Source: Xylogone sp. PMI_703 (Eukaryota; Ascomycota; Leotiomycetes). Taken from it: 64,000 bases of DNA. The stretch lies in the NCBI GenBank assembly GCA_021399445.1, contig JAJTUQ010000003.1, positions 2,542,001-2,606,000 on the forward strand, in the 5' to 3' direction. Within the stretch, counting starts at the first letter, position 1. Each line of letters opens with the position of its first letter. The position numbers and the translations under genes are program-made. Shown one piece after another: positions 1-64,000 of the stretch. The notes beneath the pieces are model-generated. The model made no database searches. It was not told the DNA's origin and saw only the letters and a list, made by a program, of their open reading frames with translations.

Positions 1-1
1 T

Positions 2-475
2 CACAATCTCATTAAGACTGAGATCGAAAATGGCATCCCTTCAAACCGCATAATCATAGGTGGCTTTTCCCAAGGTGGTGCAATGGCACTATTTTCCGGT
101 ATCACAAATCCCACAAAGCTTGGTGGTATCTTTGGGCTTTCATGTTACCTTTTACTACACACAAAATTTAAAGAGTCCGTCCCCGAGGATAATCCAAACA
201 AAGATACTCCAATTTTCATGGGCCATGGAGACAGCGATCCTCTTGTTAGGCCAGATTGGGGTAGGACAAGTTACGAGGCTCTCAAAGCTAGCGGATATAA
301 CATAAAGATCAAATTCTACCCGTAAGTACTATAACTATATGCGAGCGCAAGTCTTGTTCTAACTGTCCCGTATTCCAGAGGCCTAGAACACTCAGCAGAT
401 CCAGAGGAGATCGATGACGTTGAAACATTCTTGAACGAAAATATTCCACCTCTAGGCGATAAGCAGACACTGTGA
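2..475 (+). CDS. Acyl-protein thioesterase 1 (partial, 5' end off window)
   Basis: This is the C-terminal part of an alpha/beta hydrolase of the APT1/lysophospholipase family, which removes palmitate from S-acylated proteins in the cytosol. Exons are <2..321 and 379..475, giving 138 residues up to TGA. The intron at 322-378 has a GTAAGT donor and a CAG acceptor, and splicing keeps the frame. The catalytic triad is visible: Ser in GFSQGG, Asp in GHGDSDPLV, and His in GLEHS after the intron. The N-terminal half, including the oxyanion segment, lies before the window. The C-terminus has a normal length for the family. Identification is firm; the exact paralogue is not determined. Confidence 0.9.
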
Positions 476-879
476 CTACAAGGACTAGAAGCCGGGGATG
501 ACATAAATCGAAACGTCGTCCTCATCTTAACTTTAATAATTGCATTTTTGGCAGGGTGGCACTATTTACGCTCCCGAACAAGAGCCGAGGCACGTAATAA
601 TTGAAAGCTCCAAATAGATTCATAAGCGTTTTATATTTATGATATGCGAAAATAGTCCTACTCCGTAAGAAAGACTTAGTCTGACAGCAATGATATTCTA
701 TTTTATCACGTTTGTCAGGATTACGCCTTGTTCGCAATTGTTCAAGCTCTCAGTACGTTACTAATCCACCACGGAAGTATTTCCGTCCGCTAGATAATAT
801 ATCCGCCAGCCTTATCTGGTAGAATAAAAAGCAACAAATACAGCCACTCAAAGGCCTTGGATTTTTCATAATACAATCC
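476..879. other. Intergenic, APT1 3' flank and dioxygenase promoter
   Basis: The two flanking genes run in the same direction. I see no coding signal, RNA gene or repeat here. A clear TATA box close to position 880 is absent. Confidence 0.6.
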
Positions 880-2058
880 ATGAATCGACAATCAGCCTCG
901 CGTTTAATTTCAACATTTGTTGCAGTTACAGTTCTTATACTCGCCATCACACTGGCACCAACTAGATTCCTCGCCTTAGCACCTGAGTTCATTCAACGCC
1001 AATTTGCAAGACAACCAGTGGTAACAAGTACCATATCCAATAAAGCCATGTCTACTAGAACGCCTGTATATTTTCTCAGCCATGGAGGTGTATGTTGACT
1101 CTAAAACGCATGTCTCAGCACACCGCTTACTTACAAGCTGCCACTAGCCAAATATATTGTTTGACAAAGAACATCCTGCATACAAGACTCTCGAAGACAT
1201 AGGGAGAGAAATTACTCAAAAAGTGAACCCAAAGGCTATTGTAGCATTCTCAGCACACTGGCAATCGGAGTCCAACATGATTGAGGTAAATACTGCGGAA
1301 GACACGAATCTAATTTACGAGTAAGTTTTGGTACCTCTTGAATTCTCCTTAAAGTGAAAAGTGGGTAATAAATATATAGCTTCTATGGCTTCCCGTCTGA
1401 ATATTATAAAGCGAAATACCCAAATAAGGGGAGCAAGGAAATTGCCGAGAAAGTCCTAAAGTCCCTTTCAAATGCAGGAATAATGGCAAAGCCCACTAAA
1501 CGCGGCCTGGACCATGGTATTTGGGTATGCTTTAGGATTGGTAAGTTCACCTACGCTGCATCATATTCGGGGCCGAACACTGAATTCGTAACGTGCCCAG
1601 CTTTTGACCCAGAAAAGAACCCTTTAAACGTCCCTATTGTCCAAGTTTCCCTTTTCGGTTCAGAAGATCCCTATAGCCATTATGCTCTTGGCCGAGCAAT
1701 AGAATCTCTCCGTGAGGAGAATATCGCAATTATTGTCTCCGGTATGGCTGTACATAACTTACGGGACTTACGATTCGCTATGATGGAAGGCTCAGGTCCC
1801 TTCCCTTATGTGAAACCATTCGATGAGGCGTTACGAGAAGCTGCCGAAGCTCCGGTTGAAGCCAGAGAAAAGAAGATGGCTGATCTACTCACGACTAAAC
1901 TTGCTAGGCAGGCACATCCTTCGTTTGAGCATGTTTTGCCTTTGCATATTGGCGCTGGTGCAGCAGGTAGCGATTTGGGCAAACGTTTATGGACATTACC
2001 TGAAATGTCAATGTCATGGGCTCAATATAGATTTGGGGAAGTTCCGTCTTCAGCATAA
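880..2058 (+). CDS. LigB/DODA-type extradiol ring-opening dioxygenase with N-terminal hydrophobic extension
   Basis: This is a member of the 4,5-DOPA-dioxygenase (class III extradiol, LigB fold) family, which opens catechol-type rings with a metal-bound site. Four exons: 880..1089, 1148..1320, 1380..1540, 1601..2058, giving 333 residues. The last intron (1541-1600) is 60 nt, in frame and stop-free, so it could be mistaken for coding; removing it restores the family sequence HGIWVCFRI-AFDPEKNPL. Conserved metal or active-site histidines are seen in YFLSHGG, FSAHW, GLDHG and MAVHNL. From the first ATG there is a hydrophobic segment at about residues 10-35, possibly a membrane anchor or organelle signal. 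An in-frame ATG at 1048 (MSTRTPVYFLSHGG) would give the standard soluble protein. Substrate unknown. Confidence 0.88.
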
Positions 2059-2461
2059 TATACCTCAATCTGATCTTCAGCATCTTAATCGATTGGCCAC
2101 ACTAACAATCCTTAAACGTAATGCCGACGTGTACCCTGGTATTTCACTGTCGTCTGTCATATAGTGGCTCTGGTATCAGTTGCAAAATGAGACATCGTAC
2201 CATGTTGTAAGGAATAACCCCGAGCCTACAGCTCCAACGTTTCTAAGCCCAGCATAAATTTGTGCCGGTTGGTACGAGCGAACCTGTACTGGCAACACCA
2301 GGAGTCACATTGGGCTACACAATTGCAACCTTCAAAACTCCATTATTGCATTGGTTTCGCATTGATCGTCTACACTTAAAGATCCTGCAAAGCCTTTATG
2401 CTCATCCGTTTTGTGACCCAAACCACAGGAAAAACCAAAGCAAAAGTCCCACACCCGCTCC
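2059..2461. other. Intergenic, convergent 3' flanks
   Basis: The dioxygenase and RPL24 converge here. I see no gene or repeat. Confidence 0.6.
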
Positions 2462-3171
2462 TTAACGAGTCTTGGCCTGGACCTTAACTGGAGCACCCTT
2501 TGCACCCTGCTTGCTGGCAATTCTCGAAACCTGTCCCTTGGCGGCGTTGGCTGCTGCCTTTGCTTTCTCAAGCTTCTTTGCGCTCTGTGCTGCGGCCCGC
2601 TTCTCCTTACCCTCCTTGATGGCTTGAGCACGTGCTGCGCTGCGCGCTTCTGGTCTCATGGATCGTTTCTCTTTGATGACATCGAGGGAGGCACCAACGA
2701 TAGCACGTTGAGACTTGACGGTGCGACGAGTTCGCTTCTTAGCAACTTCCTGTACGTGGTAATTTCATCAGCATCCTACTATCTGAGTCCATCAAATCGT
2801 CCGTCATTATACGGAGCGTGCCAAATCCATCCTAGGATGAGCAACCATACCTCAGAGATACCCTTCTTATGGTGTCTTCGGAAGAGAACGGTCCAGGAAA
2901 TGCGACGGGGGTTCTTGCGTTGGAGGAAGAGAGACTCGCTCTTGCCATTCTGGAATCGGAAAACCTTGCTGTCACCACGGACATAGATCTTACCCTGTTC
3001 ATAAGATTGTGTCAGCATATCCGTTTAATTCAATGGTATCTCATTGCCACTCTGTATTGCAAAGGTGATATTGCATCAATCGCTATCGAGAGATATGATG
3101 AGGATATATTTCGTCCGTACCTTTCCAGGGTAGATCTTCTCACCAGAGAAGCTATCGTCGTAGGTACGCAT
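2462..3171 (-). CDS. RPL24: 60S ribosomal protein eL24
   Basis: This is a structural protein of the large ribosomal subunit. On the minus strand there are three exons: 3121..3171, 2851..2994 and 2462..2749, with 160 residues in total. Exon 1 encodes the N-terminal [17 protein letters not shown], exon 2 starts [14 protein letters not shown] and carries the RKNPRR block, and exon 3 carries [16 protein letters not shown] and an Ala/Lys-rich tail. Both introns (2750-2850 and 2995-3120) fall between codons. The start is fixed by the strongly conserved MRTYDD. It lies head-to-head with TRM44, 366 bp apart. Length and sequence match fungal eL24 throughout. Confidence 0.97.
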
Positions 3172-3537
3172 GTTGAGTGTTGCGTAGTTATCCGCCGATA
3201 ATTTTGGGTTGTCGTTGGTTGTCGTTCGTCGCTCGTCACTTTCAACAAGTCGCGAATTCCCGTTGTGGGAGCTAGCAAACCCCTCGCTTAGGGCATCGCG
3301 CTAAGCGATCATGTAGCAATCTCAGCCTTGTGGCTCAAGAGACTTTGATTTGAAAATTGTACAGTTACATAACTAAAGCTTTACACAAATATGTTTATTT
3401 ATCCCAAATTACCTCTCATTTAATGAGGGTTCTTCTATTTGTTGCGGTCGTTTGAGCCAGAGCCACCAGGATCACTATTTCATTCAGGGCTTCCGAGGCA
3501 CGTGACTGATATCGGAATCTTTACAGAAGTAATCATC
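3172..3537. promoter_or_regulatory. Divergent promoter region RPL24 / TRM44
   Basis: A 366-bp gap separates the two start codons, so one region must serve both genes. It holds a perfect 8-bp inverted repeat (listed separately). I do not see a TATA box that I can assign with confidence. Confidence 0.55.
3284..3308. repeat. Perfect 8-bp inverted repeat, 9-nt spacer
   Basis: TCGCTTAG at 3284-3291 is mirrored by CTAAGCGA at 3301-3308. It lies about 115 bp upstream of the RPL24 start and about 230 bp upstream of TRM44. It may be a binding site for a dimeric factor or a hairpin in a leader; the function is inferred only from position. Confidence 0.5.
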
Positions 3538-4998
3538 ATGGTGTTTACTCCGGAAACGTATCAAGAAGGATGTGCTCCAGTTATTCGAGAAACTACTGGT
3601 GAGGGATGGACTCCATTATATTGGCACGAGTGCTCGTTTCCTCCAAAGGTTTTCTCTCAAGTGATGCTGAATCAGATTCGGAACCCGAATATTAATTCAA
3701 GCCATTTGTTTAGAGCAGACATATTGTTTAATAGCCCATATACAGAAAATTTTCAACCTAGTGGTGATATTCTTCCACGAATAGTTCATTTCCGTGGATT
3801 TGATCTGAAAGATGTCATAGTACGGACCTTAATTCCCAGAAAAATTCAACTGGATAAACCGCTAGATCAGACCTGCCTTATATACAGCAGTGTTCTTCCT
3901 GAGGGTGTGATACAATCACTGGTGGTATATTTGCCTCATCTCTCGTCGGCAGACCCATTTCCATTTTATCACCCCGCCGTCAGGGGGATTGCATTCTTTC
4001 ACACGTTCACACCACTCACAAACAGCGGCATCTGTTCAATCCATTTCTCCTACTTCGATACTATCCCTAGAGAACCTAAATTGGATAAAATAGCTCTAAA
4101 TCTTCTCTCAACTCTTCACAAACATGGCGAAGGCACTGTTGGTGGATATGTTAAGAGAGTGCACCATGATGTAATTCTCCCCCAAGCCACTGTTCAAAAT
4201 ATTTATGCCCAATTGAAAATCAAATATGCTAAGGCATTAATCGATAGCTGGGTGGAAGTCACTGATCCTACCAAGCACGTTTTTGAGGATCTAGGAATAG
4301 CAGCATTTCTCATTGCATTATGGGCGGAGATGTATCGTGAGACCGAATTCCCTGGTTTCGTTGACATTGGCTGCGGGAACGGGCTTCTCGTTCACATTCT
4401 GATCGAGGAGGGTTATAATGGCTACGGGTTTGATGCTAGAAAACGCAAATCCTGGGAAGAACTATATAACACAAGAACACAGGAGCATCTAAAAGAGCTC
4501 GTCCTTATCCCGTCCATATTGACCGATGCTGAAGATTCAATTTTAAGCATGGAGTGCGAAGATAGCAAACCAGGAATCCATAACGGAGTATTTCCAAAGG
4601 GGACATTCATCATCTCCAACCATGCGGATGAGCTTACTCCTTGGACGCCACTTCTAGGTAATATATCTGAATCACCATTCATGATGATACCGTGTTGCAG
4701 TCATGCTCTCAGTGGAGCAAGATTTCGAGCACCGCCATCGAAGGAAACAGGTGCTTCAAACTCAGCCTATGCTTCATTGGTACATTGGGTATCCGATCTT
4801 GCGAGACAATGTGGCTGGGAAGTTGAAAAAGAAATGTTGAGAATACCGAGCACAAGGAATACCGCTTTGATTGGTAGGCGTCGATCAAAGCCATTTGAGG
4901 AGGTTGATGTGCGAGAAATATTAGGAAATAATGGAGGAGCGACGGGATGGGAAGCAAACTCTATGAAGCTGGTGAAGGGGGAAATAAGAGGACATTGA
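3538..4998 (+). CDS. TRM44: tRNA(Ser) Um44 2'-O-methyltransferase
   Basis: This is an AdoMet-dependent methyltransferase that forms 2'-O-methyluridine at position 44 of tRNA-Ser, in the cytoplasm. It is a single exon of 486 residues. The AdoMet-binding motif I (DIGCGNG) is at about residue 276, followed by the family block EEGYNGYGFDARKRKSW. Further on are SNHADELTPW and CCSHALSG, both typical of TRM44. The open frame extends upstream of 3538 without an ATG; the first ATG (MVFTPETY) is taken as start because it matches the usual beginning of the family. It is divergent from RPL24, so two translation-related genes share one promoter region. Confidence 0.93.
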   Translation: MVFTPETYQEGCAPVIRETTGEGWTPLYWHECSFPPKVFSQVMLNQIRNPNINSSHLFRADILFNSPYTENFQPSGDILPRIVHFRGFDLKDVIVRTLIPRKIQLDKPLDQTCLIYSSVLPEGVIQSLVVYLPHLSSADPFPFYHPAVRGIAFFHTFTPLTNSGICSIHFSYFDTIPREPKLDKIALNLLSTLHKHGEGTVGGYVKRVHHDVILPQATVQNIYAQLKIKYAKALIDSWVEVTDPTKHVFEDLGIAAFLIALWAEMYRETEFPGFVDIGCGNGLLVHILIEEGYNGYGFDARKRKSWEELYNTRTQEHLKELVLIPSILTDAEDSILSMECEDSKPGIHNGVFPKGTFIISNHADELTPWTPLLGNISESPFMMIPCCSHALSGARFRAPPSKETGASNSAYASLVHWVSDLARQCGWEVEKEMLRIPSTRNTALIGRRRSKPFEEVDVREILGNNGGATGWEANSMKLVKGEIRGH

Positions 4999-5099
4999 TT
5001 ATTATCTTCCTAGATTGGCTGTGTTCAACATATGCTACGAAGTATACCCATTAAATCCTCATAATCACGCCTAATCACAGCTTTCAAAAAACAATTAGC

Positions 5100-7108
5100 T
5101 CACACCCGGCAGAGCCGGTTACCAACCATGTGCCATCTCTCATTACCAACGCATGGTGTACACCAAAGCACATCGTCCGGGTCTATCTCCCTTTTGATTT
5201 TCAGTAGCCGTGGATAGTTAGCACCCCAGAATGTCTTCTGGAAGTGCGGTTCGTTGGCATCGGCCTATCACAGGGCAATGAGCGTTAGTTTCTGAGCCTG
5301 TTGGTTATAGAGGACTGACCTCATTTATGTATGCACCTGTATCTGGTGCAAGGTCTCGAAGTGCCTTCACATAGGTGTTTGTCAGCAGGTTTTGCTGTCG
5401 TGCCTTATCACTTTCATTTAGAGGAGTCCAGTTCACTCCAGTCACTTATCCAATTAGTAAGAGAGTGAAATCCTGAATAGCAAAGGAATGCTCACCATAA
5501 TGCACAAGTGACGTTCTCCAGGCAGGAAGTACGGCGTTACTCCCACCTCTCGGCACAGCATCTCTTACTCCTTTACCAGAGACCAGGTACAGCGAGGGAG
5601 TTCCACCTGGCGCGGTTGAGCTTTGCAAAGCGAGTTTCAAGGCAGTGAGATTTGAGGTCAAAGCCTTCTCATCTAGCAGACGTGACCCAATTGCCATATC
5701 TATTCCAGCATTATTGGGACCGTTATTATCTTTGAACCAGTCATAGAATGATGGGTATGTCGTTGTATTCAGAAAAAACCCCCATTGGTTTGGATATGTG
5801 GCGGAGATATTTGCAATAACCGGTGATATGGCTGCATCTACCGATGCAGAGGTATTCGAAGCAGACAGTGCTGGCATCACGAAGACTCCTTCAAAGGCTG
5901 AGATTTGGCTATTGTTATAGGTTGTGTTCGAAGCCATAAATCCATAACCACCTAAGTGTTTCGAAGATAGATCAGGGTACCTTGAAGCCAAATAGGCCAT
6001 AGCATTCCAATATGTCTCTGAGTTCAATAGAGGAGTTCCGAAGCTAAGGGTACTGACAATGAATGGAGTGGGTGGAAATGCCTTGACTGTCACTGCAGTG
6101 ATAACGCCAAAGGTCGAACCTCCTCCCTGATCAAGAATTAGTGGCAAGATATGAGTAAAGGGATATATCATGAGTTGCTACTCACGCCTCGAAGAGCCCA
6201 GAATAAATCTTGATGTTGGCATTCATTAACTGTCAATATCTGCCCACCAGGCGTGACAACTTCTATTTCAAGGACATTATCAGCTGCTAGCCCATACGAT
6301 GCACTTAAAGCACTGTGACCAGCTCCAGTTAGGTAGCCTCCTATACCAACTGTGAGAGCGCCACCGGAGCAAATTGTCAAGTTTTTCAAGCTTGCTGCCA
6401 ATTGAGCTTCACCAAATTGCACTCCTGCCTTCATAGTTATGGCAGGGGTATTGATATGAAAGTGGCAGCTCTCTGGCTTAAACCTGTCATGGAACTTTAA
6501 ACCTTTCATATTATGGGTCCATATTGAAAGAGAGTTTGGAGATGTGGACCTATATAAGAATGAGAATGAGCTCTCTACTAGACCGCGATATCTCCTAAAA
6601 GTCGTCTTGTGACACCAGCTTACCGTCCAAGATAATCATGACCTGTCCCCTTAACATTAAGTCTCACATTATGTTTCCTGGCAAAGTCAACTCCTTTCTT
6701 CACGTCTTCCTTAGAAGTGGCATTTATAACATAAACTGGATATCCTTCACCGCTGCAGGGCGAAGGAATCAGCCAAGGAATGCACGAGTCATTGTTCCAA
6801 TTATTCCAAAGATTACTTATTGGATGGTTTACATGTATATGAACATCAAACCAGGCAGTGTCCACGACTGAGCAGGTTGTAGGATCGTATGTTGGTTGGT
6901 CTGGATGGCAGACAGCACCTGGAGGTACAGGCTGTAGTAAACGACCTGAGACAGAACGGTTGAGTGCCGTCCACTCAGTTCTAGTTGGCCACTCTAAAGA
7001 GCCTGGGGACGCTTTGCAATGCGGTGGATGGGGGTGTTGATGGGCACTGATGAAATTCACCAAGGGAAGAACAGAAATATAAATTAAGCTAAAATTGTTA
7101 TACCACAT
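5100..7108 (-). CDS. Secreted FAD-linked oxidase, berberine-bridge-enzyme type
   Basis: This is an oxidoreductase of the VAO/BBE family with an N-terminal FAD_binding_4 domain and a C-terminal BBE motif. It probably oxidises a small alcohol, sugar or alkaloid outside the cell or in the secretory route. Five exons on the minus strand: 6624..7108, 6186..6549, 5496..6126, 5320..5444, 5100..5264, giving 589 residues. The start at 7108 gives a signal peptide (MWYNNFSLIYISVLPLVNFISA); an in-frame ATG at 7195 would bury it. The His for covalent flavin linkage is in GTGHDYLG. The Cys used by bicovalent members appears replaced by Ala in GGALTVGIGG. Other landmarks are GAGHSALS, FWALRGGGGSTFG and the closing CTPCVGNERW. 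Substrate unknown. Confidence 0.92.
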
Positions 7109-8229
7109 ATTAAACCAAGGTTTGAACAGTTCAATCCAATAATGCGAGGTCGACATAGTACCCCAAGGGATATTCAGAGAGATTAAGGACCACATTATAT
7201 AATAATCTCATGGTAACTGCATCTGTATGGGTTGTAAGATCGGTGCATATCAGGGTTTTTGGATTAAGTTGACGATCCTTCTCCACTTCATGATCTGTAA
7301 GGTTTCGGACGTAGACAGGCTTAGTGAGGCTGTGTAGAGACCGTAGTATGAAGTATACGACAGAAAATCAATATCATATAAAAAAGTAAAGCCATTCAGG
7401 CAAATTTGCTAAAAGATGGCTCCAGAAACTGAGGTCAAGGTACTTATATGTATCCATAACTTTGAATTAGACTTCATTATCTCCTATTCAAGTACCATCT
7501 TTCAGAGTAGTCTTACGATCAGACCTATTTTCACCGAGCCAAAATGTGTTTCCGATGAGAGACAGACAAGACTACCTGTCAGGTATCTAATGACGAAAAC
7601 TCTTGGTCAAGAAAAATAGACTTGGCGGCAGGTACACGTTGTGCTGTAAGACGGGATAACTTGGCGCCACGCATGAGGTTAATTTGACGCCCAGGAAATG
7701 AGAGCCTCTCCCCTCATCTCTCCCCAATGAAGATCTAAGATGCCGAGGCTAGCGGATGGCAGTGCAGAATCCTTCAATTATCGGTATTTGGAATTTTAAA
7801 TAAGAAATGCTTTGAAGCTGTACATCAACCAATGACAGGAGCTGATTTACTCAGTTACAACCTTAAAATGCTGGACATTTTCTTGGTATGGTTGCTGGGA
7901 CTGTAGAAGCGATACCAAAATACTATATCAGGTCCTGACTTTAATCGAAAGGATTTTATCGCTGAGACATGGGATGATACCAAGAAAATCAGGAATTTTG
8001 AATGATTTTGTACAAGCAAGCAACCCTATGACCATTGGACTACCTAAGACTTCGCCTGATGCCGGCAAAAAGCCGCAATATAAGGTAGCTCTAAGTTAGA
8101 GGTACCTGAGTATTCCATCCATGCATGCCTCAAACCGATGTACCCATCATCAAAATGTGGTCACACTTCCCAAAAAATGCTGTTGTTATGCTTGTGCCAT
8201 ATAAGGCGAGATAGGAATTTTTTATTTCT
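7109..8229. other. Intergenic, BBE promoter and EGD1 3' flank
   Basis: A short plus-strand frame begins at 7416 (MAPETEVK) and is followed at once by a donor-like GTACTT, but I could not find a second exon, so I do not call a gene. The rest shows no coding or repeat signal. Confidence 0.5.
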
Positions 8230-9025
8230 TTATTCAACCTTATCGTCAAAGTTCTCGCCGGCAACTAGATCCGGGATGTCATCGTCATCATCATCCTTCT
8301 TGTCCTCTCCTGCCTCTGCCTTCTGCATCGACTGGTAGCTCTCAGCCAACTTTCGGAGTGACGCCAAGGAGTCGGGGCCGAGTTGGTTAAGAATGCCTGG
8401 AACAAGCTCTGTAAGTTCCTTGTCTTCACCGTTACCGTAGATGGCGAAGGTGTTTGCTGGAACGGCAGCGTGCACTGTAAAACATGCCATTAGCATATAC
8501 CCAGGTTAAGGAAACGAAAAATGCCTAAGCTGCGGGGTAGCTGTCTTGCTGGCGCCTGACCTTTTGGTGCAGAGAAATGAATGACATTTCCATCTGACTT
8601 AAACATATTGACCTCCTCTATCGCCTGGATTGGCTGGACGTTGAGCTTCTTAAGAGTGGTCTGTAATTTCTTGTCGTCCATACCAGCGCTCTTGTGGACC
8701 TTCTTGACCTTTCTTCTTGGTGTACCCTTTCCACTATTTATCATTGTTAGTTTCGTGTCATGCCCCCAAAGCTTCACCAAACTTCATGAATGTATCTAAC
8801 GGTATTCGCGAGTTATAAGGACAGAAATACATACCCTGCGCATCATCAGTTAGCTACTATCCCAGGGAGTCGAGGCACTTGAAGTGCGGTTTGCCGGATT
8901 TGTAAACCACCATAATAATATGGGGTATAACATCTCCGTATAAAATTCGCACATTGCGCAAATGAGAAATTTCACATACCAATTCGCACCGACTGCTGCA
9001 TCTTCTTCAACTTTTCCATATCCAT
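8230..9025 (-). CDS. EGD1: Nascent polypeptide-associated complex subunit beta
   Basis: NAC-beta binds emerging nascent chains at the ribosome exit tunnel as a heterodimer with NAC-alpha. Minus-strand exons: 8980..9025, 8835 (one nucleotide), 8561..8733 and 8230..8474, giving 154 residues. Exon 1 encodes [15 protein letters not shown], then the ribosome-binding block [14 protein letters not shown], the NAC domain, and an acidic tail [11 protein letters not shown]. Joining exon 1 directly to 8733 shifts the frame. Inserting the single G at 8835, which is flanked by GCGCAG and GTATGT, restores the conserved I-G-G-K-G. Both flanking introns (8836-8979 and 8734-8834) have GTATGT donors and CTAAC branch sites. 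A weaker GTGAAA donor at 8975 would give an inserted Ile instead. Gene identity is certain; the one-nucleotide exon is inferred. Confidence 0.95.
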
Positions 9026-10041
9026 GACTGCGGTTTTACGACCTTGCGCCGAGGATCGTGGGAAATATGAAGTGGGGGAAAAGATGGATTCTAGAAGACT
9101 TTTCTACACATTAGCAGTCGCCCAATGTGTTATTTAGAGGTTTAGCGGCCAATAATGCCATTGCACAAGACTGTACGTACCAATATTGAGGGGAGGCTTG
9201 AGATCGTGGTTTCGCTCTCCAGATGTGGTCGTGAGGATTAGGTCGGCTTTGTGTGCGCCAAGACTTTCAACAGCTAAGCGAATTTGAGCTTCCTGTGAAG
9301 ACGAAGATGATCTCAACCCCACTATCTGTGATGATGATGAGCAATATGCTCGTCACAGTTTGGTTCAGATACAGACATACTAAAGCTTATGGGTCATTGC
9401 TTATCCTATTACTGTCTGCATAAGCAACTAATACTGTAATATTATATTTTGCCTGGTTTGCCGTCTTCTCAGTGATTATTATGTCATAGCCCTTAGCTCA
9501 TGTCTCGACCACTAGGATAGGACTGTTATCCTCGGGCGATATATTAATAAAAGAATACCAAGTCCATAGGATTACTATTCTCTTGTTTTTATATTTCATA
9601 TTTCCACGTATTGTTCATAATGGAAATTCGTTTTTGTTCGGATCTCAAATCTATTTTTCGGGCGATTTGCTGCGTAATTTGCTATTTTCCGATTCGCGAA
9701 TTCTGCAGTAGACGTATTGACATTGATATTGGGCTGGACATCTTGAAAGCCGTATCTAGTCATATCTTGATAGTAGGGTAAGGAGAGCCTACATTAAGAG
9801 CTATTTCATCTTAATCAAAGATGGCCATCATTCCAGGCAAGGCGCCCTAATAAACATTATCGAACCGCTCTAGCTCATATATTAATCAAGAGCGAGAGAC
9901 AGTGATCTGTCGTCTGGAGCCGCATTGGGTGAGTTTGGATCCCAGCTGTACTCCAGTATGCAATACATCCGCCATAAGTCGTTCTAATATACATACATTT
10001 ATACATACACGCCAACCGCCTTGAGAAACCAGTGTCGGTCA
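9026..10041. other. Intergenic, EGD1 promoter and CBP4 3' flank
   Basis: A 62-codon minus-strand frame at 9134-9322 has no recognisable motif or splice partner. I see no RNA gene. The stretch near 9550-9700 is AT-rich. Confidence 0.5.
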
Positions 10042-10502
10042 CTAGGTCAAGTCCTTTTTCATCTCTGCCTTCCTAGCATTGATTTCATCCACCACCTTGC
10101 TGTCCGCAGTACGTTGTTCTGCTCTCTTTCTACTTTCAGCTTCGGCAGCTGCAATCCATACTAGCACAATCATTAGAACCCATACTGCCGCTTCCTACAT
10201 AGAGAAACTCACTTGGCTTGTCAGACTTTGAGTACTCCTTTAGTCTATTAACAAAATCATCGAACTCCTGCTGGGTAGCTTGTCGATTGGCCAGACTGCG
10301 CTTTTGCAATTCAGGATTGTATTTTAGAAACAGCTCTTCTTCCGTAGGCGTGACCCAATAAGTAAGTGCGGGACCACCGACACACACCACCACACCACTA
10401 TGCCGGTGCATCAGAATGAGGTCCTCCTACTATTTCGGATGGCGTAGCTTACACGAATAACATCTTCCCATACATCCGCCAGTTCGTAGGTCTGGGCGCC
10501 AT
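10042..10502 (-). CDS. CBP4: Cytochrome bc1 complex assembly factor Cbp4
   Basis: Cbp4 is a small inner-membrane mitochondrial protein needed to assemble complex III, acting with the cytochrome b translation and assembly factors. Minus-strand exons: 10453..10502, 10213..10397, 10042..10160, giving 117 residues. It starts [16 protein letters not shown], runs into a single membrane segment ([16 protein letters not shown]), then the family block [19 protein letters not shown] and [16 protein letters not shown], and ends in a charged Ala/Lys coiled tail. The introns are 55 and 52 nt. Exon 1 is only 50 nt and would be missed by simple ORF finding. The length fits the family. Confidence 0.93.
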
Positions 10503-11798
10503 TTTGGCGACAATAAATCCAGTCGGACAGATGAGGATAATAGGAACAATGGTGGGTAACTTCTACTGACCATCCGGGCTGGAACCTTAGCAATAGTCAG
10601 TAGATCTCGACACTAGAATCTTTACGGGGGACTACAGCATCTGAGCATGCATAGGCCAAGCCACTATGTGTGGCGGTGCGCTGCGGAGTGCAGCCAGGGG
10701 GGACGGGGAACAACGGGCAGCCACAGCGATCAGCGATATCCTTTCTCCACAGGGGGAAGCCCTACACCACAACGTCCTAAGAGGTCGGACATTTCAATAC
10801 GGTACGGTATCATCTGCGTTTAACCTATTACTATCCAAAAAAGCTGCTGATGTTAACTATCGCCCTGCACATGAGATGTTAAGGCTGGAAACTGTAGGGA
10901 GTAATCTTCTTGCAGATGCGCTGTGACCCTCAGCCTTTGTCCGGAAGCGCCTCTTCCCGAACCACAAGACTGAAAGGCAATGCTGGGGATCCGTTTGAGA
11001 TGGGTTGGAAACGCTCGCTCATCGTTGGACGGGAATCTCCCAGCAATGGGATTCAAGAGTGGCGGACCTTAATAATCAATGTTTCCTCTAGAGCGAAATC
11101 TGACAGAACCGTTGGCCTACTGAACCATGAAACTTTATGAGACAGGAAATGCAAGGAGCTCTCGATAGCCGTATTATTCATGCGACCCGGTAGCAACAAA
11201 CAAAAATAGCAATCTCGCGCTGTAACACTTGTAAATCAATACACTGATAGTTAAGTAACAGAATGCCCTATGAATAATGACTGCAGTTCCCGGTACTGTG
11301 CGTGAGTGGTTTCCTGGTTGTCGCTCTGCCTTTTGCCCTGATCACAGCGACTCTCGTCTTTGGTCCCCTTATTAGCCTTCCCCCACCGCGTGCTCCCTGA
11401 CCTCCTCGGAAGCTTTCATACTCGAAGCCTCCGACTTGGTTCCATTGGAACCAAACGGTTCATTACTAGCTATCACCTTGTAATATTCCATAGCCTGCGG
11501 CGATACCGGCCATTTCTTCTTGCTCGAGTCTCCACAACACGCTCTTTTCCGACTGTCAAATCGCTGACAGTCGATTCTACGTAAGACTCCACCTGAACTG
11601 GTATGCACCTACGCTCTTTTCCCGAACAAGAATAATACTTTTCAACAATACGACGCGTCCATAGCGCTGGCAGAAGAGTGGCCCTTGTTGACTGTTGCTC
11701 CGTGCTGAGCAAAGTTGGTCATCAACAGCTCACAGAACATCCTCGCGACAAACTCTTTCTGCAAGTTTATTCGGACACAACGTCCAGTGAACGCCAAC
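10503..11798. other. Intergenic and leader region between CBP4 and the Skt5-like gene
   Basis: The two genes are divergent, with 1.3 kb between their starts. Short frames on both strands show no family resemblance. The last 400 bp are probably 5' leader of the Skt5-like gene. No clear TATA box. Confidence 0.45.
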
Positions 11799-14700
11799 AT
11801 GGCGTACAATCAAGATTACTATCAGCCTCAGCAGCGCCAATACAATGGACCAGCAGCTCAGAGACCGGCTCCAAGGGGGCAAGGATACCCATCCCAGCAG
11901 CAACAATATCAGCCTCAGCCTCAGCAACAGTATCCTCCTCAGCAGCAATATGATCAGTATCCTCAAGACAACTATGGATACGATAGCTACAACAATGGAT
12001 ATGCGCAGCAAGACTACTATGATAACTCACAGTATCAGGATAGGCACGGCGGCCAGGGAAGTGGCGGTTATTCAGGACAAGATCAAGGCTATCAACAAGA
12101 CTACTATGGCAATAATGGAGGTGGAGCTCCACCGAGGGGTATGCAGCCACCGAGTAGGGGAGGACGAGGCGGTCCAATGCAGAGACAACCTACTGCACCA
12201 GGAATGACAGGCAATTACGACCAGAGAGCCCCGGGGCCAGATGGGCCACCAAGAGGGAATCCAAATGGAGGAGGACGAGGTGGTCGTCCACCACCGTTGG
12301 ACCGCAATGCGGCTGCAAATAATGGTGGTAGGTTGGCTAAGAAATGTCTTTGGTGATTGAATGGATATTAACAGATAAATAGCTCGTCAACCGCTGAAAA
12401 CGCCTCCCATTTCCCCGAATCATGCATCATGGGACAATCCGTTCCCAAGCTTTCCAGGCGCAAAGAAGACCCCAAAAAGTGATGAGCAGAGGATGGTAGA
12501 CGGTATGGCTAGTATGGACATAAACAGTCAACGACCAAAAACAGCTGGAAGTAATCGTAGCCCAGAATCTACTCGATATAATGGTGGTGGGAGAGGGCAC
12601 GGCGCAGATGATTACGGCCGTCCAAGTGAGAATCAGCAAAACATGCCACCGAGGGGCTTTGCTCAGCAACCTCAACAGCCACAGCAAGGCTATCCAGATC
12701 AAGCTCGACGTGGCCCGCCGCCGAGCCAGGGATACAGTAGCCCTCCACAGCACACTGGTTACGCAGATGCAGAGTTTAACGATCGTGGAGGATACCAACG
12801 TGGCCCTAGACCTGCGTCTCCGGGAGGAGAGAACTTTGCACCGATCTCGCGAGCTATGACGATGCCAAATAATCCTGCAATGGGCATGCAGAATGGAGGA
12901 CGTGCACCACCACTGCCGATGGATGCACCTGGTCCTGGAGCTCCGCATAACAACAGCCTTGCTACACGTAACATGCCTCCCCGACCATCGACAACCACTG
13001 GAACCCGGCCACCGCCTCAGAGGATATATCCTGATCAAGCACCACCAGCACCGCAAAATTACCCTGCGCATCAGCCGTTGAATCGGAGTAGTAGTGACAA
13101 CTATTCTACAGATCGTGTATCTAGCTACCAAGGGGACGATAGCATTAACGAATTCTATGATTCATACTATGATAATAGATCATCTCAACAAAGCGGATAT
13201 GGAGAGTCTGCTCCCCAGCAGCAACCCGGGCCCAATAACTACCCACAGGTTAAGGGGATGAAGTCTCAGCCAGATATGAGAGCGAGGGCACAGCCCCAGG
13301 CTGCTGTATTTGAAATGGCTGATAATGTACCTCCTATTCCGAGCAATTATCCTCAGAAAAGCTATCTTGACAATGCCTACGGATCTCAAACCGCTAATAA
13401 TAATGATCAAGGGGTACCAGGAGCCCAAGCTGGTCCTTCAGGTAGAGGCTACGATGGGTATAATGATTATGGATCCCAAAATGGCCCGCAAAGGAGCGGT
13501 GGCCCTGGTTCAATGAACAGTGGTCCTTTGCCTGGACCAGGTGGTCTCCCCAGCGGACCTGCTTCGAACAGAGGATTTAATGGACTTCCAAATGGCCCGT
13601 CACCTCAACCAGGAGTGATATCCAGGGCTAATACTATGGCTTCGCAAGGAAGTGGTAGTTCTCAATCCAGCCATCCAACACCAGTGCGCCCTGGCTTAGC
13701 ATCAAATACTCCACCTAATCAGCCAAATAATAGACCACCTCCAATCCGGAATTATAATAATGCTGGTTCTAATTCAAACCCGCAAGCCCCGCCACAACCT
13801 ACTGGCCCCCCTAGGCCAGCTGTGGAAGCCCGGTCAGTGACACACGAGGAGCTGGAGGAGCTTAGAAACCAGATGAGAATGAACCCGAATGATCAGGCAG
13901 TTCAACTTCTCTTTGCTCGAAAATTAATCGAAGCATCAGACGTTCTAGTTGCCTCGCTCCCTGATCAAAGAGCACGAAATAAAGCTCGTGAGAGATATGT
14001 GCTTGATGCTCACAAGTTGCTTAAAAAGCTTGTCGCAGCCCAGAATCCAGACGCGATGTTCTTCCTTGCTGATTGTTACGGACGTGGTGCTTTGGGTTTA
14101 GAAGCGGACAACAAGGAAGCTTTTACACTATATCAATCGGCTGCTAAGGCAGGACATGCAGCGGCCGCATACCGTACAGCCGTATGTTGCGAACTTGGCA
14201 ACGACGAGGGAGGTGGCACAAGAAAAGATCCATTGAAAGCTATACAATGGTATAAACGAGCTGCTGTGTTGGGAGACACGCCCGCGATGTATAAGATGGG
14301 TATGATTCTTCTGAAAGGTCTTCTCGGCCAGCAAAGGAACCCTCGTGAGGCAGTGGGCTGGCTCAAACGAGCTGCAGAGCGTGCTGATGCAGAAAACCCC
14401 CACGCATTGCATGAGTTAGGTTTGTTGTATGAACAAGCCCAAGACAACGATAGCTCAATACTCCGTGATGAAGCATACGCACTCCAACTCTTCTCACAAG
14501 CTGCTGATCTTGGTTATAAATTTTCTCAGTTTCGTCTTGGCTGCTGCTATGAGTATGGGCTACTTGGATGTCCTATCGATCCAAGGCAAAGTATTATGTG
14601 GTATTCTAAAGCTGCCGTCCAAGAAGAGCACCAGAGTGAACTTGCTCTTAGTGGATGGTACTTAACAGGCAGTGATGGGGTGCTTCAACAGAGTGACACA

Positions 14701-15023
14701 GAAGCGTATCTTTGGGCGAGGAAAGCAGCCCTCGCAGGACTTGCTAAAGCAGAGTATGCTATGGGCTACTTTACGGAAGTAGGCATTGGATCACCAGCGA
14801 ACTTAGAAGATGCGAAGAGATGGTACTGGAGAGCGGCTGGTATGTTTCTCCCCTATGAAAAATTGCGCAGACCAATGGATAAGACTAACAACACGCAGCA
14901 CAAAACTTCCCTAAAGCCCGTGAAAGGCTTGAGGATCTCAAGAAAGGCGGAGCGAAAGCGGGTCGAGCTAGAGAAAGGATTTCTAGATCCAAACAAAACG
15001 AAGGTGAGTGTGCTGTTATGTGA
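11799..15023 (+). CDS. Sel1-repeat chitin synthase activator-like protein (Skt5/Chs4 family) with CaaX box
   Basis: Proteins of this family bring chitin synthase III to the plasma membrane. Three exons: 11799..12327, 12383..14839, 14899..15023, giving 1036 residues. Residues 1 to about 690 are low-complexity and rich in Gln, Gly, Pro, Asn and Tyr. Sel1 repeats fill about residues 715-995 (for example DAMFFLADCYGRGALG, AIQWYKRAAVLGDTPAMYKMG). The second intron (14840-14898) follows RWYWRAA; splicing gives AQNFPKARERLEDLKK. The protein ends EGECAVM, a CaaX prenylation box as in yeast Skt5, which confirms the stop at 15021-15023. A strong GTGAGT donor overlaps this last stretch at 15004. Whether this is the true Chs4 or a paralogue cannot be settled here. 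Confidence 0.9.
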
Positions 15024-16256
15024 TGTGCTCGCACCCACGCACAGTCATATAATTATGCAAATGTTATACCCACCATAGTTTTTTCCTCATTTTTGTAAAT
15101 TACAATGATTGATATATCCTGGTCGCTTTTAAGCTTGATTCCATTTAGGAAGGACCCTTACACATACCCATTCACATGAGCACATAGATTTATTTTCATT
15201 TCACTGGATTCGGGACTGGGATGGCAATATCAGGGAATAATCATGAGAGAAGATTTGTACATACTGCAAACAAAAACGTGGTATAATTGTGGATCGAATA
15301 TGATATACCCCAAGGAAAGTGATTTTGAAGGGCTGGATTCCCTTTTCCCATTCGGATTTGCTTTGACCGGTCGTCGCAAATTGCTCGTTTTCGAACCAGG
15401 ACTGGACCATTCCGGAGGACTTCCCCGAACAGTTTTACTTAGCACGTTAGGTCTGCCATCGTAGGGCGATATTGTCCGGGCGCAGGATAAGAATCGCGGA
15501 AAGAAAGGGAGCATGGAGTTCGATTCTGTTTTGGAAGGAATGCTGCAGGGTTTGAGAGAGGCTGTTTAGATCTTGCTGATAAGCCAAAGGTGTTAGTGGA
15601 GGACTGTTCAAGAATAAACGGATCTAGGCGTGACTTATATACCTTGGGATAGCTTGAATGTTTCTGAGGAGTTTAGGATTTTTTGATAATCTTTCAGAAT
15701 GTCCAAGAGGGAAAAAAAGAGATAAACCATTTAAATGGAATTCTAATTCATATTTTCGTTCCGGGTAATATACACTGGACGATACAGTTTCTCTAGTTCA
15801 TCAGATCGTGAGCAATAAAGAAGGCAGACGATCAAGTACTCGACAGAATTAGCCAATAATATTACTTATAATCTCTCATTTCCTTCAATGTCTAGCTTTA
15901 TCTTATACCTGATACCTTGCTCTCACCTAGATTGTTGAAAACAAAAGAAGGATACGAAAAAGGCAGACGAGAAGAATCCCAAAACGAATGCTCCAAGTTT
16001 AGCAAATATCAATTATAGCTGTTTTTAACCACCAATGCATTTATCAAGGAAAAGGTAAGTCGACAGTTATGTCAAAGGAACAAGAGATTCCGACCTTTTT
16101 GTATTTTCACAGGCTTGTGCAAAATCGACCCCTCTTCCCCTTTTGATGAACAATCCTATCACTGAAAACCACATAGCGAACAACATCCCCAGTAGTGCAA
16201 ACCTATGCATGCCCACGGCCCTTCTCTCATTCCATTAGTTCTAGTTCACATATAAT
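15024..16256. other. Intergenic, convergent 3' flanks
   Basis: The Skt5-like gene and MPC2 converge. A possible alternative acceptor for the former is at 15148. A 94-codon minus frame at 15230-15514 has no motif and probably overlaps the Skt5-like 3' UTR. No repeats seen. Confidence 0.5.
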
Positions 16257-17039
16257 CTATTTCGCCTCAGCAACCTCCTTCACGGGTTGGGGTTGTTCTA
16301 AGGCTTTCTTGGCTCCGGCTCCATAGTTGTAGGCTAAAATACGGCTAACTTGGACAACACCGACAATTCCAAGGAAGAAGTTCACAGTTGCGAGGCTAAA
16401 GAAGTGTTAGTTCATGGGGTCTCTAGTAGTTAAAGTATCCATATATAGGAAGAGAGATAAAGTGGCAGGGGAAAAGCTCACAGGATATTCTTTGGCTTAA
16501 TGATGAGACACCATCTAGTCCAGATCAAGCCAGTGCAAGTCAAGGCAATGTTCTGTGTGAGGGAAAGTTTCTCTGCTGGGCGGTAGAAGTCACCGATTCC
16601 GGCTATGACGAGAGCCCACTATACGTAACTATTAGTACACCAAATATTTTGACATATAACCCGAAGTATCAATGGCTTGAGAGACACTGGTGAAGTTGCT
16701 AATTCAGAAATGTGGTCCGTACCTTCATGACAGGAGCCCTATATTGAGGAGAAACCCCAAGTCAGCATATGCGTACACTTGCGTTAAACTCAGTGGACCA
16801 AAAACTAAAATTCCCACGACGTACCAAAAGTGAACGGTCTTCAATCCAATCGGACTATCCCACATCCTCTTAAACCAAGAGCCCTGCGTCGCGGCGGCCG
16901 GCGCAGCGGTGCTCTGAAATCTTCTCCCCGCTTGTCTGAAATTCGATCGGGTGGTCTGGGATATGAAGAAGTTGGGAGCAGCGGCGCGACGGAAGAGGGG
17001 GCGAGAGGCCCGGAAAAGGGCAGCTGTGAAGGGAGGCAT
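16257..17039 (-). CDS. MPC2: Mitochondrial pyruvate carrier subunit 2
   Basis: This is a subunit of the heterodimeric carrier that imports pyruvate across the inner mitochondrial membrane. Four minus-strand exons: 16825..17039, 16723..16738, 16482..16618, 16257..16395, giving 168 residues. Exon 1 encodes an Arg/Ala/Phe-rich presequence (about residues 1-45) and then WDSPIGLKTVHFW. Exon 2 is only 16 nt and encodes APVMK; without it the frame is lost. Then follow WALVIAGIGDFYRPAEKLS, the ALTCTGLIWTRWCLII helix and NFFLGIVGVVQVSRI. The splice sites are GTACGT or GTACGG donors with usable branch sites. The tail is charged. It is divergent from NDUFA2, 754 bp away. Confidence 0.94.
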
Positions 17040-17793
17040 TATGAATGGCGTTTGTGTAAGGGTGAGATTTGTTGGTGTGATGTTGAAAGAGAGGTTGAGA
17101 TTGCTGTCAACCTGCTTGGAGTAGAGTTAGTTTCAATTTTCTAATTCCGCTTTTGCGTTATCCCCCACAAGCTCGCGTGGCAATAAGAAAAGGTGTGATT
17201 GAGGGTGATGGCAATTGTGCCTACTCACTTATCGGAGAGCGAGGAATCTCAACAGAAGGGAGATTGCGACAAGAGAATGTCAAGGGATGGGTAAAATGCA
17301 GGATAATTGTGAGCGGAGATTGTCCCAGCTATAATACAGATACCCCCTGAGCAATACAGAAGAACCAACAAAGAATTCTTTTCTGTATGTTCAGTATTAA
17401 TGGCTGGTTCTTGTACGCCGAATAACTATATTTGTTGGATTTCACTGCTTCCTCTCGCTCCGATGACTGTATTGTCGTTGCCCGTAGTTCGGACTCCAAA
17501 CCAGGGCTTGGCTGCGATCGGAGCTTGCGGCGATAAACGCCTCTGCATAACTTGTCAAATTTTGTGCAAATTTAAGCTTTGCCGGGGTTCAGCTTTTATG
17601 CAAATGAGTGGGCGAGCTTGACAGACGACAAGCTTCAACCACGAGTATCAAACCCACGACTACCTCCAAGCCACCACCGCCGTCACCAGCAGTGAGCACC
17701 TCTGTCTGCGTGCTCAATTGACTACTGGCAGCCGCATAAAGTGGAGAAAAGAATTGAAGGCCTGGGGAAAGAAATAATAGAGAGCAGAGAAAG
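17040..17793. promoter_or_regulatory. Divergent promoter region MPC2 / NDUFA2
   Basis: This is the 754-bp space between two nuclear genes for mitochondrial proteins, transcribed away from each other. Short frames here show no family signature. No TATA box is clear; a shared or bidirectional promoter is inferred from layout only. Confidence 0.5.
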
Positions 17794-18462
17794 ATGTCGG
17801 GCAAATATGCATTCTCGCAGACATTGAAGGAGTTGCGGTTTTTATTCTGTCAGACTGCAGAGCACAGTGCTGCGACCAGGTGAGCATTGCATGTCCGATT
17901 CTTTAGGATCACATACCTTCGTGCTGGGACAAGGACTGCATCCGTTCTTCCATCTCTTCATAGTGATAAGGACCAGATCCACTACGACGCCAACTAAAAG
18001 CCGGGATTTGCTTCCTAATTGCATATTTCCAGTTCGAATATCTGCTAATTGTGCGGTTTTTCTGGTATATAGGACGTTTATCAGCCGCGCATATCCTGTT
18101 ATGAAGAAGAGCAACCCCCACACACCCATAATGATTCGAGAAGCGGCTGGAACACTACCAAAAGTGTATGCTAGATATGGTATGTTTCGACACGAAGACA
18201 CCACTTAGAGTTCTGGATGGCATAGAGCTATGCACAAGAGTTATTCTAACGACTTCTAATAGAGTTTGGAAAAGAGAAAAGCGAATCATTAGAAGGTACG
18301 CTAGCCCCATGCTTATTGCCGTCAGATACTCTTCCTCTGCATTTTCATTCAGCAAGTATATACAAAACCACCACTGCTTGCTAACGAAATGTTCCTGGTC
18401 AAATAGGCCTTTCAGACAAGGAGATCGAAGAGCGAGTCAACAGATTAGCCAGCTCTGCATGA
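17794..18462 (+). CDS. NADH:ubiquinone oxidoreductase 10.5 kDa subunit (B8/NDUFA2)
   Basis: This is an accessory subunit of respiratory complex I with a thioredoxin-like fold. Four exons: 17794..17879, 18073..18179, 18263..18295, 18407..18462, giving 93 residues. Exon 1 is MSGKYAFSQTLKELRFLFCQ, exon 2 holds RAYPVMKKSNPHTPIMIREA and GTLPKVYARY, exon 3 (33 nt) gives EFGKEKSESLE, and exon 4 ends LSDKEIEERVNRLASSA. All three introns begin GTGAGC, GTATGT or GTACGC and keep the frame. The start is the first ATG and matches the family. Size fits fungal B8. Confidence 0.95.
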
Positions 18463-19216
18463 GTTCTCGGTATGGTTACATTTTGGGAGTCCCAGAAGAA
18501 TGAATGTACGTGTACATATTAGAAAGATAGGAAGAAATGGGAATATTCTCTATGTATGTGTAAAATCAAATAAAAGAATACACACATGTTGAACAGAGAT
18601 TTGGCATTGGAATGGAATGGAAGGTGACACCTTTTGAAAGTATATTCTGTTGCTTTGCTTTGGTTTGATCCAAATATCCCTCTATTCAATCCTAACTCGA
18701 CTCCTTCGCTCTTGTTATGCCCGTGTGGATTGGTTCTGAATCTACACATCAAAGTTCTCCAAGACTACCTGGGAGGCATTTTTAATCATGGCCGCTTACT
18801 CATAGAAAGGGCGCATGTCACGAAATCAGTAGACACAGAAAGGAAAGGCCGATATTTTCCTCGCCAAATCCAGAGAGGAGGTCTATTTTCTCTGAAAAGA
18901 AACTAAGTCTAAAACAATAAAGGGTTTAATCCCTTCCAAGGAGATCTTCGCCCAAGTTCCTAACAAAATCCCTCAATGCGAAAAGTCTAAACAGCAGCGT
19001 CTTCAAGGTTCAAGAGAATCTACCTCATCTAGGGAGAAATGGAGAGGAAAATCACTCCCATGAGAACCTGGTGTTCCTATTCATTTCATTTTTTTCTTTC
19101 ATATAATTCACCCCCCTTTCTCTTAGGGTATCTATTCATGGTCCTGCAACCGCATCACGCCTATAGAGCTGAGTGTATGCACACAATTTCATTATTTAAT
19201 TAGTTTAATACCGGAT
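18463..19216. other. Intergenic, convergent 3' flanks
   Basis: This lies between NDUFA2 and the peroxiredoxin gene. A pyrimidine-rich run lies at about 19080-19130. Nothing else stands out. Confidence 0.55.
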
Positions 19217-19976
19217 TTACAACTTGGCTAAAACGGCTTCAGCACCGCTGACGGAGACTCCTGGTCCTGGCTCGTTCTCTGCGTAGACGATCTTGCCATG
19301 GTCGATGATGAGAGCATAACGTCCGGTGCGCTCGCCGAGGGTCCAGCCGAGCTTCTTGGAGAAAGCAGCACCACCATCGGAAAGGAAGAGCTGTTTGAAA
19401 AAGAAGTTAGTAAGGATGTTCTCTTATCATATAGGCTACTTCATTCGCATCCTCATCTCTGATATGAAACGTAAAGGAGCCAAAATCCGGATATACGTAC
19501 AATGGAGTCATCAGTGATGTTGTTGGCCTTGCCCCAGGCGCTCATGACAAAGGCATCGTTGTAGGCAAGGACAGCAATGACATCAACACCCTTCTCCTTG
19601 AAGGCCTGGAGGTTCTTGATGTAACCTGGCAAGTGGGTGGCGCTACAGGTTGGGGTGAAAGCACCTGGAAGAGAGAAGAGGACAACCTTCTTATCGGCCC
19701 ATTCTGGAGAGTTGTCCGTATCAGCAAAACTGTCCCCAATTTGGAGGGGTAGCTGGGATCATTTGGGCCAAAGTGGTGGAAGAAGCTTATCGAAAAGTGG
19801 GGGATTGATCGATTGAGAATGAATGTAAATAGCAGTAATATGAACATACCTTTGCTTGCATCGTATTTAATGGGGATACCACAAGCAGTGATATCACTGG
19901 ACTCGGGGGAGTATGGGATGTATGTGAAGGAGACGTCGGAGGGGAGGTTATCGCCGAGCTTGAGTTCTGCAGCCAT
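19217..19976 (-). CDS. Type II (PRX5-like) peroxiredoxin with C-terminal AKL
   Basis: This is a thiol peroxidase of the Prx5/AhpC-TSA2 group that reduces H2O2 and alkyl peroxides. Minus-strand exons: 19850..19976, 19501..19703, 19217..19390, giving 167 residues. The start [21 protein letters not shown] is typical. The peroxidatic Cys lies in [15 protein letters not shown]. Then follow [19 protein letters not shown] and [17 protein letters not shown]. The chain ends in Ala-Lys-Leu, an accepted peroxisomal PTS1 tripeptide, so import into peroxisomes is likely. The family includes the Aspergillus allergen Asp f 3. Introns are 146 and 110 nt. Confidence 0.94.
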
Positions 19977-21281
19977 GGTTGTGGAGGGGTAGGTTGTGAA
20001 AAGGTCGAGAAGATGAAGATTGATGTGTTTTTTGAAATGAAATTGAGAAAAGAGAAAGCTGCTCTTTTATTGTCTATGATATTTATGTGAGTACAGTAAA
20101 TATACAAAAGATCAACAGGAGCTCATGATCGCGACGGGGTTAAATATCATTGTCCATCAGGGTCCGTCGACGCTAATGGTGGGGTCTTTGCGCCCGTTCT
20201 AGGCGGCTCCACGCTCCACTCTCTTACTAAACCCCCCAGCGCCTGGTTTCGGTGCGGTTTCGGTGCGGCATTTGCACGGCACTACTTCCAGGCACTATTT
20301 ACTGCAAGACCGTCCCATAACTTTTATCTAGCCGATCTACTTTTTTACTTTGCTCTGGAACACGCCTGCTCTCGTAATAATGCGTTTGGCTCTTAAAATT
20401 CAAATGCCGGCAGGGGAGCATTAACTGCAAGAAGCAGGCAACAGCAATGCAAAATCCTGTACTTCAGATCAATGCTACTTCGGCACCGAGCTGGTCAAGC
20501 CATATCTCACGTGGAAGAGCAGAAAATTTCGAAGATAGATGAACAATTGCTTCATTCAAATTTTCGGTTACTTTTCCATCTGCACACCGAATCGGCAGGG
20601 CGGATTGCGTCATGAGTGCGGTGGTCGTGGTGTGACGGTTTTCTTTGCTGACGAGAACGCCGCTTCTAGAACCGCGATGCTTAGGTAAAGGGCAAAGTCT
20701 CTCAGAGTCACTCGAGACATGAAGGGTTTTCTTCGCCCCGGGCCAGAGAAGAAAAGAGCAGATAATGACACAGAACTCTAAATACTAATACATGGCTTCG
20801 ACATTATAAGTATACAAGAGCATAGTTAATACTTGAGGCGGACCTATAAGGGTGCACATTTGCATCTCAAGTACCTTTTATAGACAGCTTCAACGTCATG
20901 CGCTCTCTGGACCCTCCCGAGCCTCTGTACCTTACATGCCCACGCCATCACCCTCACCCGGATGAAACTCGGCTTCGTCTGTCGAGCTCTTCTCCATCCT
21001 GATCGTTGCTAGAGATGAGAGTACCGGGTTTAGATATAACTTAATCTGGCCAAGGGCGTCTATACGATGCCCTTGTACCTGATATGGTGGGACCCCGCAT
21101 GCTCCCCAGCGCTTCTCCTTCAATGAACTTCAAGCTTTATCGTGCCTGCCGCTTACTAACTTAACCACACGCATGGAGCTATCGTGTACCACATCTCTGG
21201 TGCTCTCTCCGAGGTCCAAATTAATGGCATATCTGGTAGACTAAGATGTCAGATGTTGTGGGTATATAGAGAAGATTCATC
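19977..21281. other. Intergenic between divergent peroxiredoxin and DUF1348 genes
   Basis: This 1.3-kb divergent region has no convincing frame. It contains a short tandem repeat at 20246-20267. Confidence 0.5.
20246..20267. repeat. 11-bp tandem repeat, two copies
   Basis: The unit GTTTCGGTGCG occurs twice in perfect tandem, about 270 bp upstream of the peroxiredoxin start. It could be a paired factor site; no function can be assigned from sequence. Confidence 0.5.
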
Positions 21282-21289
21282 TATATAAA
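21282..21289 (+). promoter_or_regulatory. TATA box of the DUF1348 gene
   Basis: TATATAAA lies 65 bp before the ATG at 21354 and is followed by a CT-rich stretch, a usual layout of strong fungal core promoters. Confidence 0.6.
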
Positions 21290-21353
21290 GCCTCTTCTTT
21301 CTCCTTTACTCTCGTTGGGACTTCTTCAGTTAAGCTTCCTACTCGTACATAGC

Positions 21354-22283
21354 ATGAGTTCGGTCCGAACCGTCACTCGCATTGCTATCAGATCACAGAG
21401 CTCTAAGTACTTTCTTCCAACCAGATTCAACTTCGCAGGAATCAGAATGGCGTCCAGTAACACTAGGCCACCTGTCCCTCCATTTACTCTCGAGACAGCC
21501 CAGATCAAAGTAAAGGCTGCCCAGGATGCCTGGAACACCAAGTAAGCATGATCTTGTTGTGTCACAAGCATTCTTTATATCAGCCGCAGAACAGACTTTG
21601 GCATATATGCCATGCTTCTCCACTTGCATTGCTATCTTGGAATAGATAACAACTAACTTGTAACCAAGGACGCCCTCCTTAGTGAAGAATGCCTACACGG
21701 ATGATTCCATCTGGAGAAACCGAGACACCTTCCTGAGGGGCCACGATGAAATTGTGCAATTCCTGACCAAGAAGTGGGAGAAGGAGAACGGGTACCGTCT
21801 ACGAAAGGAGCTCTTTGCATTTACAGACAACAAGGTATATAATTATCTCTTATCTCTTGTCTGTTCTTTGCATTACTCTCGACTTCCCACTCTTACTTTT
21901 ACTGTAATTTCAACATTGCCCCTCCATTATGACATCATCGATCTCCCCCGCTCCTTGTAAAATGTTCCATTCCATCTCATCAACATGCATTGTTCTCTTG
22001 AGGCTAGAGATTGGATACTGCAGAAAGCCAAAGGAGGAGGAAGACAACAGGGAAAATAAACTAATGATATCTACAGATCGCTGTCCAATTCTGGTACGAA
22101 TGGTACGATGCATCGGGTCAGTGGTGGCGTACATACGGGCTGGAGGACTGGACATTCGCTGAAGATGGACGCATGAGGAAGAGGCAGATGAGCGGGAACG
22201 ACGTGAAGATTCCGGATGAGGAGAGGTGGTTCAAGGATGGAGTGGATGTGAACACGGTTGATATTTCGGAGAAGCATTGGTAG
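21354..22283 (+). CDS. DUF1348 / SnoaL-like (NTF2-fold) protein
   Basis: This is a small NTF2-fold protein of the DUF1348 family. The biochemical role is unknown; many relatives are small soluble enzymes or stress proteins. Exons 21354..21541, 21669..21834 and 22077..22283 give 186 residues. Landmarks are the block around YTDDSIWRNRDTFLRG, the KWEKENGYRLRKELFAF stretch, and the aromatic segment FWYEWYDASGQWWRTYG with GLEDWTF. From the first ATG the N-terminus (RTVTRIAIRSQSSKYFLPTRF) is basic and hydroxylated like a mitochondrial presequence. A second in-frame ATG at 21447 (MASSNTRPPVPPFT) gives a cytosolic form. The TATA box favours the first ATG lying in the transcript. Confidence 0.88.
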
Positions 22284-23762
22284 ATTGCATGCCTCAGCCC
22301 CAGACAAAGCAAGATGAGATGTAAGATGATACAAGGCTGGGTTGTCTTTAGGGGAATACTCTCATTTGACTGAGATTTACCTCAACGAGGTCTGAACGAG
22401 ATCTCAACGAGAAACATAAATCAAAAGTGTGGCTTACTATACCGAGGTTACTCTGGAGTGTTTGTTTCTTCTTTGGTCATCTTCCTGATCCAGTATTACA
22501 GAGAGGATAGTCTGGGGTATGCAGATCCCCAAGAGAACCAGTAACTCGATGCATATAACCAAGAGCAAGATACCTCGTTCTTGTATTATTTTTATAGCCG
22601 TACATGGGTCTTGTCAAGCACTTGCCTCAACAACCGAGCTATTCTCTTCCTCCTACCCTGACACGATTGCTCGTCATGACGTCTCTTTGTTACACATCGC
22701 CTCCGGGTCTAATGTCCTCGTGAGACACGTTGAGAGTCGATTTATCTGCTAGTGGCGATTCTCTTTTGCCTCACGGGGTCGCTTTATTTTCCGAGCCTTC
22801 TTATTGACTAGCTAACTAGAATGATTAGTTGCACGATGGGAAATGCCCAGGATGATGACGCTGTAGATGGGAATCCCATATCATCGAGTCATGCCCCTCT
22901 CCCTGCGTATAAGGCATTGTAACCGCGCAGCCACCCATCGGGGGGAATGCAGTACAGATACTGCTAATGCGAGATGCAGCTGCAGCTGCAGATGTAGCTT
23001 GTGTTGGTAGTGTAATTAATTTTTATTTTTGGGACCCGATGGGCAACAGCAAAGGAAAAAGGCGAAGGTGAAGGTACCCAAAGGTAGAGTACAGTACAGT
23101 ATAGTGGAAGAGAGAAATGCGCTGTGACCCACCCGGGGAAATTTATTTATACACCACTGTACTGCACTTCGATAGTGAGCTGTTAGCTGGAGGTGGAAAG
23201 CGCAGTTAGAGGGCAATAGAGTGTAAGTAGTCAGCTAGTAGCGGAGCTTAAAAGGGGCTCGCGCACGCCTCTTGCCGGTTGCGGGCGGGCGAAACCTGCT
23301 TGACGTGGTGATCTACAGCTCGAAGCGTCGTGCGTGCGGGGCGCTCAGCATCATCACGCCCATTCAACTTCTGCTCATTCCCTCCTTGCGTCCGCCCTGG
23401 ACCACCCGCTCTAAGCTCTAACCAGTAAGTTCCAAAATCGTTTGCACGTCCTTTGGGGAATTTTTCTCATGATGTGTGCTGGCTCTCTTCTTGCATATTG
23501 CTTCCATTGCCCTTCTTTTCTTCTTGCCCCCTTCTCTCCCCTTTCCTCTGGATTCCTACTCGTGCCTGGCCAAGACCGTCAAACCACAGATCGTGTGTGC
23601 CAGTGTGCCGGTGTGCTGCAGTCTCTCGCGGCCTCTGTCCCTTCTTTCTTTCCCCCCCTTCTCAAGAGACCGGATTGACCTTCCCATCGTGACGCAACTT
23701 CGCTATCTCTCTCTCCAATCCTGCGTCTGAGAAAGTCGGCCTCTCTTGCCAGCCGCCGGAAT
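22284..23762. other. Intergenic and probable long leader
   Basis: No convincing gene. Short simple repeats occur at about 22976-22992 (CTGCAG units) and 23088-23101 (GTACAGTACAGTA). A GTAAGT donor at about 23426 and CT-rich DNA at 23450-23740 suggest a leader, perhaps with a 5' UTR intron, for the next gene. Confidence 0.45.
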
Positions 23763-24711
23763 ATGCTATATACTATGAAGGATCTGATCCCCGATCTCCC
23801 AGATCTGCATAGCCTTCCACAAGGTTCACGGCCGGAAGCCGCCATCCGCAGCAATGGTCCAGATAATCTCGTCCTTGAGCGTTACAAGCTCCGAGAGCTA
23901 GCTGAAGGCTGGCCCTGCTACCGGTAAGAACACCATCCAACCAAGCACCACTACCACCACCAGCACCAAGAAACTCGCCTTGTGAAACTTTCTCTCTCTT
24001 TCCCCCAAAATCCCTCCTTCCTTTGGCTTCTTCCAAAAAAATCAAAATTTATTCTAACCTTGTGCCTTGTATCTGGGTGGAAAAGAATATCGAGACTGAC
24101 TCGAATCTATCAACACACACAGTGATGCCTGCGAGTGGGAGAATCTCGAAGCCATATTCCATCCGAATGCCTACATCTACACCACTTGGACGGGCAAGAC
24201 CCGCTACCAGGATTTCATCAAGGTCTCCAAGGCCGACTTTGATAAGGGCAACTTCATAATGCATCGCTGCCATGGTGTGACCAGTGATATATCCCCAAAT
24301 GCGCTCCGGGCTGTGACCAAGATGAAGGCCACCATCACCCAGCGGTTTACCGTGGATGGCTGCGAAGTGGATGCCGAGTCTGATTGCCGTTTCTGTTTCT
24401 TCTGGGAAAAGGATACCAAGGGTGATAGAGCCGGTGAATGGAGAGCGCGATTCATAAAACACTGGTATGAGAAGGATAAGCTGATACCAGTGGATCCGAG
24501 GATGATTCCACGCCTGGATGATGAGCGACTCAGGAAGTACCCGCCAGGTTACCGATATCTAGCGTACTGCCAGGAGGTATGCATGGGCGTGAAGGTAAAA
24601 CTGGATATGCCCGGTCACCGAAGAGAGGCCAACAGCGTTAATGGAAGAATGCACGATCTCTTGTACTGGCAATGCAAGGACTGGGTAGAAGGCAAGAAGA
24701 TGGAAATCTGA
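23763..24711 (+). CDS. SnoaL_4-type NTF2-fold protein, fungal
   Basis: This is a soluble protein with a SnoaL/scytalone-dehydratase-like fold. Members include dehydratases and isomerases, but this fungal subgroup has no defined reaction that I know of. Two exons, 23763..23923 and 24123..24711, give 249 residues; the intron is 199 nt. The conserved region runs [23 protein letters not shown], then [31 protein letters not shown] and [13 protein letters not shown]. The C-terminal third ([23 protein letters not shown]) is typical of the fungal subgroup. A second in-frame ATG at 23775 is close, so the exact start is open. It is not adjacent or clearly similar in detail to the DUF1348 gene upstream. 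Confidence 0.85.
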
Positions 24712-25697
24712 TGTCCAGGCTTCAATTTCTTTCCTTGTTTCTTTATTATTCGACTAGGACCTTGGTTTTGCCGGATTCCTTTTTGCCCAGGTTACAGTCT
24801 GGACAAACTTATAGAGAACAGAGCTCCGTTAGGTGTCAGGGTGCAAAAAAGGTAGCACTCTATTTATGGCCACCAGCACCTTTACGATTCGATTCATGAA
24901 CTGGGGGCAGATAAGAATATTGCACAGAATCTACAAAACAGCCAAGCGGGATATTAATAATTATACGTCAAACCAAAGCCACTGCCAAACAATTTCCGAG
25001 GAGTTTCAACTACTCTGGCCCAGCACTGAGAGCCTCATAGCGATCTGGGCGTCTATTGATATCGGCAAGTCTTTATAATTACAGACTGCTTTCAATTGTT
25101 GAACTTGATTCTTTAGCAAGCACAGTCATTGAACATTGAGCTTGTCTTGAAGTCCCTTTCTATGTAATTACAATTTGATGAATGATTATGAGCTCACTCG
25201 TTTTTGGATTCTACTATGGGGCTCTCTTTCGATCTACTTTCTTCGTGGTAACCTATCTATTTTGGTTTTATGATAAGGGGGAATGGTGGAAGACGGGATT
25301 GGGTTTTAGGTTTACAATGGATAATGAGAAGACATACTTATATTTCCTTTGATCTCTCGATATATTTGGCTTTCTATATTGTCTCTTCACTCTATAAATA
25401 TTCAAATTTCTAAATCATCATTCAATCTACTATACTAACTTCACTGAATTGTGTACTCTAGTGCTGCTATCTCGATCTAATTCTTTTACGTAGCTCCGTG
25501 TAGCGATGCTCTCTGTGGTGAGACATAGCCATCTAGTCCGCTAGACTAGTGAATAACCCCCTCCTTCCCTCTGGTACGCCCATTCACCCTTGCCGTCCTT
25601 CTCTTTCCATCTTAGTTCTGTATGAATCACACAATCAAGGTAGTCTTAAGTTGATTGAATTATCCATATTTTGCTCATTCACTCCCCTCCCTCTGTC
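24712..25697. other. Intergenic
   Basis: This holds the 3' flank of the SnoaL-type gene and the upstream region of the next locus. AT-rich at 25300-25450. No gene seen. Confidence 0.5.
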
Positions 25698-25705
25698 TAT
25701 AAATA
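25698..25705 (+). promoter_or_regulatory. TATA box upstream of an unrecognised locus
   Basis: TATAAATA is followed by a long CT-rich stretch and an ATG at 25770, a layout like that of real fungal promoters. It is the best evidence that the next locus is, or once was, transcribed. Confidence 0.5.
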
Positions 25706-25769
25706 CTTCCGTCCTCCCCCCCTTCCTTCGATTCGAACTCTCTCTCCTATCCATCAAAAAACATTGGAG

Positions 25770-26555
25770 ATGACTCCCATCCTCCAAATCCTATGGAAGG
25801 CAAGAGTTTATTATAAACTTTATGATCGAACTTGTTGCCACAGCATTTCGGAAGAAGACCAAGGCATCAGCTACCGAGGCCTTTGGCTATCATGTGTGGA
25901 ATACACAGGTGGACAGCATTACATATGTTCCGTGTAGGAGAGCGGGGTCAGATCTGTCGTTTCTATCGTAGCGACAGACATCCGTTGCATACCTTGCTCA
26001 TCTAAGGATATAGAACATATCCCAGTCACGTTACCGGAAAAATTTGACGCTGAAGGAAAAGCGTTTCTGTTTTTCAGAAGTTTGAGAGCATTTCTTTCCA
26101 CATCAACACGGTAAGAACTACTCTTGTAGCTGACTCTGATCCTTATCACCTTGCACTCTTTACGGCTACTGTGGAAAAGATACCAACTGGTAATAGTGAG
26201 CTGTCGCATCTGGCAAATCCGGAATGCCAAAGGATATGTTAAGCAATTTCATCCAGGCGACCCTCAAGTGCCACAAAAATGGAGAGCTTGTTATTTCTCA
26301 ATGGATTTTGATAAAAGTTCTTTACCTGAACTCTGCTTCGAGGCAATATCACACTTTATCCCACGCCAACTAGAAGACCACAAACGAAAAATCCCTTATG
26401 TTACAATAAAGATTTCGCAAGCACCAGAGGCACAATATGGTGCTGAATTATCTCAGAATCTTCATCAAATTACAGGACGATTATATTCTGTCCACGCCGA
26501 GTTTTCCTACCCTAGGACAGGAAAATTAGACTTCTTTTTGAAAGAAAAGACGTGA
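25770..26555 (+). CDS. Unrecognised coding-like locus, structure unresolved
   Basis: I do not recognise this. A frame from ATG 25770 runs to TAG at 25935; the same frame then continues through GVRSVVSIVATDIRC and LPEKFDAEGKAFLFFRSLRAF to a GGTAAGAAC donor at about 26110. So either a short intron spans the TAG or the gene is broken there. A further open stretch, about 26151-26555, encodes YVKQFHPGDPQVPQKWRACY and EAISHFIPRQLEDHK and ends FFLKEKT. The parts look protein-like in composition, but no joint that keeps one frame is clear. A decayed copy of the LPEKFDAEG exon lies 1 kb downstream. It may be a lineage-specific gene or a pseudogene. Confidence 0.35.
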
Positions 26556-26684
26556 AACTATTCACTATTTTCTCCTTAACTACTTCTACTTCCATCACCA
26601 ACGCAACATCATTCTTTCACAGCTCTCTACGAAAATGCTCAATGCTCATATTGAGCTGTTAACAATTCTTCTTTTGTATACAAG

Positions 26685-26864
26685 ATGATCGAAGAATTTC
26701 TCGGTGATTCAGCTACCGCTCATGTGATGGATGCATGTTCTAAAGTCGATGAACATGACTACTACAGAGCGATTAGCTCTGGGGTAGAACAGGATACGTT
26801 CTCGGTTCGCTTTACAGTGCAGCTTTTGCACAAGGAACCTCTTAGAACGAAAGGAGAACTCTAG
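26685..26864 (+). CDS. Small ORF of unknown function (59 aa)
   Basis: This ATG-started frame (MIEEFLGDSATAHVMDAC ... LRTKGEL) follows an AG that could be a splice acceptor. It lies between the unresolved locus and its decayed exon copy and may be an exon of the same gene. No family recognised. Confidence 0.25.
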   Translation: MIEEFLGDSATAHVMDACSKVDEHDYYRAISSGVEQDTFSVRFTVQLLHKEPLRTKGEL

Positions 26865-27072
26865 TTGAACTGACTGCTTATACCCCCTTATATCTGGGTT
26901 CTCGCAGGACCTTACCCCTTTTATACCTATCTAACTCTTGACGGAGGAGCACAATCTTCTTCAGAAGTTGCTAACCTTTCGATAATGAAAGATATGCATT
27001 CACTATTGTTTGCTTCGGAGGTATACTGCACGGAGCCAAATATATCTTCCGATATAAATGTTGGAGGGTATG

Positions 27073-27160
27073 GTTTTACCAGAAACCTTTGACGCAGAAG
27101 GAAGAGCGTTTCTATTTTATAGAAGCTGAGAGCAGTTCTTTCCACGTCAATACGGGAAGA
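27073..27160 (+). pseudogene. Decayed duplicate of the exon at 26029-26116
   Basis: About 88 bp match 26029-26116 at roughly 80% by eye. The copy encodes LPETFDAEGRAFLFYRS, then loses one base relative to the first copy. The GGTAAGAAC donor of the first copy is GGGAAGAAC here, so the splice site is also gone. Confidence 0.55.
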
Positions 27161-29270
27161 ACTATGTACCTTGAGAGGTATAGGATTTATTCATCCGGGA
27201 TTTGTTGGACAGGAAAGGATCCGGAGCAGAACAACGATGCAGAAGGGGGGATAAACGAAGTCCATGCAGCAACACGTAACAAGAACACAAATATGCTCTA
27301 TGCATTGGTATTGAGGTTGTATGAGGCAATCTCAGGGCATCGGGGCCCAGCGGGTGGGCTAAAGACAGCCCCAACGCTCTGTATCTTAAGAGAGCGAATG
27401 TCTTATAGATCCACGAGCGCCCTGCCTTGAGCATTAACAGAATTGTGTGTTCCATCGAAGGTACCGATTCCAAGGTGCGGAGCATCGCAAGCTGATGGGT
27501 ACATATTCCGAGGTTGCGGCTCACAATATCGCAGAGCTATTAGCTCTCTGAAACTGGGTCATTGAAGCTATAAAAAGAGATCAAAGAGCCAATGTCATGG
27601 CGCTCTGGATTAAGGATAGCCCTAAGCAGTTGCATCTTAAGCAAGGCAACATTGCACCAATAGAAGGCCGGCCAGCACTGACCCATGAGTCTTTGATACT
27701 GCATAAGAGAGATTGGGCAAGATGTACTCTCGGTTTTGTTTGTAGAAATTTCTAGCTTTTGCTTCAAGCTGGAACACAAAATAGTGATCCCACGACACAA
27801 GTCAAGGCAAAATCAGCAATGGTGTATCAAAGACATCTTGCAGAGTTCAAGACGAAGAAGACTGAAGAGTTAGAGCAAGCTCACGAGGAAGACACGGGGA
27901 CAAATTGAGGTGATGCTCCGAGAACTTAGCCGCAAACGTTAAATATATTCTCAGTCAACATAATTTTTACTCATTTCGTTACTGACAAGAGTAATTGGAT
28001 AAACATGTGATTCTGCAGTGCAAATACTGGGATTGCTTAATTGCAGCGATATAAATTTATTGTTGGCGTATCATCTTCTGCTGCAAGTAGTTGCAGGTTA
28101 TAGTTAAGAGAATTACATGTTGTTAGCTCCAAAAACCTGACACAAGAACACCTTCCATAATGGCCATATAAAAAGTAAACTAGTTCTTACCTGTGTCTAC
28201 CATAAGTAGTAGAGTGGTCCATCAACTCTAGATCTCTTCTCCAGATATCTGGATCATCCTAGCATCAAAGCCAAGCTTTCCCCGCAATCCGGGGCCGAGG
28301 CACGCGGTGCAAACAGCCAAATAAGGGGCTTCGTCCGGTTTCCACACATCATAGCGCCAGCGCCTCATCCACTGCACTGTCCCCCAGCGGTCAACCAATA
28401 CTAACTAAACTCATACCAAGAGTCCAGATCTAAAACGTCCACATGCCATGGCAAAATACCCTCTTATGATAAAACAACAGGACACATAATAATTGGCTGT
28501 ACCGGGTTTTCTCCCCTCTCGTCTTCTCGTCCATTTACTGTAGATTTAATTCGCTCCTTCCTGACATCATCATCACCAGATCGGAAAGGCAGTAATTAAA
28601 CTACGGTAGCTTTCTCCCTGCAGTAATTAGCACTCTGGGATTTTAGCGCGGGGGAAGGCGATCCTCGTTCTCCCCGAAGCCAGGGCGCTTGGCCTTATTA
28701 CGGGATTCTGCGGCGCTGTAATTAGCACTGGCGATCAACGACGCTTTGTTCCTCGCTCTCTCTCCTCCTGTGGCTCTCCCGGGTTCTGGACCGTACGAAA
28801 GGAACCCTCGCGATCCCCCATCCGAACTCGCATAATTAATGACTCTGGTGGTAACTAGTCGCGGATCTCGTTCCCTCGTTTTCTGCAGCCAGTGGTAATC
28901 GCTGCCACATTCAGTACTGGTGTTCTAAAAGATGAAGCCACAGAAGCCATCAAAGCCATCGAGGGGCTCGTGCTATCATGCATAGGTCGGTCGAAGAAGA
29001 TATATGGGCATGTGCTCGTTCGTCCGTTTGTTCATTCGTTCATGTATGTGTACTTTCCCAAGGCGCTGGGTAGAAAGGGTGTCTGTTTCTTTGTTCGGTC
29101 CATACGAGAGCACACCTTCTCTACGATAAGACCCTAGAAATATCAGGACTCGACTTTGTCTGTCGTTTCAACCCTGATTTACCTTTTCCTTCAATACGGT
29201 ACTTATTCGATTCAATTTCTGGATATCTTGCCCTTTATCATAATATCCATTGTGTGCATCGGGAACTGCA
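27161..29270. other. Intergenic, with TRI12-type gene promoter
   Basis: Frames at 27162-27524 and 27540-27800 on the minus strand show no known motif. From about 28500 the DNA looks like promoter, with a repeated TAATTAGCACT element (listed separately). No RNA gene seen. Confidence 0.4.
28590..28729. promoter_or_regulatory. Repeated TAATTAGCACT element
   Basis: TAATTAGCACT occurs exactly at 28624-28634 and 28719-28729, with a partial copy CAGTAATTAA at 28590-28599. All lie 540-680 bp upstream of the transporter start. Spacing and identity suggest binding sites for one regulator; this is inference. Confidence 0.4.
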
Positions 29271-31375
29271 ATGGATCACGCCGATAGGGACATGGCGTCT
29301 CCTGCGCCTGCTGCTGCAACTGGAGGACCCGATTCCTCGCCCTCACACTCGGCGTCTGAGAAGGAAGCTACTGGCACCCCCGGAGCTTCGCAACATCTCG
29401 AGGTTATCAGGACAGTCTCGCGCGTTCCTAACCCTCACTACTACGAAAAAGATGGCCTCAGAACCTACGGTGACGAAGAGGATCACGATCATGAGCCTCC
29501 TGTTTGTCTCATCTCTCACTTCAATTCATGAATTACATGCTTATAGCTCCATGTAGATGACCATCCATAGACTAATGTCCCTGATTGCCATGGCTTTCCT
29601 ATGGACTGCGTCCCAAATCCCCGTGTACTTATTTGGTAAGTAGCAATACCACTTCCTTGGCTCCCATGTAGTAACTGTGACTCTCAGGCGGGATTCCACC
29701 ATATATCTATGGCGAACTTGGAGGCACAGAGCGATGGGTCTGGTTCGTGCTCGCAAACCTGATCGGCTTAGCTGCTATATGCCCATTTGTGGGTGCCATA
29801 TCAGACTTGATCGGCCGGCGATATGTAGCCTTGTCTGGTGCGGTCTTCATCATAATCGGCATGATAGTGTGTTCGACTGCTCATACGATGAATATATTCA
29901 TTGGTAGGGTCTATCTTTCTTCAACAAAGCCTGTATTCTTCTCACTAACTACATCTAGCCGGAATGGCAATTGCAGGAGTTGGTGCGGGCATCAACGAGC
30001 TAACTGCTCTCGCCGCTACATCGGAGTTGGCTCCAACTGCCAAAAGGGGCAAATATGTTGCCGTCTTGATTTTCACAATTATACCATTCTGTCCATCGGT
30101 GCTATGGGCTCAGTTGATCGCATATCACTCGGACTGGCGCTATGTCGGTCTCTTCTGTGCTCTCTGGGCATTTGTTGGGTTTGTCACCACGGCCATTTTC
30201 TACTTTCCACCGCCTCGAGTCAATTCCACCGGTTTGACACGGGGAGAGATAATTGCCCAGATTGATTTCGTTGGGGGATTCCTCTCAATTGTTGGCTTGA
30301 TTCTTTTCGTTGCAGGTCTATTGTGGGGAGGCTACCAGGTATTTCCCATATTTTTTCGTGCTCTCAAACTTGAAGAATAAGAGCTAATCCCAAGTCATTC
30401 AGTATAAATGGACTTCTGCCCATGTCTTAGTTCCTCTCCTGCTTGGGGCGTTCTTGATTATAGCGTTCTTCTTCTGGGAGGCCTACGGGGCGAAATATCC
30501 AATGTTCCCTAAACGACTGAAGAAAGATCCGCGAATCCTGGCTCTCACATTGATCATTACCTTCATATCTGGAGCCAACTTCTTCTCCGTGTTACTCTTC
30601 TGGCCGACCCAAGCTTTTAATGTTTACGGTCATGACCCCATTGGCGTTGGAATCCGTGGGTTGCCTATTGGATTCTCCATTCTAGCCGGCGCATGCATAA
30701 CTCTTTGGCTGTTATCTGTATTCCGTGGTGGAAACAAATGGCTTATGATTGGATCTTCCGTTCTCATGACCGCTGGTTGTGGTGCACTGGCTGCTGCCAG
30801 AATTGACAACCTCGACGCGGTTTATGGTATTCTCGTGGTAGCAGGACTTGGTAAGTACTTTGAAAATATACCAACGTAGAAGAGTAATGAACTAATAATT
30901 CGATTTAGGGATTGGTGGGATCGTTGTCCCTGCATCCATTATAACCACAATCATCTGTCCCGACGATCTAATCGCTACAGTGGCAGCTCTAACTCTTGCA
31001 ATCCGCGTAGTGGGCGGGGCAATTGGGTATACAACCTACTACAATGTCTTCTATAACAAATTCGTACCCAAGCTTTCGCTGAACATTGCCCTCGCCTGTT
31101 TCAAGCACAATATCTATGACATCCAGATCATCACGGAAGCTGCAGAGCTTACGGGTGCCTCGCTCATTGACCAAATCTTGCATCTCCCTGGTGTCGATGG
31201 GAATATGACAATCTGGAATGATATTGTCAGAGCTGGACAGGAAAGCTATGCATATGCGTACCCGTATGTGTATTATGCCAGTATTGCGTTTGGCGTGGTT
31301 TCGATTGTGGCTGCGTGTTTTCTAGGAGATATTAGCAAGTATATGGATGATCATGTTGCTGTCATTATCCATTAG
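29271..31375 (+). CDS. MFS efflux pump, TRI12 (trichothecene efflux) family
   Basis: This is a plasma-membrane drug:H+ antiporter of the 14-helix fungal TRI12 family; it exports toxins or siderophore-like compounds, but its own substrate is unknown. Six exons: 29271..29501, 29557..29635, 29688..29903, 29959..30338, 30403..30850, 30909..31375, giving 606 residues. The cytosolic N-terminus is rich in Ala, Pro and Ser and ends DHDHEPP. Helix 1 is LIAMAFLWTASQIPVYLFGG, followed by GGIPPYIYGELGG. The MFS signature is in GAISDLIGRRYVAL. Later helices include GINELTALAATSELAPTAKR and VVGGAIGYTTYYNVFYNKF. No biosynthetic genes adjoin it, so a role in a cluster is not supported. Confidence 0.93.
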
Positions 31376-32057
31376 GATGTGGACTGTTGGATGATTCATA
31401 TATCTTATGAGTAGTTAATCGTAATATTACATCTTTTATACTAGGCGAATCAAATCATAATGATGAATAACAGTGCTTTCCAATCCTCAATATGGAGTAA
31501 ACGGATAAACCATAGAAACTTGGTTGAATTGCAGCGTTCCTGCATAAATGAAATGAAGAGTTTTAAAGATAACTACTGGTATTTTACACTTCAAACCCAC
31601 CTACCAATCGCAAAAATAATCTTATTCTAACAGCTTGGTCATACTTGCTGATACGCTCCAGCAAATCGGTGTGACTCCGCCACTTCAACTTGCTCATCCC
31701 CTTACCGAGAGGCCCATCAACAGACCCAAAAGACGGCAAGGCAGAAGCAAAGCATAGTGGCTTGGAATACCGACTGTCGAATTTTTCCCCTCCTGCCAAT
31801 TAATTGATCAATTGCCTGATAGAGTTTCCAAGTTCCCTTCTTTGTTCGTCGCTGATCCCCGGATGACTCAGGTATGGTAAGTTGTTGGATGACTCTTTCC
31901 TGAGAGGGAAAGAAGGCTGGGTTTCTTCTATTTATTGGCTTCTGTCTCTCTGGTTTGATCGTATTTTTTCTGCATCTCTTTCATTCGAATTATTTCAGCA
32001 GTATATGCTTTTGATAGCATATACTTCTGGGGAAAACAGAGTTCAAAAACATTCAAG
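31376..32057. other. Intergenic
   Basis: 3' flank of the transporter and promoter of the next gene. A 71-codon minus frame at 31584-31799 has no motif. Nothing else seen. Confidence 0.5.
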
Positions 32058-33953
32058 ATGTCTGCTCCAGTACGATCGAAGGAAACATCTGATTCTATGT
32101 TATTGGACGACGATGACTTCGAGTTGGTAGAGGCGCCGGGTTCTACTACGGAATATAATCAAAGCGGGAATGGGAAGCGGAGTTCCAATGACGAAGCAGA
32201 GGGTCATAGTCATGATCCTTTCGATGATCTTTTAGCTGCGACGAAGGCACATGCTGCAACGCTCTGGACTGACCATGGCCCTATTTTCCATAGCAGATTG
32301 AGCTCTACGGATCGTGATATTGTCTTCAACACTTTTGTCGCGGGTCTTGATACCAAATATCGGCAAGAAATGATGTGTTCAACTTGTCGGCGTTTCTTGA
32401 GAAATTACGGAGATCTCTGTATAGTGGACGATGACGGCTCTTTGGTCCCATTACTTTGGCCTCAAGATGTAGACGGTGTCCCCGAGTATTGCAAGCAGGC
32501 TGTTCTGGATGTATCAAAACTGTTCAAAGACAAGCTCGTAGGGGAAGAGTTGAAACTCAGTGCAATGGGCGCACCGCGGGTTTTGGGGAAACCAGTTACG
32601 GGAGCTTGGAGGCATTTTTCGATCACAATCCCTCTTGGGTCGGCGGTCTACAAACGCAGCAGCGATAGCCAGAAGACTGAAACATCATACGATATGCTGT
32701 ATACCATCTTGGAAGACTACTCGATCGATACGATCGCGCGGACACATCATCTCATCTACGACCACCAGCTCCCTTACGTCTCACCACATATAACCACTAT
32801 CACATACCTACGAGATGTTGCGGATAAGGCGAAAGCAGCGGATATCAAAGATATGACCAAGAGAAGAAATTATATTACAAGGTTGGCTCGTGAGGCATAT
32901 GTAGGGTGTTTGTCTTCATTGAGGTCCGGTATGGTCGGATTCCTCTTAAACTGTGTAAAAGAGGGTCAATACTTTGAGACACTAAAACAAAATTGGGAGA
33001 ATAAGGCGAATCCTTTGTCATATCTGCGCCCAACAGCAGCGCCATCCGCTGGGAATATCGAAGCAGCTGAGGCAGCCTTTGCAAAGTTGGGGTTCACTCC
33101 AGATGACTTACACCGAGTCTTCTTAACAATGGACCAAGTCCCTAAATCAGCATATTTATGGTCTCAGGTCGAGACCAAGACTGATGAAGCTGTCCCTGAA
33201 AAGGCCTTGCCATCAGATAAGGTGAATGTAGCAGATAAGTCTGCGGGTGGCGCCAAACCAATACGGCTATTCGATGGTCTTCTCAAGGACTTGCAACCAA
33301 AGCCTGACCGGAAAGTTATCAAAGATAGCCAAATTCCCTGCAATAACATCACCTTCAGACGCTTTGTGCAGCGAATTCTCCCAAATGCTGTTTCTATGGA
33401 GTATCAAGTCAACGCTCAGATGTGGGGATACCTCTTCACAACAGGCAGGCCAGGAGCAAAGCCAATCATGAGTTTCCACAGAGAGGGCGGTCATACAGCA
33501 TCATGGTATACATATGCAGCAGAGCGCGAGTGCAGAGATATGTCACTCATACCAGGCTGGGTGACAGTCAAATCTATAATTTCATTCCCCCACATGTGGG
33601 ACGCCTTCGAATCTGCGGCAGACCCGATCTTAGACGAGGAAAAGGCCGAGAAATTCAAGTTCAAGAGAATGGACATCAGGTATTTGTTCATCCTGGACGG
33701 CGCGGCTGAGAAGAAGTCTGATGTCGGTCTCTGCCTATTCCCTTCACTTATGAGACCGGAGTTCCACGAGGTGAGGAAAACTGTGGAGGCATTCAGTGAT
33801 AAAGGAGTGATTGAGCAGCCTCAAGACAAATCTGCCCAGCAGGTTGCTGGAATTGCGGTTGAGAAGGAGTCGTCGAAGCAGAGGTATCCTATCGTGAGAG
33901 TTAGAACAACTTCAGGGCAGGATTCGAAGTATAAAATTACGCTTTTCGAGTGA
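32058..33953 (+). CDS. Large intronless protein resembling a phage/bacterial family of unknown function
   Basis: This is a single exon of 631 residues with no fungal family that I can name. The N-terminus is acidic (MLLDDDDFELVEAP). About residues 90-125 hold a Cys-x2-Cys motif in MMCSTCRRFLRNYGDLCIVDDDG, then a short W-H-F motif (GAWRHFSITIP). A long helical middle contains LREAYVG-like and ANPLSYLRPTAAPSAGNIEAA stretches, then a C-terminal domain FRRFVQRILPNAVSMEYQV with SFHREGGHTASWYTY. This order (CxxCRxFxR, WHF, central block with x-Y-x-RP, C-terminal IxPxA/SxE block) is what I recall for a large phage and bacterial protein family. Gene transfer is inferred and must be tested. The lack of introns fits; codon use is not obviously foreign. 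Confidence 0.75.
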   Translation: MSAPVRSKETSDSMLLDDDDFELVEAPGSTTEYNQSGNGKRSSNDEAEGHSHDPFDDLLAATKAHAATLWTDHGPIFHSRLSSTDRDIVFNTFVAGLDTKYRQEMMCSTCRRFLRNYGDLCIVDDDGSLVPLLWPQDVDGVPEYCKQAVLDVSKLFKDKLVGEELKLSAMGAPRVLGKPVTGAWRHFSITIPLGSAVYKRSSDSQKTETSYDMLYTILEDYSIDTIARTHHLIYDHQLPYVSPHITTITYLRDVADKAKAADIKDMTKRRNYITRLAREAYVGCLSSLRSGMVGFLLNCVKEGQYFETLKQNWENKANPLSYLRPTAAPSAGNIEAAEAAFAKLGFTPDDLHRVFLTMDQVPKSAYLWSQVETKTDEAVPEKALPSDKVNVADKSAGGAKPIRLFDGLLKDLQPKPDRKVIKDSQIPCNNITFRRFVQRILPNAVSMEYQVNAQMWGYLFTTGRPGAKPIMSFHREGGHTASWYTYAAERECRDMSLIPGWVTVKSIISFPHMWDAFESAADPILDEEKAEKFKFKRMDIRYLFILDGAAEKKSDVGLCLFPSLMRPEFHEVRKTVEAFSDKGVIEQPQDKSAQQVAGIAVEKESSKQRYPIVRVRTTSGQDSKYKITLFE

Positions 33954-35053
33954 GGTAGTAGAGATATATCATGAAGTGAGAATCCTGATATTTTAGCGGA
34001 TAGCTCTGTATTATGATCCTAGTAACGATAATAATATCTTAATTGAATACCCCGTTTTGAGTAGAACAAGACATGCTCGAAAGAAAGAGTCTGTATCAAG
34101 ATCAGATACACGGAAGTTTACAGCTTATTCTAATAGCGATATTGCAGTCATAACCTTTCATATCGGCAGTAATATTACCTTGCATTCTCCGATGTCCAAT
34201 GAAAAGCCAAAATGATACTTTTAAGTTTAAGTGTTAAAGTTTAACGATAAGTAAACCCACAGATGTCGGGTTGGTACTTCCGTTAATGGATCTAGCAACC
34301 ATATAGCAGCAGTACGTACCGAGGCTCGCGAGATTCAGCTCAGCCCCTTTCCTCACGCAGAGCATACTCTATTAGCCATAGCATCATTTCCCGCATGTAG
34401 TAAATCAGCAGTACGTAAAACATAAAACACCAAATAGCTTATTTTAACTACACGTACAGCATTAGTTACTTCTTTAAAAGGCTTATCTACTCATTCTTAC
34501 TCGAGTGTGGCGCCCGGCAACCATGTCTGACTTGCAGCAATTTCGCTCCGAGCTGCTGTCCTGATTAGGAATGCTTTACGCAGCTACCAGACTGCGGCTA
34601 TGGACATGCATGTTGTACCTATCAGGACTTCTTAAACAAGGATGAATGGTATCTCCTAAATAGGTATTCAAGATGCTGTACATCTAAAGCAAGCTATCAC
34701 CGCGATGTTGTGGTAATATCGTAGATTGCTTGGTCATTGATGGATGGCTTAGACGGTGAGAATGCACGGGTTGGTTTTTCTTCTTAGTTTAGTTTATTTC
34801 ATTGGTGTCTATTATTTTTGAGGTTAAATATAAGAAATGCCCTTCTTTATTATCTAGCTATTCTTAAACCAAACCCTCTATATTTGATTAATCTCTTGCT
34901 GGAGAATCACCTGGAAGCTAGATTCTATCCCTCTTATTTCAGCATCTTAGAACAGTTCAAAAGCCCCTCCTTAGAATTAAACGCATTTCTTGAAAACTAT
35001 TCTCAAGATCTTACGGATTCCTTTTGCTTCTTATCGCTCTTTGCTAGGACAAG
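33954..35053. other. AT-rich gene-poor DNA
   Basis: No supported gene. An 88-codon plus frame at 34818-35084 has no motif. A CTAG acceptor at about 35046, just before the next ORF, hints at a 5' UTR intron. Confidence 0.45.
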
Positions 35054-35224
35054 ATGTGCCTCTACTTCCTCGCCTCAAGCGTGAAGAAAAGAAGAGCAGC
35101 AAAAGCCGACGAACAATACTACCGTCCAGCAAGCCCCGTCTCCGGTCAACCAGCTACAACCAGCTCCGTGCCAGTTCCGGGCTACACTAGTCAGTCGGGT
35201 CAGAATAATGGGAGGACTGGGTAG
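35054..35224 (+). CDS. Small ORF, Ser/Pro/Gln-rich (56 aa)
   Basis: The frame MCLYFLASSVKKRRAAKADE continues with a Pro/Ser/Thr/Gln-rich tail and ends NNGRTG. A short hydrophobic start, a basic patch and then a flexible tail is a layout seen in small fungal membrane-linked proteins. It is preceded by a good splice acceptor, so an upstream non-coding exon is possible. No family recognised. Confidence 0.35.
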   Translation: MCLYFLASSVKKRRAAKADEQYYRPASPVSGQPATTSSVPVPGYTSQSGQNNGRTG

Positions 35225-36770
35225 GATTGACGGTTGAGAAGGATGTACTCTAAGGGATATTGTGGTGCGAAAGGGACGGAGAGGGGTATGTGAACAGTTT
35301 GGAGGCTGCAGCTATGTCATATAAGGTGAACTAATACGATTACGGGATCAGGGCGATAGATTTTGTGGTTATAAGTTTATAATACCAAGTTGTAGAAGGA
35401 GACCAGTCTATTTAACTTTCTATCCTTGAACTACGAATTCAAGTTGCTGGCCCCTTCTCTCCACCCTTCACCAGCCCTTTACCCTTCTCTATCTAAGAGA
35501 GACTGAACTTGAAAAATGAAGACCTATCACAACTGGCAAATCATTGATATGCGCAGAACAAAGGAAATTGCCTGACTGCTGAAAACTCGACCTCTACAGC
35601 TGCCCCACCGAGTCATATGCCTATACCTCCCGCTCATCGATGTTCATTGGACTTATTACGCCCCCTTATCCATTTGTCGGAAATGATAACATTGAATTGG
35701 TCATTATGCCATGGTATCACTGTTATCCTCCCCCCAAACGCTGATAGTCAAGAATGAGCAAATATTTGCCTGATACTATCATCGGCGCATTAGTTCAGTG
35801 ATACATCGTTTGAGCACCTCGTCCGAATTGTCCGATAGTATCTTCGTTTTGGCGCTTGCTTCTTTCCCCAACACTTTTGAATCCCTCGAAGTATCCCCTT
35901 CGGTAAATACTGTAAGCCCTTCAGTTTCATTCCAGAAATAAGTCGCTTTCTGATAACTTACAGCTATTATTATGGACAAGTAACGCAGTCCTTGGTGTCT
36001 CTTCAGCTCAGGAATTAAAAGACATTTACTAGAATGTCTTCTTTCGTCAAGGATCTAATTGGTTCCAGAAGCTTCGGCATCATCTGTATTGGGAAGGTAT
36101 TCCCCAATTGTCGTCTGAATAGGATGCAAGGAAAATTGCTGTAGCGTCATGGGGTAAAAGGGGAAAGAACTCAGTAGGATCCATATTCCGAAATTGATGT
36201 TCTGGCGACACTTGTGGCACTAACTATAGGATTTTTCATGCTGGGGCATCTGTTTCGAAACTCAGAGTTCTCTTGAAATAATGAAGAAATAGAATTTATT
36301 GCGTAGTCAAGGTTGATCCGGTGGCCACTAACGACCAGTCCAAATAACACGCGGTAATCACATATCTGGGCCGTCACGCTCTCTGTGTTGATAATCACTT
36401 TGCAGCTAGCCTACGTTTTCGCCCAAAAGTGGAATGCTATCATGATTGCTCTATCTTCGAGAAATTGGAGAGTTCGATAGAGAATGCCTTATGTTGGATG
36501 ACCCCGGTTAGTGTGTAGATTAAAGAAGAAGTCTTCTAGGCCTTTCTTGGACGTATCAGTAGTGAGGAGAACCTAAACCTATCTCTAGTTTTCCGAGAAG
36601 AGATGTATGTCGTTGAATTGTGGAAGTAGAGCTACCAACTAGTATAATTCTCCTAAGTCTAAGTGTAGGTTAGGTAAACGATACGGGCTAGCTGAAAGGG
36701 CTAAGGAGCTTGAGAAGAACTTCTATAGACAATGTAGGGGTGCTTTGTCCAAAGTAATAATATTATAGTA
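35225..36770. other. AT-rich DNA without supported genes
   Basis: Short frames at 35779-35979 and 36171-36398 (minus) show no motif. The stretch looks like decayed repeat DNA next to the reverse-transcriptase-like fragment. Confidence 0.4.
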
Positions 36771-36971
36771 CTATAACAGGTAGCCGGCAACAGTCCGTGC
36801 CTCTTTGAATGCGAGTCCCTTTTTTGCAAAGCGTCCTGTACTGTTTGGACTGCTCGTTGCATATTGTCTTTTATCGAGGTAGGATTCTATCTTTTGCATG
36901 TCTATCTCAACGCCTAGGACTGTAACCTTAGTGCTGGTCACGTCTTTTGAAGCCTGCTCGGGGATGCCCAA
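36771..36971 (-). pseudogene. Reverse-transcriptase-like retroelement fragment
   Basis: The minus-strand frame reads TVLGVEIDMQKIESYLDKRQ, then FAKKGLAFKEARTVAGYLL. This matches the pattern (FLGxExD...M...L...K...AxK..L..kE..sLxGxL) that follows the palm region of DIRS- and Ty3-like reverse transcriptases. Only about 60 residues remain and there is no flanking RT or RNase H core. It is taken as a dead fragment; the element family is not resolved. Confidence 0.45.
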
Positions 36972-37089
36972 GATGCATGTGATGCGATGGTATGTCTCGT
37001 TCTCTTGTAAAATTCGTAGCGTGGCTGGATTGCCGGGATATCTCCAGCACAGTCATCAAAGTAGGTCACATCGTCCAGTTAAGTCCTGG

Positions 37090-37239
37090 GAGTCGCCTGG
37101 CGATGGAACGACGCTGTACATCATCTCGATTGTCATGGTGATCATTTCTGGTTCTGTGGCGATTGCTCGTATGGCTGTAGTGCTTACGAAGACAAAAGTT
37201 GAGCTTGATCTGGATGATTATTGTATCTGTTTGGCGCCG
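37090..37239 (+). pseudogene. Truncated rhodopsin/PTH11-like receptor exon
   Basis: The plus frame encodes GDGTTLYIISIVMVIISG, then RMAVVLTKTKVELDLDDYC. This is the first helix and the following loop (ending in the usual W/L-DDY motif) of the fungal rhodopsin-domain membrane receptors. It ends exactly at a GTACGT donor after CICLAP. No later exon with helices 2-7 follows; the DNA instead runs into the decayed repeat-unit gene on the other strand. It is therefore a remnant. Confidence 0.5.
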
Positions 37240-37309
37240 GTACGTGATTGTTGTGTAGGCCTCTGTGCTGGACAACCAAACTGACGGATTCATGTCGTAA
37301 AGTTATGGT

Positions 37310-38640
37310 CAGTCTTGATGACCCTTAGTGAATGCTCTGCCGTTGCCAATGGATAGTAGTACTGGCTCATGATAAATATTGAGATAGTAAATGGAACCAT
37401 TCACTAGGTCAAAGCTGAAAAGTAAGTTGTAATAACGACTACCACCTCCCGTGGTAGAAGACTGGGTAACTGGTGTCGTCTCCCCATAGTTTATTGTCAT
37501 TGCGGACAACAAGATTATTTATTTGTTCCCTTCATATTCTTTGCAAGCTTTGAAGGTGTAAGTAAGTTGTAATACAACTACCACCTCCCATGGTAGAAAA
37601 CTGGGCGACTGGTGTACGCCTCCCATGCTAGTTTATTGTCATTGCGGACAACAATATTCTTTACTGTTCCTTCATATAGTAGACTGGAATGGTGCCAGAA
37701 ACGATACCTTCCATAGAATTGAAGTCATGAAGAGGATATCTGGACCTTGCTGCAAAAATAGTCCTGACCTAACTTGTTGATGTTGGCTGGCTGGGAAGAA
37801 AGGTAGAGAATAACAGCAGAGAGATTTAAAAGGTTCATAAGTCTTGGTGAAGCCAACGGCCTCTCATCGAGTTCCCCTTGCTAGTCTCCTCTAAGCCTCG
37901 ACTTGTGGATAAGTTGAACTTGTCAGCTATTAGTAGCTACAACATTGACGACATTTGCTATTCTTAGGACCCTGGAAGCTGTTTAGCACTAAACTCCCAG
38001 TCACTTATATCTTGAGTTGTAACACTTACATTAATCTCAGGAATAGTGATTGGCGCAACTGCTGTATCTTAGAAGATGATTGTGAGCTAAATTCCATAAA
38101 GGTGAAGTTGATACGAACGATATAGTAGTTTGCCGTCGTTGCGGACGTCAAAGATGAACTTTGAAGATTTAAAGTACTTTGCCATAAAGGTTACGCAATA
38201 TGGTTTGGGAAGCCTCAGTGGAGGAATGTTCTACCCGTAGTTTAACGTCTTTACGGACGAATTCGTTGAGGACTAAGTCCTAAGTATATGTTTTTGGAAG
38301 GATGGAACTAGATTAGGTTAGTTTTTTGTACAGATAAGAGTATAGAAAGTAAAGAAAAGTGTAGGGAAACCAAGTTGTTGGCAACAAACCGCCTGGGCTG
38401 GAGAATTGCTTCTTAACCAATAAAGCGTTCCATCCATCTGTTTGGTGAAAAGGATATTATATTAGGTGTCAGGAAAACTTTGAGGTTTTCCGCGGATCTA
38501 TTCAAGGACTCGTTAACGGGAATAAAAAGTAGATGGACGTTATAGGTTTGATAGACAGTAGCTAGATAGCCGCTATCGAGATCATCACGAGTAACGGAAG
38601 CCGTCAAGAGCTAGTCTTTAATTCATTTGGATATCTATTC
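37310..38640 (-). pseudogene. Decayed gene with repeated VRND(N/G)KL units
   Basis: Reading the minus strand from high to low, there are units at about 38607 (SVTRDDLDSGYLATVYQTYN), 38260 (VRKDVKL), 38140 (VRNDGKLLYRSYQL), 37645 (VRNDNKLAWEAYTSRPVFYH) and 37505 (VRNDNKLWGDDTSYPVFYH). The last two end in the same in-frame TAG. Units about 45 codons apart suggest a beta-propeller such as a fungal fucose-lectin type, but the decay prevents proof. No continuous frame remains. Confidence 0.45.
37419..37657. repeat. Near-tandem duplication of about 97 bp
   Basis: Copies at about 37419-37515 and 37558-37657 share most bases, including AGTAAGTTGTAAT, CTACCACCTCCC and TTTATTGTCATTGCGGACAA. They differ by scattered substitutions and small gaps. 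They are adjacent units of the decayed gene listed here. Confidence 0.7.
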
Positions 38641-40447
38641 AACTATAACAGCAGAATACATGTACATATCTAGAACTAAATTAATTCAGTGAATGTCATG
38701 TTTCAAATCAGTCAAGACTCACCTATGCTAAAAAATCCTCATCACGTCCCGACCTCCCCTCCATATTCTTGGGTTAGTTGGAAACCATCTCAAGAGGAGC
38801 GGCATGGTGGAGCTTCATGTTTTTAGAATGGCTGGGAAAATTCTCTTGATATATGGAAAAGTAGATATTTATTTGTGGGAGGGTTGTGGGAGGTAATCGA
38901 GAAAGAAAAGTAAACAAGGAGCTGCGGGTTGATCGTTTCGAGCGCTCAAAATCTTGGCGCTCCCCCCTTTTCTCTTAGCGGCATTTCTTCCTACGCGACC
39001 CAAAAGATACCAATAGCTTCATTATAACACAAAATAAGGAGACCCTGTTTGAATACAACGGTACCAATGGAGCAGTGGCTTAGTCGCGGATGGAGGTGAT
39101 TCCGGACTAAAAGATGTGACCATGAGGTGCTCGACTTACGATGCCTTGGCCTCCCGTATGTATTCGGGGCTCTCGTGCTTTAACGAACCTCTAAGCGCCC
39201 CAACTGGGCACTTCTAAGGTAACCATGCGGCGTTCATGGAGCCGGATTTCGAAAAAATCAGTTCGCCTGGTTTTTCTATGGTCAACGTGTCCTAGCTTGC
39301 TAGGCGCGGCACCTGAGTTTTTGCCAGTCTCGATGTTGGTAACATCTATTTTTTTTGCATCCATTTTTTTGGGCGTCTTAGTAACGATTTATCATTTTTT
39401 GTATTTGCTATTGTGCAAATGACACCTTTGAGGGCTGTATTAGCTAGTTGTTTCATCGTCCTTTATTGTTGATATTGATCAGATAGGCGAAAAGAGGTAG
39501 ACGGAGAAGAATATATCTACCGATGGCTTGTATTCACTCTTCAATAAGCAGGAGCAATCTATCAGTGGAAGTAGAAGAATATTGTAGTAGCAATTCCTCA
39601 TTAGCATAAGGTGCAATTGTTGACATGGATATCCAAGGTAAATTCTCGTCTCTGCATCCTCCCATCTCTTAGTGAATGAACTCATCCAAATTCAATTAGT
39701 TGAATATAGGAACTTGAACTATCTATCCGATTCCGTATTAAGAAACTTGGTCTATGTGATAGAAATGTAAAAGTAATCGTGTAACATTATCCTAATTTAG
39801 GTAGCTAGGATAAAACAGGTAAATGGTATCTTGTTGGAAAGAGATGCGGTCTTCTAGATATAACTCAATATGCATTCTTGCTCAGCTTCCTGCGAAACAT
39901 GTAAGCAGGACTATCCTTCTTACGCTGTACTGAAAATGATGTATGTGCTTAGGTAAAATGTTTTAGATTGCTATCATGAGAGAATAATGCCAGGAATTAA
40001 CCAAAAAGACACTGATTGTATAGTGTCGTTGCTTATTTTCAGGTGTGGTGATATTAGGGGCATTCTTGTCCATATTCTATGGACTACAGTTCCTGATTGC
40101 TATGAATATGATTATGACTAAGATGAGTAGACCATGGGAGATATGTCCTGCTATTTCCGGTTTAATGCATGTCAAACACAAATATTTTTCTCTAAAAAAA
40201 TTAGGGGAAATTTTTAGATAACGCAGGAAATTGGTGTATATCTTAGATCTCCCATTCCCTCTCTATAGCCAGTATCGAGCTTAAAGAAACCAGCGCAGTT
40301 AGTAAGAATGACCCGGAAATGCAATCTTCTACTCCCAAACTTTGTTGAATCAATACAATACTGCTTGGCCACCCGGTCCATGTATCCGTCTCTTCCTTCT
40401 GCGCCACCACCCTTATCATAAATCGTCAGTAAAATATGGGTCAAGAG
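38641..40447. other. Gene-poor DNA, UBC13 3' flank
   Basis: No supported gene. Poly-T runs occur at about 39350-39371. A 65-codon frame at 39225-39422 is hydrophobic only because of them. I looked for small RNA genes around 38940-39220 and found none that I could support. Confidence 0.4.
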
Positions 40448-41095
40448 CTATGTCATAGCATGTGTCCTTGTCCATTCTCTCGCTGTTGCAATAGCAGCTT
40501 TCTCATCTTCCTTCCACCTCTTAGCTACTTCGGGAGCAAGTGGATCATCGGGGTTTGGTGCGCCAAGGAGGGCTTGAATAGAGAGGAGGATGGTCCGAAT
40601 TTGAAGCGCAGGAGACCAGTTACCTACGCAGAGGGCGGTATCAGCTTTATGTAGTGACATATACAGGTACATATCATATTATCTATGAATAAACCTGTCA
40701 CTTACTCTTCAAGACATCAAGACAAATCCGACCAAGCTTATCAATATTTGGGTGATAAATTTTGGTCAGGAATCGAATCTTTGGAGGGGTCATAGGATAA
40801 TCATCTGGTAGGAACAGTTCGAGTTTGAAAACCCCACCTAGCCCTCATCATTAGCGTATGTCACAATCGACGAGCCATATCATATTAACCCTCGTATGGG
40901 GACTGCACTGGTCCATGTATCGTGACGTCGAAATATCTTAAGTTGTCTTCATGCGGAACTGCACTGATTCCGGGGACACTGTAATAAAACAAGTTTAGTA
41001 TTTCGCAGTCACAACAAGGTTAATATGGTATGATTAGCTTACGGTTCTGCCATCAACCTCTCCGTCTCCTTGATAATCCGTTTTGGAAGTGCCAT
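40448..41095 (-). CDS. UBC13: Ubiquitin-conjugating enzyme E2 Ubc13
   Basis: Ubc13 pairs with Mms2/Uev1 to build Lys63-linked ubiquitin chains in DNA-damage tolerance. Minus-strand exons: 41043..41095, 40890..40978, 40706..40837, 40448..40623, giving 149 residues. It begins [18 protein letters not shown], continues [20 protein letters not shown], has the HPN motif in [11 protein letters not shown], and the catalytic Cys in GRICLDVLK. Then follow [19 protein letters not shown] and APNPDDPLA. The C-terminal helix ends [10 protein letters not shown]. Length and motifs match fungal Ubc13. It is head-to-head with MTC5. Confidence 0.97.
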
Positions 41096-41717
41096 ATTGA
41101 AACTACCCCGCTACTGGGTCTGTGATGGGATCTGATGATAGTAACACTAGATAATACCTCCCCTTGAAAATTTTCAAAATGTTGTTATGTTCGGGCCTCA
41201 AATATTGGAGCGCTGGCTTGGAACTCTTCCTATGAGTCTTTTTCTGCGGTATTCTCCGATATGGAGACTCCAGGCGGCGAAAAAAGAAATAGCGAGTAAT
41301 AAATATTGAAGAAGAGAGATATTGACTGAAAGAGCGTAGATTCCAGGCAGGAAACCCAACTTACAGCTTTCACGCGGTAGAAAAGAGTTTCTTATCTTCA
41401 GATCAGGCTGGCAACTAGAGTTGGTGTGCCAAAGCTCTTGCTCTTACATGCGCCCACAAGGCAGGTCCCGCTTTCATCATAGGCGCTAACCCGATATGTA
41501 AATTTGCGATCAACCTCTTGTCGATAGAGAGTCCTGCTCTCAGCATTACAAACGATATTGGGACTAATCCATTTGATATTAATAGGTCACATATCATAGG
41601 TCGCTTCAAGGAGATGTGTAGTCTCTATATACCATGCAATTCATAAACTTGCATCCCCCAAGTTGCGGCGCGCAGCTGTCGAGAGTAGTTCCCCTATGAT
41701 GTGAATGCTCAGAAACC
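41096..41717. promoter_or_regulatory. Divergent promoter region UBC13 / MTC5
   Basis: This is 622 bp between two outward-facing start codons. A 64-codon minus frame at 41415-41609 has no motif. No TATA box is clear. Confidence 0.45.
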
Positions 41718-44700
41718 ATGAAAGAAGAGTTCAGAAAAGTGAAGACGATCAAGTCTGCATTTGACAGTCCTACCTTTGATACCGATGTTTCATTTCATGT
41801 TGATCGGAAGGTAGGAGCAGCATCTATCTCCCCATCGGGGAGGGATGTCGTTCTAGCTTCGTATGTTGCCTCCTCTCAAATGCCTTGAGTAGCTCTGACT
41901 TCCAAATGTTGTAGTACGGATGGACTTGACATTATAGATCTCGACTCTCCTCTTAACCCACCTCGTCATTTGCGTCATGGCCTACCATGGCTTGTCGCAG
42001 ACGTCCAATGGTCCCCTTTTGCAGTACGCGATTACTGGGTTGTCAGCACAGCAAACCAAAAGGCCTTGGTATGGAACCTAAACATGCAGGACGATGTGAG
42101 CGGAGGTGCGATTGAGCATACCCTCCAGGGGCATTACAGAGCTATCACGGACATAAACTTTTCTGCTCATCACCCGGATATGCTTGCTACCTGTGCAGTT
42201 GATGGCTATGTGCATTGTTGGGACCTTCGCCGACCTAGACAACCAGCTATCACTTTCTGTGATTGGTTCGCTGGGGCAACTCAGGTAAAATATAACAGAC
42301 AGGATTCACATATATTGGCATCTTCCCATGATCGATGGCTGCGCATTTGGGATGATAGAAATGGCGCTGCTCCATTGAAATCCATTGATGCACACGAGTC
42401 AAAAATATATGGTGTTGACTGGAACCGCACCCGAACAACCGGAGTTATAACATGTTCTTTAGATAAGAGTATCAAGATTTGGGATTATAGCAATGACATT
42501 GATGAGCCTGAACGCATCATTCGCACTGACTTCCCCGTATGGCGTGCTCGGCATACACCTTTTGGATGGGGTATATTAGCCATGCCACAAGATGCACCTG
42601 GGGACCTATACCTCTATGACCGTCGCTCCACGCCAGAGACCTCGAAAGATTTTGCTACTCCGCCCGTTGTTACGTTCTCAGGACATGGTAACCACAAAGT
42701 CAAAGAATTCTTGTGGAGATCCCGTGGCAGTATCACTGACAATGGTATTGATAATCGAGAGTTCCAGCTTGTGTCGTGGGGTCAGGACAAACAATTACGC
42801 CTACAACACGTAGACCCGCGGATTCTTGAAACTGTCGGTTATATTAAAGGCGGTCCGGCCAGCAAAAATCTCAACTTCACTCGAAAAGGAGCAGCATACC
42901 GGACATTTCGTCATATAGAAGGGTTAGGCTCAGACAAGAAAGCAGCAACAATTACTGGACCACGTCCAGGTAGTTCTGGTTTTAAAGTCAGTGCATTGAC
43001 TGCAGGAGTCAGGAAGATGTCTTTGCCCAGTAGCACTCGCACGTATATGATGGCACGAGCTTCAAGTATGAAGACTAAAGATAAAAAGTCGAGGCCTGAA
43101 GAAGAGAGCCAGAAACAGATTGGTTGGATGAGTGGCATCAAATTTACAAAACAAGACAACGGTCCCGGACAGCGAAAGCGTTCACATGGTAGAAGACTTT
43201 CACTTCTAAATCCAGATTTTGAAGAAGATGGGGACTGGGATGGCCCGGAAAGCTTGCACGATGAAATTATACGCGTGAGCAAGCAGCTGCCCAAAGTTGC
43301 ATTTGAAAGCATTGATATGGATAAGAAAACCATTGTGGTCTCAATGAATGGACCTTGGGGTGAAGAAAGCAGCCCAATCTACATACGAGTCACAATTACA
43401 TTCCCAGAGCAGTATCCTGAAACTAAAGCTCCGTCTCTCACAATCGGCAAGACATCTCTGATGCCTGATGCGACCTATAACAGACTTAAGCAAGAAGTGC
43501 AGCAGATAGCAGCTGGTTTTGTCAGTCGTAAGAAAGGCTGCCTGGAAGCCGCGCTCTGCTATCTCCTAGGAGAGGTTGATTTAGAGACCAGCGTCACCTT
43601 CTTTAAAGATGGTGAAGATCTTGATGATGATGATGATCTTGATGGCTTGGCTGATGAAAGTTCAAGTGACGATGATGATGTGAATATCCCTGCCGGAGCG
43701 TCAGCTATGATGTCTCAAGAGCTCGACGCAAGCGCTACGGCGGATATGCTCACGCCCGCTCATAGAAATGCCAATGTTCCTCTTCCAAGGTTCTGTGGCG
43801 CTCGATTTACTGGAGATGGCAGGCTAGTCTGTTTCTTCCCACCGAAGGAAGAGAAGGTCAAATCTTTATTGGGAGCTCTAATTGATAATAATAAGGAACG
43901 ATCTAAGTCGGATCCAGTGTTTGAAACTTTCGGCAGGCTCCATAATAATAGCTCACCCATTCCCCGTAACAAGTCAATGTCTATTACTGAAGAAAGCCGA
44001 GCAGAGTCAGAGCTCTCTGACGATTCTGATGTCTCTTCTTCGAGTGACTCAGACTCTTCTCACTTCCATGTGCCACGCTTCCCGATGGCAGATTATTGGC
44101 GCCGACCTCACCATCGGTCATATGTGAAGACCTCTACAATCCAGTCACAGAAGTCGAGTGCCAATGGTACTGGAACAGGTACGGGTACAGGAACCGGCGT
44201 GAGTAGAAGTAGATCTTCAAAACCGAAAAATATCATTGCTCTTCACGACATTAGTTATCTTTTGCCCTCTAAAAAGGAGCTAGCCGAGGAATATGCGATC
44301 TTTGGAGAAGGACCCAGTGTGTGTGAAAACAACGCGCAAGTTGCTGAAAAGTATGGCTTCAATGACCGTGCAGATATATGGAGATATGTTGCAATATTAC
44401 TACGGAATGATGTTCCGCTAGAAGTTCTTGATCGTAGTGAACAACTTGGAGAACCGCTACTTGTGATTGCAAAGGATGCTGTCAAGCGATATCGCCGAAA
44501 TAGTGGCTCAGACAGCGGCGTCGACCTTACTTATGATACTAAGAAGAGACGCAACAGTCTATCAGCGAGAGTCAAATGGGGGACAAGTCCACTTGCTAGA
44601 CCACTGATTGCAGATCTTTTCTCTCATTATGAGAGGCTTGCCGATATTCAAATGCTTGCAATGCTGTCGTGTATCTTCAGTGAGCCCGTTGCTGCGGACA

Positions 44701-46169
44701 GTGTCTCTCATGCAGAGTTGCGGATGACTCAAACACAAACTCCCCTTTCGATGAAGACACCCGCGTTCTCACTGGACTACTTTCCCACACATGCTGCAGC
44801 ATGGATTTCTTATCAGAAAACCCCGGTTGATTCGATAGTCTCTACTCCAAGAATATCTCAGACACCTGTTGGCTTGTATGGCTCTGTAGGTTCATCCAAC
44901 GGAGCTTATGGTAGTGATCCAACGTCGGCATCATATTCCTGCGGGGAAACGCCTCCTACACAATTAAATCAGACCAGCTCCGATCAAATTCGAGAGGCAC
45001 AAAGCCTCTCAACATCTCCTGAGGGTACTCGGAATACTCGCCGCATAAATCAAGGTATTGCGTCTAGCTTTGCAGCAAGTTTTGGTCGACCATTTACAAT
45101 GGCATCCTCATCACCACCACAACGTAAGAGACCAAGTCCCGTAGAGATGCTGAATTCCTTAGCCCCCAGTGCCATAACTTGGGGAAATACCACAGTACTA
45201 GGCAGCGTAAAGGAGTCGGACATCTCCGGTCGCACATCAATTTCAGAAGATGAGAGTGAAATCACTGATCAGAAATCAGCAATATGCACCGGAATTACAA
45301 TCAAAATGGAGAATCAAAATGTCTTCGATGAGGAAGGCTGCATGAATTTACCCTTACTTGACCCTAGTAAAGCTGCGCTTTACGAAAGCTATCGGCGCAC
45401 ATACGCTGAAATGCTTTATATATGGGGGCACCCACTAGCGCGGCTGGAAATTCTTAAGTTCAATGGCCTCAAAGATGGCCTCCTAGAGCCTGAGACACCA
45501 GGGCTCAAACCTTTCGCCGCATCAGTACGTTCAAATGACACGCATGCCGACGCACCACCACCGTCGCCCATTATCCTAGGAAAGAAAGATACTACTCTGT
45601 CCAATCTTTCTGCTCTAGAACATGGACTAGATGTAACTGGTTACTGTCTCGTCCATGATACCCGTTTAGAGCCACTACCTTTAAGTTTGGGAGGCGGCGC
45701 AATAGGTTATTGTGATCGATGCAAACACGAGCAGAAACAGTTGCGCTGCACCATCTGTTTAGAACCAATCAGTGCTCTCTTCCCTCCATGTCTCTCATGT
45801 GGCTGCGCAAACCACCAGCACTGTCTCCGAGAATACCATGCCCAGGGCGGAGAGTTCTGCCCCGGTGGCTGCGAATGCGATTGTACGCTGAAAGCAAGCC
45901 AAGGTGTAGTAGAAAGCTGGGAGGTCATGATGGGTGCAATTGAGATGATGAGGATACTAGATGCAAAGAGGATTATGGAAGAGAAGGAGAGGTTAACCGA
46001 CTGGGAAGCGGCGGAAAAGGGGGAATGGGAGAATCTCACGGCTCCCAATGGAGGTCTTGGGAAAGGATATTCTACACTGAGTAAGAGGCTTGTCCAGGTA
46101 AGGTCTGGAGATTGGGGTATCCCAGGTACGAGGAAAAAGACCAGGAGTTTAAGGAAGGAAGAAAGGTGA
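41718..46169 (+). CDS. MTC5: SEA/GATOR2 complex subunit Mtc5 (WDR59-like)
   Basis: This is a vacuole-associated WD40 protein of the SEACAT/GATOR2 complex, which relieves SEACIT/GATOR1 inhibition of TORC1 when amino acids are present. Exons 41718..41860 and 41915..46169 give 1465 residues. WD40 repeats cover about residues 45-340 (HYRAITDINFSAHHPDML, ILASSHDRWLRIWDDRNG, TCSLDKSIKIWDYS). An RWD domain lies at about 490-600 (SLHDEIIRVSKQLPKVAF, ITFPEQYPETKAP). Acidic and Ser-rich linkers follow, including a Gly-Thr run at about 798. The C-terminal zinc-finger/RING region at about 1290-1385 has paired cysteines (YCDRCKHEQ, RCTICLEPI, CLSCGCANHQHC). The WD40-RWD-RING order is that of WDR59. Confidence 0.93.
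44166..44199 (+). repeat. In-frame GGNACN repeat coding (Gly-Thr)n
   Basis: A short run of GGT/GGA/GGC + ACN codons inside MTC5 encodes alternating Gly-Thr. Codons vary, so it is not a pure microsatellite, but it may vary in length between strains. Confidence 0.6.
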
Positions 46170-46372
46170 TTTGTTCAGAATATGGGCCTCGATACTCGGC
46201 GTTCATGGGACTGGCTTTCTTAGGCTAAGGAAGGCTTTCTGGATAATATGTACAATAATGTATCATGGCTAATTAAGGTATGAAAGTAACCCCTTGAGTG
46301 TATGTATCATCTCATGTTGTCCATGAGAAAGATATATGTAACAATCAATGCTTCAGTATAGATGAATTTGCT

Positions 46373-47557
46373 TTATACATTTCCGGTACCAGGTCGAACA
46401 ATATAGAAGGGTATCAAATCCCTTTTCAAATGTTCAGGGACCTCGCCGTCAGGGCCCTTATTCCTTCCCAAACCATATGCTTTCTCCAATATCTTTCCAC
46501 TCCTTGGATTTAACGTAGCGATCATCTTTAGAGAGACGTGGTTATCCGTATCAACGCAAGCTATTAATTCCTTGACGTCTTTTCGATCTATATGAGCTGT
46601 CAGATCAAATCAATTCCTATCTATGGGGAAATCTCTACTCACGCTCTAATTTCCAATATTCGCCATCTTTACCAGCAAACAGGTGCAGCATTTTTATACC
46701 ATATCCCCGCCTCCAGTACTTGTGACTGATGGTGTACCCAAATTCATAGCCTTCGTCGCTCTTTGAATGTACTCCTATAACGCCTACCATCTTGGGCCTG
46801 GACTTTGGTTCCTTTGCTAGAGGGTCTGGATATACCATCAGGCCCAGTTGGTCACAGTCGGGTTTGGTGGCGCGAATGCTAGCAATTAGGAATGCCTTGG
46901 ATTCTTCCAGTGATGTTTTGACTGATTGGCCCCTAGCGTTTATGTCATTAATATTGTCTTATAATGGTTGGTGCAAACGGTAAGGAATGTGAGTCAAAGT
47001 GCTATTATGAGAGAAACTTCTGTATAAGCCCGAATAGACAATCACCTTCTGCAGCAAGGAGTGCCGTGATGATATAATGGTCAAGTTGACTTGCTGTTGG
47101 GTGAGGAAGTAAATGCTTCCAGTCGTACCCGTAGTTCTATACACCTGGAAGAAATGCAGAGCATACAGCACGACAGCTGTATGGCCGGAACTCTTTGACA
47201 TGACATTTTTTTTGAAAGAATACAAACAGCACTGCTAGTGAAGTATCCTCGACTACGTGGATAGACTCGTCCAACTTACAAGAGCCAAGCAAGTCTCTAA
47301 TTCAAAATGACAATTTCATACATTCTCACTTCTGGCTCAAGCCCCCTAGCAGAAAGAAAGATTTAAAACAAAAGAGCCAAAATTACTCACGACCAAATAA
47401 GCGTCTCTGGGCTCGACCATATTTCATGGAAATCCTCTAAATGTTGCAATCCTAACTCCTCAAGCCAGATTTTCTCTTCCTTCTGCTCCCCGAGCTGGAG
47501 CTTCGCAGCCTCAGCCGCCACTGGGGCAGTAGCTGTCTCTACCGATACTGTCGCCAT
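46373..47557 (-). CDS. GNAT-family N-acetyltransferase (Acetyltransf_3 type)
   Basis: This is a RimJ/RimL-like acetyl-CoA transferase; the acceptor is unknown. Minus-strand exons: 47391..47557, 46643..46932, 46373..46596, giving 226 residues. The N-terminus is Ala/Glu-rich, then IWLEELGLQHLEDFHEIWS. The acetyl-CoA-binding motif A is in GYEFGYTISHKYWRRGYGIKM (Arg-Arg-Gly-Tyr-Gly). The last exon carries HIDRKDVKELIACVDTDNHV, SLKMIATLNPRSGK and FYIVRPG. The first intron (46933-47390) is 458 nt, long for this organism. It is a distant paralogue of the gene at 53.3-54.3 kb by layout. Confidence 0.85.
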
Positions 47558-48682
47558 TACTTTTGAGAATTTTAAAACGAGCAAAATTCAGGGTATCTCT
47601 TCTCCGGATCCAAATTAATCAGTATGATCGTATGCCAATCTTGAGGTATCGTATTTATGCTGCTAAATGACTAAGTCGCTGCTTGCTCTGGTAAAACGCA
47701 ATCTCAAATAAGCTGACTATCAAATAATTATATATGAGTTAGAACGAAAGAAAGGAACTCTGTAAGTTCACGTCATATATATACAGAGACAAAAGTGCAT
47801 AGTAAGTTTTGTAGCTCAGAAATGACTGTAACAACCGCCCAGCTTTAGAAGGTGCCAAGCGGAGAAAAGAAAAAAAGGCTGAGTGACTCCCGTCCGTACG
47901 CCACCAACCAGCGCCAAGTACAGTGCAAACGAAAAGCCTAAGAGATCTCTTCAGGCAGTGCCTCCAAGCTTATGCTCAGCACAGCCAAGGATCTCTTGAA
48001 TGAGCTTGGGGGGATTCTATGACTTAGGTTCCCCACAACGCAATTGCTCTGTCTGCCAAATGGTAAGTAATAACACCGACATCAATAGGAATAATAATGA
48101 ATAGTAATCCTAAGTGGAGCAGACAAAGTAGAAGTGGAAGAGCTTTTCTAATGTCGGGCCCGGTGTGTGAGTCATCCGCTCATCCATCCAATTCGTCAAT
48201 TCCATATACGCCGAGTTCAACAACCAAATTGGAATCGCTCAGTACAATTCAGTATATATATCGCTAGTAATGGCCTTCTAAATATGAAGATTATTCTTCT
48301 ACCTTCTTCTTAACAGAATATTTGACCAACATAAGCATAACATGACCCAAAAGTGGTCACTTCACCCACAACCCCTGAAATTCACTTCTTTAAAACACGT
48401 ACGATCACTTACCGTTATACAGCTGGCCATAATTAGCTTTAATAACATACGCATAAACAGCCACATATATGTATCCCGAGAAGGAAGAATATTGTCTAAT
48501 AAGTGTATTTTGGCTTCTAGTGAGATACAGGGAAACTTAAGGTTTCAATGGCAAGAACTTCGTGGGATCACCAATTTACACACTTCTCTCTCTTCTCACC
48601 TTCGCCGGCTCTCATAATACCGGTAAGTTCAAGTTGTAAGAATGCCCTTTCTTTCCGCAGTAAAACAAACGAAACTCCGTCA
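47558..48682. other. Intergenic, AT-rich
   Basis: Promoter side of the GNAT gene and beyond. No supported gene. A 91-codon plus frame at 48342-48617 has no motif. Confidence 0.45.
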
Positions 48683-49881
48683 TCTTATTAGGACTAAAGC
48701 TTGTATTTTATCGGTGTTCTCAAGCACAATATTTGGAATCAAAAATATCACAATGTCGTTGTCAATGATGTTTTTGTTGTCATTTGCATTCTTTTTCTCC
48801 TCCTTGAACAACACTACGATGTCGTTGTCGATACCGGCCATAATTTCCACTTGTAGATCTTTTTCTTTTCGTCTAGCAGGAAGTCTGGCTAATGTCTCTT
48901 TTCATCGTCTTTCTTACTTCTTTTCTTGAAAGCGGTGGTTCTAGAAATCGACCTGGCTCAAAATTTGGTAAAAGTCCCCCTGTTGATACCGAGTACCTTC
49001 TTGAAATCCAGTGTTCCAGTTCCAGCTTGGCTTCAGATCTCCAGGGGCTTCGCCGTATCGGCCATGGACGTAGAATGCCAAATCAGGTTCTGATCGCCTG
49101 ATAGCAGATGCAGCTTCACCAACATCAAATGGAAGATGTGAAGCCATCCATTTGGGTTGCAAGAGTTAGGTGTTGAAATTCCGCTCTGAGCGCATATCTT
49201 GTTTATAGTGGTACTGGTCAATTCACCCTCTGGCTCAAAGCATTTTCGGAACTGTTAGCCCAGTATTACATAGCTAAGACAATAATATTCACAGTCACAC
49301 TCTGGGCACTTGGACCTGGGGTCCCTTGTTATCATCTTGCACGCCAAAATGCGTCTTTTTTAGTTTGTTCCATCCACCTTTCCTGACACTCGCACCTCTG
49401 CTATGGCCAGACCTTGTGCGTTTTCGAAATAGACCAGAACCGGTTTGGTCTCCGTTAATGAGGCACCTGCCCTAGGTGGGACTTCCTGCCTGTGATTTCA
49501 AGATGCCTTCCACGACGTCCCTGGTTCCACAGGCGTTGGAGCGGTCGAAATAGAAAACTTTGGCATCGTTGATATGGAATGGTTGTAGCGTTATCTCTGT
49601 GCCTTTGATAATGATTCGATAGGTAAGCGGCTTATTTTTTTTGAATATTGATTGACTGTACCCTGTTGGAATTAAGGGCAAATCTCTGACTCATATATGT
49701 TCTGATGAGATATCAGATCTTTACCAGCTAAACCAAGGTTCACACCGTCTGCCTTTCCAATTTACTTACCTGCTTGTCCAGAAATCCTAAAGTCGACTGA
49801 TAAAGTTCGCATAGTATTGAAGCCTCTATCCAGACTTCCTTCGCATACTACCATGAACCATCCACTTCCAAATTTCGACAT
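48683..49881 (-). CDS. Unrecognised multi-exon locus, possibly decayed
   Basis: I do not recognise this. On the minus strand, exon 1 (49770..49881) encodes MSKFGSGWFMVVCEGSLD and SVDFRISGQA and ends at a GTAAGT donor. Exon 2 starts at 49662 after CAG and keeps the frame through PLTYRIIIKGTEITLQPFH, KVFYFDRSNACGTRD to a TAG at 49472. The frame just beyond continues as KPVLVYFENAQGLAIAEVRV in another phase. A third stretch at 48941-49162 (SWNWNTGFQEGTRYQQGDFY) and a fourth from 48841 (MAGIDNDIVVLFKEEKKN) look coding too. I could not link them in one frame. It may be a new gene or one broken by frameshifts. Confidence 0.4.
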
Positions 49882-51054
49882 GGTATATCAGTCATACCCG
49901 AAGGAGCATCCATGAAGTAGATGTACTTTGCCGCTAGCATTGAAAGTTTGGATCTCTAATAATGCAGAGCCTCTTTGAATCTCTTTCATACAGTAATAGT
50001 GAGTATTGTACTATTCGAGATGAGTGTATGCGCTTTGATATGTTTGTGATATAGTATGGCGCATGTATATGCTTCATATTTATATCCTAAATTAGGTTAT
50101 CGAATCTAGTAAGAAGTTCAAATTCAATCAATAAGAGTAATAACATGGTAGGCCTGGATAAGATTCACTTATCTAGGATGTTTTCATTCTGTTAGTTGAC
50201 TCCACCACATGTTAGTGAATACTATTCATTGGAATAGAAGAAACTCATTCAAGTTTCGAGGCATTTATAACTTCGGAATACAATACTAGAATATAGTATT
50301 CACCAAGAGATTTAATCCAAATATCACTGGATTATATGCACGTTAATTATATATCTGTATTGTAGGGCTGATTCACTTCGCCCTTTCAAACGATAAGTAG
50401 TTGGAGCTAGAAGAAATAAGCTAGAAGGAAGCCGGTAAGCTAATACCCCACAGTAGCAGCGACCCATAGTGGAGTACCGTAAGGTAACTCTAGACTAAAG
50501 GGGAACTTGTCTTGAAATTATCAAGAGTTGTCACAGAGATAATAGAAAAGCGCCGAAAGGAGAGTGACTTCATATGTTCCATCACTACGGTCAGCTTCGA
50601 TAGTCCGCACCGCCAGAGTCGGCCTCATAACAGGCCGACGGACCATGAGGTGATTGGCAGGACTCACTCCACGATGAGATCATGTTTCGAGATGCGCGGG
50701 GCCACGCAAGCCGCCTTCAACCTAGACTTTAATCTTCCTCGTGTATTGCAATTCTATTAATTCCAATTGGTAAAGGCGTCCCAAAGCCGTTAACAGTCAA
50801 TAGACTTCCCGCATCGAAAATAGCCATTGAGTGTCAGAGCGTGCTTGAACCGCAGCTTCCGGAGCATACTTATCTCCATCCATCCTACGGAGGTATCCCT
50901 GGCTGCGTTGGCGTGCTCCAGCTGGCGGGCGTCGTCATCTCCTTGCAACAGGTGGCGGCCTATTTATTTAATAAATCGCAGGCTGCTGTACCTGACTTGA
51001 GCAACAGCATCCATCGGTGTCTTCTTTGGACATCTCCATCGAATTGTTTCCAAG
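49882..51054. other. Intergenic, AT-rich
   Basis: No supported gene. A TATTTATTTAATAAA stretch at about 50960-50975 could be the core promoter of the fasciclin gene. An 82-codon plus frame at 50512-50760 has no motif. Confidence 0.45.
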
Positions 51055-52605
51055 ATGAAGGCGCTTGCACTACTCCATCTTGCTGCGGCTGCAACTGCCC
51101 TAGTTCTTCCGGAAGGCGAGATACTATCTCAGATTATAGAATCTCAAGAGCCTGCCTCAACAGAATTTCACATTCTTCCCGAAGACAGTGGCTATCCCGA
51201 CATCCTGAGTGTCCTCAGAGAATCGGCCGTTTTTAGTGAAAAGGTATTTGATGGCGCCATTCAAAATGCGGAAGAAAAGATGGAACACATCACCCCAAGC
51301 TTCCAGTGCTCCCACTCCATGAGCGCTTTCCACGCCGAAGAATGGTTTGATTCGACTCTAGCTGCTGATTTCTATCTTGATCCTATCAACTTGAAATTTC
51401 CAGATGACAAGAGACCGAGACGTCCACACCACGGCCATCACGGCCATCACCATAAACCAAACAAGACCATCTATGAGCTGATCTCTAGTAGCAACCATAC
51501 CACCAAACTGGCAAAATTAATTGATGAATATCCGGATCTTGTAAAGACCCTCAATGGAACAGCTGCAAACTACACTCTCTTCGCTCCTACGGACAAAGCG
51601 TTTGAACGCATTCCACATCACGGTGACCACAAGCCTTCGAAGGAGGTCATTGAAAAGATTCTGTCTTATCATATTTCTAAGGACTTTTACCCCCTCGGAA
51701 GGTTTTTAATCAGCCATACCATTCCAACTACCCTAGAGCTGGACTCACTAGGAGGTGCACAACGTCTAAGGGCGGGGCTAGGCTTCAGAGGACTTAACGT
51801 TAACTTCTACAGCAAAATTCTTCTTGGAAATATAGTATGTCTCCTTCTTTGCTACGTATTTCTATTACCCCTGACTTGGTATTCATCAATTAAAATTTTA
51901 CTGTTCTTAATACTCACTCTATAGTTTGCAACTAATGGTGTTATCCACGCTGTTGACCATATTCTACTTCCTCCACCTTCCGCTCTTAAAATAATCTCGC
52001 TGCTGCCTACGGAATTCAGCACTCTTACTCTAGGTCTAGAGAAAACTGGCCTCCTTGAAACCCTCTCGACTGCACCACACGTAGGAGGAACCTTCTTTGC
52101 TCCAAACAACGCAGCATTCAAGAAGCTTGGCCCAAGGATCAATGCCTTCTTATTTAGCAAGTTCGGAGAAAAGTACCTCAAGGCTTTGTTAAAGTATCAT
52201 GTCAGTGTTAACCAGACACTCTATTCGGATGCGTTCTACAAAGCCAAGGAAGAGGCTGAATTCAGCATCAACGATCAAACCGAACTTGATACTGAAAATT
52301 TCCCCAAAGGTCACTTCCATGTAGATCTACCTACTCTCTTAGGTGGTAAACCGTTATCAGTCGATATCGGAAGATTTGGGGGGTTCATCCGGATTAGAAT
52401 CAACGGTTTTACTGCAGTGGCTGTACAGGATGGTCTAGCCAGTGATGGGGTAATTCAAGTTGTCCGCTCGATCCTACTGCCTCCTCACCCCAGGCGAGGC
52501 TCAGATGAGACTTCCGATAGCGATACTGAGGAAGAACTGACAGTTGAAGATCTGATTGAGAGACTCGAACCTTATATTGACCGTGTCCTTCCTGACGAAC
52601 TTTGA
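51055..52605 (+). CDS. Secreted fasciclin (FAS1) domain protein, His-rich
   Basis: This is a secreted or vacuolar adhesion-type protein with two FAS1 domains. Exons 51055..51834 and 51925..52605 give 486 residues. The signal peptide is MKALALLHLAAAATALVLP. A His-rich stretch (HHGHHGHHHKP) lies at about residue 125 and may bind metal. FAS1 domain 1 covers about 133-290, with TLFAPTDKAFERIP and ILSYHISKDFYPL; the domain end NGVIHAVDHILLPP is in exon 2. Domain 2 covers about 305-440, with GTFFAPNNAAFKKLG and LLKYHVSVNQTLYS. The C-terminus is acidic (DETSDSDTEEELT). No GPI signal is evident. The 90-nt intron falls between codons. Confidence 0.9.
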
Positions 52606-53315
52606 GTCAACAGTACAATTGGATAATGAAAGAATCATGGCGCAAATGAAGGCAACGGGAAATGTTATAATGCGATATGAATTTCTTGCAGAGATTATTT
52701 ACAAAAATTGTAACGGCGATCAATAAATAAAAGCTCATACTACCGAATCTATGACTCTTCACCGGTTCCGATTTCTTTTCCATGAAGGACTATATGATAT
52801 ATCATAGTCTCAAATAACAGCTCTGCCCTGAAGAGCCTCTTTTAGGCAAATGATTGGTTTTGAATATTGTAACAAAATGGCTATGCGTTGGTTACGAATT
52901 TAAGTCGGGACTAGCGTAGTAGTAGTCGTTTCCCGTCTGGCTGGACCTGCATAAGTGGTGCATGAGTACTGAGAACCCCACACTGTTGTTACTGTAACAA
53001 TTGCCAAATACAGCGAACCTCTTTCGATGACGAGTCATCGGCCTCATATCAGATTGTGACTTCTATGAGAAGTTTCCTGTAACCAACAAAAAACAAAGAA
53101 AAGCCAACCTCATACAAACTCTCACCGATTATTCTACTTTCTGATCTCATATCCCCCCAGTACATATAGTGCACATCCTACTCCCAACAGCTCAATGGCT
53201 GCCTACTTGCGAAATTCTGCCTTATCATGCCCAAATTGAGACGTTTATCATAACTCTATCTAAATACCAAATTTACTAGTCTAAATACCACGACTTTCTT
53301 TTGATTAAACGGACA
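52606..53315. other. Intergenic
   Basis: 3' flank of the fasciclin gene and promoter of the second GNAT. Nothing further seen. Confidence 0.55.
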
Positions 53316-54339
53316 ATGGCAGAGTATGCGGCTACCACGCCGCGCTTATGGCTTGAACCTATGACGGTTGAGAAGCATTTGGATGGTTTCTGGGATATGT
53401 GGAGAGACCCTATTGCAACCACATGGATGTACGTTTTTTTCCTCTTTTCATCCTGATTTGGAATGTATTCGGCTCCTTTGCTTTGTTTGTGTAATACATC
53501 TGCATTCTTTTACCTATCTTGCTATATATATCTTTATTGATATTATATCTCTTTATTCTCAATCCAACCTTTCTTTGTTCCTTACCAAAGTATTATATAC
53601 AAATTCTTATTCTACTGGTTACAAATCAGCACATCAACTCCTTTTTCCTTATTGCAACCTACTGTTGTTTTCCAAAAGGATGAGGTTAATATCTATTCAA
53701 CTTTAACCTAATACCGTACACTTTAGGCCCCATCACCCCAAAACCACCCGCGAAGAGGCGCTAGAGCTAATGCTTTGGGCCCTACCCAATGAGCAGAACC
53801 CCGATATTGACAAATTTGCTATCTTGCTACGACCATCTGAGCAAGATGAAGGAGCATCACCAGTAGTGATTGGAATGGTGGGGACAAATCGGGAAAGTCC
53901 CCAGGGATTAGAAACGGGGTATTTTATGAATAGCAAGTATTGGGGGAAAGGTTATGCAACCGAGGCATTTAAAGCATTTCTGGATATGTACTGGACGCTG
54001 GAGAGTAAGTATATCAGCACTTTATCTTTCCTCCACTTCTTATTAGTCGTTGGCCTGCTTTTCGACTCTGGGTTATTCTTTATGAAAAATGGTTGAACTA
54101 ATCGATAAAATTGAAAAATAGACAGGAAGAATGTCAACAAGTTAGTTGCAAAGATTGATCCTGGGAATGTCGCCAGCGAGAAGGTCACTACAAAGCTCGG
54201 AGCTGTGAGAAGTGGACTATTAAAGGAAGTCTATGAAAGAGCTGTAGAACCTGGAGTAAAACGAGATATAGGTCTCTGGTATTTCTATCGTCCAGGCTGG
54301 GAACCAAGTGACCAGGAGACTGGGGAGTATAAGAATTAA
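53316..54339 (+). CDS. GNAT-family N-acetyltransferase (Acetyltransf_3 type)
   Basis: This is a RimJ-like acetyl-CoA transferase; the acceptor is unknown. Exons 53316..53428, 53727..54004 and 54122..54339 give 202 residues. The start MAEYAATTPRLWLEPMTVEKH is typical (a substrate-loop residue set follows in DGFWDMWRDPIATTWM). Motif A is in GYFMNSKYWGKGYATEAFKAF. The last exon has KLVAKIDPGNVASEKVTTKL and ends with WYFYRPGWEP. The first intron is 298 nt and very AT-rich, about five times the local norm. The 202-residue length fits single-domain GNATs. Confidence 0.87.
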
Positions 54340-54856
54340 AATATCTATCGACCTGAACCTGTGATATGCTCATATACGACATTTTGCTACCTTGTGAACA
54401 TTCTTGAAAACAATATCTTCCTTATTTAATATGACATATAATAGAAATCAAAGGAAAGTAAGAATAGCTTCGCCCACCTATTCTGACAGACGGGCTGGCT
54501 CCGGAGTATCTGTTACTGGATAAGACCCTGCAGTTCCTGCAAGGCTGTTACTAGGGCTTACCAGCCGTGTAGCGGGGCATGGAGGTCATATACGTCATGA
54601 TTCAGATACATGACAAGCCTAGTCCAATCAGACCACACTTCCAATTTTGTTACCGGCATGATAATCAATTTTCTAAAATCAAAAATCATGAAGGCTCCTT
54701 CAATACCATTGTCGGCTGATCTTCGGGCAATCCGCAACCTCGGCTGGCGGTAAGCCTTACAGTACCTACCCGTAAGCCTTTTGTGACACACTCAACATTC
54801 AACCATTTATATCATGGGTCACCTCAAGCAGAGGTAGGACTTCCAAATCATAGAAA
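54340..54856. other. Intergenic
   Basis: Same-strand gap before the hot-dog protein gene. A 77-codon minus frame at 54558-54791 has no motif. Confidence 0.5.
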
Positions 54857-55822
54857 ATGATTTCTCGAATTCCTCTCCAAGCTGCACAAGTAAGGCGCAA
54901 TGCTCTACGGATAGCCTCAAAGGTCAATGGCAGATTGCCAGTCCTGCAGCAAGCTCAGATGACTTGGGCTTTCCAAAAATCACAGCTACACCAGCTTCAG
55001 TTTTCCAGAAAATACTCCAGCCCGACGAACCCCACAACTCCTTCCTCCTTCCCAGTCCCGGAATCAGAGCCGCCGAGGGCGAAGGATCTCCGTTCTCAGC
55101 TGTCTTCATCTTCACAAGGGCCCAGCCCTCCCAACCAAAAACCCAAACGGTCTATCCGGATCTACATCTATGCCGCTGTCTTCTTCATAATTGGCATGTC
55201 GGCGGGGCAATATGTGCGTATGGTAATTGCACCGCCAGAATTACCTCAGCCAGATACTCCCGCCGACCGCGCAATGGTAAAATACCTTCAAAAACAAGCC
55301 GAGGAATTACCCCTCGTGAAAGCGTTGAGTTCCGATCCAGAGTGGGAGTCCTGGCCTGCATACCAGTCCCTCTCCTTCGAGGAACGAGGTCCACGTTTAA
55401 CGACCGGTGCTCTAGGTGGAGCGCGAGGCATAGGAGCCTATCAAACCGTCTTCAGAAACAAATCCACGGGTGAATGTATCACGGTTGTCTGGATTGGAGG
55501 CGCAATGTCCGGGTGGCCTGGCGTTGTCCATGGAGGATTGGTTGCCACGCTTCTCGATGAGGGCCTAGGACGGTGTGCAATTGCAATGTTTCCGAGTAAA
55601 ACAGGGGTTACGGCGAATTTGGAATTGAACTATGAGAGACCAACGCTTACCAATGGATTTTATGTCATCAGGGCGAAACCGAGGGAGGGTGCAACGGAGA
55701 GGAAGGCTTGGATTGATGGCAGCTTAGAAACTATGGATGGAAAAGTTTTGGTTAGGTCGAAGGCATTGTATGTTGTTCCTAAGAAGGTGCCTAACCTGAA
55801 GGTCCATGAAGTCGGATTTTAG
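54857..55822 (+). CDS. Membrane-anchored hot-dog fold protein (FMP10/UPF0644-like, probably mitochondrial)
   Basis: This is a thioesterase-superfamily protein, probably in mitochondria; yeast relatives were found in the mitochondrial proteome, but the reaction is not established. It is a single exon of 321 residues. The N-terminus is basic and lacks acidic residues (MISRIPLQAAQVRRNALRIA), like a presequence. A Pro/Ser-rich linker leads to one membrane helix at about 99-118 (IYIYAAVFFIIGMSAGQYV). The hot-dog domain is in the C-terminal half; the key helix is GVVHGGLVATLLDEGLGRC, followed by TANLELNYERPT. The Gly-Gly and Asp/Glu at the helix start are the usual catalytic surroundings in PaaI-type enzymes. 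Confidence 0.88.
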   Translation: MISRIPLQAAQVRRNALRIASKVNGRLPVLQQAQMTWAFQKSQLHQLQFSRKYSSPTNPTTPSSFPVPESEPPRAKDLRSQLSSSSQGPSPPNQKPKRSIRIYIYAAVFFIIGMSAGQYVRMVIAPPELPQPDTPADRAMVKYLQKQAEELPLVKALSSDPEWESWPAYQSLSFEERGPRLTTGALGGARGIGAYQTVFRNKSTGECITVVWIGGAMSGWPGVVHGGLVATLLDEGLGRCAIAMFPSKTGVTANLELNYERPTLTNGFYVIRAKPREGATERKAWIDGSLETMDGKVLVRSKALYVVPKKVPNLKVHEVGF

Positions 55823-56137
55823 CTCTGCGGAGGACGGTTTGGTCCTAGTATTTCCCATGTAATGTGCGAAGTAAAGAATTCAGGAATACGGTGTTATCGG
55901 TTGCATGGGCAGAAAAGGTGGGAAGGGAAAGTTTGTTACTCTGCATGGTTTCGCATGTTCGGGGCCAGATTAGGTGTGCTAGTAACCAAGTTACTGTCAT
56001 GTTAGACTCTTTGCATTGGATATGAATTGATATCAAGTGCCTTAAACAGGCTGAAGATTTGCATAATTACCCATGATCTGTATTTCTTCTCCGCCCGCGG
56101 TTCATTCGATACAACGATCCTATATCAATGCTCTACC
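55823..56137. other. Intergenic, convergent 3' flanks
   Basis: Short gap between convergent genes; nothing seen. Confidence 0.6.
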
Positions 56138-57795
56138 TTACAATCCAGTATCGCAAACTGGTTCTTCACCAAAACCCAAATCATACAGTCGCACCTTTTC
56201 CCATTGTTCTCCTCTCCGAAAAGCCATTATTGCCGCTCCCTCTGCAGCTAATGTGATATTATTCATATAACCTCCGCGGATTGGAACATGGTCGCCAACT
56301 ACCTCCCTTACAGCGCGCCGAATCAACCCACCATCAGGCTGATCCGTTAAAATCAGTGCCGTATCGATTTCCTGTTGAGGTAAACCCTCTATATCCGTGT
56401 CTTTATTAGATGCGGCTGTAGGTCCTAGAAGCTTATCAGCTCTATTTCGAACGTTACCAGATGAATCTTACGTACCATTTCCCAGCGCAATCAGAAAGTG
56501 AGAGAGACCACGCTTGAGACCCTCAACAAAGTTATCCTCCACAGCTTTGACTTCTTCCCATTGTAGTGTCAGGGTCCTACCGTATCCAATCCACCAGTCA
56601 TCCAAGTCAAGAGGCCACTCGTCATGGTGATGGTCTTCATCCACTCCAAGTCCGAGAACTTCAGCATCAAGATTATCTTTCATAAGCAGCCTAGCCTTCC
56701 GAACTGCCATCATCAGTGTGAAAGGGTCTGCACCGTAGCCCAAGTGTTCTTGGATGAGTTTGTTTTTCTTCTTGAGGCGCATGGTAATCCTGTAGTCCAC
56801 CGAATAGCTCCCATAGGTATCAAACGGTACCATGCGTGCCTGGATTGGGTTCTTGATTTGATCGTGGTTTGCTTTGAGAGTGGAAATCGTAAGATGATAA
56901 AACCCATGATCGAGTACTAGCATCCTAGAATCTGGTCTGTGATCCACTGCGGGGATCGCTGCCATGGTCCTTTCAAAGAGGGATCTTGTTGTTGATATTC
57001 CTGCCGCACGACAAGCATCCTGCAGGATGCGCCTAACGGTATAATTGAGGTAATCTGGAACAGAAACAACTGCAGAGTCAATTCTTAACCGCTGCTTTTC
57101 GTAGGCTTGCAATTGCAATGATTCCAAGACAGTGGTAAACTCCTGCTTTATCATCTCTCCTGTAAGATTCTCCACATCTGACTTGGCTTCCAACGGGTTC
57201 TGAGATAAAATCTCAACAGTCTTCAGTAACTCGGATGTAAGATCTTCCACGGCCTCCACTATAAAATTGATTGGAAACATTAATATAGTCTTCAGCCAGG
57301 TAGGGATAGTAATGCTGTCGCCAAATATTGAGTACAGATACCGCTCTGCTTTGAATTTTATCTCTGACAGACGATATTTTCCACTATCTCGCATGGCAAC
57401 TAATCTGTCCAAAAGAGTTGTGCCAGCAGTTTTGGGATTGAAGCCGAGCAAACGACGTAGGGCCTCAGTCCTTTGTTCATTTTGCTGCTGTAGAACAGAT
57501 ATCATGTCAATATATCTCTGATTGTCAGTGCCATTTGGTATCACAGCTCCAAGGGAAGTCACGTTTGTCCGTGAGTGAGCATACATTGCGAATCTAGAAA
57601 TTATCAGCGTGAAATATTTTTCAAAAGAAAGTTGCGTAAATACACTGTTCCTGCTCCAAAATCAATCCCAATTGGCTGAGGCTTGGTCTCTGTACTATAA
57701 CCCAGTATTCGCACATCTGCTTGAGCAAATGACACCAGGATCAATACAATGGGAAACAGCCACCAAAACGGCGACGGGAGATACATGAGCCTCAT
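56138..57795 (-). CDS. Diverged HSP70-like protein with signal peptide
   Basis: This is an actin-like ATPase-fold protein of the HSP70 family that enters the secretory route. Minus-strand exons: 57644..57795, 56476..57593, 56138..56439, giving 523 residues. The signal peptide is MRLMYLPSPFWWLFPIVLIL...AQA. The phosphate-1 loop is present as IGIDFGAGTVFAMY. The phosphate-2 region reads VLDHGFYHLTIS instead of the usual DxGGGT, and the adenosine loop reads LTDQPDGGLIRRAV instead of GGSxRxP. There is no substrate-binding domain after the ATPase-like part, and no KDEL-type end. ATP hydrolysis is therefore doubtful. It may be a fungal-specific ER or secreted Hsp70-like protein; the role is unknown. 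Confidence 0.82.
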
Positions 57796-58542
57796 TGCTA
57801 GGGTTCCTCTATCTGATTTATCCAAGGCTCTCAAATATGAAAAACACACTGGAGTAGGGCCATAATCATTACAGTATGTTAAAGCATGAGGAGAACGGGG
57901 CTATGAGATATCTATATATGAGCTGCAAAGAACCTAGCCGAAGAACCTAAAGTAGAAGTCGCGCCTTTCCGAACGGATAATAGGAAGAGCTAGCTAACCG
58001 CAATCAATGAGTATCTTGCCCATTACCAGCGCCATATGAAAAAAAGGCTCATTTCAGTAAAAAGGCCTCGGAGGCGTAGTCAGGGGCCTCTCGCTTATCA
58101 TGAGCCTGGACTAGGCAGCTCGTTCAGGGGTCAGGGACTCCCCGTTATTGCTATGTTTGCTCTCCAGGCTCCGACGCCGTGCTGTTTGAATCCCCTCGTT
58201 GTTATTTTGAAGACAGACTAACGGTCTCTTCAAATCGTCAGATCATCAAATCAATCTATCGGATTATCTACATCGCGAGAGTTTCAGAGATACTTTACGT
58301 GAGACGCCATAGTTCGCCCAGGTTCACTTGAGGCCTAATTAAGCAATTTTTGAAGGTTAAATTAAACTACTCACTAAAACTTGTATACTAAATAGCGGCC
58401 AATCATCAACTTCAGTAATAAAACAACATGAGAAGTAGATTCTATACTCGATCGTCAAACATTTTAGTTCATTATTCACTGCTAACATGCAGCTACGTTC
58501 GTCGATAGAGTCCTTCGTGGCTTAAGTTACTACCATAGAGGA
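57796..58542. other. Intergenic
   Basis: Promoter side of the HSP70-like gene and 3' flank of the DUF6594 gene. I looked for a tRNA around 58040-58210 because of a GTTTGAATCCC stretch and could not fold one. Confidence 0.5.
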
Positions 58543-60084
58543 TCAGGTCGAGGCTGGAGCGGGCATCAGAATAGACACCTCAGACGTATTGCCCAAGATG
58601 GCAATCAAAACCGCACAGTATCTATGCTGAAGTTAGCATACGTACAATAATTATTTGGGATATCCAGTACCCTGCAGTTCCCAGGAAAATATCATGCACC
58701 CTCCCCTCCGTCAGCGCGGACACCATGAGAGAGAAGAGGAACGCAAAGCCGGCGATAGTGCAAGCCATCATAGCTCGTGGCATTGGTACTAGAACCAGGA
58801 TAAATACTGGTGCTACGATGCTGATGAGTGAGAGCACTACGTGTATTGCTGCGGCCATCCCTTCAAGACGAGTGTCTGAGTAATTGCGTATGCGAGGATT
58901 GTCTGTCTTACGCCGGTCCTCATCAGTTTCAAGGATATACTTTTAGCATATTAGCACCTCATCTTTTTTTGTTTGTCCTTTTTTTAGGTTGTAAGGGCTG
59001 GGGTAAATATGGGATTGACTGACCCTAATAAATGAGTTTGGCCAGCGATTCGCCACCCACTCGAGGAAGTCCTGGGTCCTGTTCGACTTGCTTGACTCCC
59101 CTGAAACGGTGACAAAGTCATCTATTTTTAATAGAACCCTCTCGTACTCTTCTGCAATTGGCTGTTCGTCATTTATGAAATAGAAAAGACTCATGTAGTG
59201 ATTCTTCCGTGGCTTATCTAGCGCCTCGATTTGACTGTATTTCAAGAGCAGGTCAGCTTTTACAAGTCAGCATCTCTCCTCTTGTAGCAATGAGAATGGT
59301 AGCTACTTGCCGTAGTCATGAAGTGCTTGTCTTGATTCGGCGAGAAGCTCCTTCTGTGCCGTGTTCCATCCAGGATAGTTTTCATATCCTCTGAGTCTGA
59401 ACTCCAACTCCGTGTCTCTCTCATCAGCCCTATCCAGGCTGTCCAACTTCTCCTCTATCTGCCCTAGCCGTATTTCAAGATGAAGGAGATTACGTTTAAA
59501 GAGTCTTCCAAATTTCCGGTAGATGTAGACGCAGGGGTTGCTATCCTGGTAAGCTGCCAAACGAGGCAACCCTTTGGGGAAATCCTCGACTAACGGACAA
59601 AGGCATCAGTAAGTCTATGTTATATAATGGCCAAATTCACTTACTCTTCTCATGCACAATCCTATTGTGTCCATGGTACTCGTCATATTTCTTCTTCTCT
59701 TCCTTATTCAGTCCAAAAAGAGATTGTCTCAAATACGTTTTCCATGGTAAAGTAGGTTCAGGCTCTTAAAACCAGTCAATATCCCATAATAGGTGGATAT
59801 GAAGGAATAGATATTGTTAATATACCTTTCTGTTTGTCATGATCTGTGGCAGATCTTGGAGTTCTTTCACTGTCATACTCTGTGGAGCTGTCATCGTCCC
59901 CCACTGCAGCCCCTGCCAAAGGTCGAAGCCGAGCCTCTACATTGGGATGTTGTGACAGTATGGTTGGGAGGATAGATATCTTCTTATCGTGCTTCTTGAA
60001 GACTTGTTTTGGCGAGGTAAGTGGTAAATCATTGAGCTCAACATTAGAGAGTCTGGATCCGGTCATCTCACTGTTCTCGGCCAT
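58543..60084 (-). CDS. DUF6594 family membrane protein
   Basis: This is a fungal membrane protein of unknown function. Six minus-strand exons: 59826..60084, 59645..59764, 59307..59589, 59024..59234, 58671..58939, 58543..58621, giving 406 residues. The N-terminus is hydrophilic. The family block is GLPRLAAYQDSNPCVYIYRKFGRL, then a coiled Glu/Leu region LEIRLGQIEEKLDSLDRAD. At the C-terminus are three close membrane helices: AAAIHVVLSLISIVAPVFIL, AMMACTIAGFAFLFSLMV, and YCAVLIAIL in the last exon. The last intron is only 49 nt and has a CTAAC branch site; reading through it gives a false earlier stop. An in-frame ATG at 60150 is possible, but 60084 starts the usual hydrophilic head. Confidence 0.85.
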
Positions 60085-61392
60085 AATGTTTAGTGTATAG
60101 AGGCATTGACACTGTCTCCGGGGGGCTCCATCATGTTCTTGACGGTTCAAATAACCGGCACAGATACAGCCTCATCGAGGTACACGGGGCTGCCCAACGT
60201 GGCCATCCTTCAGGAGAGTGAGCATTGTGCAACCACTACGTACCAACATCCTTGACGACATCGACGAATGAATACGTCTTGATTTATTAGCTTAGCAATA
60301 CGATAACCAGTTGCTGCAAGGCTGGAGTTCTAACAATATCTTCTGCAGAAGTACTGTCATTGAGCTGGCACAGGGATGAGTTTCTTCGCCCTAATGCATC
60401 GACTCCTTTATGGCTGCAGGTTTTTTCTGGGATTAACAGCGTGGCTGGTATCTACAGAGTTTCTAGATGCCTTCTCTCATGGAGGGTGGGTCTGGAGAAA
60501 TCATGTTAAGCCAAATATTGGACAAGAACTGGTGTAACACCTTCAGTCGATGGTTACACATTACAAATCAAATACTAAACAGCAACTGGTCAGGGTAACA
60601 TGTAAATAATGGCCAATAAGCATTCACAGATGATATTATTGTAGATTCTTTCCAGTAAATTTCAAGTATCCAACTCATCAGTGTTTTAAGTACAGAATAA
60701 AACCTATTTTATCATACTCCTCAAAGTTATCAGAATTCATATACCGTTGACAATGGATAACTCATAACGATTGGTATACGAAAATGTAACTAGAGATATC
60801 AGATATTCAGATGATTTTTACGAGTGCAATTCCAGCTGGTATGGCTGCGTCTACGTTGGCGTAGGTGGCTTAGGGCCAGGCTATTAACAATTAGTCTCTG
60901 ATATTTGCAGTCTAAGCATCAATCAACGAACAGGTTTTGGCGGACACGGTGGTACGTCGTGTCCATGTCGGCCTAAGGGGCGTGATTCATGATAATTGAT
61001 AGTGTTGTGAGCATTGTGTAAACCGCGCGTCCTTGCTCGGCCGCAGAACAGAGCTTGAGGAGCCCGAACTTCGCTCTAGATCATATTAGCAGGCTTGTTT
61101 GTCGTAGCATATATATATTTACACCTACTGAGCCAAACCTTTGATCTTGAGCTGAAAGAGTGGATTTGAGCGAGGAGAGCCTTTGTTGGCGTTGCTGGGG
61201 CATTTTGTGCTTCTCCGCAAAATTATGCATAAATCTAGCTTCCGGGTGGTGCAGCGAGCAACGCAAGAAACGGCGTGCTAAACCTCATAAAAAGTGGAAG
61301 CAAAGCTGGAAAAGCAGTCTCTAATTTCCAGAATACGAGTAGCCAGAAAGAAAGAAGAAGGGTAAGAAGAAATCTTCAGTAAGGAAGGCAAA
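60085..61392. other. Intergenic, no supported gene
   Basis: Upstream region of the DUF6594 gene, AT-rich in parts. No repeat or RNA gene seen. Confidence 0.45.
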
Positions 61393-61719
61393 ATGCAAGA
61401 AGAAATGCCACTTCTGTTTCGAAGGCCACCAAGAGATGGCCCTAGAACTTACCATCGGACTCAGCCTCTTAAACTCCCAACAGGTTTTGGCCTACATGGA
61501 TATATTGACAACGTTATTCCTATAGCCGCTGGGCGTGAATACAACTCATCTTCCAAATTCAGCTCTACTGACAGGGTGGAAGATGGATTGATTGTCATTG
61601 CCAGCTACCGAAGCACCTTAGATCACAACAATAATTGGTTCCAGAAGTCTCCCCGCAAGCCCAGCACGGACTCAATAGAAGCTCCTCCGGAATTTAATCA
61701 CCAGATGGGAGCTGATTAA
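61393..61719 (+). CDS. Hypothetical ORF (108 aa)
   Basis: A single frame starts in a good context (AAAATGC) and encodes LLFRRPPRDGPRTYHRTQPL, GFGLHGYIDNVIPIAAG and a Ser/Pro/Asn-rich end. No family recognised and no splice partner. It may be a lineage-specific gene, or chance. Confidence 0.3.
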   Translation: MQEEMPLLFRRPPRDGPRTYHRTQPLKLPTGFGLHGYIDNVIPIAAGREYNSSSKFSSTDRVEDGLIVIASYRSTLDHNNNWFQKSPRKPSTDSIEAPPEFNHQMGAD

Positions 61720-62123
61720 CAGGCAGACGAGTTGGGCTTATCTCAAAGCGACTTAGTATGCTGGCGGATACAATCCGGAATGCTACTAAGAAGGTGCCAC
61801 TCGTCTCTGCTCGCCCCGCCTGAGGGCCCGGTCCGCTGAAAACAATCCGTTGCTGATATGCACGGTTGTCTGGTTGATTCTCTGGATCTAAGTCCATTGT
61901 GCAAGAACAATCCCTTTCTTCCTTCTTTTTAAGAACATCATCTGCCCGCGAATGCGATTTAGAAACGAGATGCTTCACGCATCTGTGCCAGATTGGTCTG
62001 CGTCTGAACTACTAGTTCTCACTGCTGCCAACAACGCGGGCACGAACGTTTTGGCGAGTGCTAAGCGTAGCTGACCGAACTCCCAGAACACGAGGCAGGT
62101 GACGAAACGGCCTCTATTTAACA
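61720..62123. other. Intergenic
   Basis: A 94-codon minus frame at 61694-61978 overlaps the previous ORF and has no motif. Nothing else supported. Confidence 0.45.
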
Positions 62124-62349
62124 ATGTCGGACAACACTCAATTCAATCACTTAATCAAGGTGAGTTCGTATGCGTCTCCGAGCCGGATGATAATAATATT
62201 TTGTCATTCCAGTTTTCCAGACCATCCGGATGAATCCACCTGCGATCACCGACAAAGAAATTGCAACAGATAAGAGACGACCAATGACTTACCACTTCGT
62301 TACACCGCAGGAGGCCGCCCCAATCCTACGGAAAAGTCTTTTCTCTTAA
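62124..62349 (+). CDS. Small two-exon candidate gene (54 aa)
   Basis: Exon 1 (62124..62159) encodes MSDNTQFNHLIK and ends at a strong GTGAGT donor. Exon 2 (62221..62349) begins TIRMNPPAITDKEIATDKRR and continues to TAA. The 61-nt intron ends TTTTCCAG and splicing keeps the frame. Exon and intron features look real, but I recognise no family and the coding length is small. Confidence 0.35.
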
Positions 62350-64000
62350 GAATTCCTTTCCTGAGACCAGGGTGGTGCCATCAGTTGGATGATGCCAGAG
62401 CATCACATCCCTCGGTACAACAATGAGCTCAGTCTGGCTTTGATTTTGTTCTTCGGCAGCATTGCGAAATCAACGAAAAACGAAATCGTTGGTGTGGGGG
62501 AGATATTGTTTAAATGGAGTTGCCCATAGTGGATTCTGTCCACCCTGGCATACATGCCGGGTATGAAAATGTCCGACATCATGGGAAAGCCCCACGACAG
62601 ACGTGGAGTGAGATAATTTCAGGAAGGTCCTTAGAGAAGAGTCAAACATGGGAATGCTGCCAGTTTAAGTATATTCTTCTTTAAGCGCCATTTGACCAAG
62701 GGAGTCAAGATGCCAGAATTTCAGTGGTCATTTCACCGATGCAGCCCACTCTTTCTCCAACTCAAATCCAAATTGCTCACATCATGCAGGGCTCGCAATG
62801 AGCACCAGTAATGCTAGTTATCGGGGTACCAAAGAGCTCTAGATTTAGGGCCTACAGAATGAACGACCAGTGAGATGGACAGCCAGGCCACCCGTTGGAT
62901 ATCCCTGACCGAGGCTTTGCGTGTGGTCCAATGCGCCTTCTCTTCAGCCAAATCGCAGATGTCACTTCTACGCCACTACTACAAGACCAAGTAAGATCTC
63001 TACTTTTATCATGAACTATCTGCGATATCGAAATATTGAATTGGTGCTTGATCGGGTAGTAATCTACTCTTATGCAAGATTATGCCGTGGAAGAAAATAA
63101 GGAGGTTAGAGTATGTACGCGGGAATAACGTTATTGCCATTTTAATATGTGCTTATTCCGCTCCAAGACGCCAGGCCACTACTGTGAAGGGTGAAAAGAG
63201 CGGAGCAGCTCAAGCTAGTCTCTCTTGGAGAGCAGGTTCGAGAGCCAGACTGATTGCTACTCCTTCAGTTATTTCACGATTCCTACATCTGTTGGTACCA
63301 ACACGTGGTTACCAGACACTGGAGACACATAGACCAACAGAGTAAATTCTGGTCAGCTCGATCGCCATCTCCGTGGTGTGACAGTAACTGGCTGTACCAT
63401 ACGGCTACCATATCCAATGGCGGCAATATGAGGCTATCGATTCAAGTGGATCAGGGATGCGAGGAATGTGACAGATACAGAATACGTTGCACAACATCAA
63501 AGGCTGCGCCTCAAATGTCCAGATCTCTCCGGAGCCCTACAATGCTAGTTGTGGGGGTGGCCTCCTAAACGTCGTACAGCTCCTCCTTTTTTTCCCAGTT
63601 TACCACCCTCCACGTGGACCTCCCCTGACTTGAAGAGCCTTGCTTTCTGATAATAGAGTTCTATCTATGAGCTATAGAAAGTTCTATAACTGCTATATCT
63701 CTATCAGATTCATCATGAGGTCTGTGTCAATCCGTGTTTCAACGAATAGAGCATGCCGCGCCCGGTCTTCAAACCTCAGCTACCACTCTGCATCTACAGC
63801 ACAATCCTAGCGCTATCATTATATCGCAATCATTAATTCGCGCATCTCTGTCTCTTTGAAATCTCAATGTTGAGCCACAAGCCTCTTTGTCGGCAACTCA
63901 CACGGATCAGACCCTTCAGGGATTCATCTTTCATAGCCCAGCGACGCATGGAGCCTCTACCAATTTCCCATAGGTGATACAGAAGAAGAGCAGGTCTATC
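62350..64000. other. Window end: only weak coding signals
   Basis: An ATG at 62875 opens a 38-codon exon-like frame (MDSQATRWISLTEALRVVQC) ending at an AAGTAAGAT donor at 62991, but I found no matching next exon. At about 63455-63490 the frame GCEECDRYRIRC shows one half (Cys-x2-Cys-x6-Cys) of a Zn2Cys6 cluster; the second half is absent. Nothing is supported strongly enough to call a gene. Confidence 0.35.

Follow-up and report, generated by a model that had tools for sequence, protein, structure and literature searches.

A gene on the minus strand at positions 9025–8230 of the window (the whole 64,000-nucleotide (nt) stretch of Xylogone sp. PMI_703 DNA that we analysed) encodes NAC-beta (EGD1/BTF3). 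Read with an exon of one nucleotide, its coding sequence specifies 154 amino acids, and residues 1–151 align with human BTF3 chains, the segment VRIGGKGT included. The closest homologue among the matches listed is P0001, a JGI record that is 94% identical to this product, and the best named homologues among those matches belong to Leotiomycetes. A search of the genome (50.1 Mb in 25 contigs) for the NAC domain returned two loci, the NAC-beta gene and L003 (G000:C19:3134177-3134266), which lies some 0.58 Mb from it on the same contig and which we presume to be NAC-alpha. The parts of the NAC-beta gene, with the kind of evidence for each in brackets, are as follows.

8980..9025, minus strand: coding exon 1, with its ATG at 9025 (BTF3 match)
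8836..8979, minus strand: intron A, 144 nt, GTATGT...GCGCAG (sequence reading)
8849..8853, minus strand: intron A branch site, CTAAC, its last base 13 nt upstream of the final base of the AG (sequence reading)
8835, minus strand: candidate single-nucleotide exon G, second base of the Gly17 codon (anatomy, frame and comparative evidence)
8734..8834, minus strand: intron B, 101 nt, GTATGT...AATAG (sequence reading)
8746..8750, minus strand: intron B branch site, CTAAC, its last base 12 nt upstream of the final base of the AG (sequence reading)
8561..8733, minus strand: coding exon that follows the single nucleotide, to ...APK (sequence and frame)
8475..8560, minus strand: intron C, 86 nt, GTCAGG...TACAG, with a CTAAT branch site 14 nt before the end of the AG (sequence reading)
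8230..8474, minus strand: last coding exon, stop codon included (sequence reading)

The donor of intron C, GTCAGG, is a weak one.

One base between two introns

Exon 1 ends in ATT-G at 8980 (...GCGAATTG), directly before the GTATGT donor of intron A that starts at 8979, and the next long exon opens with TGGAAAGG at 8733 (T-GGA-AAG), after an AATAG that ends at 8734. Joining these two exons directly breaks the frame, as the preliminary description had stated, and leads to a stop after 53 codons, at 8620–8618, upstream of intron C. Between them lies GCGCAG-G-GTATGT, in which GCGCAG extends to 8836, the G is position 8835 and a second GTATGT donor starts at 8834, so that a lone base separates an acceptor AG from a donor GT. 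Inclusion of G8835 gives the codons ATT GGT GGA AAG (I-G-G-K), and the frame of the conserved protein requires it; the I-G-G-K-G that this base had been proposed to restore is borne out by the alignment of the 154-residue product with human BTF3 through VRIGGKGT. Both flanking introns have a donor and a branch site (GTATGT twice, CTAAC twice), and the CTAAC elements, previously placed 12–14 nt before their acceptors, are found at 13 nt and 12 nt. The exon ends, donors, acceptors and the position of G8835 were all reproduced as first described. The base is also read by all 85 of the listed transcript-like homologues (defined below), although these may come from other species and a splice to a non-AG acceptor would produce the same mRNA.

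The frame into GKGTPRRK is also preserved by seven joins that use a single GT-AG intron. Five of them cut into exon 1, and the other two use a GTGAAA donor at 8975, one producing a long insert and the other a single additional isoleucine. With the outer splice sites held fixed, five micro-exons of 1–60 nt are compatible with the frame, and G8835 is the only one among them that combines a branch site, a full consensus donor and IGGKGT. Of the canonical GT-AG solutions found, the one-nucleotide exon alone yields the conserved IGGKGT, which lends support to the original proposal of such an exon. Two related architectures were rejected on anatomical grounds: a stwintron, because nothing interrupts the donor, branch site or acceptor of intron B, and a zero-length recursive splice site, because one G stands between the AG and GTATGT.

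The middle site combines elements that rarely coincide by chance. The pattern CTAAC-N5-20-AGGGTATGT, which was picked after the site had been seen, has a chance level of about 1.2e-5 per 246-nt strand stretch. Across both strands of the 50.1 Mb genome it occurs at five sites, the same number as for the reversed control pattern, indicating that AG-G-GT sites are not a common class in this genome. A looser pattern, CTRAY-N5-20-YAGGGTRNGT, has two matches in the window, both at the G8835 site, which puts its frequency at no more than about 0.002 per 246 nt, and CTAA-N6-21-AGGGTATGT is observed once in the window, with 0.04 expected. Genome-wide, there is no enrichment of the zero-base form of the middle motif (12 versus 29 in the control) or of the form with A, C or T as the middle base (12 versus 17). 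The four further CTAAC...AGGGTATGT sites in the genome (L004, L005, L007 and L008) were inspected by eye, and the overall number equals that expected by chance.

An ab initio intron scan of the window gave no excess of candidates (31 versus 28 in the reversed control) and was uninformative, so we relied instead on a whole-genome intron pattern. GTATGT-N25-50-CTAAC-N4-16-CAG occurs 289 times in the genome (136 + 153), compared with 108 (59 + 49) in the reversed control, and GTATGT-CTAAC-CAG is real intron grammar in Xylogone sp. PMI_703. No Rfam match was found in 8700–9050 at E values up to 10, nor any in the window at the gathering level, and the predicted RNA structure near G8835 is ordinary (fold z-score of 0.25).

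The conserved IGGKGT could also be reached through one splice, if a 246-nt intron ended at a non-AG acceptor (AATA|GTGGAAAGG; AATA|GTGG). The mature mRNA and protein would then be the same as those made with the one-nucleotide exon. An RT-PCR product containing GCGAATTGGTGGAAAGG, put forward in the preliminary description as a check, is not decisive: because the AATA|GTGG acceptor yields the same mRNA, finding GCGAATTGGTGGAAAGG in cDNA supports the one-nucleotide exon and does not prove it. We nevertheless regard such an intron as very unlikely. Its non-canonical acceptor would be used one base before a perfect AG that is equipped with a CTAAC branch site, and the middle site, at about 1.2e-5 by chance, would be left unaccounted for.

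The junction in homologous proteins

Relatives were compared through their proteins, and the middle AG-G-GT is known from the DNA of one genome; four scans of contig collections for NAC-beta-encoding contigs (two of genome contigs and two of viral contigs) found no relative. Three protein searches, of which the best 120 of 4,768, of 3,955 and of 4,115 matches were taken, list 263 distinct homologues. We split these by source into 85 without an NCBI genome source, hereafter ‘transcript-like’ (jgi, lgn, ena, merc and one insect transcriptome-type UniRef entry), and 178 with an NCBI source, hereafter ‘genome-derived’. The first label reflects the source together with mostly short contigs (<3.4 kb where given, with the longer exceptions P0200 at 5.2 kb and P0241 at 15.5 kb) and is not an RNA annotation.

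Every one of the 85 listed transcript-like records, the 94%-identical P0001 among them, has the two glycines without an insert (83 GGKGT, 1 GGKGA and 1 GGRGT). Among the 178 listed genome-derived models, by contrast, 33 are exact at the junction that corresponds to 8980/8733 and 145 are wrong or odd there; 41 pass under a looser rule, which admits GGKGT even where foreign letters precede it. The next intron (HFxxPK^VHA) is correct in 173 of the same 178 models, and when the looser rule is applied, all 132 models that fail at just one of the two junctions fail at the first (exact test p = 4e-40). The fault therefore lies at the first junction and not in general model quality. All nine NCBI-source records among the listed matches for which a jgi, lgn or ena source is given as well belong to the 33 exact models. 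IGGKGT, IGIGKGT and IGTGKGT are the readings of three Aspergillus proteins whose remaining sequence is 99% identical.

The errors among the listed models amount to a systematic misannotation across Pezizomycotina and follow a pattern. In 50 of the 145 failing models listed, a single additional residue separates the two glycines (IGxGKGT), the residue being I in 18, T in 17, D in 9, H in 2, E in 2, A in 1 and K in 1. The I, T or D found in 44 of these 50 would be as expected of predictors that slip by +4, from GTNNGT to a GT at its fifth base (GTNN|GT): ATTG + GTAT, GTAC or GTGA + TGGA reads I-G-I/T/D-G. This slip implies that exon 1 ends in phase 1 and that the next exon starts at the third base of a codon, one base short, the same situation that is seen in Xylogone sp. 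PMI_703. The remaining 95 failing models differ in other ways (different inserts, shortening or a changed first exon), and the residue before GKGT in them is S in 15, R in 14, G in 14 and I in 13. S or R at this place is what AG-T-GGA or AG-R-GGN would yield, and G and I are also common; residues compatible with CTAAC precede S/R-GKGT in 19 of 29 models, a weak signal.

These protein data bear on a second single-intron join, a 242-nt intron from the +4 donor GTGAAA (8975) to 8734, which would give VRIGIGKGT with an extra isoleucine. It is canonical GT-AG, in frame and the mildest of the seven frame-keeping single-intron joins, and IGIGKGT is also read in 18 listed public models of relatives. 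The same join, from 8976 to 8733, had been named at the outset as the outcome that would speak against the one-nucleotide exon; those 18 models use it, yet its insert appears in none of the 85 listed transcript-like homologues, P0001 again included. The GTGAAA donor is moreover weak next to GTATGT, and the middle CTAAC-AG-G-GTATGT would have no explanation, so that we judge this join highly improbable. An assembly or sequencing error, with one G missing at the 8734/8733 boundary of an ordinary phase-1 intron, is scarcely credible: one extra G (TAGGTGG) would indeed make an ordinary in-frame intron, but the same deficit recurs in 145 of the 178 listed models, from independent genomes, with the next intron right in 173, and the middle motif would become a coincidence.

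Splicing order, precedents and age

We consider it very likely, from the anatomy of the locus and its protein comparisons, that G8835 is a constitutive single-nucleotide exon of the NAC-beta gene and that its flanking introns are removed sequentially. Only one base separates the acceptor AG from the donor that follows, presumably too little for U2AF/U2 and U1 to occupy both sites together, so the splice sites would be matched by intron definition and the two introns excised in succession. In filamentous fungi, according to work on stwintrons, splice sites are paired across the intron (PMC5639578). If intron A were removed first, the intermediate would read ATTG+G|GTATGT (ATTG-G-GTATGTATT); if intron B were removed first, it would read GCGCAG|G+TGGAAAGG; either order would end in an identical mRNA. 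Skipping of G8835 would instead give a 53-codon frameshifted product, and its stop upstream of intron C could trigger nonsense-mediated decay. That skipping might serve to control NAC-beta levels is speculation.

Single-nucleotide exons, which the preliminary description called almost unreported, are indeed rare, but there are precedents in APC11, VPS55, CYP621A and Candida snoRNA host transcripts. In Arabidopsis APC11, the exon was demonstrated by altering the base and finding the altered base in cDNA. As at G8835, one base lies between AG and GT and is needed for the frame, and sequential removal of the two introns is proposed there as here, whereas APC11 is a different gene, from a plant, with A as the base and a putative branch point 44 nt upstream (PMC4674806, as the exon is described there). 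The 1-nt microexon of plant VPS55 is, by the account of its report, conserved across a wide clade and overlooked in reference annotations, as the NAC-beta exon appears to be; VPS55 is a plant gene whose exon was followed by RNA-seq and RT-PCR, whereas the NAC-beta exon is predicted from sequence (PMC8831610).

Two of the precedents are fungal. The one-nucleotide exon of Fusarium CYP621A, reported in 2026, shares with that of NAC-beta the AG-G-GT arrangement, a G at the second position of a conserved glycine codon, a phase 1 to phase 2 mismatch and wrong public models; in that report it is described in Fusarium only and in a rarely expressed P450 (PMC12940212), whereas NAC-beta is a conserved ribosome factor in which the deficit appears in most Pezizomycotina classes. 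Candida snoRNA host transcripts contain single-base exons in which, as in NAC-beta, a single G lies between two fungal introns and two splicing orders have one outcome, but the host transcript is non-coding and its introns carry snoRNAs, whereas the NAC-beta introns have no Rfam match. Fungal stwintrons of type [D1,2], as characterized in the sources cited, likewise involve two consecutive reactions at one intron position, with splice sites that pair by intron definition (PMC5639578; PMC12403724; PMC6616335); in NAC-beta, unlike in these, the elements of intron B are uninterrupted and its GTATGT donor is complete before splicing. A search of the open-licence literature, with subscription papers outside its scope, found no report of a single-nucleotide exon in NAC-beta, BTF3 or EGD1, and the NAC-beta exon would be a new, probably old, case of a known phenomenon.

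The proportion of listed genome-derived models that are exact at the junction varies by class, where the class of each model is one that we presumed from its genus name.

Leotiomycetes: 1 of 21 exact
Eurotiomycetes: 3 of 46 exact
Lecanoromycetes with Candelariomycetes: 2 of 19 exact
Orbiliomycetes: 0 of 3 exact
Sordariomycetes: 13 of 59 exact
Dothideomycetes: 12 of 28 exact
Pezizomycetes: 2 of 2 exact

The one-base deficit is probably common to most Pezizomycotina classes without being universal, and this breadth suggests that the arrangement is old. We think it reasonably likely, judging from these model errors, that the exon predates the split between Orbiliomycetes and leotiomyceta, having arisen in an early Pezizomycotina ancestor, and that it was retained in most lineages of Leotio-, Eurotio-, Lecanoro-, Sordario- and Orbiliomycetes and in part of those of Dothideomycetes. 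If so, no single-nucleotide exon known in fungi would be older or more widely distributed, and it would lie in a gene whose transcripts all cells have to splice at a high rate; the early stop produced by skipping could tune NAC-beta levels.

If the one-nucleotide exon is real, an exon of minimal size has been spliced dependably by fungal spliceosomes through long spans of evolution, and NAC-beta offers a clean system in which to study intron definition with an overlapping acceptor and donor and the order of intron removal. Most public NAC-beta models of filamentous ascomycetes (145 of the 178 listed) would then carry a wrong N-terminus just before GKGTPRRK, which predictors that do not allow 1-nt exons cannot repair.

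Some lineages may have an ordinary intron here, either ancestrally or by loss, as suggested by the 33 of 178 models that are exact, for example in Pezizomycetes, Dothideomycetes and Sordariomycetes. Some lichen models, with E or K inserted or with YLGGKGT or YIGGKGT, do not fit the +4 slip, which suggests an in-phase acceptor in them. Five of the listed Xylariales-type models (P0235, P0246, P0250, P0254 and P0259) have GGKGT in their genome-derived sequence, as would be expected if these fungi lacked the odd junction.
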